From: Fibrobacter sp.
GTDB lineage: Bacteria; Fibrobacterota; Chitinivibrionia; Chitinivibrionales; Chitinispirillaceae
Length of the DNA stretch: 49,242 bases
Assembly: GCA_012523595.1 (NCBI GenBank)
Contig: JAAYIG010000158.1
Coordinates: 1-49,242 of the forward strand
Reading direction: 5' to 3'
The first letter of the stretch is position 1. Every line of letters starts with the position of its first letter. Below are positions 1-49,242 of the stretch, one piece after another. A program made the translations under genes and the position numbers. The notes beneath the pieces are model-generated. The model was not told where the DNA came from. It was given only the letters and a program-made list of their open reading frames with translations, and made no database searches.

Positions 1-166
1 ATTCTTTATTTACACCAGGTATAACAATAATAGTTTTTTCGCATTAGTTTTGCTCAGCTTAACTATAAATTAAATGTCTGGGCCGGAGGGTGTCAAAGGG
101 GAAAAATTGCTTACTGGGAGAGGGTTTAAGACTTTCTTTAAAAAAGTAAAAATTATCTATGGCGCC

Positions 167-186
167 ATGCCTGTGAAAACAGGCAT
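167..186. repeat. REP-like hairpin
   Basis: A perfect 7-bp inverted repeat, ATGCCTG and CAGGCAT, around a TGAAAA loop, followed by CCAG. It resembles the widespread bacterial intergenic hairpins in which a CCTG stem meets CAGG. Similar hairpins occur at 430-447, 926-945 within the 16.9-kb gap (16926-16945), 16988-17004 and 41594-41610. Confidence 0.6.
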
Positions 187-341
187 CCAGATACAGGGTT
201 GTAGAAAAAAGATCTGGCGGTGGAAGTCTACCCACAGGCTTCAGCCCCAATGTAGCTTCTTAGCGAAGGCGGGTCTGTGTTGACGTAGTGCAGTGGACAG
301 CGGGAAACTGTTGCAAGTTGGGTTGGATTAGCTGGCTTCTT

Positions 342-378
342 AATCTTTACTGGTGGAAGAAGAAACGATAATTGTATA
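342..378 (+). repeat. 37-bp direct repeat, copy 1
   Basis: The sequence beginning AATCTTTACTGGTGGAAG and ending ATTGTATA recurs without mismatch at 1132-1168. The text after it (CGGAGTTTGAA against CGGATTTCTA) is still partly alike. The 790-bp spacing differs from the 546-bp period of the 302-bp units, so this is a separate or rearranged module. Confidence 0.8.
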
Positions 379-429
379 ACGGAGTTTGAACTGTGATTTC
401 GTGAGTAATTGCGTGAAAATATTTACAGA

Positions 430-447
430 TTCCTGCTTTTTCAGGAA
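430..447. repeat. REP-like hairpin
   Basis: TTCCTG and CAGGAA flank a CTTTTT loop. It belongs to the same CCTG/CAGG hairpin family as 167-186 and 41594-41610. Its T-rich loop could look like a terminator, but no gene ends nearby. Confidence 0.55.
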
Positions 448-776
448 ACATGTGGAACGTTCTGGCTCGTCCCCTCGTCCCCTCGCGAGAGATAAACTAA
501 GGGGGGCAGGGGAAAGAGTACCTAACGTGCCTGAAGGCGCCCTTGAGAACTATTTGAATTCTGAAACGTCAAATCTTGATAAATCCCAGAAAATAAAGTT
601 GTTTTCGTGGTATGCGACAAAACCATCAGGCTCTGTAATCCAGGTTGTGTGTTGAAATTCTTTACTGTAACCCAGATCAAAAACCAGGTATTTGCAAGGC
701 AGAATATCGGTGTCTATGTATAAGAGATAATTTGCATACTGATATTTTTTATTACAATAACAAACATGAAGCCATT

Positions 777-1078
777 TTCCACCCCGGAGATGAATTATGG
801 AATCAGGACCGCCCAAATCCCCATTGTTTGTATTGGATTTTCCTTTCTGGAATGTGGGTTTCTTTTCCTCGCCCGGATGAGTGGTGGAGTGAAGCCTTGA
901 TGACCTTCCAAAAGGTCAGTCCCCAATTTTTCCAGGGGTATGATCCAAATAATGGGTAGTGGAGGCAGGGGATCGGCTATAGCATGACCAGGTGGAAATG
1001 TTTGGGGTAAAAGTTATTCTGGCCCGTGTAAAATTCACCTCTGAGGAGAAATGGTGACTTAAGCGGTTAAGTCATAAA
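777..1078 (+). repeat. 302-bp degenerate repeat unit, copy 1
   Basis: The unit opens with an ACCCCGGAGATGAATTA palindrome half and closes with TTCACCTCTGAGGAGAA plus a GACTTAAGCGGTTAA tail. It matches 1324-1625 over most of its length: the block starting TATTGGATTTT, then GGAATGTGGGTTTC, then CCGGATGAGTG, with scattered substitutions. The middle (about 930-1020) is much less alike. Both copies are 302 bp between palindromes, as expected for a small mobile or amplified element that has since diverged. No transposase is encoded. Confidence 0.75.
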
Positions 1079-1095
1079 TTCACCCCGGAGGTGAA
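1079..1095. repeat. 17-bp near-perfect palindrome TTCACCCCGGAGGTGAA
   Basis: TTCACC and GGTGAA flank CCGGA. Close relatives sit at 777-794, 1324-1340, 1626-1642, 48911-48927 and 49088-49104. Copies with GATGAA instead of GGTGAA keep most of the symmetry. The palindrome marks the borders of the 302-bp units at the left end and starts the 177-bp duplication at the right end. Confidence 0.75.
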
Positions 1096-1131
1096 TTTCG
1101 GAAAGACGGCTCTGGATAAAAGAATCCTCTC

Positions 1132-1168
1132 AATCTTTACTGGTGGAAGAAGAAACGATAATTGTATA
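1132..1168 (+). repeat. 37-bp direct repeat, copy 2
   Basis: Identical to 342-378. It lies between the two 302-bp units, just after a copy of the 17-bp palindrome. Confidence 0.8.
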
Positions 1169-1323
1169 CCGGATTTCTATTTCGTTCTTGTGCAGCAGGA
1201 TGGAAAAGGGATCGTAACCTTGTGCTGTCGTACCCAAGGTTGTGGAGGAGAGCCGGACACGGTTCCTGCCATTTCCATATGCTCTTAAATGTTGGCTTCT
1301 GATTTAATCGGTTAAGTTATAAT

Positions 1324-1625
1324 TTCACCCCGGAGATGAATTAAGGAATCAGGACTGATCAAATCCTCATTTGTCTGTATTGGATTTTTCCTTTCAGGAA
1401 TGTGGGTTTCTTTCCCTCGTCCGGATGAGTGGGGGAGTGAAGCTTTGGTGGCCTCCCAAAAAAGCAAAAAAGTAGTCCGTCCCCTTTTCCGAAAAAATGG
1501 GACAGTGGAAGCAGTGTTCGGTTATGGGGATAATCAGGCGAAATCTGATGCAAAAAGTTTTTCTCGCCAGTGTTTAAAAATTCACCTCTGAGGAGAAATA
1601 ACGACTTAAGCGGTTAATTTAATAA
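1324..1625 (+). repeat. 302-bp degenerate repeat unit, copy 2
   Basis: Second copy of the 777-1078 unit, offset by 547 bp. It differs in the middle, where it holds AAAAAAGTAGTCCGTCCCC (1465-1484) that copy 1 lacks; copy 1 instead has a plain GGTCAGTCCCC. This suggests one small motif was inserted into, or lost from, the other repeat. It is followed directly by another palindrome at 1626-1642. Confidence 0.75.
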
Positions 1626-1919
1626 TTCACCCCGGAGATGAATTACGGAAAAACCGCCGGGCAAACCCTCCTCTTACCTATATATATGTATATGCATTTT
1701 CTATCGAGGAACCCGGATTAGGAGCTAAGCTTAAGCCCAAAAAAGAGTAAAAAAGTAGTCCGTCCCTTGCCGAACTCTTTCCATTTTTCCTCCCCGAACC
1801 CGGAATTATTCCCCCTCCTGGAGATTTGAATGCCTTATACCCTATGATTTCCATAAAAGTAAAAACATAGTCCGTCCCCTGGCAGGACAAAAAAGTAAAA
1901 AAGCAGTCCGTCCCTTTTT
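1465..1919 (+). repeat. Four copies of an A-run plus AGTCCGTCCC motif
   Basis: Copies lie near 1465-1484, 1746-1766, 1865-1880 and 1890-1917. Each is an A-rich run, then (A/C)(G/T)AGTCCGTCCC and a C/T tail. Another copy, in reverse orientation, is at 48722-48745 and one more at 49051-49074. I recall similar intergenic motifs in other phyla near REP-associated tyrosine transposases, but no such gene is in this window. Confidence 0.6.
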
Positions 1920-1939
1920 GCTCAAATTCACAAAAAACC

Positions 1940-1968
1940 TTGACATTCTCCCCATAATAAAGTATTCT
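1940..1968 (+). promoter_or_regulatory. Sigma70-like promoter of the dcw operon
   Basis: TTGACA at 1940-1945 is a perfect -35 box. Seventeen bases later TATTCT at 1963-1968 is an acceptable -10 box. Transcription would start around 1975, inside the first MraZ-type repeat. The position and spacing make this the likely main promoter for mraZ and the genes after it. Confidence 0.75.
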
Positions 1969-1970
1969 AA

Positions 1971-2004
1971 TGGGTAATTGTAGGTAATAGTGGGTAATTG
2001 TGGG
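1971..2004 (+). promoter_or_regulatory. MraZ operator: four TGGG-type repeats at 10-bp steps
   Basis: TGGG at 1971, TAGG at 1981, TGGG at 1991 and TGGG at 2001 are spaced exactly 10 bp apart, and the first three are followed by TAATTG or TAATAG. MraZ is known to bind TGGG direct repeats with a short spacer just upstream of its own gene. The repeats cover the likely transcription start and the ribosome site of mraZ, so binding would block initiation. The second copy is imperfect. Autoregulation is inferred from this layout. Confidence 0.85.
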
Positions 2005-2011
2005 GGAAATT

Positions 2012-2464
2012 ATGGGACAGTTCCACGGAAGGTTTGACTACTCCATCGACAATAAGGGGAGAGTCAACATTCCAGCGAAGTTCCGCAAATCGATGAGTCC
2101 GCAGGCCAACGAGACTTTTATTATTTGTCGTGCGCCCAATAACTGCCTGCGCGCATACCCCCGTGATCTGTGGGATGTCTACGAGGCAGAGCTTGCCTCC
2201 AGACCCGAAACACCCGAAACACTGAGACATAAAAGACTCCTCTACAATACACTATCCGAATCAACACTTGACGCTCAGGGAAGGATCACCCTGAGCCCTG
2301 CGCAAATGTCAATAGCTGGAATCACCAAGGATGTCTCTCTTGTGGGTCATGCCAATTACCTGGAGATCTGGGACACTGCCCGCTACGATGAGTACCTGGG
2401 TGCCGATGATGATTTCGACACAGTCTTCTTCCAGTCAGTCGAAAGCAGGTTACCGGCAAAATGA
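2012..2464 (+). CDS. mraZ: Transcriptional regulator MraZ
   Basis: About 150 residues with two SpoVT/AbrB-like halves, the MraZ arrangement. Each half has its signature: DNKGRVNIPAKFR near the N-terminus and DAQGRITLSPAQ in the second half. MraZ is a ring-forming DNA-binding repressor or activator of the division and cell wall cluster. A GTG at 2000 would give a protein four residues longer, but ATG at 2012 has GGGGGA at 2002-2007 just ahead of it and gives the usual N-terminus, so I chose it. It is the first gene of the operon, and its stop overlaps the rsmH start in ATGA. Four TGGG-type repeats lie upstream. Confidence 0.95.
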   Translation: MGQFHGRFDYSIDNKGRVNIPAKFRKSMSPQANETFIICRAPNNCLRAYPRDLWDVYEAELASRPETPETLRHKRLLYNTLSESTLDAQGRITLSPAQMSIAGITKDVSLVGHANYLEIWDTARYDEYLGADDDFDTVFFQSVESRLPAK

Positions 2465-3393
2465 ACAGAGAATTCTATCACGAACCTGTTCTGAGGGATG
2501 AAGTTACGGGGCTGCTTGTAACCAGAAAAGACGGCGTTTATGTGGATTGCACCATGGGCGGCGGAGGACACTTCAGGGCTCTGGCTGAGAAACTGGATTC
2601 CAATGCGACTCTTATCGGTATCGACCGCGACATAGATGCCGTAAACTGGAACAAGTCTCATGCTGTAAAGAGTGATGCCGCTCAGATTATCGAACAGGAG
2701 CGGTTCTCTCAATTCAACAAGGTGCTTGACAAGCATGACATTGGTGCTGTGGATGGATTCCTGCTCGACCTCGGGCTCTCATCTTTTCAGATCGACAGCA
2801 CCGAGCGCGGTTTCAGCTATATGCGCGACAGTGAACTTGACATGAGAATGAGTGCCGATGATGAAACCACCGCTGCCTCTCTTCTGGAAAGAATGAGTGA
2901 GGAGGAGCTTTCGGATATCCTTTCCCGCTATGGTGAGATAAGAAATCCCTCACGCATGGCCAGGGCTATCAAGTCCTGCCCGGAGCTCAAGACATCAAGC
3001 GATCTCCGTGAGTGTCTCAGCAGAGAGTACGGGCATCTCGATGTAAAGATAATCGCCAGGGTGTTTCAATCCCTGCGCATAGCTGTAAATGATGAGCTGG
3101 GTGAACTGAGGAGATTTCTGGACAAGGTGGTTGGTTTTCTCAGAGCCGGAGGACGGCTGGCTGTGATAGCATACCATTCGCTTGAGGACCGGATGGTCAA
3201 GGAGTTTATGAGAGAGCAGGAGCAGAGTTGCATTTGTCCGCCGGGTTTACCGGTGTGCAAATGTAATAAACCTGTACTGCTTAAGCGGATAACTAAAGGT
3301 GCTGTCAAACCCTCCGAGGAGGAGATCAGGAGAAATCCGCGTTCCCGCAGCGCCCGTCTCAGAGTCGCGGAAAGAACGGCGGTCGCATTATGA
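2461..3393 (+). CDS. rsmH: 16S rRNA (cytosine(1402)-N4)-methyltransferase RsmH
   Basis: 310 residues, the normal length for RsmH (MraW), which methylates C1402 of 16S rRNA with S-adenosylmethionine. The SAM-binding loop DCTMGGGGH lies at 29-37, LLDLGLSS at 101-108, the family block FQSLRIAVNDELGEL at 202-216 and the basic NPRSRSARLR at the C-terminus. A small cysteine cluster (C257, C259, C266, C268) is typical. The start overlaps mraZ by four bases (ATGA), implying translational coupling. It is the second gene in most dcw clusters. Confidence 0.97.
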   Translation: MNREFYHEPVLRDEVTGLLVTRKDGVYVDCTMGGGGHFRALAEKLDSNATLIGIDRDIDAVNWNKSHAVKSDAAQIIEQERFSQFNKVLDKHDIGAVDGFLLDLGLSSFQIDSTERGFSYMRDSELDMRMSADDETTAASLLERMSEEELSDILSRYGEIRNPSRMARAIKSCPELKTSSDLRECLSREYGHLDVKIIARVFQSLRIAVNDELGELRRFLDKVVGFLRAGGRLAVIAYHSLEDRMVKEFMREQEQSCICPPGLPVCKCNKPVLLKRITKGAVKPSEEEIRRNPRSRSARLRVAERTAVAL

Positions 3394-3413
3394 ATAAGCG
3401 AAAAGAGGAATCA

Positions 3414-3788
3414 ATGCTCAAACCAATTATCCGTTTCCGTTCCATGCTCCTCTGGGTAGCGATGCTCTCCATTATGATCTCCGGACCGCTTCTGGCAGTC
3501 TGGAAACAGGTGTATATCAATAATGCATCGATCCGGATGAGCGCAATGGCTGATTCCCTGGTTGTACTGAAAAAAGAGGAAGCTACATTGCGGCTTATGG
3601 TTCAAAGGTACTCCTCTACGGCGAGAATCGAGCAGTTTGCAAGAGAGGCACTGTCTTTAGAGTACCCGGTTTCAAAGCAGATTGTGATTGTAGGTACTCC
3701 TGAGAAGTCAAAGAATCTGAAAATTCTCTACAGTCCAAAGGAGCTTCTGGCGTTTCTGAAAAGGACTTTTTACGGGGACAAGGGCTGA
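3414..3788 (+). CDS. ftsL: Cell division protein FtsL
   Basis: A small single-pass membrane protein. A short cytoplasmic start is followed by one membrane helix (SMLLWVAMLSIMISGPLLAV) and then a periplasmic segment likely to form a coiled coil. This matches FtsL, which with FtsB and FtsQ activates septal peptidoglycan synthesis. The sequence itself is poorly conserved, so the call rests on size, topology and position between rsmH and ftsI. An upstream ATG at 3390 overlaps rsmH but has no clear ribosome site. ATG at 3414 has AGAGGA four bases before it, so I prefer it. The stop overlaps the ftsI start. Confidence 0.85.
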   Translation: MLKPIIRFRSMLLWVAMLSIMISGPLLAVWKQVYINNASIRMSAMADSLVVLKKEEATLRLMVQRYSSTARIEQFAREALSLEYPVSKQIVIVGTPEKSKNLKILYSPKELLAFLKRTFYGDKG

Positions 3789-5740
3789 TGAATCAGTTCA
3801 GGCTGCGCTTGTACTTTATCTCTGTACTGCTCTCTCTGGGCGGAGTTCTCATCATTGCACGCCTCTTTTCGATTCAGATTCTCGAAAGTAAAAGATACGC
3901 AGAGAGGAGCCGTGACCAGACCCAGCATCGCCATATCCTCACAGCCCAGCGGGGATCTATTCTTGACAGGCGAGGGGCAGCGCTCGCCTCCAGCATTGAA
4001 CATTCCATCTCGGTCAAGCCTGAAGTGCTGGGAGTGAATGCCTCAGGGCAGCGCCAGGCACGGGTAAAAAGGGTGTATCCCCTGGGGGACATCGCCGGGC
4101 CTCTTCTGGGTTATGTAGGCACCGACGGATACGGGCTTGGCGGGGTTGAATTTGCCTTTGATAATTTCCTTCGGGGCGAGGATGGATGGACAATACTGCA
4201 GAAGGATGGCAGAAACAAGAAGTACCGCAAAATCGGACTCCCGTCCAAGGAACCACGCAACGGTTACAACCTGATACTGTCAATTGACAGCGATATACAG
4301 AAGATAGTCCAGACTGTCCTGCGTCAGACTGTAAGCAACCTGAATGCGAAATCAGGGGTCTGCATTGTCATGGATCCTCACAGCGGCAGAGTCCTGGCGA
4401 TGGCAAACGAGCCTTCATTCAACCCCAATGTGCCGCTGCACTACTCTCTCGCACAGCGTCAGAACAGATGTATCAGCGCCAACTATGAGCCGGGTTCCAC
4501 ATTCAAACTGATCACCGCTGCCGCCGCTCTTCAGGAAAACATAAAGAAAGAAAGCGACATTATCTTCGGCAATAACGGTGCATTTCAGGTTTACGATCAG
4601 GTAATAAGGGATCATGTCCCATACGGTTACCTTACTTTCACAGATGCACTCGCGAAATCGAGCAATGTCTGTTTTGCCAAGATCGCCAATGATGTGGGCA
4701 ATGAGACTCTTTACAGGTACACCAGAGATTTCGGATTCGGGACAAAGACCGGAATAGACCTTCCCGGTGAGGAGAGCGGCATTGTTCATCCTGTGCGGTC
4801 CTGGTCAGGGCGTACCAGGGTCACGATGGCTATCGGGCAGGAGATTATGGTGACTTTTCAGCAGATGGTACTTCCTTTCGCTGCTGTGGCAAATGGTGGA
4901 ATTCTTGTAACCCCCAGAATTTACGAAAGAATAGAGAGCAGAAACGGGGAGATTATTGACAGCGCGGAATACAGGCCTGTTCGGCGTATTCTCTCCGAGG
5001 ATGTGGCATCGAGACTCAGAGTAATGCTTAGGAAAGTTGTTGACGAGGGGACAGGAAAGAACGCCGCCATTGAAGGGGTTTCGGTTGCGGGCAAAACAGG
5101 AACCGCACAGAAACCGGATTCCGGCACCTATTCCCAGATCCGTTCATGGTCTTCGTTTATCGGGTTTGTTCCTGCGGAAAACCCGGTTCTTCTCTGCGGT
5201 GTGATGATCGATGAGCCGGCCAGAGGAGAGATGGGCGGAGTGGCTGCAGCGCCTGCATTCCGCAAGATGATGTCTCAGATCATAAGTCATCCTGAGCTTG
5301 AGTTTGCACAGAAGATTCTCAGGAAAAACAAGGCTGAGCCGGAGCAGAAGAAGCAGGACAAAAAGGAAACAGTCGTTCCTTTTCTCTGCGGGCTTGACAG
5401 GAAGAGAGCTGAACAGTTGGCTGATTCAGCGGGGATACGCTGCAGGTTAAGCGGCAATGGCTCCAAGGTCACCTACCAGATCCCGTCACCAGGAACAGTG
5501 CTCAGGAGCGGATCTGAGGTGGTTCTCTATTTTGATCTTCCTGAGAGCAGGCCGGGTGTTAAGGTTGAGGTGCCATCATGCGTGGGTAAAGACCTGCGTG
5601 ATGCGATTAACATGGTGAATCTTCGCGGGCTCAAGCCGTTTGCTGTAGGTGCTGGAACGGTTCGCAGGCAGAATCCTGCTCAAGGCCTGCATGTCAAATC
5701 GGCGGAGGTTTGTACGCTGTTTTGTTCGTTTGAGGGTTAA
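3788..5740 (+). CDS. ftsI: Septal peptidoglycan transpeptidase (FtsI/PBP3 family) with two PASTA domains
   Basis: A class B penicillin-binding protein of 650 residues. An N-terminal membrane anchor (about 9-30) is followed by the dimerisation domain and then the transpeptidase domain. Its active-site motifs are STFK at 237-240, SSN at 291-293 and KTGTAQ at 436-441. Two PASTA domains follow, about 529-582 and 593-648, after a charged linker. It cross-links septal peptidoglycan together with FtsW. PASTA tails are usual in Gram-positive SpoVD/PBP2x and in some FCB-group FtsI proteins, but absent from E. coli FtsI. The start overlaps ftsL (TGATG). Confidence 0.95.
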   Translation: MNQFRLRLYFISVLLSLGGVLIIARLFSIQILESKRYAERSRDQTQHRHILTAQRGSILDRRGAALASSIEHSISVKPEVLGVNASGQRQARVKRVYPLGDIAGPLLGYVGTDGYGLGGVEFAFDNFLRGEDGWTILQKDGRNKKYRKIGLPSKEPRNGYNLILSIDSDIQKIVQTVLRQTVSNLNAKSGVCIVMDPHSGRVLAMANEPSFNPNVPLHYSLAQRQNRCISANYEPGSTFKLITAAAALQENIKKESDIIFGNNGAFQVYDQVIRDHVPYGYLTFTDALAKSSNVCFAKIANDVGNETLYRYTRDFGFGTKTGIDLPGEESGIVHPVRSWSGRTRVTMAIGQEIMVTFQQMVLPFAAVANGGILVTPRIYERIESRNGEIIDSAEYRPVRRILSEDVASRLRVMLRKVVDEGTGKNAAIEGVSVAGKTGTAQKPDSGTYSQIRSWSSFIGFVPAENPVLLCGVMIDEPARGEMGGVAAAPAFRKMMSQIISHPELEFAQKILRKNKAEPEQKKQDKKETVVPFLCGLDRKRAEQLADSAGIRCRLSGNGSKVTYQIPSPGTVLRSGSEVVLYFDLPESRPGVKVEVPSCVGKDLRDAINMVNLRGLKPFAVGAGTVRRQNPAQGLHVKSAEVCTLFCSFEG

Positions 5741-5744
5741 TGTG

Positions 5745-5798
5745 ATGAATAAGATAGATGCCGCTACGAAATTAAGAGAGCTGAATGGATTTTACTGA
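5745..5798 (+). CDS. 17-codon ORF coupled to murE (possible leader or coupling ORF)
   Basis: Between ftsI and murE, an ATG at 5745 opens a reading frame MNKIDAATKLRELNGFY that stops with TGA at 5796-5798, overlapping the murE ATG as TGATG. GAGGG at 5732-5736 is a plausible ribosome site eight bases ahead, whereas murE has only a weak one of its own. The peptide may be translated only to deliver ribosomes to murE. Its sequence resembles nothing I know. The frame could also be chance or the remnant of an N-terminus. Confidence 0.35.
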   Translation: MNKIDAATKLRELNGFY

Positions 5799-7270
5799 TG
5801 CGGTTAAATGAATTACTCAAGAGATCTGCACTGCAGGTGATTGACAGATCGGGAGAGGCCGATCCGGAGATCCTGGATATCTGTTATGATTCCAGGAAAG
5901 CCGGACCCGCATCGCTTTTTGTTTCCATTCCCGGTACCCGTCTTGACGGTGATTTGTTTATCGCCGATGCGCTCTCCAGGGGTGCTGCCGCTGTGATTTC
6001 TGAGAAGCTCCATCCGGGTCTGGCTGTGCCATGTATAAAGAGTGTCAATTTAAGATCATCACTTGGTAAACTTGGAGCGGCTCTGTGGGAAGTGGACTTT
6101 TCCGGGATGATCTGTGTTGGGATCACCGGTACAAACGGAAAGACAACAACAGCTCATCTTTACGAACAGCTCCTCTGCCAGAGGATTCCATCAGAACAGA
6201 TCTGGATGTTCGGCACAGTGGATTTTCATCTTGGGGGAAAACGGATCCCTGCCAGCCATACGACACCAGAAGCACTCGATATTCTCAGATGGATCGGGGA
6301 ATCGGAGCGCAGGCCATCCGGGCTTGTTATGGAGGTTTCATCGCACTCTCTTTCCCTAGACAGGATCGGAGGGCTTCTTTACAATACCGCGGTCTGGACC
6401 AATCTCACACAGGATCACCTCGATTTTCATCATGACATGGAATCCTATTATCAGTCAAAAAAGCGCCTTTTTACAGACTATATGGTTTCCGGAGCACCGG
6501 CTGTAATCAATATCGATGATGCCTGGGGTGCGCGTCTGGCGGAAGAACTGACAGGTGCCAATTGCGTGACTTACGGCCGTAATGAAAAAGCACGGGTCAG
6601 AATCGTTTCCTGGGACTGTGACTGGAGCGGCTGCAGGGTGGAAATCGAGGAGAACGGCAGCAGAGTCACATTCAGTTCTGCTCTGAAGGGCTTTTTCAAC
6701 ATTTACAACATGGCATCGATGATTGCCGGGGCACGCGCGATGGGTTTTACTGATGAGCAGATCCAAAGTGCGTTTGACAATGTGAAGACAGTACCCGGAA
6801 GAATGGACAGGGTAGATGCTGATGTTCCTTTTTCGGTAGTAATCGACTATGCGCATACTCCCGATGCTCTGGAGAATGTTCTTAAAGCAGCCCGTCCTCT
6901 CACTAAGGGGAGACTGATATGTGTTTTTGGATGTGGTGGAGACAGGGACAGGACAAAGCGTCCGATTATGGGCAGGATAGTATCGGAAAACAGTGATGAG
7001 GCAATAGTGACATCGGATAATCCCCGCACGGAGAAACCTCAGGCGATAATAGATCAGATCCTCGATGGTATACCTCTGGATTTTCCACACATGGTCTGCA
7101 CAGAAAGACGCTCTGCCATAAAGCAGGCACTCTCTATTGCCAGGGAGGGTGATTGTGTGATTATTGCGGGAAAAGGACATGAGAACTATCAGGAAATTAA
7201 CGGCGTAAAGCACCATTTTGACGACAGAGAAGTTGTAATGGAGCTGCTTGCGCATGGAGATAAAAATTGA
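5798..7270 (+). CDS. murE: UDP-MurNAc-tripeptide ligase MurE, meso-DAP type
   Basis: 490 residues, the full MurE length. It adds the third amino acid to UDP-MurNAc-L-Ala-D-Glu using ATP. The P-loop GTNGKTTT lies at 111-118, the central-domain SHTTPE at 153-158, the likely carbamylated lysine in SKKRLF near 221 and the AGKGHE motif near 457. DNPR at 407-410 is the known signature for meso-diaminopimelate, so the wall is DAP-type. The start is preceded by a 17-codon ORF ending in TGATG. The 3' end overlaps murF. Confidence 0.97.
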   Translation: MRLNELLKRSALQVIDRSGEADPEILDICYDSRKAGPASLFVSIPGTRLDGDLFIADALSRGAAAVISEKLHPGLAVPCIKSVNLRSSLGKLGAALWEVDFSGMICVGITGTNGKTTTAHLYEQLLCQRIPSEQIWMFGTVDFHLGGKRIPASHTTPEALDILRWIGESERRPSGLVMEVSSHSLSLDRIGGLLYNTAVWTNLTQDHLDFHHDMESYYQSKKRLFTDYMVSGAPAVINIDDAWGARLAEELTGANCVTYGRNEKARVRIVSWDCDWSGCRVEIEENGSRVTFSSALKGFFNIYNMASMIAGARAMGFTDEQIQSAFDNVKTVPGRMDRVDADVPFSVVIDYAHTPDALENVLKAARPLTKGRLICVFGCGGDRDRTKRPIMGRIVSENSDEAIVTSDNPRTEKPQAIIDQILDGIPLDFPHMVCTERRSAIKQALSIAREGDCVIIAGKGHENYQEINGVKHHFDDREVVMELLAHGDKN

Positions 7271-8658
7271 GCGGACACGATAAGAACAGTACAACACTAA
7301 CGCTGGGCTTACTCATAGAGTGGTGCGGCGGGAAATCTCAAATCGGGGAGCGTCAGAGAAAGATGCCTGCCGGGATGGTATGTAATGATTCCCGCAAGAT
7401 CGGACCCGGCGATGTGTTTGTGGCTATAAAGACAGAGAATGATGACGGGCACAGGTATGTGGAGGCAGCGTTCAAGGCCGGTGCCTCTGCGGCCATAGTT
7501 GACAGAAAGGCAGAGCTTTCACTCAGCGCCGCGCAGAAAAAGAAGCTTATTCTTGTTTCCGATCCGGTCAAGGCGGTTCAGAAGGCCGCTTCACGTTACA
7601 GGAAAGAGATGGGGATACTTTTCATAGGTATCACAGGCTCGAGTGGTAAGACCACAACCCGCACCTTTATCTCATCGGTGCTTCGTCAGGGGATGAGTGT
7701 CGGGGAGACATTTGGAAACTGGAACAATCATATCGGCGTGCCGATGAGTATCCTGAAGTTTTGTGGAAACGAGTGGGCCGGGGTTATCGAGATGGGTGCC
7801 AACCATGTGGGAGAGATTCACGAGTTATCACTTATCACAAAACCGGATATCGCCGTTATTACAAACATCGGATACGGACATGTTGGGCTGTTTGGTTCGA
7901 TTGAGAACACATGTAAAGCGAAATTCGAGATAGCTGACGGATTGAGCCGTGGAGGTTTTCTGCTCTTAAACGGCGATGATCCCCGTCTGGTAAAGGGAGT
8001 ACGGGAGAGAGGGCTTGCGGCGGAGTTTTACGGATTGTCATCCCGCTGTTCAGTACGTCCTGAAAACCTGAAGGTGACTCCTGACGGGTTGAGTTTTGAT
8101 GTTGACGGGAGCCGCTACAGTCTTCAGATGCCCGGCCGTCACTTTGTATATGCCGCTCTTCCCGCGATTTTTCTGGGACGCCGCTGCGGGATACCGGAAA
8201 AAATGATAATAAGTGCGCTTGCGGATCAGAGACCGGTATCGATGCGGGGTGGGATAGAGAAGAAAAAAGGAGTGTCATTCATAGTTGACTGTTACAACGC
8301 CAATCCGTCATCGATGAGCAGCGGGCTGGCATACCTGGCTGATGTATCCAGACCGGGCAGCAGGGTTGCCATTGTCGGGGATATGCTCGAGCTCGGGAAA
8401 TACTCTGTTAAGCTTCACAGGGAGCTTGGCAGACAGATAGTGAAAGCTGGTGTGAAAAAGCTGATTGCAGTGGGACAGTTCAGCCGTGAGGTAGGCAGGG
8501 CGGCAGAGAAGGAAGGGTTACCGTCGGGGAAGATATTTACAGTTGAAAATGCCGGGTCAGCGGTGGATATTGCCAGAAGAGTTCTCTGTAAAGGGGACAC
8601 AGTTCTTCTGAAAGGATCCCGCGGAATTTATCTGGAAACCATTTTCGAGAAGTTTTAG
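7267..8658 (+). CDS. murF: UDP-MurNAc-tripeptide D-alanyl-D-alanine ligase MurF
   Basis: 463 residues, normal for MurF, which joins D-Ala-D-Ala to the tripeptide precursor. The P-loop GSSGKTTT lies at 124-131, NWNNHIG at 151-157, EMGANH at 175-180 and IGYGHVG at 201-207. The start is an uncommon TTG whose TTGA overlaps the murE stop; GGAGA at 7256-7260 sits six bases ahead, which supports it. Normally mraY follows murF, but here murD begins two bases after the murF stop. Confidence 0.95.
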   Translation: MSGHDKNSTTLTLGLLIEWCGGKSQIGERQRKMPAGMVCNDSRKIGPGDVFVAIKTENDDGHRYVEAAFKAGASAAIVDRKAELSLSAAQKKKLILVSDPVKAVQKAASRYRKEMGILFIGITGSSGKTTTRTFISSVLRQGMSVGETFGNWNNHIGVPMSILKFCGNEWAGVIEMGANHVGEIHELSLITKPDIAVITNIGYGHVGLFGSIENTCKAKFEIADGLSRGGFLLLNGDDPRLVKGVRERGLAAEFYGLSSRCSVRPENLKVTPDGLSFDVDGSRYSLQMPGRHFVYAALPAIFLGRRCGIPEKMIISALADQRPVSMRGGIEKKKGVSFIVDCYNANPSSMSSGLAYLADVSRPGSRVAIVGDMLELGKYSVKLHRELGRQIVKAGVKKLIAVGQFSREVGRAAEKEGLPSGKIFTVENAGSAVDIARRVLCKGDTVLLKGSRGIYLETIFEKF

Positions 8659-8660
8659 AT

Positions 8661-10046
8661 ATGAGATTTGATTTCAGAAACAGTTATCCTGAGAAGGTTT
8701 CTATAATAGGGGCAGCCAGAAGCGGTCTGGCTGCTGCGGCTTTTTTCTCTCAGAAGGGCACGAAGGTTTTTATCAGTGACACATGTGAAGAGAATAAACT
8801 GGAGTTGATTCTGACTGACCAGTTACACGATAAAGTCGAATACGAAGCGGGCGGACACACAGAGAGGATTCTTGACAGCCAGCTTATCGTGCTTTCGCCG
8901 GGAGTCCGTTCAGACCTGCCGATTCTTTTAAAGGCAAAAGAGATGGGAATTCCGGTCTGGTCTGAGATGGAACTGGGATTTCAGGCAAGTGCCGCGACAT
9001 TTCTTGCGGTGACCGGTTCTACAGGGAAAAGCACCACAGTGTCTCTTCTTGGTGCCGCACTTAAAGCTGCGGGACTGCCTTCGGTTGTGGCCGGCAATAT
9101 AGGGATTCCTGTGATAAGTGAAGTGCCACAGCTTCCGGAGAATGCTTTTGTCGCTGCTGAGGTGTCAAGTTTTCAGCTTGAGAATATCGAGGGATTCAGG
9201 CCGCTTGGTGCTGCAGTGCTCAATCTGATGAAGAATCATCTGGACCGGTACAGCAGCAAAGAGGATTATTACAATGCCAAGAAAGAGATCGCCAGAAATT
9301 TCACTAAGGAAAATTACCTTGTATTAAACGCCAATGATCCTCTTTTGAGGGAATGGGCAGCATCGATGCAGGAGAGGACAAATGTGGTCTATTTCGGAGG
9401 GGATGTTCCGGGATGTGACTGCTTCTATTATGAAAACGGTACGATCCGTTTCAGGCTCCGCGGTGAGAGCGGTGTAATTCCTGACGTTGATAAAATGCGC
9501 ATAAAGGGAAAGCACAATTATGAGAACGCCTGTGCTGCCGCTGCCCTGGCTGTTGCTGCAGGAGTTGACAAAGATGTCATAAGTCAGGGATTCTGCGATT
9601 TTGAGGGTTTGCCGCACAGGCTGGAGTATGTGGCGGAACTCGATGGAGTGAAGTTTTATAATGATTCCAAATCTACTACAGCAGAGTCGGTGGCTGTAGC
9701 GGTTTCAGCTTTTCCGGGCGGAGTTCATCTTATTGCCGGTGGCAGGGACAAGGGATGCGATTTCGCCGTTGTCAATGAATATATCAGAAAGCATGTAAGT
9801 GATATCTGTCTGATTGGTGAGGCGGCTGACAGGATGCAGGGTATCTGGGATGGGCTTGCTCCGATAAACAGAGCCGGGACACTGCATGAGGCGATACTGA
9901 AATCTATCAGATGTGCTGCAAGCGGTGATGTGGTTGTATTTTCGCCGGGTTGTTCGAGTTTTGACATGTTTATCAGTTATGAAGAGCGCGGGAATGTTTT
10001 CAAGCAACTGGTACGGGAACTGGTCAGTGAGAGGGCGATATCATGA
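8661..10046 (+). CDS. murD: UDP-MurNAc-L-alanine D-glutamate ligase MurD
   Basis: 461 residues. MurD adds D-glutamate to UDP-MurNAc-L-alanine. The N-terminal nucleotide-binding domain has SIIGAARSG, the ATP loop VTGSTGKSTT lies at 117-126, EVSSFQLE at 167-174, NHLDRY at 192-197 and the likely carbamylated lysine near 208. The C-terminal part has the expected YNDSKSTT. It starts two bases after murF and overlaps ftsW by four bases, so it is part of one transcript. Confidence 0.96.
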   Translation: MRFDFRNSYPEKVSIIGAARSGLAAAAFFSQKGTKVFISDTCEENKLELILTDQLHDKVEYEAGGHTERILDSQLIVLSPGVRSDLPILLKAKEMGIPVWSEMELGFQASAATFLAVTGSTGKSTTVSLLGAALKAAGLPSVVAGNIGIPVISEVPQLPENAFVAAEVSSFQLENIEGFRPLGAAVLNLMKNHLDRYSSKEDYYNAKKEIARNFTKENYLVLNANDPLLREWAASMQERTNVVYFGGDVPGCDCFYYENGTIRFRLRGESGVIPDVDKMRIKGKHNYENACAAAALAVAAGVDKDVISQGFCDFEGLPHRLEYVAELDGVKFYNDSKSTTAESVAVAVSAFPGGVHLIAGGRDKGCDFAVVNEYIRKHVSDICLIGEAADRMQGIWDGLAPINRAGTLHEAILKSIRCAASGDVVVFSPGCSSFDMFISYEERGNVFKQLVRELVSERAIS

Positions 10047-11209
10047 GCAACAGAATGGCAAAGATGGATATCGGTCTCTTTACGGCGCTTCTTATCATGC
10101 TGGGATTCGGGATAATCTTTGTTTACAGCTCATCATTTGCCCTGGCACAGTACCGTTTCGGTGGATCTGACTTCTTCCTCTCCCGTCAGACGATCAGGGC
10201 TGTTGTCGCGATAATCAGTTTCATGGTTTTCATAAATGTCGATTATCATCTGTGGGGACGTCTGAGCAACCTTATTTACGTGATCGCGGTCGGGATGCTT
10301 GTCTTTGTGCTTTTCCTTCCTGACAGCCATGCTGTAAACGGGGCAAAAAGATGGATCTCCCTGGGACCGGTGAGTTTTCAGGTTTCCGATGTTGCAAGGA
10401 TGGCTATTATACTGCTTCTGGCAAGGAGCTGTGAGAAGGCGGGTGCAGAGATCAGGGAGTGGTCAGTACTTCTGACGAACCTGCTGAAAATCGGCCTTGT
10501 GTGTATCTTGATTCTGCTTGAGCCTAATTTTTCCACCTGTATGATACTTGCACTTACAGGTCTGGCGATTCTCTTTCTTTCAGGCGCAAAGTTTTTACAT
10601 CTGGCCTCACTGTTTCTGGCTGTGGTTCCGGTGGCTGCTTTTCTGGTGCTTAAGACACCTTATAGGCGTGCGCGTCTTACCGGATTTCTTCAGATGTCGG
10701 ATAATACCTCAAGTCTTGGTTATCAGACTTACCAGTCGCTTATCGGACTTGGAAACGGCGGCATTTTCGGGGTTGGCATTGGTAAAGGTGAGCAGAAATT
10801 CTTCTACCTTCCTGAGCCTCATACCGACTTTGCCATTTCGATAATGGGTGAGGAGATAGGGTTTCTGGGGCTGATGATCATAATGGCTTTGTTTGCGTTC
10901 ATTGTGTACAGGGGTATGAGAATAGCGCTCCGTGCTCCGGACAGGATGGGCCAGTTGATGGCTTTCGGGTTCTCTTTTGTAATTGCGTCCTATGTGATTG
11001 TTCATGCCTGTGTGGGAACCGGATTGATTCCTACAACAGGGGTTCCTCTTCCGTTTTTAAGTTACGGGGGAATGAGTCTGATTTTCATGATGAGCAGCAT
11101 GGGTATTCTTTTAAATATTTCGAGTCAGTCGCGGTTTGACACAATGCAGCCAAGGTTCAGGCCTGTCTTGCCGGTGTCAAACAATACGGATGTAAAAAGG
11201 AAAGCATGA
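10043..11209 (+). CDS. ftsW: Septal peptidoglycan glycosyltransferase FtsW (SEDS family)
   Basis: 388 residues of largely hydrophobic sequence with about ten membrane helices. SEDS hallmarks are visible: FVYSSSFALA early, then EPHTDFAISIMGEEIGF in the large periplasmic loop and VPLPFLSYGG near the end. FtsW polymerises glycan strands at the septum with FtsI. It overlaps both neighbours by four bases (ATGA). murG usually sits after ftsW, but here murC follows directly. Confidence 0.96.
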   Translation: MSNRMAKMDIGLFTALLIMLGFGIIFVYSSSFALAQYRFGGSDFFLSRQTIRAVVAIISFMVFINVDYHLWGRLSNLIYVIAVGMLVFVLFLPDSHAVNGAKRWISLGPVSFQVSDVARMAIILLLARSCEKAGAEIREWSVLLTNLLKIGLVCILILLEPNFSTCMILALTGLAILFLSGAKFLHLASLFLAVVPVAAFLVLKTPYRRARLTGFLQMSDNTSSLGYQTYQSLIGLGNGGIFGVGIGKGEQKFFYLPEPHTDFAISIMGEEIGFLGLMIIMALFAFIVYRGMRIALRAPDRMGQLMAFGFSFVIASYVIVHACVGTGLIPTTGVPLPFLSYGGMSLIFMMSSMGILLNISSQSRFDTMQPRFRPVLPVSNNTDVKRKA

Positions 11210-12576
11210 AGGATTTTTCCAGAAAAATTCATCTGGTCGGAATCGGAGGGGCAGGGATGTGTCCACTTGCCGAGGTATTGCTTTCCCGCGGACATCAATT
11301 GACTGGAAGCGACAGGCAGAAATCCTCCGCGACAGAGCGCCTTCAGTCCCTGGGGATCGCGGTGCAGTACGATCATTCACCAAAGTATCTGAAAGAAGCC
11401 GAACTGCTGGTTTATTCAAGCGCGATAAGAGAAGACAATCCTGAGAGAGTGTATGCCGCGGAACATGGTATACCATCCATGCGCCGTGCAGAGGTCCTTG
11501 GACAACTGATGAGAGCCCATTACACGATTTGTATTGCGGGTACGCATGGAAAGACAACAACGACCTCTCTGACTGGTGCGGTGTTTCAGGATGCAGGGAT
11601 TGATCCTGTGGTGTTAGTGGGTGGTGTTATCCGTGGCGCGGAATCACACGCGGTAACTGGTACCGGAAATATCATGGTGGCTGAAGCGGATGAATATGAC
11701 AGATCATTTCTGGCCATGTATCCCTCTGTTGCTGTGATCACAAACATCGATGCGGATCATCTGGACTGTTATGGAAGTCTGGAAAATATCAAGGATGCTT
11801 TTGTGAGTTTTGCAGCAAGGGTGCCGTTTTTCGGAGCCGTTGTGGCTTGTAAAGATGATCCGGGAGTAAGGGATATTCTTCCGAGAATAAGCGGTAATGT
11901 TATCACATACGGGATAGAGAGTGAAAGTGATTACACTGCAGAAAATATCACTTTTACATCCGGAAAGCCCTCATTTACTGTGTATAAAAGAGGCACTGAA
12001 CTGGGTGAGATCAAACTTAATATTCCGGGCATGCACAATGTGCTCAATTCGCTGGCTGTTATCGCGGTGGCTGACCGTACCGGAATCTCTTTTGAAGTAA
12101 TACAGAAGAGTCTTGCAAAGTGTCAGGGTGCCCGGAGGAGGTTTGAAATAGCCGGTGAGGTAAACGGGATAACCGTTATCGATGATTACGCGCATCATCC
12201 CGGAGAGATCAGGGCAACGATAGACGCGGCGAGAAGATGCGGATACAAGAGAATAGTGGCGGTTTTCCAGCCTCATCTTTACTCCCGGACAAGAGAGCTT
12301 ATGGATGGTTTTGTGGAGAGTCTCTCTGAGGCGGACAGTGTTTACGTTACAGGAATTTACAAGGCAAGAGAGGAAGCGGTTCCCGGAGTTTCGTCAGGGC
12401 TTATAGTCGAGAAACTGAAGAGCGGAAATCACAGATCTGCTGTATATGTACAGGAATCCGGAGATCTTGTCGGGATTTTACAGAAAGATCTCAGAGCTGG
12501 AGACGCTGTGATATTGATGGGTGCTGGTGATATCTGGCAGAGCGCTGTGAAACTGGTAGAGGCGTTAAATGGCTAA
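11206..12576 (+). CDS. murC: UDP-MurNAc L-alanine ligase MurC
   Basis: 456 residues, the usual MurC size. It adds the first amino acid, L-alanine, to UDP-MurNAc. Visible motifs are HLVGIGGAGM at 9-18, the P-loop GTHGKTTT at 112-119, EADEYDRSF and NIDADHLD in the central domain and DDYAHHP in the C-terminal part. The start overlaps ftsW (ATGA) and the end overlaps ftsQ by eight bases. Neither murB nor ddl, its common neighbours, lies between murC and ftsQ. Confidence 0.97.
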   Translation: MKDFSRKIHLVGIGGAGMCPLAEVLLSRGHQLTGSDRQKSSATERLQSLGIAVQYDHSPKYLKEAELLVYSSAIREDNPERVYAAEHGIPSMRRAEVLGQLMRAHYTICIAGTHGKTTTTSLTGAVFQDAGIDPVVLVGGVIRGAESHAVTGTGNIMVAEADEYDRSFLAMYPSVAVITNIDADHLDCYGSLENIKDAFVSFAARVPFFGAVVACKDDPGVRDILPRISGNVITYGIESESDYTAENITFTSGKPSFTVYKRGTELGEIKLNIPGMHNVLNSLAVIAVADRTGISFEVIQKSLAKCQGARRRFEIAGEVNGITVIDDYAHHPGEIRATIDAARRCGYKRIVAVFQPHLYSRTRELMDGFVESLSEADSVYVTGIYKAREEAVPGVSSGLIVEKLKSGNHRSAVYVQESGDLVGILQKDLRAGDAVILMGAGDIWQSAVKLVEALNG

Positions 12577-13432
12577 GAGAGTAGGAGCGAACAACCGTAA
12601 AAGGGCTGTTACCAGGAGAGCGGAGATTCGCAAAGGGCTGCGGAAGTCAATCGTGCGTATCGGCTCGGCTCTCTTTATCTGTACTGCGGTGGGAGGGCTG
12701 CTGTATGCAGGGACGATCGGGTTTTCAGAGCTCAGGAACCGGATTGAGAAGTCGGATCTGTTAAATGTAAAGGAAATATCGGTAAAGGGGAGTCTCAGGA
12801 CAGAGGAACAGAAGATAATCGCCCGTTGCGGATTGAGGCCTGGGATGAAGCTTTATTCCATAAAGAAAGATGTGGTGAAATCGGCAGTCAGTGCTGATCC
12901 GTGGGTTAAAAGTGTGAAGCTGAAAAGAAAGCTTAACGGCAGGGTGATAATAGCGATTGCAGAGCGTGAACCAGTTGCGCTGGTAAATTTCGGCACGATT
13001 ATGCAGGTTGATGATGAGGGTGTGCTTCTGCCTCTGCCCAATGGATCTGTGTCTTTGCTTCCTCTTGTTTCCGGACTGCGGGACACGGTGGATGAGGCCG
13101 GCAGGAGAGTTATTGACAAGAAGGGAACAGAAAGGCTCAATGATTTTCTCAGGGAAGCGGGGGAGGTTGATGGCGGGCTTTTTTCCAGGTTTTCTCAGCT
13201 TGACCTGTCGCATGACTGCATGGTGCGTCTGGTGCTCAAGGGGGTTCCATCGGTGATCGATATTGGGACAGAAGATGTAGTTGAACGCTTAAATCAACTG
13301 CTTGAGATCGAGAAAATCCTCAGCTCGGAAAAGTTTCTTCCTGCCAGAATAAATCTGTGTTATCAGAATCTTGCTTATGTGACGCAGAGAAGTGAGGTGG
13401 AAGAGGAGATTGTGCGGTCAGTGGCTGATTAG
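12569..13432 (+). CDS. ftsQ: Cell division protein FtsQ
   Basis: 287 residues. A basic cytoplasmic head is followed by a membrane helix (about 30-52), then a POTRA domain with LNVKEISVKGSLRTEE and DPWVKSVKLKRKL, then a beta domain. This is the FtsQ/DivIB layout. It is a periplasmic scaffold that recruits FtsB and FtsL to the septum. Sequence conservation is low, but the topology and its place between murC and ftsA are standard. It overlaps murC by eight bases. Confidence 0.92.
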   Translation: MAKRVGANNRKRAVTRRAEIRKGLRKSIVRIGSALFICTAVGGLLYAGTIGFSELRNRIEKSDLLNVKEISVKGSLRTEEQKIIARCGLRPGMKLYSIKKDVVKSAVSADPWVKSVKLKRKLNGRVIIAIAEREPVALVNFGTIMQVDDEGVLLPLPNGSVSLLPLVSGLRDTVDEAGRRVIDKKGTERLNDFLREAGEVDGGLFSRFSQLDLSHDCMVRLVLKGVPSVIDIGTEDVVERLNQLLEIEKILSSEKFLPARINLCYQNLAYVTQRSEVEEEIVRSVAD

Positions 13433-13491
13433 GTGTAAAGAGGGACAGGAAAAGAAAAAGAGTGTTTGAAATATCGTTGATGGAGGTTTAA

Positions 13492-14727
13492 ATGGAAGAG
13501 AATGTAATTGTCGGGCTGGATATAGGTACTACAAAAATCGCCTGTATAATCTCTGAAGTCGATTCAAACGGAGAGTTGAAGATTATCGGAGTAGGAGTAC
13601 ATCCCTCCGATGGTCTGCGGAAGGGTGTTGTTGTCAATATCGACAAGACTGTCCGTTCGATACAGAAGGCGGTTGAAGAAGCGGAGTTGATGGCCGGTGT
13701 TGATGTGGACTCTGTGTGGGTGGGTATAGCGGGAGATCATATCAGGGCTATAAACAGCAGAGGTGTTGTGGCGATTTCCCGTGATGACAACGAGATAACG
13801 GAGCTCGATGTACTGAGGGCGAAGGACGCCGCAAAGGCTGTTTCCATTCCCATGGACAGGGAGATTCTGCATGTTATTCCTCAGGAGTATGTTGTTGACG
13901 AGCAGAAGGGGATAAAGGATCCCATAGGGATGTGCGGTGTGAGACTTGAGACCCAGGTGCATATCATCACCGGAGCCGTGACATCTGCACAGAATATCTA
14001 CAAGAGTGTTGACAAAGCAGGTCTGAAGGTGATCGACCTTGTGCTGGAGCCGCTTGCGTCCTGTTATTCGGTGCTGGAGAAAGATGAGAAGGAGCTTGGG
14101 GTAGCGCTGGTTGACATGGGTGGGGGCACTACGGATATAGCCATATATTTCGACGAGAGTATCCGTCATACCGCAGTGGTAGGTCTGGGCGGGAAAAACG
14201 TGACAAGTGATATAGCGATCGGTATCCGCACCCCTATCGAGAGGGCAGAGGAGATAAAGAAACAGTATGGATGTGCTTATTCATCGCTGGTAAAAGGAAA
14301 CGAGTATATAAGTGTTCCGGGTGTTGGCGGAAGGGAGCAGCGAGAAGTTTCCAAGGCAGTGCTTGCTTCGATAATAGAGCCGCGTCTGGAGGAGATTCTC
14401 TCCCTTACTTTCCGTGAGATAAAGCGTACCGAGTATGCGGATATGCTTGGAGCGGGCATAGTACTTACCGGGGGAGCATCGATGATGGAGGGGATACAGG
14501 AGCTGGCTGAGAAGGTGTTTATGATGCCGGTAAAGCTGGGTGTTCCATCAGGATTCGGCGGGCTTACAGAAGCTGCCAAGTCTCCGATTCATGCCACGGG
14601 TGTGGGGCTTTGTATGTACGGTCTTGAGCAGATGAAGAACAGGAAGGGTAAGAAGAGTCTTGGAGGCGAGGATAATTTCAAGAAGATTTTTGACAAGATG
14701 AAATCATGGGTAAAGGAATTTTTCTGA
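13492..14727 (+). CDS. ftsA: Cell division protein FtsA
   Basis: 411 residues of the actin/Hsp70 ATPase fold. GLDIGTTKIACII at the start is the phosphate-1 loop, LVDMGGGTTDIAIY is phosphate-2 and GIVLTGGASMMEG the adenosine loop. The tail (FKKIFDKMKSWVKEFF) is an amphipathic helix that would bind the membrane. FtsA tethers FtsZ to the inner membrane. A strong GGAGG lies ahead of the ATG. The 59-bp gap after ftsQ breaks the run of overlaps, so a second promoter there is possible but not visible. Confidence 0.97.
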   Translation: MEENVIVGLDIGTTKIACIISEVDSNGELKIIGVGVHPSDGLRKGVVVNIDKTVRSIQKAVEEAELMAGVDVDSVWVGIAGDHIRAINSRGVVAISRDDNEITELDVLRAKDAAKAVSIPMDREILHVIPQEYVVDEQKGIKDPIGMCGVRLETQVHIITGAVTSAQNIYKSVDKAGLKVIDLVLEPLASCYSVLEKDEKELGVALVDMGGGTTDIAIYFDESIRHTAVVGLGGKNVTSDIAIGIRTPIERAEEIKKQYGCAYSSLVKGNEYISVPGVGGREQREVSKAVLASIIEPRLEEILSLTFREIKRTEYADMLGAGIVLTGGASMMEGIQELAEKVFMMPVKLGVPSGFGGLTEAAKSPIHATGVGLCMYGLEQMKNRKGKKSLGGEDNFKKIFDKMKSWVKEFF

Positions 14728-14774
14728 GAACATAATATGCACCAATTATTAACAATAAACCTCAGGAGGGGCTT

Positions 14775-16115
14775 ATGGTTTTCACGTTAGACGAGACGTT
14801 TGATACCGTAGCGAAGATGAAAGTTATCGGCGTGGGGGGAGGCGGAGGAAATGCAGTAAACCGCATGATTTCCGCGGGTCTCACCGGTGTTGAGTTTATC
14901 GCTGTCAATACTGACGCGATGGCACTTGACAACAACAAGGCAGCTCACCGGATTCAGATCGGAGAGAAGGTGACAAAGGGTCTTGGAGCAGGCGCCAATC
15001 CGGAAGTGGGCCGTCTTGCAATGGAAGAGGACAGAGACAAGATCGCTTCTGTTCTTGACGGAGCGGATATGGTTTTTATCACCGGTGGAATGGGCGGCGG
15101 TACCGGAACCGGAGGAGCGCCTGTTGTGGCGGAGATCGCTCAGGAGATGGGAATTCTTACGGTCGCCGTCGTTACACGTCCTTTCCTTTTTGAAGGCAAG
15201 GTGCGTGACCGGAATGCACGGAAGGGGATCGATGATCTGCGGAATGCGGTTGACACAATCATAGTGATACCGAACCAGAAACTGCTCTCTATTGTTGATA
15301 GAAGCACTTCCCTGATCGATGCTTTCAAGACAGCCGACGATGTTCTCTATCAGGCGACCAAGGGTATTTCTGACCTGATTTCTGTTCATGGTCTGGTCAA
15401 TCTCGATTTCGCCGATGTGAAGACGATCATGAAGGGTATGGGCGACGCTCTCATGGGAACAGGGTATGCAGAAGGAGAAAACAGGGCGGTTATGGCTGCG
15501 GACAGTGCTATTCACAGCCCGCTTCTGGACGATATCTCGATTACCGGCGCACGTGGAATACTGATCAATATTACAGGTGGAGAGGATATGACACTCTACG
15601 ATGTAAGCGATGCTACTCAGACGGTCTACGATGCAGTTGGTGAGGATTCCGAAACGAATATTATCTTCGGTGCGGTTACAGATGCGAGCATGAACGGTAA
15701 GATCAGAGTTACTGTTATTGCTACCGGTTTCAATGAAGAAACTTTGGAGAAGAGGGATGCTGCTCCCAGGATGGCTTTAAAGCTTCCGGGTCAGAAAAGG
15801 GATGCGGAAAAAAGTGTAGAGCAGATGTCAATTTCTCTTTCCATGCCTGCCAAAGCAGAGGTTCAGGAGAAGGCCGAGGCGCCGGCTGCAGCAGTTGAGC
15901 AGCCAAAGAGTGCAAATGAGCAGAACACGGAAGTATCTGTTACTGAAGATGCTGCATCGCATCAGCCTTCCAACGGCAATTCGATCGAATTTCCTCCGTT
16001 TCTCAAGAAGGAAGCTATCCGTAAAGAGCGGGTTTATGTTTCCAAGGGGAGTGTAATAACCCAGTATGAGGACGATATGGATGTTCCGACATTTTTGCGC
16101 AAGCAGATGCAGTGA
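14775..16115 (+). CDS. ftsZ: Cell division GTPase FtsZ
   Basis: 446 residues. The tubulin signature [10 protein letters not shown] lies at 104-113, the N-terminal loop [10 protein letters not shown] at 21-30 and the catalytic T7-loop block [11 protein letters not shown] around 209-219. After the GTPase core comes a long alanine- and glutamate-rich linker (about 330-430) and the conserved C-terminal peptide [14 protein letters not shown], which binds FtsA. FtsZ forms the division ring. AGGAGGGG lies just ahead of the start. It is the last gene of the operon. Confidence 0.98.
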
Positions 16116-16123
16116 TTTATTCC

Positions 16124-16161
16124 TGATTTCCGCAGGACACGCTCTTATCCTGCGGAAATCA
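16124..16161 (+). terminator. 14-bp hairpin after ftsZ (candidate terminator)
   Basis: TGATTTCCGCAGGA at 16124-16137 pairs perfectly with 16148-16161 around a 10-base loop. It begins nine bases after the ftsZ stop, where an operon-end signal is expected. No T-run follows on this strand, so it may need a factor, stabilise the mRNA, or act as a bidirectional barrier. Confidence 0.6.
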
Positions 16162-16255
16162 AAACCCAAAAGCCTGTTCATCACTGTATCTGCAAGGGTG
16201 AGCAGGCGGTCAGATCAATGAGTCTGGGATATAACTAATCGTTAAAGGAAGAGTT

Positions 16256-16447
16256 ATGGATGAATTGAAACTCCGTCTGATAAACAGGGCATCAAAGCGG
16301 CACAGAAAGATTTTTCCCTGTTCCCACAAGGAGCATCTGACGGATTGCTTTACAATGCAGGATAACCTTCTGTTTTTCTGGTATAATACTGAAGACCAGA
16401 GCACACATGTTTTAATAGACGAGGTTGACCCGGCACTGGTCTGCTAG
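16256..16447 (+). CDS. Small hypothetical protein, 63 residues
   Basis: A strong ribosome site (AAAGGAAG) precedes the ATG by four or five bases. The protein is basic in its first third (KLRLINRASKRHRKIFP) and then has CSHKEHLTDCFTMQ and LLFFWYNTEDQSTHV. The Cys/His pattern and the FFWYNTED core suggest a small conserved protein rather than a shadow; I have a vague memory of similar unnamed proteins. It is placed between ftsZ and a convergent HIT gene, with a one-base gap. I do not know its function. Confidence 0.65.
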   Translation: MDELKLRLINRASKRHRKIFPCSHKEHLTDCFTMQDNLLFFWYNTEDQSTHVLIDEVDPALVC

Positions 16448-16448
16448 C

Positions 16449-16796
16449 TTATCCAGGTGGCCACCCCATGGCTCTGCCGCTTAGAATGTGAACATGGATG
16501 TGGTCCACGCTTTGACCCGCTTTCTCTCCGGAATTGATTACCAGTCTGTAGTTCTTTTCCACCAATCCCTCTTTTTTCACAAATTCGGAAATGGAGCTGA
16601 AGAGTTTTTCCAGAATATCTGTTTTTCCCTCGGGTATGTCGTGTATGCCGGGGTAGTGTTCTTTGGGGATGCCCAGGTAATGGTGGGGTGCCTGGGGGCT
16701 TATATCTTTTATTATCACCATGGAATCGTTCTCAAAGACTTTCTGAGCAGGGATCTCATTTCGGATTATCTTGCAGAAGAGGCAGTTTTTCTCCAT
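16449..16796 (-). CDS. HIT family protein (HinT-like purine nucleotide phosphoramidase)
   Basis: 115 residues, the usual size of a bacterial HIT protein. CLFCKIIRNEIPA at the start, IPKEHYPGIHDI in the middle and the histidine triad HIHVHIL at 99-105 near the end identify the family. Such proteins hydrolyse adenosine phosphoramidates or related nucleotides; the cellular role is often unclear. AAAGGAG lies eight or nine bases ahead of the start on this strand. It runs against the small upstream gene and may be transcribed alone. Confidence 0.95.
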   Translation of the reverse strand: MEKNCLFCKIIRNEIPAQKVFENDSMVIIKDISPQAPHHYLGIPKEHYPGIHDIPEGKTDILEKLFSSISEFVKKEGLVEKNYRLVINSGEKAGQSVDHIHVHILSGRAMGWPPG

Positions 16797-17231
16797 AAAG
16801 GATACTCCTTTGAGTGTGACATGGATTTAACTGAGACTTGATATAGTAAGATAAATGTTTAGAATGGTGGATTTCCACAATTTAATGATGAACGGCAGAC
16901 AGGTACAGGATCTGGTCAGGACTGGGTTCCTGTTTTCACAGGAACGATGGAACAATCGAAGTTTCTGTGGACGGCCAGGTCACTGGGTTTCTGTTTCACA
17001 GGAATAGCAGAGGGGTGAAAGTGTTTCCTGCGAAGATTATCTGTGTTTTGAAGGGAAGTTTAATGGCTTTACATTCGCTGCTTACTGAGGGGTAGCGGAA
17101 GCGAGCGCGTATATAGATTCTGCCTTGTTCTGAAGGCATAAATTCTTAAAAGAAATTATTTGGCCTTCCTTTTGCTCACCTAATAAATCAGAGAAACGCC
17201 TGTAAGATCCCCCAATGTAAAGGGAGGAAGT
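16797..17231. other. Intergenic region between the HIT gene and the polysaccharide cluster
   Basis: 435 bases between two divergent genes. It must hold promoters for both, but I cannot see a convincing -35/-10 pair. Two REP-like hairpins lie in it: 16926-16945 (GTTCCTG, loop, CAGGAAC, perfect) and 16988-17004 (TTTCTG, loop, CAGGAA, one mismatch), both preceded by ACTGGG. The strong ribosome site of the next gene (AGGGAGG) is at its right edge. Confidence 0.7.
16926..17004. repeat. Pair of REP-like hairpins
   Basis: Hairpin 1 is GTTCCTG (16926-16932) with CAGGAAC (16939-16945). Hairpin 2 is TTTCTG (16988-16993) with CAGGAA (16999-17004). Both follow ACTGGG and have a CA-ending loop, so they are copies of one element about 60 bases apart. 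They resemble hairpins at 167-186, 430-447 and 41594-41610. Confidence 0.6.
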
Positions 17232-18332
17232 ATGCAAGTAGGTGGCGGGAGACCCTTTTCAGGGAATCTTGTCAATCCTGGTCTCTATGGTTTTTTGCCT
17301 GAGGAGAGGTTTCGTGAGATGCTCACTATGGAGCGCAAGAGGACCGAGAGGTCGGGAGCCCCGTTTGTGCTGGCTCTTATTGATATCAGCGATCTTCTCA
17401 GGGATAAGAATTTCTCCGGGGTGATAGCTATACAGAAGATAATGCAGGTGCTGGGGGAGAGGGTACGGGAGACGGATATCCGGGGATGGTATGAGAGGGA
17501 GCGGGTTTTAGGGGTTATCTTTACCGGGCTTGCAGGGCAGGGTCAGGATGTGATTTCTGCGAAAATCAGAAAACAGATAGAGGAGGTTCTGGGCGGATGG
17601 GTGAGGGGGCAGGTGGAGATCTCTGTTTACAGTTTTCCGATAAGTAACAGTGTTTCATCCGGAGAGATTCTCCTTACCTTCTATCCTGAGACGGACAAAT
17701 CGAGGGTAAAGAAGTTTCCTCTTTTTGCAAAGCGTGTTCTCGATATAGTGGGGGCCACCCTGGGGATACTTCTTTTCTCTCCTTTTTTTATTCTTATCCC
17801 TGTTCTTATAAAGTTTAGCTCACCGGGGCCGGTATTTTTTCGTCAGCAAAGAGTCGGGCAGGGCGGAAAGCTCTTTACGTTTCTTAAGTTCCGCTCCATG
17901 CACATAAACAGTGATGAGTCGCTTCACAGGGAGTATGTATCGCGTCTTATAAGGGGGGAGATAAAGGAGGAGAAGGTTTATAAGATAAGTCAGGATCCCA
18001 GGGTGACATCACTGGGGAGATTTCTGCGCAAGACGAGCCTGGATGAGATTCCGCAGTTTCTAAATGTGCTTAAAGGGGATATGTCTCTTGTGGGACCCCG
18101 TCCTCCTATCCCCTACGAGACTGCCCAGTACAGTCTCTGGCATATCCGGCGTCTTATGGAATGTAAACCTGGAATAACCGGTATCTGGCAGGTAGAGGGG
18201 AGAAGCAGCACCACCTTCGATGGCATGGTGCGGATGGATCTTCAGTACAGCAGAAACCGTTCGATTCTTACAGATCTTAAGTTGATTTTAAAAACCCCGT
18301 TGGCCTTGATAAGCGCCAGGGGGGCCTATTGA
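17232..18332 (+). CDS. Initiating sugar transferase with an N-terminal degenerate GGDEF-like domain
   Basis: 366 residues. The C-terminal 200 are a bacterial sugar transferase (WcaJ/WbaP/PglC fold) that puts the first sugar phosphate on undecaprenyl phosphate: a membrane hairpin at 173-194, KFRSM at 219-223, [18 protein letters not shown] near 255-272 and GPRPP at 289-293. Residues about 24-150 look like a diguanylate-cyclase-like fold, but [13 protein letters not shown] at 85-97 replaces the GGDEF loop, so it should not make c-di-GMP. It may be regulatory. AGGGAGGAAG precedes the start. It opens the polysaccharide cluster. Confidence 0.92.
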
Positions 18333-18345
18333 AAAGGAGCAAGTG

Positions 18346-19356
18346 ATGTTTGGCATAGGAGTTATCGGTTACGGGTACTGGGGACCCAATATAGTAAGGA
18401 ATTTCAGTGCCCTGGAGGGGGTAAGGGTAGTTGGTGTCAGTGACAGGAACTCAGAGGTGATCTCCAGGCTCTCATCCGCAAACCCATCCCTGCGTGTAAG
18501 CACCGACCCCACGGAGCTTATAAAGGCATCGGATATCGATGCTGTGGCAATAGTGACTCCGGTCTCTACCCACTATGAGCTTGCCAGCATGGCACTGGAG
18601 AATGGAAAGCATGTCTTTGTGGAGAAGCCCTTTACTGCCACATCGCAGCAGGCCATAAGTCTTATCGAGCTGGCTGAGAGGAAAAATCTCAAGATCATGG
18701 TTGACCATACGTTTCTCTTTACCGGCGCGGTACGGAAGATAAAGCAGCTTATAGAGGAGCGGGAGCTGGGAAAGATATTCTACTACGATTCCATAAGGGT
18801 CAACCTGGGGCTTTTCCAGCACGATGTCAATGTGGTGTGGGACCTTGCTCCTCATGACTTCTCCATCATGTCTTACCTTATAAGCGAATCCCCCGCGGCG
18901 CTTTCCGCCTGGGGACAGTCGCATGTAAATACTCTGGAGGATATAGCCTATATAACAGTGCATTTCAACACCAATATCGTGGCACACTTCTCTGTAAACT
19001 GGCTCTCTCCTGTGAAAGTGAGGACAACTCTTATCGGTGGGGAGAAGAAGATGCTTGTGTGGAATGATCTAAATGCTGATGAGAAGCTTAAGGTTTACGA
19101 CAAGGGAGTAGAGGCCAGTAACAGGCAGGGGATCTACGACATACTGGTAAGTTACAGGGCCGGGGACATGTGGGCTCCAAAGGTTGAGGGAACCGAGGCT
19201 TTAAAGCTTGAGTGCAGGCATTTTATCGACTGCATAGAGAATGACAGGGCTCCGATAAGTGACGGCAGAAGCGGACTTGCGGTGGTCAAGATGCTGGAGG
19301 CGTGTGACCTTTCATTGAGAAATCAGGGTCGCCCGATAGAGATCACTTCAGAGTGA
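18346..19356 (+). CDS. Gfo/Idh/MocA-family sugar dehydrogenase (WbpB/WlbA-like)
   Basis: 336 residues. The NAD-binding GVIGYGYWGPN at the start and HVFVEKPFT near 90-100 are hallmarks of the family, and WDLAPHDFSIM carries the usual catalytic histidine. With the acetyltransferase and aminotransferase that follow, this fits the WbpB-WbpD-WbpE set that converts a UDP-sugar uronic acid to a 3-acetamido derivative: this enzyme would oxidise C3. GTG at 18343 is possible, but ATG at 18346 is better placed after GGAG. The uridine-sugar 6-dehydrogenase (WbpA) is not in the window. Confidence 0.9.
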   Translation: MFGIGVIGYGYWGPNIVRNFSALEGVRVVGVSDRNSEVISRLSSANPSLRVSTDPTELIKASDIDAVAIVTPVSTHYELASMALENGKHVFVEKPFTATSQQAISLIELAERKNLKIMVDHTFLFTGAVRKIKQLIEERELGKIFYYDSIRVNLGLFQHDVNVVWDLAPHDFSIMSYLISESPAALSAWGQSHVNTLEDIAYITVHFNTNIVAHFSVNWLSPVKVRTTLIGGEKKMLVWNDLNADEKLKVYDKGVEASNRQGIYDILVSYRAGDMWAPKVEGTEALKLECRHFIDCIENDRAPISDGRSGLAVVKMLEACDLSLRNQGRPIEITSE

Positions 19357-19490
19357 AATTCTGTGTGATTGTCTATCATATCCGTGCGGTAAAAATGGGG
19401 TAATACAGGTTCAGGAAAAATAATAACCATAAAATCTTAATCCATACTTGAAATCAGGTAATTCTTCAATCATGAAAATCGAGGTCGAAG

Positions 19491-19970
19491 ATGAGCTTTC
19501 AGCAGATTTCCTCTGATGTAAAGTTAGGCGAGAATGTCAGGCTCGCCCCCTACGTTAATCTTTACGGATGCAGTATAGGTGATAACTCCAGGCTGGGGGC
19601 CTTTGTGGAGATACAGAAAGGTGCATTTGTGGGGAAAAACTGCAAGATCTCCAGCCATTCGTTTCTCTGTGAGGGTGTGGTGATAGAGGATGATGTCTTT
19701 ATCGGCCACTCGGTGACTTTCATTAACGACCTCTATCCCAGGGCTACAAACTCTGACGGCAAGCCTCAGAGCGAGGAGGACTGGCAGGTGATTCCCACAC
19801 TGGTAAAAAGAGGTGCCTCGATAGGCTCCGGTTCCACCATTCTCTGCGGGGTAACTGTTGGTGAGGGGGCGATAGTGGGGGCAGGGAGCACTGTGACCAA
19901 AGATGTTGCTCCCGGAACGATAGTTGCAGGAAATCCAGCAAAACTTCTAAGGAGGATCGATGAGCGCTGA
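19491..19970 (+). CDS. Left-handed beta-helix N-acetyltransferase (WbpD/WlbB-like)
   Basis: 159 residues made of hexapeptide repeats, as in trimeric left-handed beta-helix acyltransferases. FIGHSVTFINDLYPRA and the C-terminal GAGSTVTKDVAPGTIVAGNPAK are typical of enzymes that acetylate the 3-amino group of UDP-GlcNAc3NA derivatives. It would act after the neighbouring aminotransferase, whose start it overlaps by 11 bases. A 134-bp gap precedes it, with no clear promoter. The exact sugar is inferred from the neighbours. Confidence 0.9.
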   Translation: MSFQQISSDVKLGENVRLAPYVNLYGCSIGDNSRLGAFVEIQKGAFVGKNCKISSHSFLCEGVVIEDDVFIGHSVTFINDLYPRATNSDGKPQSEEDWQVIPTLVKRGASIGSGSTILCGVTVGEGAIVGAGSTVTKDVAPGTIVAGNPAKLLRRIDER

Positions 19971-21159
19971 AAGAGTTCCCTTTTTAGATCTCAATTCCCA
20001 GCATCGGGAAATGGAACAGGATTTTGTGGCTGCTTTCCGTGAAATTCTACACTCCGGAAAATTTATCAGCGGTCCGTCAGTGGAGGAATTTGAACGTGCA
20101 TTTGCCTCTTTCTGCGGGACACGGTTTGCGGTGGGAGTTGGCAGCGGTACCGATGCCCTGAGGTTTGCGCTGATGGCTGCGGGTGTCAAGGCAGGGGATC
20201 TGGTGATAACTGTCCCCAATACTTTTATCGCCACCACAGAGGCGATCACCCAGGCTGGTGCCACGCCGGTATTTGTGGATGTGGATCCTCAGACAAGCAA
20301 TATCTCTGTCTCACTACTGAGGGAATACCTGGAGAAGAACTGTTTCAGGGATGATCTCACTGGTGAAACAATCCATACATCGAGCGGCAAACCTCTTAGA
20401 GCCATAATCCCGGTTCATCTGTATGGTCAGACAGCGGACATGGATTCTGTTAATCAGATAGCGAATGAATTTGGACTTACGGTAATAGAGGATGCTTGTC
20501 AGGCACACGGGGCGCAGTATTACTCCAACAGCCTTGGGGGCAAGTGGATAAAGGCCGGGGCGCTGGCAAAGGCTGCGGCATTCAGTTTTTATCCCGGGAA
20601 AAACCTGGGTGCTTTTGGTGAGGGTGGCGCGGTTACCACCGATGATCCCGAGATAGCATCGACTGTACGCATGCTGCGCGATCACGGGCAGGCGAAGAAA
20701 TATTTCCACGAGATGGAAGGCTATAACGGGAGACTGGACAGTATTCAGGCATCGGTATTAAGTGTCAAGCTCAAGAGGCTGGAAGAATGGAACCAGAAGA
20801 GGCAGGCTGTAGCATCCCGCTATAACCGCATGCTCTCTGAGATCTCATCTCTTATTGTTCCTTTTGAGCCATCATGGGCCCGTTCCGTTTATCATCTATA
20901 TGTTATAAGGACTCCTCAGAGGGACATGCTTCAGGGCTTTCTCTCCGAGAAGGGGATCGACACCGGGCTTCACTACCCCGTACCTCTTCATCAGCAGAAA
21001 GCTTATCGCAGCCTGGGTTACCGTTCGGGAAGTTTTCCGGTAAGTGAGCAGCTCTCAAAGGAGATTCTCTCTCTTCCCATGTTTCCCTCTCTATCATCCG
21101 TACAGCAGGAAAAAGTAATCGAGACTATAGCTGAATTTTACTCCAGATACATACACTGA
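19960..21159 (+). CDS. DegT/DnrJ/EryC1/StrS sugar aminotransferase (WbpE/WlbC-like)
   Basis: 399 residues of the PLP-dependent nucleotide-sugar aminotransferase family. Signs are PFLDLNSQHREME at the start, GSGTDALRFAL near 61-71, EDACQAHGA near 177-185 and the PLP lysine K214 in PGKNLGAFGEGG. It would transfer an amino group to C3 of the keto sugar from the upstream dehydrogenase. AGGAGG sits seven bases ahead of its start, inside the acetyltransferase gene, with an 11-base overlap. The three genes form a natural sugar-synthesis set. Confidence 0.93.
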   Translation: MSAERVPFLDLNSQHREMEQDFVAAFREILHSGKFISGPSVEEFERAFASFCGTRFAVGVGSGTDALRFALMAAGVKAGDLVITVPNTFIATTEAITQAGATPVFVDVDPQTSNISVSLLREYLEKNCFRDDLTGETIHTSSGKPLRAIIPVHLYGQTADMDSVNQIANEFGLTVIEDACQAHGAQYYSNSLGGKWIKAGALAKAAAFSFYPGKNLGAFGEGGAVTTDDPEIASTVRMLRDHGQAKKYFHEMEGYNGRLDSIQASVLSVKLKRLEEWNQKRQAVASRYNRMLSEISSLIVPFEPSWARSVYHLYVIRTPQRDMLQGFLSEKGIDTGLHYPVPLHQQKAYRSLGYRSGSFPVSEQLSKEILSLPMFPSLSSVQQEKVIETIAEFYSRYIH

Positions 21160-21173
21160 GTCAGGAATTGGAA

Positions 21174-22124
21174 ATGTCATTGACTGGTCTATACTATACC
21201 TTGAAGCCGCTTATGCCCCGCAGGCTGCAGATTTACCTGCGCAGAAAAAGAGTGGAATACCTGCGAAATATCTGTCAAGATATCTGGCCTATCGATCCCC
21301 GTGCCGGTGTGGCTCCTTTAAACTGGCAGGAGTGGCCGGATGGGAAGCGGTTTGCACTGGTTTTAACCCATGATGTGGAGCGGGAGAAGGGGCAGGACAG
21401 ATGCTGCATGGTGGCGTCACTTGAGGAGAAGTTCGGGTTGCGATCCAGTTTCAATCTGGTTCCGGAGCGCTATGATGTTTCTCCTGCACTGAGGGATTAT
21501 CTGGTAAAGAGGGGTTTTGAGGTGGGGGTTCATGATCTGAGGCATGACGGGAAACTGTTCAGTTCCAGGATGAGTTTTCAGGTGTGTGCTGAGAGGATAA
21601 ATCACTACCTGAGGGACTGGAACGCCCAGGGTTTCAGGGCCGGCGCCATGCATCATAATCTGGAGTGGATAGGAGAGCTTGATCTTCTCTATGATCTCTC
21701 CACTTTTGACACAGATCCTTTTGAGCCTCAGCCTGATGGTGTGGGTACGATTTTTCCTTTCTGGGTAAGTTGTCCGGGTCCCAGGGGAGGGTATGTGGAG
21801 ATTCCCTACACTCTAGTGCAGGATTTTACTCTCTTTACGCTTATGAGGGAGCAGTCAATTGATATATGGAAGAAGAAGCTTGACTGGATTGTACAGAAGG
21901 GCGGCATGGCCCTGCTTAATACTCATCCGGACTATATCAATTTCAACAATCAGTGGGGTGAGGAGGAGTATCCGGTGCAGTTATACAAAGATTTTCTGAG
22001 CTATGTTCAGAGCCATTATGAGAATCAGTTCTGGAATGCTCTTCCCTGCCAGGTAGCATCGTTTATTAAGTCTACCATGGAAGTCCCATCGGTCAGAGAA
22101 GAACAGATGAGGTGCGACAAATGA
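21174..22124 (+). CDS. Polysaccharide deacetylase-like (NodB-homology) protein
   Basis: 316 residues. THDVE at 65-69 occupies the place of the NodB metal-binding motif 1 (usually TFDD), GVHDLRHDGK near 118-127 occupies the place of motif 2, and LNTHPDYI near 260 resembles the last histidine motif. This fits atypical CE4-related proteins common in glycan clusters. No signal peptide is visible, so it may act in the cytoplasm or at its inner face. TTG at 21168 is an alternative start, but ATG at 21174 is seven bases after AGGA. The end overlaps the next gene. Confidence 0.8.
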   Translation: MSLTGLYYTLKPLMPRRLQIYLRRKRVEYLRNICQDIWPIDPRAGVAPLNWQEWPDGKRFALVLTHDVEREKGQDRCCMVASLEEKFGLRSSFNLVPERYDVSPALRDYLVKRGFEVGVHDLRHDGKLFSSRMSFQVCAERINHYLRDWNAQGFRAGAMHHNLEWIGELDLLYDLSTFDTDPFEPQPDGVGTIFPFWVSCPGPRGGYVEIPYTLVQDFTLFTLMREQSIDIWKKKLDWIVQKGGMALLNTHPDYINFNNQWGEEEYPVQLYKDFLSYVQSHYENQFWNALPCQVASFIKSTMEVPSVREEQMRCDK

Positions 22125-23284
22125 GAATATGTATGGTGGCTTATACATACTACGAGGGTGATAACCGGGTCCGGAGGTATGCAGAGACGCTGGTAAAAAG
22201 GGGAGATACAGTCGATGCGATAGTGCTTCGTCAGGACGGTGCGGCATCCTTCACCAATGTATCAGGTGTAAATGTTTACAAGGTGCAGAGACGGACGATC
22301 AATGAGCGGTTTAAGATAGAGTATCTTTTGAAGCTTGTTACTTTTCTGATCAGGTCATTTTTCCGCCTCACTTATCTGCATATCAGACACAGGTACGATC
22401 TTATCCATGTACATTCGATACCCGATTTTGAGGTCTTTGCTGCACTGGGAGCGAAGCTTCTGGGGGCAAAGGTGGTTCTGGATATCCATGATATAGTCCC
22501 GGAACTTTTCATAAGTAAATTTAATTCATCCACTGCTTCCCCTCTTTTCAAGATGCTTCTTCTGGTTGAGAGGCTCTCAATGGCATTTGCTGATCATGTG
22601 ATAGTGGCAAACCATATCTGGCATCAGCGACTTATAGCCCGTTCTGTTTCAGCCCGCAAGTGTACGGTGGTGATGAATTATCCGGATCCCTCGATTTTCA
22701 GGGTGAGAAAGCAGGGTGGAAGGGGGGAGAAGTTTATCATGATCTACCCCGGGACTCTCAGTATTCATCAGGGGCTTGAAACTGCGATCAGGGCTGTTGA
22801 CCTTATAAGGGAGCGTGTCGTTGATCTGGAGTTTCATATCTACGGTAAAGGGACTGATCAGCAGTATTTTGAGGATCTGGTGAAAACACTTGGTTTACAG
22901 GACAGAATTTTCTTCAGGAATATTGTTCCCATAGAGAAACTGCCTCAGATTATTGCCGGGGCGGATCTTGGTGTGGAGCCCAAGCTCAAGCGTTCTTTTG
23001 GAAATGAGGCGTTCAGTACAAAGATACTGGAGTTTATGTATGTGGGTATTCCTGTTATTGCTTCAGATACTCTGGTTCATACACACTATTTCGATGAGAG
23101 TCTGGTGAAGTTTTTCAGGTCCGAGGATGAGGAGGACCTGGCGGAGTGTATTGTGCAGTTAAGGAAGGATAAGAGGCTGAGGGATACGCTTGTGGCCAAC
23201 TCTTTCAGGTATATGGAGCAGAATAACTGGGAGGTTCGCAAATACACTTATCTAAACATCGTTGACTCTCTTACCTCCACCTGA
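22121..23284 (+). CDS. Glycosyltransferase family 4
   Basis: 387 residues with the GT-B two-domain layout. The N-terminal MVAYTYYEGDNRVRRYAETL and HVHSIPDFE, and the C-terminal IYPGTLSIHQGLETAIRAV, IYGKGTDQQ and FSTKILEFMYVGIPVIASD are all classic family-4 segments; EFMYVG carries the nucleotide-sugar-contacting glutamate. It would add a sugar to the lipid-linked glycan. GTG at 22112 is possible, but ATG at 22121 gives the ATGA overlap with the deacetylase gene and follows GAGG. Confidence 0.93.
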   Translation: MRICMVAYTYYEGDNRVRRYAETLVKRGDTVDAIVLRQDGAASFTNVSGVNVYKVQRRTINERFKIEYLLKLVTFLIRSFFRLTYLHIRHRYDLIHVHSIPDFEVFAALGAKLLGAKVVLDIHDIVPELFISKFNSSTASPLFKMLLLVERLSMAFADHVIVANHIWHQRLIARSVSARKCTVVMNYPDPSIFRVRKQGGRGEKFIMIYPGTLSIHQGLETAIRAVDLIRERVVDLEFHIYGKGTDQQYFEDLVKTLGLQDRIFFRNIVPIEKLPQIIAGADLGVEPKLKRSFGNEAFSTKILEFMYVGIPVIASDTLVHTHYFDESLVKFFRSEDEEDLAECIVQLRKDKRLRDTLVANSFRYMEQNNWEVRKYTYLNIVDSLTST

Positions 23285-23337
23285 GAGGCCGGTATTTTGC
23301 TACTCTATAAATCCGGAATTCACAGAAAAGAAACCCT

Positions 23338-24711
23338 ATGATAGAGCAGAACCAAAAAAAGGGTATCTCCCCTGCTATTCTGATTCCTCTGATCTGGTTT
23401 CTCAGGGTAGCATCCCGGGGTATCACCTACTGGCTTAGTCCCGATATGACGATGATCTCAGATACTGAGATGGACTATCTGAAGGGAAGCGCTATTGACC
23501 GTAACTTTTTTATTGTGCTTGAGATGCTGGCGGTGATGGTGCTTTGTTTCAGGAATATCGACTGGGGTGAGTTTGTACGCAGGAACCGGTGGCTTTTGAT
23601 TCTTTACCTCTTTATGGGTATGAGTGTTCTCTGGTCCGGGTTCCCGATGGTTTCCTTCAAGCGCTGGATCCGCACCATCGGTGATTTACTGATGGTTATA
23701 GTACTTATCACCGAGATCGATTTTACATCTGCGATTGTGAGATTGATTCGGGTTTGGTCCTATCTACTGATTCCTTTGTCAGTATTGTTTGTAAAGTATT
23801 ACCGTCATCTGGGAGTAAGCTACGACAGCTCCGGTGCTTTTGAGATGTGGATAGGGGTAACCACGCACAAAAACAGCCTGGGGCAGCTTGTGTGTGTGAG
23901 TGCGTTTTTCCTGGCCTGGATTTTCTTTTCACGTGCTTTCAAGACCAGGCTGTTTGATATTCCGGTGATGCTTCTTGCGCTCTGGCTTCTCAATGGGTCC
24001 AAGACCGCCACCAGCCGTACATCACTGACTGTCTTTCTTGTGGGTACGGCAATACTGCTTCTTGTAAAGCTTGCCGGGACAAACGCCAGGCTTATCAGAA
24101 ATGTTGCATTGGTGCTGGTATTTGGGTTTCTGGTGGGGAATGTACTTACGCAGCATTTTGCCAGGGCAGATCTGGTTCCCTACATAGTGGCCTCCACAGG
24201 CGGTGATCCCACATTTACCGGCAGGACTTTTCTCTGGGATGAGCTGCTCAAGATCGGTGAGGAGAGATGGCTTCTGGGGGCGGGGTACGGAGGATTCTGG
24301 ATAGGCAGCCTGGGGCATCAGCTCTGGGAGATCTTCTCCTGGCGTCCGGGACAGGCACACAATGGGTTTATCGATGTCTACATAGACCTGGGGGTAATCG
24401 GGCTTATTCTTCTTGGCATTGTTTGTATCTCCACTTTCAGGAGCATGGTTCGCAGTATCGCTTTTAATTCGGACTGGGGGCGGTTTCGACTGGTGATGTT
24501 TATCATGATTCTGATCTATAACTATACCGAGAGTTCATTTATCAAGCCGACCTCACTTCTCTGGGTAGTCTTTCTGCTTATCGCGATCCAGGTTCCTGAG
24601 GAGTGTCCTGAGGGTGCATTGGGGAAGCAGGTACTCTTAAATGAGGATGAAAGTGGGGGAGAGGACTGGGATGAGCCGGTTCTGGCAGGGGAGAGTGAGG
24701 AGGCTGCCTGA
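23338..24711 (+). CDS. O-antigen ligase/polymerase-like membrane protein (ExoQ-type)
   Basis: 457 residues with about ten membrane helices and a long acidic C-terminal tail. The block MWIGVTTHKNSLGQLVC and the later periplasmic loop with FTGRTFLWDELL and GQAHNGFIDVYIDLG are characteristic of the Wzy_C/O-antigen ligase-like family, which joins or polymerises glycan repeat units in the periplasm. The tail (about 430-457) is rich in glutamate and aspartate. The ribosome site is weak. Whether it is the polymerase or the ligase cannot be told from sequence. Confidence 0.87.
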   Translation: MIEQNQKKGISPAILIPLIWFLRVASRGITYWLSPDMTMISDTEMDYLKGSAIDRNFFIVLEMLAVMVLCFRNIDWGEFVRRNRWLLILYLFMGMSVLWSGFPMVSFKRWIRTIGDLLMVIVLITEIDFTSAIVRLIRVWSYLLIPLSVLFVKYYRHLGVSYDSSGAFEMWIGVTTHKNSLGQLVCVSAFFLAWIFFSRAFKTRLFDIPVMLLALWLLNGSKTATSRTSLTVFLVGTAILLLVKLAGTNARLIRNVALVLVFGFLVGNVLTQHFARADLVPYIVASTGGDPTFTGRTFLWDELLKIGEERWLLGAGYGGFWIGSLGHQLWEIFSWRPGQAHNGFIDVYIDLGVIGLILLGIVCISTFRSMVRSIAFNSDWGRFRLVMFIMILIYNYTESSFIKPTSLLWVVFLLIAIQVPEECPEGALGKQVLLNEDESGGEDWDEPVLAGESEEAA

Positions 24712-24797
24712 GCAATATGTAAAAATGCTCTCTGTGCGCTTCTTTCATGGAATGTAAATACCACAAGTAAATATCTGTTGGGAAGTAAGGCAGAGCC

Positions 24798-25763
24798 ATG
24801 GTAGAACGTCTGAAATATGTGCTTATTACACCGGCGCGGAATGAGGAAGCCTTTATCGGTGCTACGATCGAGTCGGTTATCTCTCAGAGTCATTTGCCTG
24901 AGAGGTGGATCATAGTAAGTGATGGGTCAACTGATCGTACCGATGAGATTGTGCGGGGGTACAAAAGCAGGTTTGCCTGGATAGAACTTTTAAGGATGCC
25001 TGAGCACAGGGACAGGCAGTTTGCATCAAAGGTAAACAGTTTCAATGCCGGGTATGCGCTGCTTGAGGGGTGCAGTTACGATGTAATCGGTAATGTCGAT
25101 GCTGATGTGACGTTTCCGCCTGATTATTTCGAGTTTATTATGAGTAAATTTGCCCTGATTCCATCGCTTGGTGTAGCCGGTACTCCTTTCCAGGAGCAGG
25201 GATATCGTTCCGGTGAGGGTGCGTTTGCAAATCTGGATCATGTTTCCGGTGCTTGTCAGCTTTTCCGGAGAGAGTGTTTCGAGCAGATAGGGGGTTACAT
25301 TCCCATAAAGGGGGGAGGGATAGACTGGGCAGCGGTGACAAGTGCCCGCATGAGAGGGTGGGTTACAAGGACATTCAAGGAGAAAACCTTTGTTCATCAT
25401 CGAAAGATGGGTACCGGATCCAGTGGTTTTCTCATGTCGCGGTTTAATCATGGTCGTAAAGATCATTACCTGGGGGGACATCCTTTGTGGGAACTGTTCA
25501 GGGGTGTTTACCAGATGAGTAAAAAGCCTTATGTGATTGCAGGTCTGTATCTTCTGGCGGGATATTTCTGGTCTTTTCTCAGTCGTACAGAAAGTCCTCT
25601 TCCTGCAGAGCTGATACGTTTTCATCGGGCAGAGCAGATGGCTCGACTCAGGGGAATTTTCGGCAGAGTTCTTTTCAGGGGAAAAAACGCAAATAAAAAC
25701 CAGATGGAGGGAAAAGGTGAATACGGCAAGATCTTTCATAGAGAAGAGTCTGTTGAAGGTTGA
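24798..25763 (+). CDS. Glycosyltransferase family 2
   Basis: 321 residues with a GT-A fold. ITPARNEEAFIGATIESV at the start, IIVSDGSTDRTDEIV near 35-50 and NVDADVTFP near 97-105 (the DXD metal-binding motif) mark family 2. A hydrophobic segment near the C-terminus (YVIAGLYLLAGYFWSFL) is probably a membrane anchor. It should build part of the surface glycan. Its end overlaps the next gene by 47 bases. Confidence 0.92.
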   Translation: MVERLKYVLITPARNEEAFIGATIESVISQSHLPERWIIVSDGSTDRTDEIVRGYKSRFAWIELLRMPEHRDRQFASKVNSFNAGYALLEGCSYDVIGNVDADVTFPPDYFEFIMSKFALIPSLGVAGTPFQEQGYRSGEGAFANLDHVSGACQLFRRECFEQIGGYIPIKGGGIDWAAVTSARMRGWVTRTFKEKTFVHHRKMGTGSSGFLMSRFNHGRKDHYLGGHPLWELFRGVYQMSKKPYVIAGLYLLAGYFWSFLSRTESPLPAELIRFHRAEQMARLRGIFGRVLFRGKNANKNQMEGKGEYGKIFHREESVEG

Positions 25764-26880
25764 GAGATGGGTGGAGCAGAATGAATACCGGGGGTACGAG
25801 CCTTTTGACGGGCTCTCATCGTTTGTAAGGCCTTTGACATTCGGCAATATTTTCGCTGAGAGGCTTCTGCAGCAGCTTGTCCGTCAGTGCCCCATCAATC
25901 TCAGGCCCGTTCTGGGTGTGACCAGAAAGGAATCGACAAAGGGCAGAGGGTATATGGCATGGGGGTATCTGAAGAGGTGCAAAGTGACAGGCGATAAAGA
26001 ATACGCCTGGAAAGCAGCGGTGTGTTTTGAATGGCTGATGAACAATACCGCACCCGCTTACAAGAAGCCATCATGGGGGAATCATTTCGATTTTACAAGC
26101 AGGGCAGGGCGGCTCCCCAGATTCGAGCCTATAATCGTGTGGACATCATTGATCGGTCAGGCTCTCATTGATGCATACGAACTGCTGAATGAGAAGAAAT
26201 ATCTGGACTGGGCTGTTGATGTAAGCGGCTGGATACTTGATCTTCCAAGGGAGAAGACAGAGAGTGGTGATTGTATCAGCTACGTAGCCTATACTCAGAG
26301 TTCTATTCACAATTCCAACATGCTTGGAGCTGCTTTTCTGGCCAGGCTGGGGAGGATTACCGGAGATAAGGAGATGCTCTCTGTGGCTGCAAGTGCCATG
26401 CGTTACAGTTGTACACGTCAGAGACCTGACGGCTCCTGGTATTATGGGGAGGGAGAGAAGACCAGGTGGATAGATAATTTCCATACAGGTTATAACCTGG
26501 ATAGTTTGAAGTGTTATCTGGAAAACATTGAGGATAAGACCTATAGTGAAAATCTGCGCAGGGGTTTTGCTTATTTCAAGAACAATTTCTTTGAAAGCAG
26601 CGGCCGTCCCAAGTACTATCATAACCGGGTTTATCCGGTGGATATCCAGTGTGCATCTCAGGCAATAGACACTCTTTCCTATTTCTCCGATTTTGACAAC
26701 GATGCATTGGAGCTGGGGCTTAAGGTGGCCAGATGGACAATAGAGAATATGCAGGACAAGACCGGTTACTTCTATTTCAGGCAGCTTCCGGGGATAAAGG
26801 CCAAAACACCTATGCTTCACTGGGGGCAGGCAACTATGTATAAGGCGCTGGCGAGACTGGAGATGGCGCTGGTTTCCTGA
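25717..26880 (+). CDS. VpsJ-like polysaccharide biosynthesis protein
   Basis: 387 residues. It matches my memory of VpsJ and relatives: TGDKEYAWKAAVCFEWL, WGNHFDFTSRAGRLP, PIIVWTSLIGQALIDAYE, IHNSNMLGAAFLAR and WIDNFHTGYNLDSL. These look like an alpha/alpha-toroid fold, as in many glycan hydrolases and epimerases. VpsJ is needed for Vibrio cholerae exopolysaccharide, but its reaction is unclear. The GTG start is supported by GGAGGG at 25706-25711, five bases ahead, and overlaps the GT2 gene by 47 bases. Confidence 0.8.
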   Translation: MNTARSFIEKSLLKVERWVEQNEYRGYEPFDGLSSFVRPLTFGNIFAERLLQQLVRQCPINLRPVLGVTRKESTKGRGYMAWGYLKRCKVTGDKEYAWKAAVCFEWLMNNTAPAYKKPSWGNHFDFTSRAGRLPRFEPIIVWTSLIGQALIDAYELLNEKKYLDWAVDVSGWILDLPREKTESGDCISYVAYTQSSIHNSNMLGAAFLARLGRITGDKEMLSVAASAMRYSCTRQRPDGSWYYGEGEKTRWIDNFHTGYNLDSLKCYLENIEDKTYSENLRRGFAYFKNNFFESSGRPKYYHNRVYPVDIQCASQAIDTLSYFSDFDNDALELGLKVARWTIENMQDKTGYFYFRQLPGIKAKTPMLHWGQATMYKALARLEMALVS

Positions 26881-26919
26881 ATTGAAGTCGAATTTAACGG
26901 CAAGGGGGGAGGAAAAACG

Positions 26920-27981
26920 ATGAGTTCTGATGTTTCATCGGGAAGAGAGACCGTGATATCGAAAGACAAGAAATCCGGTGGTATCAGGTATTTGCGAAAA
27001 AAGAGGAAAACAGATGTGCCCATCGGCAGAATCCCATTGCTGATTATCTTTGCATCGCTTTTTCTTACGGGTTTTTCGATTGGTCAGTTGTATGAGATTC
27101 CGTTTTTTATATCAAAGGGTGAGTATGCAATTGGGGTATACTCGGGGGATTCTCCGTTCAGTTTAGCACCTCATCCGGAGATATCCAATCCCGTTCTTAC
27201 ATTTCGTGATGTTTCCGATGTACCGGCGGATTTTGTCGCTGATCCGTTTATGGTGAGGGAAAACGGGGTGTGGTACATGTTTTTCGAGGTGTTGAACAGG
27301 GAGACAGAGCAGGGTGATATCGGCCTGGCATCAAGTGTTGATGGCAAGGAGTGGAAGTATGACAGGATAGTGCTCGATGAGCCGTTTCATCTCTCTTATC
27401 CCTATGTGTTTGAATGGGAGGGAGAGTACTACATGGTTCCTGAGAGCAAGAGCGCTTTTGCTGTAACTCTTTACAAGGCAGAAAAGTTTCCGCGTGAGTG
27501 GAGGCCGGTAAAGACTCTGATAAAGGGCAATTTCAGTGATCCTTCGGTTTTCAGACACAATGATTACTGGTGGATCTTTGTGTCTGAGACCAATGATATT
27601 CTTCGTCTTTTCTTTTCAGATTCACTTCAGGGTACATGGCATGAGCATCCCGGCAGTCCTCTGGTGGTGCGGGATGCCAGGTATGCGCGTCCTGGGGGGA
27701 GAGTCATTGCTCTTGGAGATACTCTCCTCAGATTGACACAGGATTGTAAATCTGAATACGGACTGGAAGTGAACGGGTTTCTTATTGTTGAATTGACTCC
27801 TGAGAAATACAGTGAAGTATCCTGGGAGGGCAATCCGGTTCTTCAGGGCAGCGGAAAAGGGTGGAATGCCAAACGGATGCATCATTTGGATGCTCACAGG
27901 ATCGCAGATAATCTCTGGATTGCTGCTGTTGACGGATGGAGAAGGAGTGTGAGGATAGGTTGGAAGGGTTCAAAGCAGTGA
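26920..27981 (+). CDS. GINT1-N/GH43-like beta-propeller protein, copy 1
   Basis: 353 residues. A basic N-terminus is followed by one membrane helix (about 40-60), then a beta-propeller-like domain. ADPFMVRENGVWYMFFEV, IVLDEPFHLSYPYVFEW and LDAHRIADNLWIAAVDGW fit the family related to the N-terminal part of plant GINT1 and to GH43 folds. A paralog at 38652-39644 shares 17 identical residues in one block. Its biochemistry is uncertain: glycan binding, hydrolysis or transfer. GGGGGAGG precedes the start. Its TGA stop overlaps the GTG of the next gene. Confidence 0.75.
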   Translation: MSSDVSSGRETVISKDKKSGGIRYLRKKRKTDVPIGRIPLLIIFASLFLTGFSIGQLYEIPFFISKGEYAIGVYSGDSPFSLAPHPEISNPVLTFRDVSDVPADFVADPFMVRENGVWYMFFEVLNRETEQGDIGLASSVDGKEWKYDRIVLDEPFHLSYPYVFEWEGEYYMVPESKSAFAVTLYKAEKFPREWRPVKTLIKGNFSDPSVFRHNDYWWIFVSETNDILRLFFSDSLQGTWHEHPGSPLVVRDARYARPGGRVIALGDTLLRLTQDCKSEYGLEVNGFLIVELTPEKYSEVSWEGNPVLQGSGKGWNAKRMHHLDAHRIADNLWIAAVDGWRRSVRIGWKGSKQ

Positions 27982-29060
27982 TACACGGGGTTATTGGTTT
28001 GGGAGTTCTTCTTTCGGCGATTTTTGGACCGGGTCTGTCCGGGGCAGCCGGAAGGACTTTGATTACGGATCAGGGGGATCTTCAGGCAGCCCTTAACAGG
28101 GCCAGACCGGGGGATACAGTGTTTGTGCCTGAAGGGAAGTATAGACTGAACAGTTCAGTTGTCATTGTCAAGCCGGTTTTTATAAAGGGGGCCGGAAAGT
28201 TAAAAACCATCTTTTCCCATGGGGAGAAGAGTGATTTCTGGCTATTCAGAGTGGAGATGGTTGTAAAGGGTAGACTCAGAATATCTGAAATAGGGTTTGA
28301 GGGGAGGGCTCCTGAGGAATCGCCGGGAATACTTCTGAAGGGCGGGCCGAGAGATTTCCGTATTGATAATTGCATGTTCAGGCGGTGTTCGAGGAGGGCT
28401 ATTGAGGTTCACGGTGATGCATCGGGGGTAATCGACCATAATGATTTTATTGACAACTGGTATACAGCCGTAGTGGTTTTCGGTGATGGAGAGATGGGGT
28501 GGAGCAGGCCTTTTAGTCTGGGGAGTGGTGATGCTGTATTTGTTGAGGATAATTATTTCGAGCAGAAAGATGTGGCTGAGATCTCCATGGCTCATCATAT
28601 AGCATCGAATAATGGTTCCAGGTATGTGTTTCGTTATAACCTTGTTGTTGATGGGTATTTGGGATCGCATGCTGTTGACGCTCACGGGAACAAGTTTGGA
28701 TGGAAGAGGGGTAGCAGGGGTTTTGAGATTTATAAAAACAGAATTTCCGCTGTCCATCGCTGGGCCGGGATTAATATCCGGGGTGGGGATGGGGTAATTT
28801 TCGATAATGTTTTTCATGGAGATTTTGTTTCACCTGTGCATCTTATGCATGAGGGTCGGGGTGGGGATGGGGTATGTGAGTATCCATGTGTTGATCAGAT
28901 ACGGGAGTTATATATATGGAACAATACCTTAAACGGAAAGCCTGTCAATATCAAGGTGCGTCATCCGGCGATTATCCAGACAGACCGTGATTATTTCCTG
29001 ATGAAAAAACCGGGTTACAAGCCTTTTATATACCCGCATCCTTTGACAAAAAATAATTAG
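27978..29060 (+). CDS. Secreted right-handed parallel beta-helix protein
   Basis: About 360 residues. A hydrophobic signal (VIGLGVLLSAIFGPGLSGAAG) is followed by DQGDLQAALNRARPGDTVFVPEGKYRL, the usual opening of pectate-lyase or NosD-like beta-helix domains, then repeated rungs with asparagine ladders (RIDNCMF, VIDHNDF, VEDNYF, IFDNVF). Such proteins bind, cleave or epimerise polysaccharides, as in alginate epimerases. An ATG at 27936 would put 14 residues before the signal and has no ribosome site. GTG at 27978 gives GTGA overlap with the upstream stop, so I chose it. Confidence 0.85.
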   Translation: MIHGVIGLGVLLSAIFGPGLSGAAGRTLITDQGDLQAALNRARPGDTVFVPEGKYRLNSSVVIVKPVFIKGAGKLKTIFSHGEKSDFWLFRVEMVVKGRLRISEIGFEGRAPEESPGILLKGGPRDFRIDNCMFRRCSRRAIEVHGDASGVIDHNDFIDNWYTAVVVFGDGEMGWSRPFSLGSGDAVFVEDNYFEQKDVAEISMAHHIASNNGSRYVFRYNLVVDGYLGSHAVDAHGNKFGWKRGSRGFEIYKNRISAVHRWAGINIRGGDGVIFDNVFHGDFVSPVHLMHEGRGGDGVCEYPCVDQIRELYIWNNTLNGKPVNIKVRHPAIIQTDRDYFLMKKPGYKPFIYPHPLTKNN

Positions 29061-29267
29061 AGTTTCTTGATTATGAATTTATAGTTTTCGATACTGTTGT
29101 GAGGTAAATTTATCCTTTCGTAAACATACTCTGTTTCCGGAATCGGAAATCTCCTTTCATGGTTTCCTGACACTACCGGGTTTTTGATTTAATCCTCTTA
29201 TCTGAAACTCACCATTATTTCTATCTGTCATGAGACTTGCTTTAATAATTGCTGTCAGGAGATTCTT

Positions 29268-30794
29268 ATGGATAATGAAAAACATGTGTTCAGGCGTCAG
29301 TTTATTTTTTCTCCCCGTCGGATAAATGCTTTCCCTGGATGGAAAAGAGAGGAGGTAGGAAACAGGTATTTTCTCCTGGCACATCCTGACCTCTCTTACA
29401 CCTTGATCAGGAACGAGCGAAATTTCCTGCTTTTACTGGGTTACATTCTGGATCCTCTTTACCCTGAGCGTTCCGATGAAAAGATCGTAAATGAACTGTT
29501 TTCAACGGCTTGGTCTCTGGGAGGACTGTTTACTGCATTGAAGAGAATGTTCGGGCGTTACATAATAATTGCTTCTATAAACGGAAGGATGGCAGCTTTC
29601 AGTGATCCACTGGGTGCCAGGGCGCTTTTTTATACATCTGATTCTGCGGGCAGGCTCTGGGTAGCCTCTCAGTCATCGATACTTGCAGAATACTTCGGTT
29701 TTCACACAGACAGAGAGATAGAGAGGGACCTTTTCGGGATTCCTCTTTTTGCCGGTGAGGAGTACTGGTATCCCGGGACAGTGACTGCTTATCGGGAGAT
29801 TTCGCATCTTCTTCCGAACCATTACCTCGATTTTTCCTCAAAGAGTCAGATCCGTTACTGGCCGGTGGAGGAGTTGATAAAAAGAGATGATCAGGAGGTT
29901 TGTGATTATGTAGTTGAGTTGTGGAGAGGTGCTTTCAGGGCTTTGTGCAGAAGGTTTGATTCTGCGCTGGCGATATCTGCCGGTCTTGACAGCAGGATAA
30001 TCCTGGCGGCCAGCCGTGAGGTCAGTTCAGGGATGCAGTTTATCACTCACACCCATAAAAATCTGGGGGTTTCCGGGCCTGATATAGTTATCCCCTCTGT
30101 CATGCTTCCACGCCTGGGGCTCAAGCACACAATCGTTTTTCATTCAGAGCATATTGATCCCGATTTTGAGAGGATCTTTCGCAGAAATGTGACTACTGCC
30201 AGGCGTAACAAGGGTATAAACGCCTATGCGCTGTATCGTCATTTCCAGGAGTGCGGCAAAGAGTGTGTGGTGATAAATGGTAATGGTGGTGAGATTACCC
30301 GTAACTTTTACTTTCTGCCCAGGGTGATTCCTCTGAGTGGATTTTCTCTTGCGAGTCTGGCATTTATGGAGGCAAGTACTGTTGCGGTGAATCAGTTTGG
30401 GAACTGGTTGGAGGGATTAAGCGGGGTCAGGGAGTCAGGGTATTCGGTGCTGGATCTTCTATACTGGGAGCAGCGGATAGGTAACTGGGCATCGATGTCT
30501 TTTAGCGAATATGACATATCATTTGAGAGTTTCTCACCATTTGGCTGCAAAGATTTACTTGAGAGTATGCTTTCTGTGAGTGCATCGGAGCGTTGCTGGC
30601 CCGATTTCAGGTTTCATCAGAGGGTTATTCAAAGGCTTTGGCCTGAGGTGCTGGAGTATGGGGTGAATCCTGTGAAAGGCAGGAAGGCTGCACTCAGGCA
30701 GGCATTGAAGCGAACCTGTATTCATGAGGTGCTGAAAGCTATCCGTTATTTGCGCTTTTCCGGTGTGAGATACCTGATGGCTGGCAGAGGCTGA
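29268..30794 (+). CDS. Asparagine-synthetase-like protein without the N-terminal cysteine
   Basis: 508 residues. The C-terminal PP-loop is clear: ALAISAGLDSRIILAASRE with SAGLDS at 237-242, as in asparagine synthetase and beta-lactam synthetase. The N-terminal half resembles the glutaminase fold (DPLGARALFY near 113-122), but the protein starts MDNEK, so the catalytic Cys2 is missing and it should not use glutamine. Similar proteins occur in glycan and peptide clusters and may adenylate and amidate a carboxyl group, such as a uronic acid. That substrate is a guess. Confidence 0.8.
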   Translation: MDNEKHVFRRQFIFSPRRINAFPGWKREEVGNRYFLLAHPDLSYTLIRNERNFLLLLGYILDPLYPERSDEKIVNELFSTAWSLGGLFTALKRMFGRYIIIASINGRMAAFSDPLGARALFYTSDSAGRLWVASQSSILAEYFGFHTDREIERDLFGIPLFAGEEYWYPGTVTAYREISHLLPNHYLDFSSKSQIRYWPVEELIKRDDQEVCDYVVELWRGAFRALCRRFDSALAISAGLDSRIILAASREVSSGMQFITHTHKNLGVSGPDIVIPSVMLPRLGLKHTIVFHSEHIDPDFERIFRRNVTTARRNKGINAYALYRHFQECGKECVVINGNGGEITRNFYFLPRVIPLSGFSLASLAFMEASTVAVNQFGNWLEGLSGVRESGYSVLDLLYWEQRIGNWASMSFSEYDISFESFSPFGCKDLLESMLSVSASERCWPDFRFHQRVIQRLWPEVLEYGVNPVKGRKAALRQALKRTCIHEVLKAIRYLRFSGVRYLMAGRG

Positions 30795-30954
30795 AGGAGA
30801 AGGGGATTCTCTTCCTGTTTGGTATGTGTATTGCGGTTTGATAAAATTCAACTGTTCAGTTTTCTTCAGGCTTTATCCTTTGTCTGGTATGGGTGATGGG
30901 GGTGAAGAGGCTTGAAGAGCTGAGGTATTAAACAGATTACAGGGGAAAGTGGGG

Positions 30955-32154
30955 ATGTTATTCTGTGTGGTTGGGCTTAGTTTCAGGACTGCTCCGGTTG
31001 AGGTGAGGGAGAAGCTTTCCTTTGGTGATGATGTGATTGATGATGCTTACCGGCTCCTGCTTGCCAAGGAGGAGGTGCAGGAGTGTGTGATTATCTCAAC
31101 CTGCAACAGGGTTGAACTCTATGCAATGCTAAAGGAGTGCAGGGGAAACATACTCAAGGATTTTTTCCGTGATTTTCACAAATATAGTGGATCTCTTGAT
31201 GATGTGCTTTACTCCAGGAGCGGCTCTGAAGCGGTGAGGCATCTATGCGTGGTTGCATCGGGACTCGATTCCATGGTGATAGGGGAGGCTCAGATTTTTG
31301 GGCAGGTAAAGGAGGCTTACTTAAGGGCGGTGAAGAACAAGGCGGTGAGCCATGCACTGGATCATCTGTTTTCTCAGGTTTTCAGTGTGGTTAAGAAGGT
31401 GCGCAGTAAGACCAGAATCGGTGAGAAGAATCTCTCCGTGAGTTATGCTGCTGTAAAGCTGGCACAGTCGATATTCGATACTTTTACAGATAAGAGAGTG
31501 ATGATACTCGGTGCCGGGGAGATGGGTGAGCTTACGGTCAGAAATCTTATAAGTGCGGGTGTAAGCGGGGTGGTGGTTGCTAATCGGACTTTCCAGAAGG
31601 CAGTGGAGGTTTCGGAGCGTTTTAACGGTACTCCAATAATGCTTCATGAGATTTGGGAGTATTTTCCCGGTACCGATATAATTATCAGTTCTATCACCGC
31701 TCCTGGTTTTCTGATTAAATCCTCGGAGATAAGCTCTTATCTCAATCTGCGCAAGGGGCGTCCTGTTTTTCTGGTAGATATCTCTGTTCCCCGCAGTATC
31801 GATCCTGAAGTGTCAAAGCTTCAGAATGTGCATCTATATAATATCGATGATCTCAGGGCAGTAGTGGATTCCAATGCCGAGTTGCGCCGCAGGGAGGCTG
31901 AGAAGGGTGTCTCCATAATTGAGAAAAAGGTTTGTGAGCTGGTGGAGTGTATGAAAAGCTACGATATCCTTCCTACCCTTGTATCGATCAGGTCAAAAGC
32001 GGAGGAGATCAGAAGGGATGGTTTGCAGAATCTGGAAATTCCCGATCAGCAGCGCCAGGTTGTTGATCTGCTTACCAAATCCATGGTCAATAAAATTCTG
32101 CAGCATTCAGAGATTGTGCTTCGGGAGTACAGCAGTAACCTGAAACGCAGTTGA
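30955..32154 (+). CDS. hemA: Glutamyl-tRNA reductase HemA
   Basis: 399 residues. HemA reduces glutamyl-tRNA to glutamate-1-semialdehyde, the first step of C5 tetrapyrrole synthesis. GLSFRTAPVEVREKL lies at the start, the catalytic cysteine is C50 in STCNRVELY, and the NADPH-binding GAGEMGELTVRNL is in the middle, with the C-terminal dimerisation helices after it. GTG at 30949 is possible but ATG at 30955 gives the standard MLFCVVGL start. It is followed by an adenylate-forming gene rather than hemC. Confidence 0.97.
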   Translation: MLFCVVGLSFRTAPVEVREKLSFGDDVIDDAYRLLLAKEEVQECVIISTCNRVELYAMLKECRGNILKDFFRDFHKYSGSLDDVLYSRSGSEAVRHLCVVASGLDSMVIGEAQIFGQVKEAYLRAVKNKAVSHALDHLFSQVFSVVKKVRSKTRIGEKNLSVSYAAVKLAQSIFDTFTDKRVMILGAGEMGELTVRNLISAGVSGVVVANRTFQKAVEVSERFNGTPIMLHEIWEYFPGTDIIISSITAPGFLIKSSEISSYLNLRKGRPVFLVDISVPRSIDPEVSKLQNVHLYNIDDLRAVVDSNAELRRREAEKGVSIIEKKVCELVECMKSYDILPTLVSIRSKAEEIRRDGLQNLEIPDQQRQVVDLLTKSMVNKILQHSEIVLREYSSNLKRS

Positions 32155-32252
32155 TTTGGCAAGGCTTTTGCAGCATTACCTGGACTAAAGCAGCTTCTGC
32201 TGCAGTATCTTTTCTCCACTTGTAAACTCTGAACTTGAAGCGGAGGTTACCG

Positions 32253-33851
32253 ATGCGCAAGTATGTGCGGTTTGTCCTGGGGTTACGCAAGTATCTCAAG
32301 GAGAGGATTGATCCTCTTGAGGCTCTGGACCATGCCCGCAATCTTTTAAAGGAGCGTATAGTTTCCCGGGAAAAAAACTTTCTCAATATTGTTGAGAAGG
32401 GGGTGTTTAACTACTCCCGCAGTCCGTATTTGAAGCTTCTGGAGCAGAAGAAGATAAAGTTTTCCGATGTAAAAAGCTGGGTGGAGAGTGTTGGTATAGA
32501 GGGGACGCTTGAGAGACTATTAAATGAGGGATTGTATTTCACTGTAGATGAGTTTAAGGGTAAGACTGAAGTGAATAGAAACGGGTTAAGGTTTCTATGT
32601 AAAGAGAGCATGTTCGATAATCCGTTTCTTTCTTATGTATATGAGGTCAGAAGTGGTGCTACCCGCAGTGCCGGCACCAGGGTGAGAATCGACTTTGATT
32701 ACCTGGAGCAGCGTTCTCTCTACGATGCATTCCTTTTGGCTGCACACGATTCCCTGACATCTCCGATTGCCAACTGGTTTCCTCTTTTCCCGGGTGCTCC
32801 AGGTATCAATTCATCGCTGCGTTTCACCCGTATCGGTAATCCTCCCCGGAAGTGGTTCTCACAGGTTGAGAAGGCTCAGATCAAGGTGAACTGGGAGAAG
32901 ACCTGGGGAACGAATCTGATTTTCTGGATGTCACGTCTTCATGGAGTGGAGATGGCCAGGCCTGAATATGTAAATCTCAACAATGCCCACAAAATCGCCC
33001 AGTGGGCATCATCGATGCTTGATTACTACCCCAGTTGTGTTATCTACACATTTGCCACATCTGCTGTAAGGGTATGTATGGCAGCACAGGAGAGCGGGAT
33101 ATGTATCAAGGGGACCCGTTTTCTGGTTACAGGAGAAACGCTTACACATCAGAAGAAAAAAGAGATAGAGGCTGCCGGGGCTGTTGCTATTCCGGTGTAT
33201 GGGATTTCCGAGGCGGGGGTTATAGCCGCGGGGTGTGAGAAGACGCACAGCAGTGATGAGAGTGATCATTGTCATATTTACAAAGACACAACTGCCATAA
33301 TCACTCACAGGCACAATGTGCCTCATTTTGACCGGGTTGTCGATTCGTTTCTCTTCACGACTCTTCTCTACGAATCTCCCAAGTTGCTTCTCAATGTTGG
33401 GATGGGGGATTACGGGACTGTTTACACAAAGCAGACTGACTGTAGATACGGGAAAATCGGGTTTGATACCCATGTGGCTAATATCAGGAGTTATGAGAAA
33501 TTGACAGGAGAGGGTGTAACTTTTGTGGACACCGATTTTATTCATATAATCGAAAAAGAGCTTCCGGGAAAATTTGGCGGCTGCAGCACCGATTATCAGT
33601 TGATTGAGGAGGAGGATGAGAAGGGGTTAAACAGGCTGAGGCTCCTTATCAGTCCAAGACTGGGAGAAATTGATGAAAACAAGGTTGTGAGTACTTTCAT
33701 AGGTTTGTTGAAAAAGGCTGAGAGCAGTCCCGAATCATGGGCCCAGTCAGGATCGGTGATGTGGGATCAGGCGCGGCATGTAAGGGTGAGGCGGGAGTAT
33801 CCTCTGGCCACCCCGAGCGGAAAAATTCTTCCATTCCATCTTGTCAAATAA
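32253..33851 (+). CDS. ANL-superfamily adenylate-forming enzyme (CapK/PaaK-like)
   Basis: 532 residues. The ATP-binding motif appears as RSGATRSAGTR at 133-143, YGISEAG at 316-322 matches the YGxSE motif, GDYG at 385-388 is the conserved aspartate block and IRSYEKLTGEG at 411-421 the C-terminal hinge. This is close to phenylacetate-CoA-ligase and CapK-like proteins in glycan clusters, and to LuxE. It should activate a carboxylic acid as an acyl-adenylate and pass it to CoA or another acceptor. GGAGG at 32242-32246 supports ATG at 32253. It lies exactly between hemA and hemB. Confidence 0.82.
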   Translation: MRKYVRFVLGLRKYLKERIDPLEALDHARNLLKERIVSREKNFLNIVEKGVFNYSRSPYLKLLEQKKIKFSDVKSWVESVGIEGTLERLLNEGLYFTVDEFKGKTEVNRNGLRFLCKESMFDNPFLSYVYEVRSGATRSAGTRVRIDFDYLEQRSLYDAFLLAAHDSLTSPIANWFPLFPGAPGINSSLRFTRIGNPPRKWFSQVEKAQIKVNWEKTWGTNLIFWMSRLHGVEMARPEYVNLNNAHKIAQWASSMLDYYPSCVIYTFATSAVRVCMAAQESGICIKGTRFLVTGETLTHQKKKEIEAAGAVAIPVYGISEAGVIAAGCEKTHSSDESDHCHIYKDTTAIITHRHNVPHFDRVVDSFLFTTLLYESPKLLLNVGMGDYGTVYTKQTDCRYGKIGFDTHVANIRSYEKLTGEGVTFVDTDFIHIIEKELPGKFGGCSTDYQLIEEEDEKGLNRLRLLISPRLGEIDENKVVSTFIGLLKKAESSPESWAQSGSVMWDQARHVRVRREYPLATPSGKILPFHLVK

Positions 33852-33865
33852 ACCCGGGAGGAGAT

Positions 33866-34837
33866 ATGGCTTTTCCGGTTCAGCGTCCGAGGCGTCTGCG
33901 CAGAAATGAGACTATCCGCAGTATGGTCAGGGAGAACTGTCTTTCACCATCAAACCTTATTTATCCTCTCTTTGTAGTGCATGGAAAGGGTGTTCGCAGA
34001 GAGATTGAGGCGATGCCGGGGAGCTATCATTTCTCGGTGGATAAACTTGGTGATGAGGTAAAGGAGATTTCGGACCTGGGGATTCCGGCAGTCCTACTCT
34101 TTGGTATACCAAAGAGCAAGGACCCGATGGCATCGGAGGCTTATGCATCCGATGGTATAGTGCAGAGAGCTATACAGGAGATAAAGAGCAGGAGTCCGGA
34201 GACAGTTGTAATCACCGATGTCTGTCTTTGTGAGTATACAGAGCATGGGCATTGTGGTATCGTGGAAAACGGTTATCTCGTAAACGACAAATCGCTTGAG
34301 CTTATCGAAAAGGTGACTCTTTCCCATGCCATGGCTGGTTCCGACATGATGGCTCCTGCGGCAATGCTAGACGGGCAGATAAAGGCGATGAGAACTGTTC
34401 TGGATCAGAACGGATTTTCCGAGAGGGCGATAATGGCCTATTCTGTCAAGTACGCATCAAGACTCTACGATATCTTCTTCAAACACGGTACCGGCGGGGT
34501 TCTGGCCTTTGGTGACAAGAAGACTCATCAGATGGATTTCGCCAATTCCGATGAGGCTGTAAGGGAGATAGCGCTCGATATCGAGGAGGGTGCGGACATA
34601 GTGATGGTGAAGCCAGCGATGTTTTATCTCGATATAGTTTACCGGATCTCCACAGGTTTCAATGTCCCTCTTGCCGTTTACAATGTAAGCGGAGAGTATG
34701 CGATGATCAAGCAGGCTGTGAAAGCCGGGCAGGTTGATGACAATGAGATTCAGAGGGAGATTATGACTGCTTTCAGGCGTGCGGGAGCGGATCTGATTAT
34801 AACGTACCATGCCAGGGAGATTGCGCGCCTCCTTTGA
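33866..34837 (+). CDS. hemB: Porphobilinogen synthase HemB
   Basis: 323 residues. HemB condenses two 5-aminolevulinates to porphobilinogen. The zinc site DVCLCEYTEHGHCG has C120, C122 and C130, and the two active-site lysines are K195 (MAYSVKYASRLY) and K249 (VMVKPAMFYLD). An in-frame start at 33737 would overlap the upstream gene by 115 bases and add an unusual tail. ATG at 33866 follows GGGAGGAGA and gives the normal N-terminus. hemC and hemD, often between hemA and hemB, are absent. Confidence 0.97.
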   Translation: MAFPVQRPRRLRRNETIRSMVRENCLSPSNLIYPLFVVHGKGVRREIEAMPGSYHFSVDKLGDEVKEISDLGIPAVLLFGIPKSKDPMASEAYASDGIVQRAIQEIKSRSPETVVITDVCLCEYTEHGHCGIVENGYLVNDKSLELIEKVTLSHAMAGSDMMAPAAMLDGQIKAMRTVLDQNGFSERAIMAYSVKYASRLYDIFFKHGTGGVLAFGDKKTHQMDFANSDEAVREIALDIEEGADIVMVKPAMFYLDIVYRISTGFNVPLAVYNVSGEYAMIKQAVKAGQVDDNEIQREIMTAFRRAGADLIITYHAREIARLL

Positions 34838-34963
34838 TCCTGAATTGCATGATAATAGGGTTATCCTGGTAATAAAGAAGAAAGAAGTATTCGATTGTTG
34901 TAAGTAAAAAAAATAAACAGTTCAGATACGATGTCTGATTAATGTCTGGGGGACTTACCTTTT

Positions 34964-36106
34964 ATGGAAAAAATGAAGATAGTGCATGTTTATAAATCAT
35001 TTAATGTTTACAACGGATTAATAGAGATACTCACGATTCTGGCGCAGAACCTGGATCATGCGCGTTATGAGCTGGGTGTATGTGTTTATGAATACCAGGA
35101 AAACTCTTTCGGGAAGAGGTTTGAGGAGCTTGGAGGGAAGATTTTTAATCTTAACGTGCCTCAGAAACTCTACAACGAGCCCCGGGGGATTTTTGCTCTC
35201 TACGATTTTTTCAAGAAGTACAAGCCTCATGTGGTTCAGACTCACGTACTGAAGGCAAACCTTTACGGTACGATGGCCGCCCGTATGGCAGGGGTGCCTG
35301 TAGTGGTGGCAACTGAGATGACTCTTAAAAACATAGCCCATTCTCCTTTGTCTCGTTTCCGTGACAGCCTCATGCAGCCTCTGGCCGGCTATTTAATTGA
35401 TCGTGCCGACAGGTTCATGGTTACCTCCAACTTTATCAAACAGGAATGGCTCAACTCAGGGAACGGGGGGCATTTTGAGGTGATATATCCTCCTTTCAAC
35501 CTGGAAAAGTATGATGAGGCGGTAAGGGCTCCCCGCAAAATTACACCATCATTGGGGAAGAGAATCGGCTTTGTGGGGAGGCTTTCGGAGGAGAAATGTG
35601 TCAATGTTCTTCTCGATGCCATGCTGGAGGTTTCGAGAAAGATTTCGGATGCGGATCTGACAATTGTGGGAACCGGGCCTGAGGAGGAGGTGTTAAAAGA
35701 GCACTGTTCGAGGCTTGGTCTTGGTGGAAGGGTGTCCTTTACAGGGTACAAATCCAACTCTTTTGAGGCTTTAAGGGATATGGATCTTTTTGTCCTTCCA
35801 TCAAGAACCGAGGGGTGTCCCATCGTGATACTGGAGGCCATGGCAATGGGTCTTCCGGTGGTGGCTACAAATGTGGGCGGTAACCCGGAGCTTTTGGAGG
35901 ACGGGGTGACCGGTATTCTGGTTCCTCTGGGGGACAGCAGGATGATGGCTGATGCGATAATAAAGCTTATCAGCAATAATGAGCTGGCAAGACAGATGGG
36001 ACAGAATGGAAGAAAGAGGGCTTTCTCCAATTTCCATCCGTCATCATTTACAAGCAAACTCCAGATTCTTTATCGTCAACTCTACGATGAGAAGAAGAAA
36101 AGTTAG
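34964..36106 (+). CDS. Glycosyltransferase family 4
   Basis: 380 residues, GT-B fold. IVHVYKSFNVYNGLIEIL at the start, IGFVGRLSEEKCVNVLLDAM, IVGTGPEEEVLKEHC and VLPSRTEGCPIVILEAMAM are standard family-4 segments, with the conserved EGCPIVILE glutamate pair. It is separated from hemB by 126 bases that hold no visible gene. It belongs with the glycan genes, not the hem pair. Confidence 0.94.
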   Translation: MEKMKIVHVYKSFNVYNGLIEILTILAQNLDHARYELGVCVYEYQENSFGKRFEELGGKIFNLNVPQKLYNEPRGIFALYDFFKKYKPHVVQTHVLKANLYGTMAARMAGVPVVVATEMTLKNIAHSPLSRFRDSLMQPLAGYLIDRADRFMVTSNFIKQEWLNSGNGGHFEVIYPPFNLEKYDEAVRAPRKITPSLGKRIGFVGRLSEEKCVNVLLDAMLEVSRKISDADLTIVGTGPEEEVLKEHCSRLGLGGRVSFTGYKSNSFEALRDMDLFVLPSRTEGCPIVILEAMAMGLPVVATNVGGNPELLEDGVTGILVPLGDSRMMADAIIKLISNNELARQMGQNGRKRAFSNFHPSSFTSKLQILYRQLYDEKKKS

Positions 36107-36185
36107 CTTTTGTTTTTCAGGTCTTTCTGTTCGACGTGTATATGAGAAGTAACATAGACGAGAAGTGAAAGGATCTGCTTCAGTC

Positions 36186-37478
36186 ATGAAGAATGTGGTT
36201 ATTATAGGATGCGGATTGGCGGGACTGGGAGCCGCATGGAGGCTTGAGAAAGAGGGTGTTGATCCGATTATTTTCGAGATGGAATCCAGACCGGGTGGAT
36301 TATGCAGGACAGAGAGGGAAGGGGATTTTTTCTTTGACTATACTGGTCATCTTCTTCACTTTCGCAACGATATCTTTCAAGATCTCGTTTTTTCTCTCAT
36401 GGGTGAGAAACTCAATAAAAGAAACAGAAGCGCATGGATCTATTCCAAGAATGTGTATACCAGGTATCCTTTTCAGGCAAATCTCTACGGGCTTCCCGTT
36501 GATGTGGTGGTAGAGTGTATATACGAGTACAGTAAGCAGTATTTCAGTGGATCCAGTGGGGATGCCGCCTCTTTCGGGGACTGGATTGAAATGCATTTTG
36601 GAAAGGGAATCGCAGAGCATTTCATGATTCCTTACAACTCCAAGCTCTACAGGCGTCATCCCGCAGAGATGACCCCTGATTGCACAGGACGATTTGTTCC
36701 CAGTTCTGATCTCAAGCTTCTTCTTAAGGGGGCATTAAGTGATAATTCGGGGTCTCTGGGATACAACACCGAGTTTTATTATCCTGATAAAGGTGGAATC
36801 GAAACGCTTGTCGGGGCTTTATGTACCGGAAAGAAAATAAACCTTGGTGAGAAAGTTACCAGGATTGACACTGAGAGGCGCAAGGCCTATACGTCTTTGG
36901 GTCAGGAGGTTTCATTCGATGGGATAATCTCCACTCAGCCGCTTCCGGAGCTTGTGGTATCGATGGGGGATGGGGGGGATCTCAGGGAGAGAGTGTCGGA
37001 GCTGAAACATGTTTCAGTGTTAAATGTAAATGTTGGCGTGAGAGGGAGTCTTGGTGAGCGGCACTGGGTTTATGTGCCTGAGGAGGAGTTTTTGTTTCAC
37101 CGGATAGGATTCACCCATAACTTTTCGGATCACATGGCTCCAGAGGGGTGCAGTTCAGTTTATCTGGAGATCTCCTATGATCCTGTAATGGGGATAGATC
37201 GTGGGGCAACTGTTGAGAGATGTATTGAGGATATGAGGAGAATGGGACTTATTTCCGGTAAGGACGATATTGAGGCTGTTAATATAATAGACATTCCCTA
37301 TGCGTATGTAATATTTGACAATCGCAGGGTAAAGGCGCTTGAACATATAAGAGGGGCTCTGGAGAGCATCGGGATCTATTCAGCGGGGCGTTTTGGTTCC
37401 TGGGAGTATCTCTCGATGGAGGATGCGTTCATGGATGGATGGGCTGCGGCTGAGAAGATGTTAAAGAGCAGAGGGTGA
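36186..37478 (+). CDS. FAD-dependent amine oxidase/UDP-galactopyranose-mutase-like protein
   Basis: About 430 residues. VVIIGCGLAGLGAAWRL at the start is a Rossmann FAD-binding motif, and GGLCRTEREGDFFFDYTGHLLHF plus FMIPYNSKLYRRHPAEM fit the family often labelled protoporphyrinogen oxidase but commonly found in glycan clusters. It resembles UDP-galactopyranose mutase in part. Although hemA and hemB are close, I see no heme-specific motif, so the glycan role is more likely. GTG at 36165 is an alternative start; ATG at 36186 directly precedes the Rossmann motif. Confidence 0.82.
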   Translation: MKNVVIIGCGLAGLGAAWRLEKEGVDPIIFEMESRPGGLCRTEREGDFFFDYTGHLLHFRNDIFQDLVFSLMGEKLNKRNRSAWIYSKNVYTRYPFQANLYGLPVDVVVECIYEYSKQYFSGSSGDAASFGDWIEMHFGKGIAEHFMIPYNSKLYRRHPAEMTPDCTGRFVPSSDLKLLLKGALSDNSGSLGYNTEFYYPDKGGIETLVGALCTGKKINLGEKVTRIDTERRKAYTSLGQEVSFDGIISTQPLPELVVSMGDGGDLRERVSELKHVSVLNVNVGVRGSLGERHWVYVPEEEFLFHRIGFTHNFSDHMAPEGCSSVYLEISYDPVMGIDRGATVERCIEDMRRMGLISGKDDIEAVNIIDIPYAYVIFDNRRVKALEHIRGALESIGIYSAGRFGSWEYLSMEDAFMDGWAAAEKMLKSRG

Positions 37479-37487
37479 CCTGGAAAA

Positions 37488-38546
37488 ATGGAGCTTCGGA
37501 AGTTTATTGATATTCTCGATAAGCATGGTTTTTTAAAGCGTGTAAAGAGGAGTGTTGATTGGAAATATGAGATCGGGGAGATTGCCCGCAACGAAAAGGG
37601 TACTCCTTTGCTATTTGAAAATATACGTGACTATCACGGTTTCCGTCTCTTCACTGGCGGGATGGCATCACTGCCTTTTATGGCGCTTGCATTGGGGATG
37701 GAGCCTGGGTTCTCCAGGGGAGGTTTTATCCGGGAATTGAAGAGGAGGAGTAAGAGTACTCTGCGACCGGAAATCTCTGAGTTTACCGGAGATTATAAAA
37801 GTTGGAGTGGCGGGAAGGTGAATCTTTTTGATCTTCCTGTGCCCTGGTGGAGCAGAGAGGATGGGGGGAGGTATATCGGGACCTGGCATATCAATGTGAG
37901 CAAAGATCCTGTGACCGGATCTTCTAATGCTGGAGTCTACAGGATGCAGATAGTCGGGCGGAATCAGACGACAGTGAGTGTTTCTCCGCGGAGTCATCTT
38001 GCTTTACATATGGCTGAGGCGGAGAGTCGTGGAAAGGATCTTGCTTTTGCTGTGGCTATAGGTGCTCCCGAGTCGGCAGTGTTGGCTGCTGCAGCCGGAG
38101 TTCCCTATGGAAGCGATGAGTTTATGCTGGCGGGAGGATTTACGGGTGAGCCTCTGAGGCTTGCACGGTGCGGGAGTGTTGATCTGGAAGTTCCTGCTGA
38201 TTCGGAAATCGTACTGGAAGGGTATGTAAAGAGGGGAGTGAGAGTGCAGGATGGGCCATTCCTTGATTATGCAGGAATTCCCAGTGTAAACAAGAATGCT
38301 TTTCTCTTTGAGGTAAAGAGGGTGAGTATACGTGAAGGGACGTTCTTCAGGGGTATGTCTGTGGGAGCAGCGGGTGCTGAAGACCATCAGATTTTCTCAG
38401 TTCTCTCCAGTCTGGGGATGACGGATTTTCATGGTTCAGCTTTGCGTCAATTGGTCCAGAATTTTCTCTTGAAAAGCAGGTTGTTCACACTTTTTCAGTA
38501 TTCCGGGCGGGCAGGCAAGCTTTTTAATAAAAGTTCTTTAACATAG
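37488..38546 (+). CDS. UbiD-family decarboxylase, short C-terminus
   Basis: 352 residues, against about 420-500 for usual UbiD. UbiD enzymes decarboxylate aromatic or unsaturated acids using prenyl-FMN made by UbiX. The core is present: SNAGVYRMQIVG with N147 and R152, and IVLEG with E244, as in the metal and prFMN site. The motif usually EGPFGE/D is DGPFLD at 255-260, so both acidic residues are aspartate. The protein ends right after EDH at 298-300, so the usual C-terminal domain is absent. ubiX follows, after one other gene. MqnL-type menaquinone use is one option. Confidence 0.83.
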   Translation: MELRKFIDILDKHGFLKRVKRSVDWKYEIGEIARNEKGTPLLFENIRDYHGFRLFTGGMASLPFMALALGMEPGFSRGGFIRELKRRSKSTLRPEISEFTGDYKSWSGGKVNLFDLPVPWWSREDGGRYIGTWHINVSKDPVTGSSNAGVYRMQIVGRNQTTVSVSPRSHLALHMAEAESRGKDLAFAVAIGAPESAVLAAAAGVPYGSDEFMLAGGFTGEPLRLARCGSVDLEVPADSEIVLEGYVKRGVRVQDGPFLDYAGIPSVNKNAFLFEVKRVSIREGTFFRGMSVGAAGAEDHQIFSVLSSLGMTDFHGSALRQLVQNFLLKSRLFTLFQYSGRAGKLFNKSSLT

Positions 38547-38651
38547 TTCAAATCATACCCGACGTTTTGATACCGGGGGTCAGTATCGGAATCGGCATCG
38601 GATTTTTCATTACATAATATCTGGAAGTTCAGGCAAATATGGTCAAAAAAT

Positions 38652-39644
38652 ATGTTTCACCAGTTAGAATCAAGGAAGTATAAACTTATGAAAATCAAGG
38701 TCCTGATTGCAGTGGCGTTTCCAGTTTTTCTGGCTGCAGGCGGGCTTGCTTTAAAGCACCCGGTTTCTTTTTCAAAGGAGAATATCTGGGCAATTGGCAT
38801 CTTTGAGGGAACATCACCACTTGAGGTTATGGAGCCCGGGTCGATTAAAAATCCGTTAATCAGAGCCTCCGATATTACAGATATTAAAGCTTCTTTTGTT
38901 GCTGATCCTTTTATGTTTCGCAGGGATTCGACATGGTATATGTTCTTTGAGGTTTTGAATGCTCTTGACGGAAGGGGTGATATTGGTCTGGCGGTCAGCA
39001 GGGATGGTTACAAATGGGAATACAGCAAGATAGTGCTCGACGAACCATTTCATCTTTCCTACCCCTATGTTTTTGAGTGGGATGGCGAGATTTATATGAT
39101 TCCGGAGAGTGCCACCGCCAGGCATTTACGTCTTTACCGTGCAGTTGATTTCCCTGGTCGCTGGGAATTTCTCTGGACTCTGCTGGAGGGTGAGTTTGGT
39201 GACCATGGGATATTCAGGCATGAAGACAGGTGGTGGCTTATGGCCGGGGCGGACCCTTACCGTAACAATTCTTTGCGGTTGTATTATACCGATGATCTTC
39301 GCGGTGCATGGAAGGAGCATCCGATGAGTCCGATAGTGAAAGATGATGCAAATATCGCAAGACCGGGTGGAAGGATTATAATGCACGAGGGGAAGATTTA
39401 TCGATTGGCTCAGGATTGTGATCCAACTTACGGTAAGTCGCTTAACGCCTTTGAGATTACCAGGTTATCTACTACCGAGTATGCAGAAAAGCCCTGGAAA
39501 TCTAATCCGGTGTTGTCCAATGGGAGGTCGGGCTGGACAAGTCATGGGATGCATCATCTTGACGCACACAAAACCGGTGACGGTAAATGGATCGCGTGTA
39601 TAGACGGTTATGTAAGGCAGCTTGTTGTGAGGATCAATTTTTGA
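38652..39644 (+). CDS. GINT1-N/GH43-like beta-propeller protein, copy 2
   Basis: 330 residues. It matches copy 1 at 26920 along most of its length: IVLDEPFHLSYPYVFEW is identical, and FVADPFM, LDAHK and PGGRIIMHEG correspond. A hydrophobic N-terminal segment (LIAVAFPVFLAAGGLAL) is a likely signal or anchor, so the domain is probably outside the cytoplasm. The start may also be at ATG 38688. It is inserted between ubiD and ubiX, which normally act together. Its reaction is unknown. Confidence 0.75.
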   Translation: MFHQLESRKYKLMKIKVLIAVAFPVFLAAGGLALKHPVSFSKENIWAIGIFEGTSPLEVMEPGSIKNPLIRASDITDIKASFVADPFMFRRDSTWYMFFEVLNALDGRGDIGLAVSRDGYKWEYSKIVLDEPFHLSYPYVFEWDGEIYMIPESATARHLRLYRAVDFPGRWEFLWTLLEGEFGDHGIFRHEDRWWLMAGADPYRNNSLRLYYTDDLRGAWKEHPMSPIVKDDANIARPGGRIIMHEGKIYRLAQDCDPTYGKSLNAFEITRLSTTEYAEKPWKSNPVLSNGRSGWTSHGMHHLDAHKTGDGKWIACIDGYVRQLVVRINF

Positions 39645-39661
39645 CGCCGGGACTGCAGAAG

Positions 39662-40222
39662 ATGAAAAGAATCCTGTTGGGCATTACCGGTGCATCGGGA
39701 GTGATCTATGGCATAAGGTTCCTTGAGCTTTTAAGAGGCCGTGCTGAAGTTCACCTTATTATCACCGATGCTGCTGAGGAAGTAATCAGGCTGGAAACAG
39801 GTCTTGACAGATTATCAGTAGAGAAATATGCTGATTACAAATACAGTAATAATGATCTGTCTGCACCTGTGGCAAGTGGATCATATAAGTTTGATATAAT
39901 GGTTATTCTTCCATGTTCAATCAAGAGTCTTTCTGCCATTGTAAATTCATATACGGATACTCTTCTTGCGCGTGCTTCAGATGTAGCTTTGAAGGAGTGC
40001 AGGGGGCTTGTGTTGTGTGTACGGGAGATGCCTTTCCACAGGGGACATCTTGAGCTTATGCTCAGGGCTGCATCGATGGGTGCTGTAATCTGTCCTCCCG
40101 TACCCGGTTTTTATGGAAATCCCGGATCTGTTCAGGATATTATCGATTTTGTGGTTGGAAAGGTAATGAATCTTATTGGTGTAGAGCAGGATATTTTACA
40201 GCCATGGGGCAGTATTGGGTAG
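39662..40222 (+). CDS. ubiX: UbiX-like flavin prenyltransferase
   Basis: 186 residues, the normal UbiX length. It prenylates FMN to make the prFMN cofactor of UbiD. RILLGITGASGVIYGIRFLE at the start, VASGSYKFDIMVILPCSIKSL in the middle and VREMPFHRGHLELML and PGFYGNP near the end are characteristic. An in-frame start at 39587 would overlap the upstream gene; ATG at 39662 gives the usual N-terminus, though its ribosome site is weak. It is the last gene of the plus-strand run. Confidence 0.93.
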   Translation: MKRILLGITGASGVIYGIRFLELLRGRAEVHLIITDAAEEVIRLETGLDRLSVEKYADYKYSNNDLSAPVASGSYKFDIMVILPCSIKSLSAIVNSYTDTLLARASDVALKECRGLVLCVREMPFHRGHLELMLRAASMGAVICPPVPGFYGNPGSVQDIIDFVVGKVMNLIGVEQDILQPWGSIG

Positions 40223-40364
40223 TTTCAAATTGGATGATTTCTGGGTTTCTGTTTTGTGTGGATGATGTTGGCTGGTTTTTACACATAGGTATTGCAACAT
40301 GCTCCTGTCTGTTCTGGTCTTCCGGACTGAGTTCCCCAAAGCAACATCACAATAAACAAGAAAA

Positions 40365-41498
40365 TCAAGAGCTTTTTATAATTTTCTCAATTACTTCATT
40401 GCTAAGCCCTGTAAGATCATGGATTGATTGCAGGTTTATCCCTTTAAGAGTCATTCGCCGGACTATTTTATAAACCAGTTTTTCTTCCTGCTTGATTTCT
40501 GCATCCTTTTGTTCAATCACAGCATCCTTCTGTTCAATCACAGCATCCTTCTGTTCAATCACAGCATCTTTTTGCTCAATTACTTTCTTTAATTCTCTCT
40601 CCTTTTCCAAACGCCCTTCCAAACGCCCTTCCTCACGTCCTTCATCACGAAATCTATCTGCTATTGTTCTCATATATGTCTCACCACCTCTGTGCCCTAT
40701 CACCACTATATTCCTGAACCGATCTGACATCTCCTCACTGATCACAGATTCCAGATAGGTTAATACCACATACAGATAATCATATTTTTCAGCCTCGACC
40801 TCTTCTGATATCCTTATAATTTGAGGTAAAACACCCAAAATCTCCGGACTTCTGCTATACTTAAGGGATAGCAGAAGCATCTTGAGTTTACCTGTTCCTG
40901 CATCAGAGGGAGAACTGTCATCTATTTGCTCCGGTTTTAATAGAGATAAATCAAGCATAAAAAAGTGAAAATCCGGAATAACATGATCGGTACCCTCTAG
41001 AATTGCGATGTTATCCTTCATGCTATTGTCCATATTACAAGGTCGATCATTACAATGGCAGATCACAATCGGAATTATCAGTGGATAATGACCTTTTATC
41101 CCATGTTGATTTTCATGCTGGTCCCAGATCTCCACGATATAGCGTAAAAGCTGGAAATGGATTCTTTTATCCGGAGAACTCTTATGCTCAAAGAGAAGGT
41201 ATACCCATTGATCGTTTTCCAGAGTTTTTGCACGATAGATTACATCTGAGCGATGTTCCTTAAGTTTTTCATCAACCCAGCTCTCTTTTACAATCTCCAA
41301 TGTTTTCCAATCGATATGGTTTTGAACGTTTGTTGACAATGCTAAAGAAGAGAGTTTCCTGGCAATGTCAATGTCCTGCATCGACTCATGGAAAAGACGG
41401 TCGTGAGGGTGTGGAATATTAAACAAGTCCTGATTGTCATTATTGGGAGCCATATTGCTGTATTCCTCATTGTCTATTTTATTTTGCTCAGGCTTCAT
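40365..41498 (-). CDS. Rpn-family (PD-(D/E)XK) putative transposase/nuclease
   Basis: 377 residues. PHDRLFHESM near 31-40, RSDVIYRAK (aspartate) and LLFEHKSSPDKRIHFQLLRY (E-x-K) fit the PD-(D/E)XK core of Rpn and YhgA proteins, which promote recombination by DNA cleavage. A glutamate-rich linker leads to a heptad run of EQKDAVI units likely to form a coiled coil, then a short C-terminal helix. A longer start at 41549 exists; ATG at 41498 has AGGA ahead of it. It is isolated on the opposite strand and may be mobile. Confidence 0.88.
   Translation of the reverse strand: MKPEQNKIDNEEYSNMAPNNDNQDLFNIPHPHDRLFHESMQDIDIARKLSSLALSTNVQNHIDWKTLEIVKESWVDEKLKEHRSDVIYRAKTLENDQWVYLLFEHKSSPDKRIHFQLLRYIVEIWDQHENQHGIKGHYPLIIPIVICHCNDRPCNMDNSMKDNIAILEGTDHVIPDFHFFMLDLSLLKPEQIDDSSPSDAGTGKLKMLLLSLKYSRSPEILGVLPQIIRISEEVEAEKYDYLYVVLTYLESVISEEMSDRFRNIVVIGHRGGETYMRTIADRFRDEGREEGRLEGRLEKERELKKVIEQKDAVIEQKDAVIEQKDAVIEQKDAEIKQEEKLVYKIVRRMTLKGINLQSIHDLTGLSNEVIEKIIKSS
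40501..40584. repeat. Four tandem 21-bp units inside the Rpn gene
   Basis: Units at 40501-40521, 40522-40542, 40543-40563 and 40564-40584. The second and third are identical, the first differs by one base, and the fourth by several. Each encodes one EQKDAVI heptad. The unit length is a multiple of three, so changes in copy number keep the frame and lengthen or shorten a coiled coil. A related 12-base repeat for GRLE lies next to it at about 40608-40636. Confidence 0.9.
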
Positions 41499-41593
41499 TG
41501 TTGTTTTCCTGAAAATAATAATGATTACTTCTGTATCGAAGGAAAACATGACTTATCGGAAATAGTTGACATAGAAAAAGAATAATTCCGGAT

Positions 41594-41610
41594 TCCTGCT
41601 TTTAGCAGGA
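41594..41610. repeat. REP-like hairpin
   Basis: TCCTGC and GCAGGA flank a TTTTA loop, within CCGGATTCCTGC...GCAGGAGTGA. It is the clearest member of the CCTG/CAGG hairpin family in this window and stands between the Rpn gene and the FAD oxidoreductase gene. Confidence 0.65.
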
Positions 41611-41772
41611 GTGATTGTTTCTCCGCATTAGAATATGGCATGCTTCTTGTTGAGAATTTAACTCTGTATTTGGATTATCTGCCATTTTGCGAAATATCAC
41701 TATTTCATAATAAAAAAAATTCAAAAGTTAGAATCACAGAAACCATTCATCCCCACAAGCAAGGAAAAGACT

Positions 41773-43386
41773 ATGAGATGCAAATACTATTACCCCCTGA
41801 AAAAAGATCATGAGTCCAGGACTTACACATCGGATATTTGTATTTATGGAGCTACTGCAAGCGGTATAGTTGCTGCTGTTGAGGCTGCCCGATCAGGAAA
41901 AAAGGTTAACCTGGTGGAATTCAGCCGATTTATTGGTGGAATGACAACTTCAGGATTAAGTGCTACCGATATCGGGGATAAGGATGCTATAGGGGGCATC
42001 ACTCTTGAGTTTCACAAGGAGCTTGGAAACATATATGGTACTGAGGAGCACTGGTTTTTCGAGCCTCATGTTGCTTTGTCGATTCTCCGGGATTGGCTGG
42101 AGCGATACAAAGTGAATCTGTATCGTGAACAGAGGCTAATGAGTGTGGAGATGTCACCTGAGAGGCGTATAACCGGTTTGATAACTGAGAGCGGGGATAT
42201 TTTCAGGGCATCAGTATATATCGATGCGACCTATGAGGGAGATCTTATGGCCGCTGCAGGAGTTTCATATACTTCAGGCCGTGAATCCAATGAGGTCTAT
42301 GGTGAGGCATTCAGCGGGGTACACCTTGGTTCACCTCATCATAACTTTACCAGATTTGTGGATCCATACCGGATTCCCGGCGATATATACAGTGGTCTGC
42401 TTCCTGGAATATGTACATATCCTCCAGGAATTAATGGCGAGGGTGATGATCTAATTCAGGCTTATAATTTTCGCCTGTGCTTGACAAAAAAAGATAACAG
42501 AGTTCCCTTCCCCAAGCCTGCCAACTATGACAAATTCAGGTATGCCCTGGCTGAGAGGTATATAAACATGGGAATTTTTGATATATTCGATCTGACAGTT
42601 CCTTTACCCGGAGGTAAAGCTGATCACAACAACTGGGGGGCAGTTAACACAGATAATATCGGGAAAAGCCAGGGATGGCCTGAGGGCAGCTATGAGGAGC
42701 GTCAGGAGATCTACCAGGATCATCTTGACTATCAGCAGGGACTGTTCTGGTTTTTGTTAAATGATGAACGTCTGCCAAAGAGGGTCCGTGCTATGACTGC
42801 AAAATGGGGCCTTGCACCTGATGAATTCACGGATACAGATAACTGGCCGCCTCAACTTTATGTAAGGGAGGCCAGGAGGATGATTTCTGATTATGTCCTT
42901 ACCGAGTCAGATGTTCTGGGGAAAAATCAGATCGAAGATTCTGTTGGGATGGGTTCTTTTAAAATGGATTCGCACAATTGTAAAAGAATAATAAAGAATG
43001 GCCGGACTATAAATGAGGGCAATATCGAGGTGGCTGTTCCTGCTCCGTATTCCATTCCCTATCGCACTTTGAGACCGAAAAGAACTGAATGTGTCAACCT
43101 TATTGTGTCTGTATGTATCTCAGCTTCACATGTCGCTTTCTGCTCGATGCGAATGGAGTCAACATTCATGGTTCTGGGGCAATCTGCAGCTGCTGCCGCC
43201 GTACTTGCAATTGACAAAGCCGATGCTGTTGTTCAGGACATATCATACAGTGATCTTTACAATAAGCTGATAAGCAATAACCAGTATCTCCGGGAAGCTG
43301 AAGCTGGTGCGGAGGAGTATGAGAGAGAGGGGAAAAGAGTCAGAGCTGGTGAACCTCCCATTGACATAAGAAGAATATCCCGGTAG
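41773..43386 (+). CDS. FAD-dependent oxidoreductase (FAD_oxidored family)
   Basis: 537 residues. SDICIYGATASGIVAAVEAARSG is the Rossmann FAD motif, followed by EFSRFIGGMTTSGLSATD and YIDATYEGDLMAAAGV, which are typical of this family. Related proteins are often found beside polysaccharide-degrading or -modifying genes, and many are secreted; no signal peptide is visible here. The substrate is unknown. It precedes a pyruvyl transferase gene by 35 bases, so the two may be cotranscribed. Confidence 0.85.
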   Translation: MRCKYYYPLKKDHESRTYTSDICIYGATASGIVAAVEAARSGKKVNLVEFSRFIGGMTTSGLSATDIGDKDAIGGITLEFHKELGNIYGTEEHWFFEPHVALSILRDWLERYKVNLYREQRLMSVEMSPERRITGLITESGDIFRASVYIDATYEGDLMAAAGVSYTSGRESNEVYGEAFSGVHLGSPHHNFTRFVDPYRIPGDIYSGLLPGICTYPPGINGEGDDLIQAYNFRLCLTKKDNRVPFPKPANYDKFRYALAERYINMGIFDIFDLTVPLPGGKADHNNWGAVNTDNIGKSQGWPEGSYEERQEIYQDHLDYQQGLFWFLLNDERLPKRVRAMTAKWGLAPDEFTDTDNWPPQLYVREARRMISDYVLTESDVLGKNQIEDSVGMGSFKMDSHNCKRIIKNGRTINEGNIEVAVPAPYSIPYRTLRPKRTECVNLIVSVCISASHVAFCSMRMESTFMVLGQSAAAAAVLAIDKADAVVQDISYSDLYNKLISNNQYLREAEAGAEEYEREGKRVRAGEPPIDIRRISR

Positions 43387-43421
43387 TATAGAACCCGAAA
43401 GCAGAACTGGAGTTATCAGAT

Positions 43422-44618
43422 ATGGAACCGAACAAACCTGTCAGGATCGGAATAACCGGGTCTTATGGTGGAATGAATATGGGTGATGAGGCGATTCTTC
43501 AGTCCATAATCAGCCAGATCCGAAGCTCGATCAAAGCGGAGATTGTCGTTTTCAGCCGGGATCCCGAAGATACTCTAAAAAGGCACAAAGTTGAAAAGTC
43601 TATTGCTATCAGAGATCTAAGCAGAAAAGAGTCTGAATTGGAAGTGATGGATCTGGATATTCTCATTGTCGGGGGTGGAGGAATTCTTTTTGATGTAGAT
43701 GTAAAGGAGTATCTGCGTGAGGCTCAGATTGCCCATGAGAAAGGAATCCCTTTCATGGTTTATGCCGTTGGAGCAGGGCCTCTGAGGGACCCTGAGTCAC
43801 AGAAGATAGTCAGGGAAGTTCTTGATTACGCTTCTATTGTAACTGTCCGTGACAGGTTATCACGGCGCTTGCTCGAAGATATCGGGGTACACAGGGAGAT
43901 AGTTGTTACTGCTGATCCTGTGTTTGCTCTGGAGCCAGATGAGACTATCGCTGATATTCTTTCCAATACCGGAATAGTCAGAGGGAGGAAGCTTATTGGA
44001 ATGTCGGTAAGGGAGCCTGGAAGAGCTGCGCCGGATCTTAAAGTAGAACATTACCATGAAGTTATAGCTAACGCTGCAGATTTCATGATAGAACGCTATG
44101 GTGCACAGATAGTCTTTATTCCAATGGAGCGGAAAACTCTATTCGATCTGCATCACTCCTATGCGGTAATCACGAAGATGGTATGGCCGCAGTTTGTCAG
44201 TGTACTTGATGCAGAGTACACGCCTTTACAGATAATGTCAATCATGAAGGAACTTGATTTTGTAGTCGGAATGAGGCTCCATTTCCTTATCTTTGCTGCC
44301 TTGCAGACCATCCCATTTGTGCCTCTACCTTACTCCGGAAAAATCTCCGGTCTGCTTGAGGAACTGGGGCTCGATATGCCTCCATTTGAAAATATCACTT
44401 CCGGCAGGCTTATAACATTTATCGACAGGGCATGGCATTTACGGGAGCAGATACAGAAAAGAACAGTCGAGTTTATATCAGGGCTTAAAAAGCGTGCTCA
44501 ACAGAACAACACTATACTCATAGAGGAGCTTCGTATACTGGCAGCCAGGAAAGGTCAGGATCCCGATATTATGCCAGCTGTTTTGTCCAGTGTACTACAG
44601 AAGAGCGAAGCTGCATAA
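43422..44618 (+). CDS. Polysaccharide pyruvyl transferase (CsaB-like)
   Basis: 398 residues. IGITGSYGGMNMGDEAILQSI at the start, ILIVGGGGILFDVDVKEY and VGMRLHFLIFAAL in the second half fit the pyruvyl transferase family (PF04230), which adds a ketal-linked pyruvate from phosphoenolpyruvate to a sugar. In CsaB this modifies a wall polymer that anchors S-layer proteins. The GT-B-like fold is clear. It runs toward the minus-strand glycosyltransferase, with 34 bases between the stops. Confidence 0.9.
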   Translation: MEPNKPVRIGITGSYGGMNMGDEAILQSIISQIRSSIKAEIVVFSRDPEDTLKRHKVEKSIAIRDLSRKESELEVMDLDILIVGGGGILFDVDVKEYLREAQIAHEKGIPFMVYAVGAGPLRDPESQKIVREVLDYASIVTVRDRLSRRLLEDIGVHREIVVTADPVFALEPDETIADILSNTGIVRGRKLIGMSVREPGRAAPDLKVEHYHEVIANAADFMIERYGAQIVFIPMERKTLFDLHHSYAVITKMVWPQFVSVLDAEYTPLQIMSIMKELDFVVGMRLHFLIFAALQTIPFVPLPYSGKISGLLEELGLDMPPFENITSGRLITFIDRAWHLREQIQKRTVEFISGLKKRAQQNNTILIEELRILAARKGQDPDIMPAVLSSVLQKSEAA

Positions 44619-44652
44619 AAGGGTGTTCTGATCAATCTCTGAGGCGATACCG

Positions 44653-45762
44653 CTATTTATTTCTTATCATTGCTTTACCGATAATCTTCATGTAGCTGTC
44701 ATGTTGACATCTAAAAGATGTCTCATCCAGATTGTCAAAGTTAGATACAAGTTTCGCATATTCGGTATCTGTCAAACTGAGCGCCTCCAGTATTCCTGTC
44801 TCAAGATTCGGCCCGGGATAGAACAGGGCTATTGGGGTGATGTTTTTTTCAACAGGGAGGTCTGAGGAGACAAGAAGTGGTTTTTTAACAGCAAGGGCCA
44901 TGCTGGTGGTCGAGGTTATTTTCTTACCCTCATATCTGGAGAAAATTGGAAGAGTTTTGTCGATAAGTGGGAGTAGAAAATGCATGTTGGAAAGGATTCT
45001 GAAAAAATTCTTAAAACTCAGGTATTCATCATAAAAATGAAATATTTCAGAAAGCCCATTTTTTTTCACGTTGCCTTTAAGAAAAGAGCCGAACTGGTTT
45101 GAGCTGTTTCCAATTATATGTACCTGTATTTTCTGCTTATGCTTTTCAGATAGTCTGCTGACAGATTCGATAAGGCCTGTGTAATTTCTCCGCAGTTCCT
45201 CAACGTTTCCCTGCACACCCAGTTTGGGAACAGATGTACAGCCCGAGTTTTCCGGTTTAATATTCCGTGATTTCAGGAATTCATCAAAGAAAACAGGATA
45301 GAAGTAGCCGGAATTGGAATCAGGAGAGAATCCTGAGAGGTTCGCAAGTTGTCTGTTGAGGAAGACAGAACCATTGATAGATTTTTCTATTCGGGACTGA
45401 ATTTTTGAAGAAAGAAGTGATTTTGGCTGGTCCGGAGGCAGATTGTGTACAACCCGGACTACTTGCAGCTTTCTAAAAAAGAGAAGGTATGAATACTGAA
45501 CTGTTGATCCTTCGAGGGTATTGAAGATAGTAAGGTCGTATTTTTTTCTGCTTATCCGAAAAAGGAACAGAAATAAAGGTTCATTCTTTTTTCTTACAAT
45601 AAAGTTGACCTTCTTTTCCAGCGATTTCAGGATATCTACATTTCTGGCTTTTTCACTTGTGGCAACAGTGACATTGAAGTTGCTTTCCAGAAGGAAAAGG
45701 ATCTGGGGGTAGAGAACTTCAAGGTGTTGAAATTTTGGCTCGATTAGAATGATTGAAGGCAT
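44653..45762 (-). CDS. Probable GT-B glycosyltransferase, divergent
   Basis: 369 residues with two similar domains. IILIEPKFQHLEVLYPQ, VVRVVHNLPPDQPKSL and LGVQGNVEELRRNYTGL look like a GT-B scaffold with weak family-4 likeness, but no clear nucleotide-sugar motif like EGxP is seen; KKITSTTSMALAVKKPLLVS lies at that place. It is AT-richer than the upstream cluster and runs the other way, which suggests separate acquisition. CDS status is fairly safe; the exact enzyme class is not. Confidence 0.7.
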   Translation of the reverse strand: MPSIILIEPKFQHLEVLYPQILFLLESNFNVTVATSEKARNVDILKSLEKKVNFIVRKKNEPLFLFLFRISRKKYDLTIFNTLEGSTVQYSYLLFFRKLQVVRVVHNLPPDQPKSLLSSKIQSRIEKSINGSVFLNRQLANLSGFSPDSNSGYFYPVFFDEFLKSRNIKPENSGCTSVPKLGVQGNVEELRRNYTGLIESVSRLSEKHKQKIQVHIIGNSSNQFGSFLKGNVKKNGLSEIFHFYDEYLSFKNFFRILSNMHFLLPLIDKTLPIFSRYEGKKITSTTSMALAVKKPLLVSSDLPVEKNITPIALFYPGPNLETGILEALSLTDTEYAKLVSNFDNLDETSFRCQHDSYMKIIGKAMIRNK

Positions 45763-46568
45763 AAAGGTCTTACAAAATACATCGGGGAACGGGCTGAATT
45801 GTTCAGTAACTAACAGGATTCGTTGAGGTGTAGATTGTTCGACCTAGGAAAGTCCATAAGAAATGGATCACACGAAGTCAGGGTGGACTTCCATATAATT
45901 GCGTAGCTTATTTCGACTTTACGGATTGCTTCACAAGAAAAGAAGATCACAGAGATGTCAGCTAAAGAGCAAGTAAGTTTCCAGGTATTTTGAGACTCTT
46001 TTGATTTGATATTTTTAAATAGTGCAGGCACTCTTCTCAATTTTAGCCTTCATCGCACCTGTGTACTCAACCCAGGAGAAGATTTGCCTGCACCATGTAA
46101 ACCGTTCAAATTGGCGCTATTGAATGAACAATGTAAGTATAAAGTCAAGATTTGTGTATAAACAGTTTTGCTGCTTATTTCTGATAACACAGAGACCTCA
46201 TTTGAATCTGTCTTGAATAAAAGATGTTTGCAAGATACATGCCGGATGATAATGGGGAGTGTAAAACTGGGTAATTGAACTGTTTCGCTGAAGAATATGT
46301 GTTTTACTAGTCATTTTTCAGCTAAAAACTGGCAGCCCCAGCAAAGGAATGTCAAAATGGGAAAGGAAATGAGAAAAAATGAGTCCTGGTCCATACCTTG
46401 AAATGAAAGAGATAGTTCATCACTGATTAAAAAAAACTGCCCTGTAGTCCATCAAGACTACACTTTTTCCCCTGTAATTATCATCCTGACACACAATGAT
46501 AAAAAATCCCTTATTCTTTTATATATGCAAAAATTCTGTCCACTCTTACATTTTTAAAGAGGAAAAAC
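45763..46568. other. 806-bp gene-free gap
   Basis: It is AT-rich and holds no ORF with a ribosome site and plausible composition. A 76-residue minus-strand ORF (45810-46040) has no visible domain. It must contain the promoters for the divergent glycosyltransferase and FG-GAP genes, but I cannot name a clear one. No REP hairpin, palindrome or CCGTCCC motif was found. It could hold an RNA gene that I cannot recognise. Confidence 0.6.
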
Positions 46569-48158
46569 ATGTTAAAAATCACCAATCCTCATCTCTTCTG
46601 TCTGATTCTATTACTCCCTCTCTATTCTCTTTTCTCCGATTCCCTGCTTATAAAAACAATCGACATCAGCAGTGCCGGAAATGGAAAAAGAATGCTTCTG
46701 GGTGATATTACCGGAGATGGCTGCCTGGAGATTATAATAATGCAGCCCGATCGCATGGATGACGATCGATATATAGGACATGAGGTAAACTGTCTTACGG
46801 CCTTTACTCTCGATGGAACCCGGTTGTGGCAGATTGGAAATCCGGCAAATGGCGCATCTGCAGGCTCCGATATTCCGGCCCAGGTGTATGATATCGATGG
46901 TGATGGCTTTAATGAGGTGCTGGCATGCATGAACGGAAAGTTCAGAGTCTTTGATGGGCAAAGCGGGGCCGAGGAATACTCATTTTCCTATCCTCACAAG
47001 GATGCTCATGACTGCATCATTATTGCGAATCTCTCCGGAACCGAAAAACCCCAGGATATAATCCTGAAGGACCGTTACAGTCAAATCTGGGCTCTTGACA
47101 GAATGGGGAAAGTGCTGTGGACTTACAAGGGCAATACTGGTCATTACCCATGGCCGTATGACTTCGACAATGATGGTTTTGATGAGATTATCTGCGGTTT
47201 TGATTACCTGGAAAGCAATGGAAAAAAAATCTGGTCAATGGATCAGAGCGGGCATGCAGACTGTATATGGGTTGGGGATATCGATCAGAATCCATCAAAC
47301 GGAACCGAGATAGCGGTAGGTGGAAATGATGTTACGGTGTATCATCAGGACGGTACTTTGATGTGGAGAAACAACCAGCCAGTGGAACCGCAAAATATTG
47401 CCATAGGTGACTTCCTTCCAGATCAGCCGGGGCTGGAGATAGGAGGTCAGGACCGTATTGACAGAGGATCTCCCGGACGTGAAGCAATATTTGTTCTTTC
47501 AAGTACAGGAGAAACAAGCTACTATCAGACACGTTCCGGATGGGGGAGTATCGCATATATGTGTCATAACTGGAATGGTGATGGAACTGATCATCTGATG
47601 ATCTGGCGGGGTCCGGAACCTCCGGCGCTCTTTGACGGAAAAGTGAAAAAAGTAGCTTCTTTCAATGATGGCTACATGATGACAGGAGATATGAATGGTG
47701 ATGGCAGGGATGAAATCATAACCTTTACAGAATCACGAGCGTATATTTATGCAAATGGAACAGTTGATTTGTCGAAGGCTGCTTCCGGATGTCCTGCCCC
47801 AAGGCCACAGCAGAAAAGGCACTACAATTTCACAAGATACTGGGGCGGAGAATATACACCGCAGAATCTGATCACAGGTACAGAAGTAAGGAGCCTGAAA
47901 GGTAAATTTAAAGCCCGCACCTCGAAACCATTCTCATTGTTTGCCAACTCAGGTACACTCACAATCCAGTCACATCTGAACGGAACTGAAAACTGGAAAT
48001 TCGAGTTTTACACGATTCAGGGCAGATTGATAGGCAGTATCAGGAACTTTAACCGCGGTGTATGCAATGTGAATTTTAAGCGTATCGCTGATGGTGCCTG
48101 TATTATGAGGGCTGAAGTTGACAATTCCGTCTTTTTGGAAAAAATCGTGCTCAAATAG
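46569..48158 (+). CDS. Secreted FG-GAP/rhamnogalacturonan-lyase-like propeller with T9SS-type C-terminal domain
   Basis: 529 residues. A signal peptide (FCLILLLPLYSLFS) is followed by repeats of about 60 residues with calcium-binding loops: DIDGDG at 108-113, DFDNDG at 198-203, NWNGDG at 334-339 and DMNGDG at 374-379. This fits FG-GAP or PL11-like propellers. The last 75 residues (SGTLTIQSHLNGTE, then YTIQGRLIGSI, GVCNVNF and EKIVLK) look like a T9SS sorting domain, common in Bacteroidota and Fibrobacterota. It likely binds or cleaves a plant or surface glycan. Confidence 0.82.
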   Translation: MLKITNPHLFCLILLLPLYSLFSDSLLIKTIDISSAGNGKRMLLGDITGDGCLEIIIMQPDRMDDDRYIGHEVNCLTAFTLDGTRLWQIGNPANGASAGSDIPAQVYDIDGDGFNEVLACMNGKFRVFDGQSGAEEYSFSYPHKDAHDCIIIANLSGTEKPQDIILKDRYSQIWALDRMGKVLWTYKGNTGHYPWPYDFDNDGFDEIICGFDYLESNGKKIWSMDQSGHADCIWVGDIDQNPSNGTEIAVGGNDVTVYHQDGTLMWRNNQPVEPQNIAIGDFLPDQPGLEIGGQDRIDRGSPGREAIFVLSSTGETSYYQTRSGWGSIAYMCHNWNGDGTDHLMIWRGPEPPALFDGKVKKVASFNDGYMMTGDMNGDGRDEIITFTESRAYIYANGTVDLSKAASGCPAPRPQQKRHYNFTRYWGGEYTPQNLITGTEVRSLKGKFKARTSKPFSLFANSGTLTIQSHLNGTENWKFEFYTIQGRLIGSIRNFNRGVCNVNFKRIADGACIMRAEVDNSVFLEKIVLK

Positions 48159-48193
48159 TATTAGAATTGCCTTATGGTTTTTTTGTACTTGAT

Positions 48194-48580
48194 CTATACA
48201 TTATAAAAGATTCCCATCGTAGCCCCGAAGATATTGTGAAGCATGATAATGATAATAATACTGTATGCGGGATGATGATGGTGGGGTGAGGGGGAGGGAA
48301 AGAGTTTCTGGCGAACCTTACAATCCCTGCACAATATCAGTGTTGCTGCCATAGAGATGGATATATGAGGTACTGATAAAATGAGTCCTCGCCACCAGGA
48401 TGGGGCCCCCCAGACGGAGAGCGTGACTGCATAGAGCAGGCCTATAAGAATGCCTGTGAGAAGGAAGATAAGATATCCCAGCATCGCTGAACCGCTGTTT
48501 TTTCTTTTCATAAGAGCTGATCCGGCTAATGCCAGGTAGTCGATACTGCAGAGTCTCATCCTTTGAGCAACCACGAGCAA
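48194..48580 (-). CDS. Small membrane protein, DUF6789-like
   Basis: At least 128 residues, with three clear hydrophobic segments (YLIFLLTGILIGLLYAVTLS, RGLILSVPHISISMAATLIL and IIIIIMLHNIFGATMGIFY). The pattern of a GY or GLLY turn and LHNIFGATMGIFY at the end resembles the DUF6789 group, which I recall only loosely. The listed start is a TTG at 48580; the same frame continues upstream for about 30 residues without a stop and includes another hydrophobic run, so the true N-terminus may lie there. A GGGGGA-like ribosome site is not visible. Function unknown. Confidence 0.5.
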   Translation of the reverse strand: MLVVAQRMRLCSIDYLALAGSALMKRKNSGSAMLGYLIFLLTGILIGLLYAVTLSVWGAPSWWRGLILSVPHISISMAATLILCRDCKVRQKLFPSPSPHHHHPAYSIIIIIMLHNIFGATMGIFYNV

Positions 48581-49242
48581 AACATAAGCTACAGATGTAC
48601 TGATTATCGCTGCTCTCAGAGCGGTTTCAATATTGAAGAGAATAGGGCTGGTCCTTTGATGTGTCTAAAGTTCTATGTTGTTTTTAATACGTATGTAGAA
48701 TGTAGATAGTGTCTGAAAATTAGGGGACGGACTATTTTTTTGCTTTTAAAAGCGTTTAAGTTCTGTTTAGATTTCATTGATGAAATTTATTGATAAAGGG
48801 GAGTGTAGTAGGTGGTTTAGGCGTATTGAAGGTTATCATCGAAAATGTATTTTAGTTAATCCTGTTTTGAAAATGGAAATAAGAAAGTATTCCTTTTAGA
48901 TTTTCATTTTTTCACCCCGGAGGTGACATAGCGACTAAACGATTTTTCAATTGAACACCTTTTCTCATATCCAGAAATCATCCCCAGATCAACTTAATCA
49001 AATTGAGAATTCCCCCTTAAGGCGGTTATCATATTCTTCAATTTCACAAAAAGGAAAAAGAAAGTCCGTCCCCTGCAATTTCATTTTTTCACCCCGGAGG
49101 TGACACAGCGACTAAACGATTTTTCAAATTGAACACCTTTTCTCATATCCAGAAATCATCCCCAGATCAACTTAATCAAATTGAGAATTCCCCCTTGAGG
49201 TGGTTATCATCTTCTTCAATTTCACAAAAAGGAAAAAGAAAG
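48581..49242. other. Gene-poor right end with repeats
   Basis: No real gene is visible on either strand apart from a possible N-terminal extension of the small membrane protein. It holds a reversed CCGTCCCC motif (48722-48745), two copies of the 17-bp palindrome and the tandem 177-bp duplication. It continues past the window. Confidence 0.65.
48904..49242 (+). repeat. Tandem duplication with 177-bp period
   Basis: Copy 1 is 48904-49080 and copy 2 is 49081 to beyond 49242. They match closely: TTCACCCCGGAGGTGACA near the start, CCAGAAATCATCCCCAGATC in the middle, and AATTCCCCCTTAAGG against AATTCCCCCTTGAGG later. Copy 2 has one extra A in TTTTTCAAATTGA. Each copy begins with the 17-bp palindrome family member and ends with GGAAAAAGAAAGTCCGTCCCC. 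The low divergence points to a recent duplication, and more copies may follow off the window edge. Confidence 0.9.

Follow-up and report, generated by a model that had tools for sequence, protein, structure and literature searches.

A predicted MraZ operator of four 10-bp-spaced repeats at the head of the dcw cluster in a Fibrobacterota genome

Results

The putative operator and its regulator

Four short direct repeats lying between a promoter and mraZ very probably form an MraZ operator, a new example in the Fibrobacterota of a known element. They were read in a stretch of 49,242 nucleotides (the window) from a 4.1-Mb genome of this phylum. The features on which the prediction is built are:

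1940..1945 (+), -35 hexamer TTGACA of the dcw promoter, read in the sequence and conserved in position in most family genomes
1963..1968 (+), -10 hexamer TATTCT after a 17-bp spacer, read in the sequence; TATTCT or TATTAT is kept in the relatives
1970..1974 (+), putative MraZ box 1, ATGGG (TGGG at 1971-1974); most family relatives have ATGGG or AGGGG there, equally far from the -10
1980..1984 (+), putative MraZ box 2, GTAGG (TAGG at 1981-1984), a conserved imperfect copy shared by nine genomes of the family from seven genera
1990..1994 (+), putative MraZ box 3, perfect GTGGG (TGGG at 1991-1994); complete in 20 of the order's 24 arrays
2000..2004 (+), putative MraZ box 4, GTGGG (TGGG at 2001-2004); complete in 16 of those 24 arrays
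2012..2464 (+), mraZ, ATG at 2012, 150 aa, the expected regulator of the boxes (PF02381, E 2.6e-24; TIGR00242 over cut-off)

The promoter TTGACA-17-TATTCT matches the consensus at 10 of 12 positions and was the top of six promoter-like sites in the 4 kb scanned. A sequence-only reading had placed this promoter and four repeats at 1971, 1981, 1991 and 2001, and all of these coordinates proved right on direct reading. Counting from the -10, transcription is expected to start at about 1974-1976, a stretch that box 1 overlaps, and box 4 runs into GGGGG at 2002-2006, the likely Shine-Dalgarno sequence; that repeats in 10-bp phase extend over the probable start of transcription and the ribosome site, also part of that reading, was thereby supported. 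The conserved word is GTGGG, which in the window is complete only in copies 3 and 4 (copy 1 being ATGGG and copy 2 GTAGG), and the repeat unit in the order is GTGGG followed by approximately TAATT.

The encoded MraZ carries two DXXXR motifs, DNKGR (residues 13-17) and DAQGR, and is 30% identical to E. coli MraZ with D-x-K-G-R aligned; TIGR00242 is an equivalog family. Solved MraZ structures were found among its relatives (9qlr, 9qlg, 9sx6, 1n0e), and the closest named records are metagenome assemblies labeled 'Fibrobacter sp.' (MraZ identity 75 and 90%). The site thus combines direct repeats with a TGGG/GTG core and a period of about 10 bp, a place at the start of dcw, after the promoter and before mraZ, repeats conserved ahead of mraZ in relatives, and a cognate MraZ with two DXXXR motifs. 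The earlier interpretation as an MraZ operator is accordingly one that ladder, cognate protein and relatives all favor at the level of prediction. By homology, we infer that MraZ would bind and repress at this predicted operator and that the start site would lie within it.

The ladder compared with chance

None of 20,000 dinucleotide shuffles of positions 1861-2011 reached even three steps of a TRGG ladder at pitch 10, the best shuffle having two, and the exact ladder of four is unique in the window as well as in the whole 4.1-Mb genome. An origin by chance or by compositional G-richness, contradicted both by these shuffles and by the conservation in relatives, has a virtually negligible probability. 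Elsewhere in the genome, sites with two mismatches were no commoner than with the reversed control, and a stricter three-box pattern, searched over the whole genome, matched solely at the mraZ locus. The mraZ of the window is the sole one in the genome, a second copy not being found there. A wider MraZ regulon in this genome was dropped from consideration, as there was neither a second array nor a second mraZ. On this evidence the dcw operon appears to be the only target of MraZ, within the detection range of the patterns used.

The dcw cluster and a neighboring dispersed repeat

Downstream of mraZ follows the dcw cluster, in which many neighboring genes overlap by a few bases:

2461..16115 (+), dcw cluster after mraZ
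2461-3393 (+), rsmH/mraW
3390-3788 (+), small ftsL-like ORF, without Pfam hit
3788-5740 (+), ftsI-type PBP with PASTA
5798-10046 (+), three Mur ligases, including a Mur ligase at 7267-8658 and a MurD-type ligase at 8661-10046
10043-11209 (+), ftsW
11206-12576 (+), Mur ligase (murC-like)
12569-13432 (+), ftsQ
13492-14727 (+), ftsA
14775-16115 (+), ftsZ

The PASTA domains of the ftsI-type PBP are at its C-terminus; such domains are better known in division PBPs of Gram-positives. Within 7267-12576, the Mur ligase directly adjoins the MurD-type ligase, followed by ftsW and the murC-like ligase. The junction of these two ligases leaves no space or ORF for mraY, and the same holds for murG at the junction of ftsW with the murC-like ligase; these are the positions at which mraY and murG usually sit in dcw clusters.

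A dispersed repeat, AAAGTAAAAAAGTAGTCCGTCCC, was observed just upstream of the dcw promoter and also at the other end of the window, at 1461-1483, 1744-1766, 1856-1878 and 1892-1914 (+), 48724-48746 (-) and 49050-49072 (+). The genome holds 81 copies (both strands, at most 3 mismatches), the reversed control none. Because there are ten Y1_Tnp-type transposase matches in the genome, one of them about 300 bp from a copy of the repeat, a REP/RAYT-like element is possible.

Conservation of the repeats in Fibrobacterota

The comparison covered the sequence upstream of mraZ in 55 Fibrobacterota genomes, among them every genome of the order that gave an mraZ match, 34 in all. Conserved 10-bp-spaced repeats in relatives had been set beforehand, in the sequence-only reading, as a check on the operator, and GTGG-type repeats at this spacing were indeed found upstream of mraZ across the phylum. 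Among 32 non-redundant genomes of the order, with the window's own genus left out, TGG pairs at a distance of 10 bp numbered 41 against 3.7 expected (z 18), with more peaks at 20 and 30 bp; in the rest of the phylum (17 genomes), the peaks were at 10, 20/21, 30/31 and 40/41 bp. Some relatives have degenerate arrays (G004, G011, G018 and G020), and the array is therefore not strictly required everywhere. In two related genomes (loci L027 of G019 and L029 of G022), a GC-rich insertion, GGACGGC(A/G)GCCTGCCGCCCGC, lies between the MraZ boxes and mraZ and stretches the distance from the -10 to the start codon to 90-114 nt.

Box 2 is a conserved imperfect copy

The four boxes are not equally close to GTGGG. 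The order offers 24 arrays whose register is clear. Perfect copies number 20 at box 3, 16 at box 4, 5 at box 1 and 3 at box 2, leaving 21 of these arrays with an imperfect second box. Box 3 was perfect and box 2 not in 20 arrays and the reverse held in three (sign test, 0.0005), or 13 versus 2 when counted by genus (p 0.007), although related genomes are not independent in either comparison. At box 2, GTAGG is invariant in nine genomes from seven genera of the family while the spacer positions vary; as these genomes were chosen for having GTAGG, the invariance expresses how widely the word is shared. They span about 3.6 amino-acid changes per column (MraZ+RsmH tree, branch sum by hand). Elsewhere in the same family box 2 reads GTGGG in G002 and G007, whose arrays are of other build, and GTGTG in G005.

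Could the TAGG copy simply be a decayed box without function in an otherwise genuine MraZ operator? GTAGG is a single substitution away from consensus, and boxes have been lost in some relatives. Decay nevertheless seems unlikely, as GTAGG is identical in the nine genomes over the divergence given above next to varying spacers, the GT of box 2 is retained in 22-23 of 24 arrays, and other lineages are imperfect through other letters (GTGTG, GTAGC, GTGTT, GTGCA). Box 2 rather looks held below consensus than decayed; judged from conservation only, box 1 would also be held below consensus, less strictly than box 2. An imperfect box 2 would fit weaker binding of MraZ close to the start site, a role in promoter escape, or avoidance of a quadruplex; a perfect one would create four G3 runs with N7 loops in many arrays. 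The earlier suggestion that TAGG may tune affinity is strengthened by this conservation insofar as the copy matters; that it would lower affinity is something we infer.

Helical register relative to the -10

Box 1 usually begins one base past the -10 hexamer in this order, at offset 8 counted from the first -10 base. The expected start site thus falls under box 1, and the leader under boxes 2-4. NTGG sites share one helical phase to the -10, with means modulo 10 of 7.2 in the order, 5.6 in family code f8 (labeled here 'Fibrobacteraceae-type') and 6.2 in f9-f11, register figures that are inflated by relatedness and that in f8 depend on predicted promoters, with some -10 sites picked by hand. 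The f8 register is filled at about -15/-14, -5/-4, +16/17 and +26/27, placing two boxes inside the predicted -35/-10 spacer. Loci of this type with GTGG boxes in the predicted spacer include L045, L048, L049 and L050, and an example of such a spacer is TTGCCA-TAGTGGTAGAAAGTGGG-TATATT. The filled slots differ by family: they follow the -10 in the window's order and in Fibrobacteraceae-type genomes are found also within the predicted -35/-10 spacer.

Discussion

Quadruplex or leader instead of protein boxes

A functional G-quadruplex has been reported in the mraZ promoter of Staphylococcus aureus (PMC11796246), and the G-runs of the window could by this precedent be a quadruplex rather than protein boxes. 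Their 10-bp pitch gives loops of seven, the canonical limit, and E. coli's own array fits the motif. The canonical motif of four G3+ runs with N1-7 loops, however, occurs in none of the 55 Fibrobacterota mraZ upstream regions, that of the window included; box 2 has only GG, many Fibrobacteraceae-type boxes are GTGGT, and what is conserved is GTGG at 10-bp pitch, T included, instead of G3 runs. We consider a promoter quadruplex highly improbable and rejected it on account of the motif missing from all 55 sequences. Alternatively, the repeats might work at the RNA level, through leader structure or by repeating a ribosome-binding sequence: boxes 2-4 would be transcribed as part of the leader, and the last of them shares bases with the likely Shine-Dalgarno sequence. 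We give this very little credence: a DNA pitch of 10 bp, a constant phase relative to the -10 and the Fibrobacteraceae-type boxes upstream of the -10 all point to DNA. A structured RNA leader was rejected, as the leader matched no Rfam family and its fold was no better than that of shuffles (z 0.82).

How the predicted operator might work

If the repeats are an MraZ operator, MraZ would repress its own operon by occluding polymerase. It would most likely nucleate on boxes 3 and 4, because box 2 and, less strictly, box 1 seem to be held below consensus, and the start site would be covered only at a high enough MraZ level. The 'strong' autoregulation of the sequence-only reading was not borne out: both boxes nearest the promoter are held short of consensus, a pattern that favors tuning over maximal binding. 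Tentatively, and as something possible rather than probable, we propose that the MraZ operator of Fibrobacterota consists of slots at 10-bp intervals in constant register with the -10, filled differently from family to family, and that the slot over the early transcribed region, box 2, is selectively kept imperfect by lineage-specific letters, setting a repression threshold or keeping the promoter escapable. Should the imperfect box 2 and the fixed register hold, these arrays would provide a natural operator series for testing oligomeric MraZ assembly on repeats.

Comparison with known MraZ sites

No published MraZ operator from Fibrobacterota was found. In Burkholderia cenocepacia, the dcw operator has four repeats with a 10-bp period (7 nt + 3 nt) past the -10 and over the transcription start, and gel shifts demonstrated, as for E. 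coli, that MraZ binds them (PMC7761207). The likeness to the window lies in these four 10-bp-period repeats of a dcw operon, downstream of the -10 and over the start, and is one by description, not letter by letter; the evidence there is gel shift, whereas the operator in the window is predicted from sequence.

The only outside reference for the array itself was E. coli K-12, where the sequence ahead of mraZ, GTGGGAAATTGTGGGGCAAAGTGGG, contains three TGGG and one GGGG at about the same pitch (for Pmra and its MraZ boxes, see Eraso et al., 2014, as cited in PMC8475190 and PMC7761207). In both systems TGGG boxes recur every 10 bp in the interval from promoter to mraZ, and their spacers are very similar (AAATTG, GCAAAG). 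In E. coli box 2 is perfect, while the window has GTAGG there, and its four boxes start directly past the -10. Four boxes in 10-bp phase, which had been singled out as notable, are thus not unusual, B. cenocepacia having four (PMC7761207) and E. coli K-12 a similar array.

The Mollicute MraZ site consists of AAAGTG[T/G] repeats (Fisunov et al., 2016, as cited in PMC8475190) and resembles that of the window in its direct repeats with a GTG core, its place before mraZ and its single chromosomal occurrence; flanks and organism differ. Repression by MraZ has been reported for E. coli, where it acts on dcw, and for M. genitalium (PMC8475190), and the sign of its regulation here could differ. The predicted site would extend the MraZ operator to Fibrobacterota with the same anatomy as in Proteobacteria, which suggests that control of dcw by MraZ is probably ancient.
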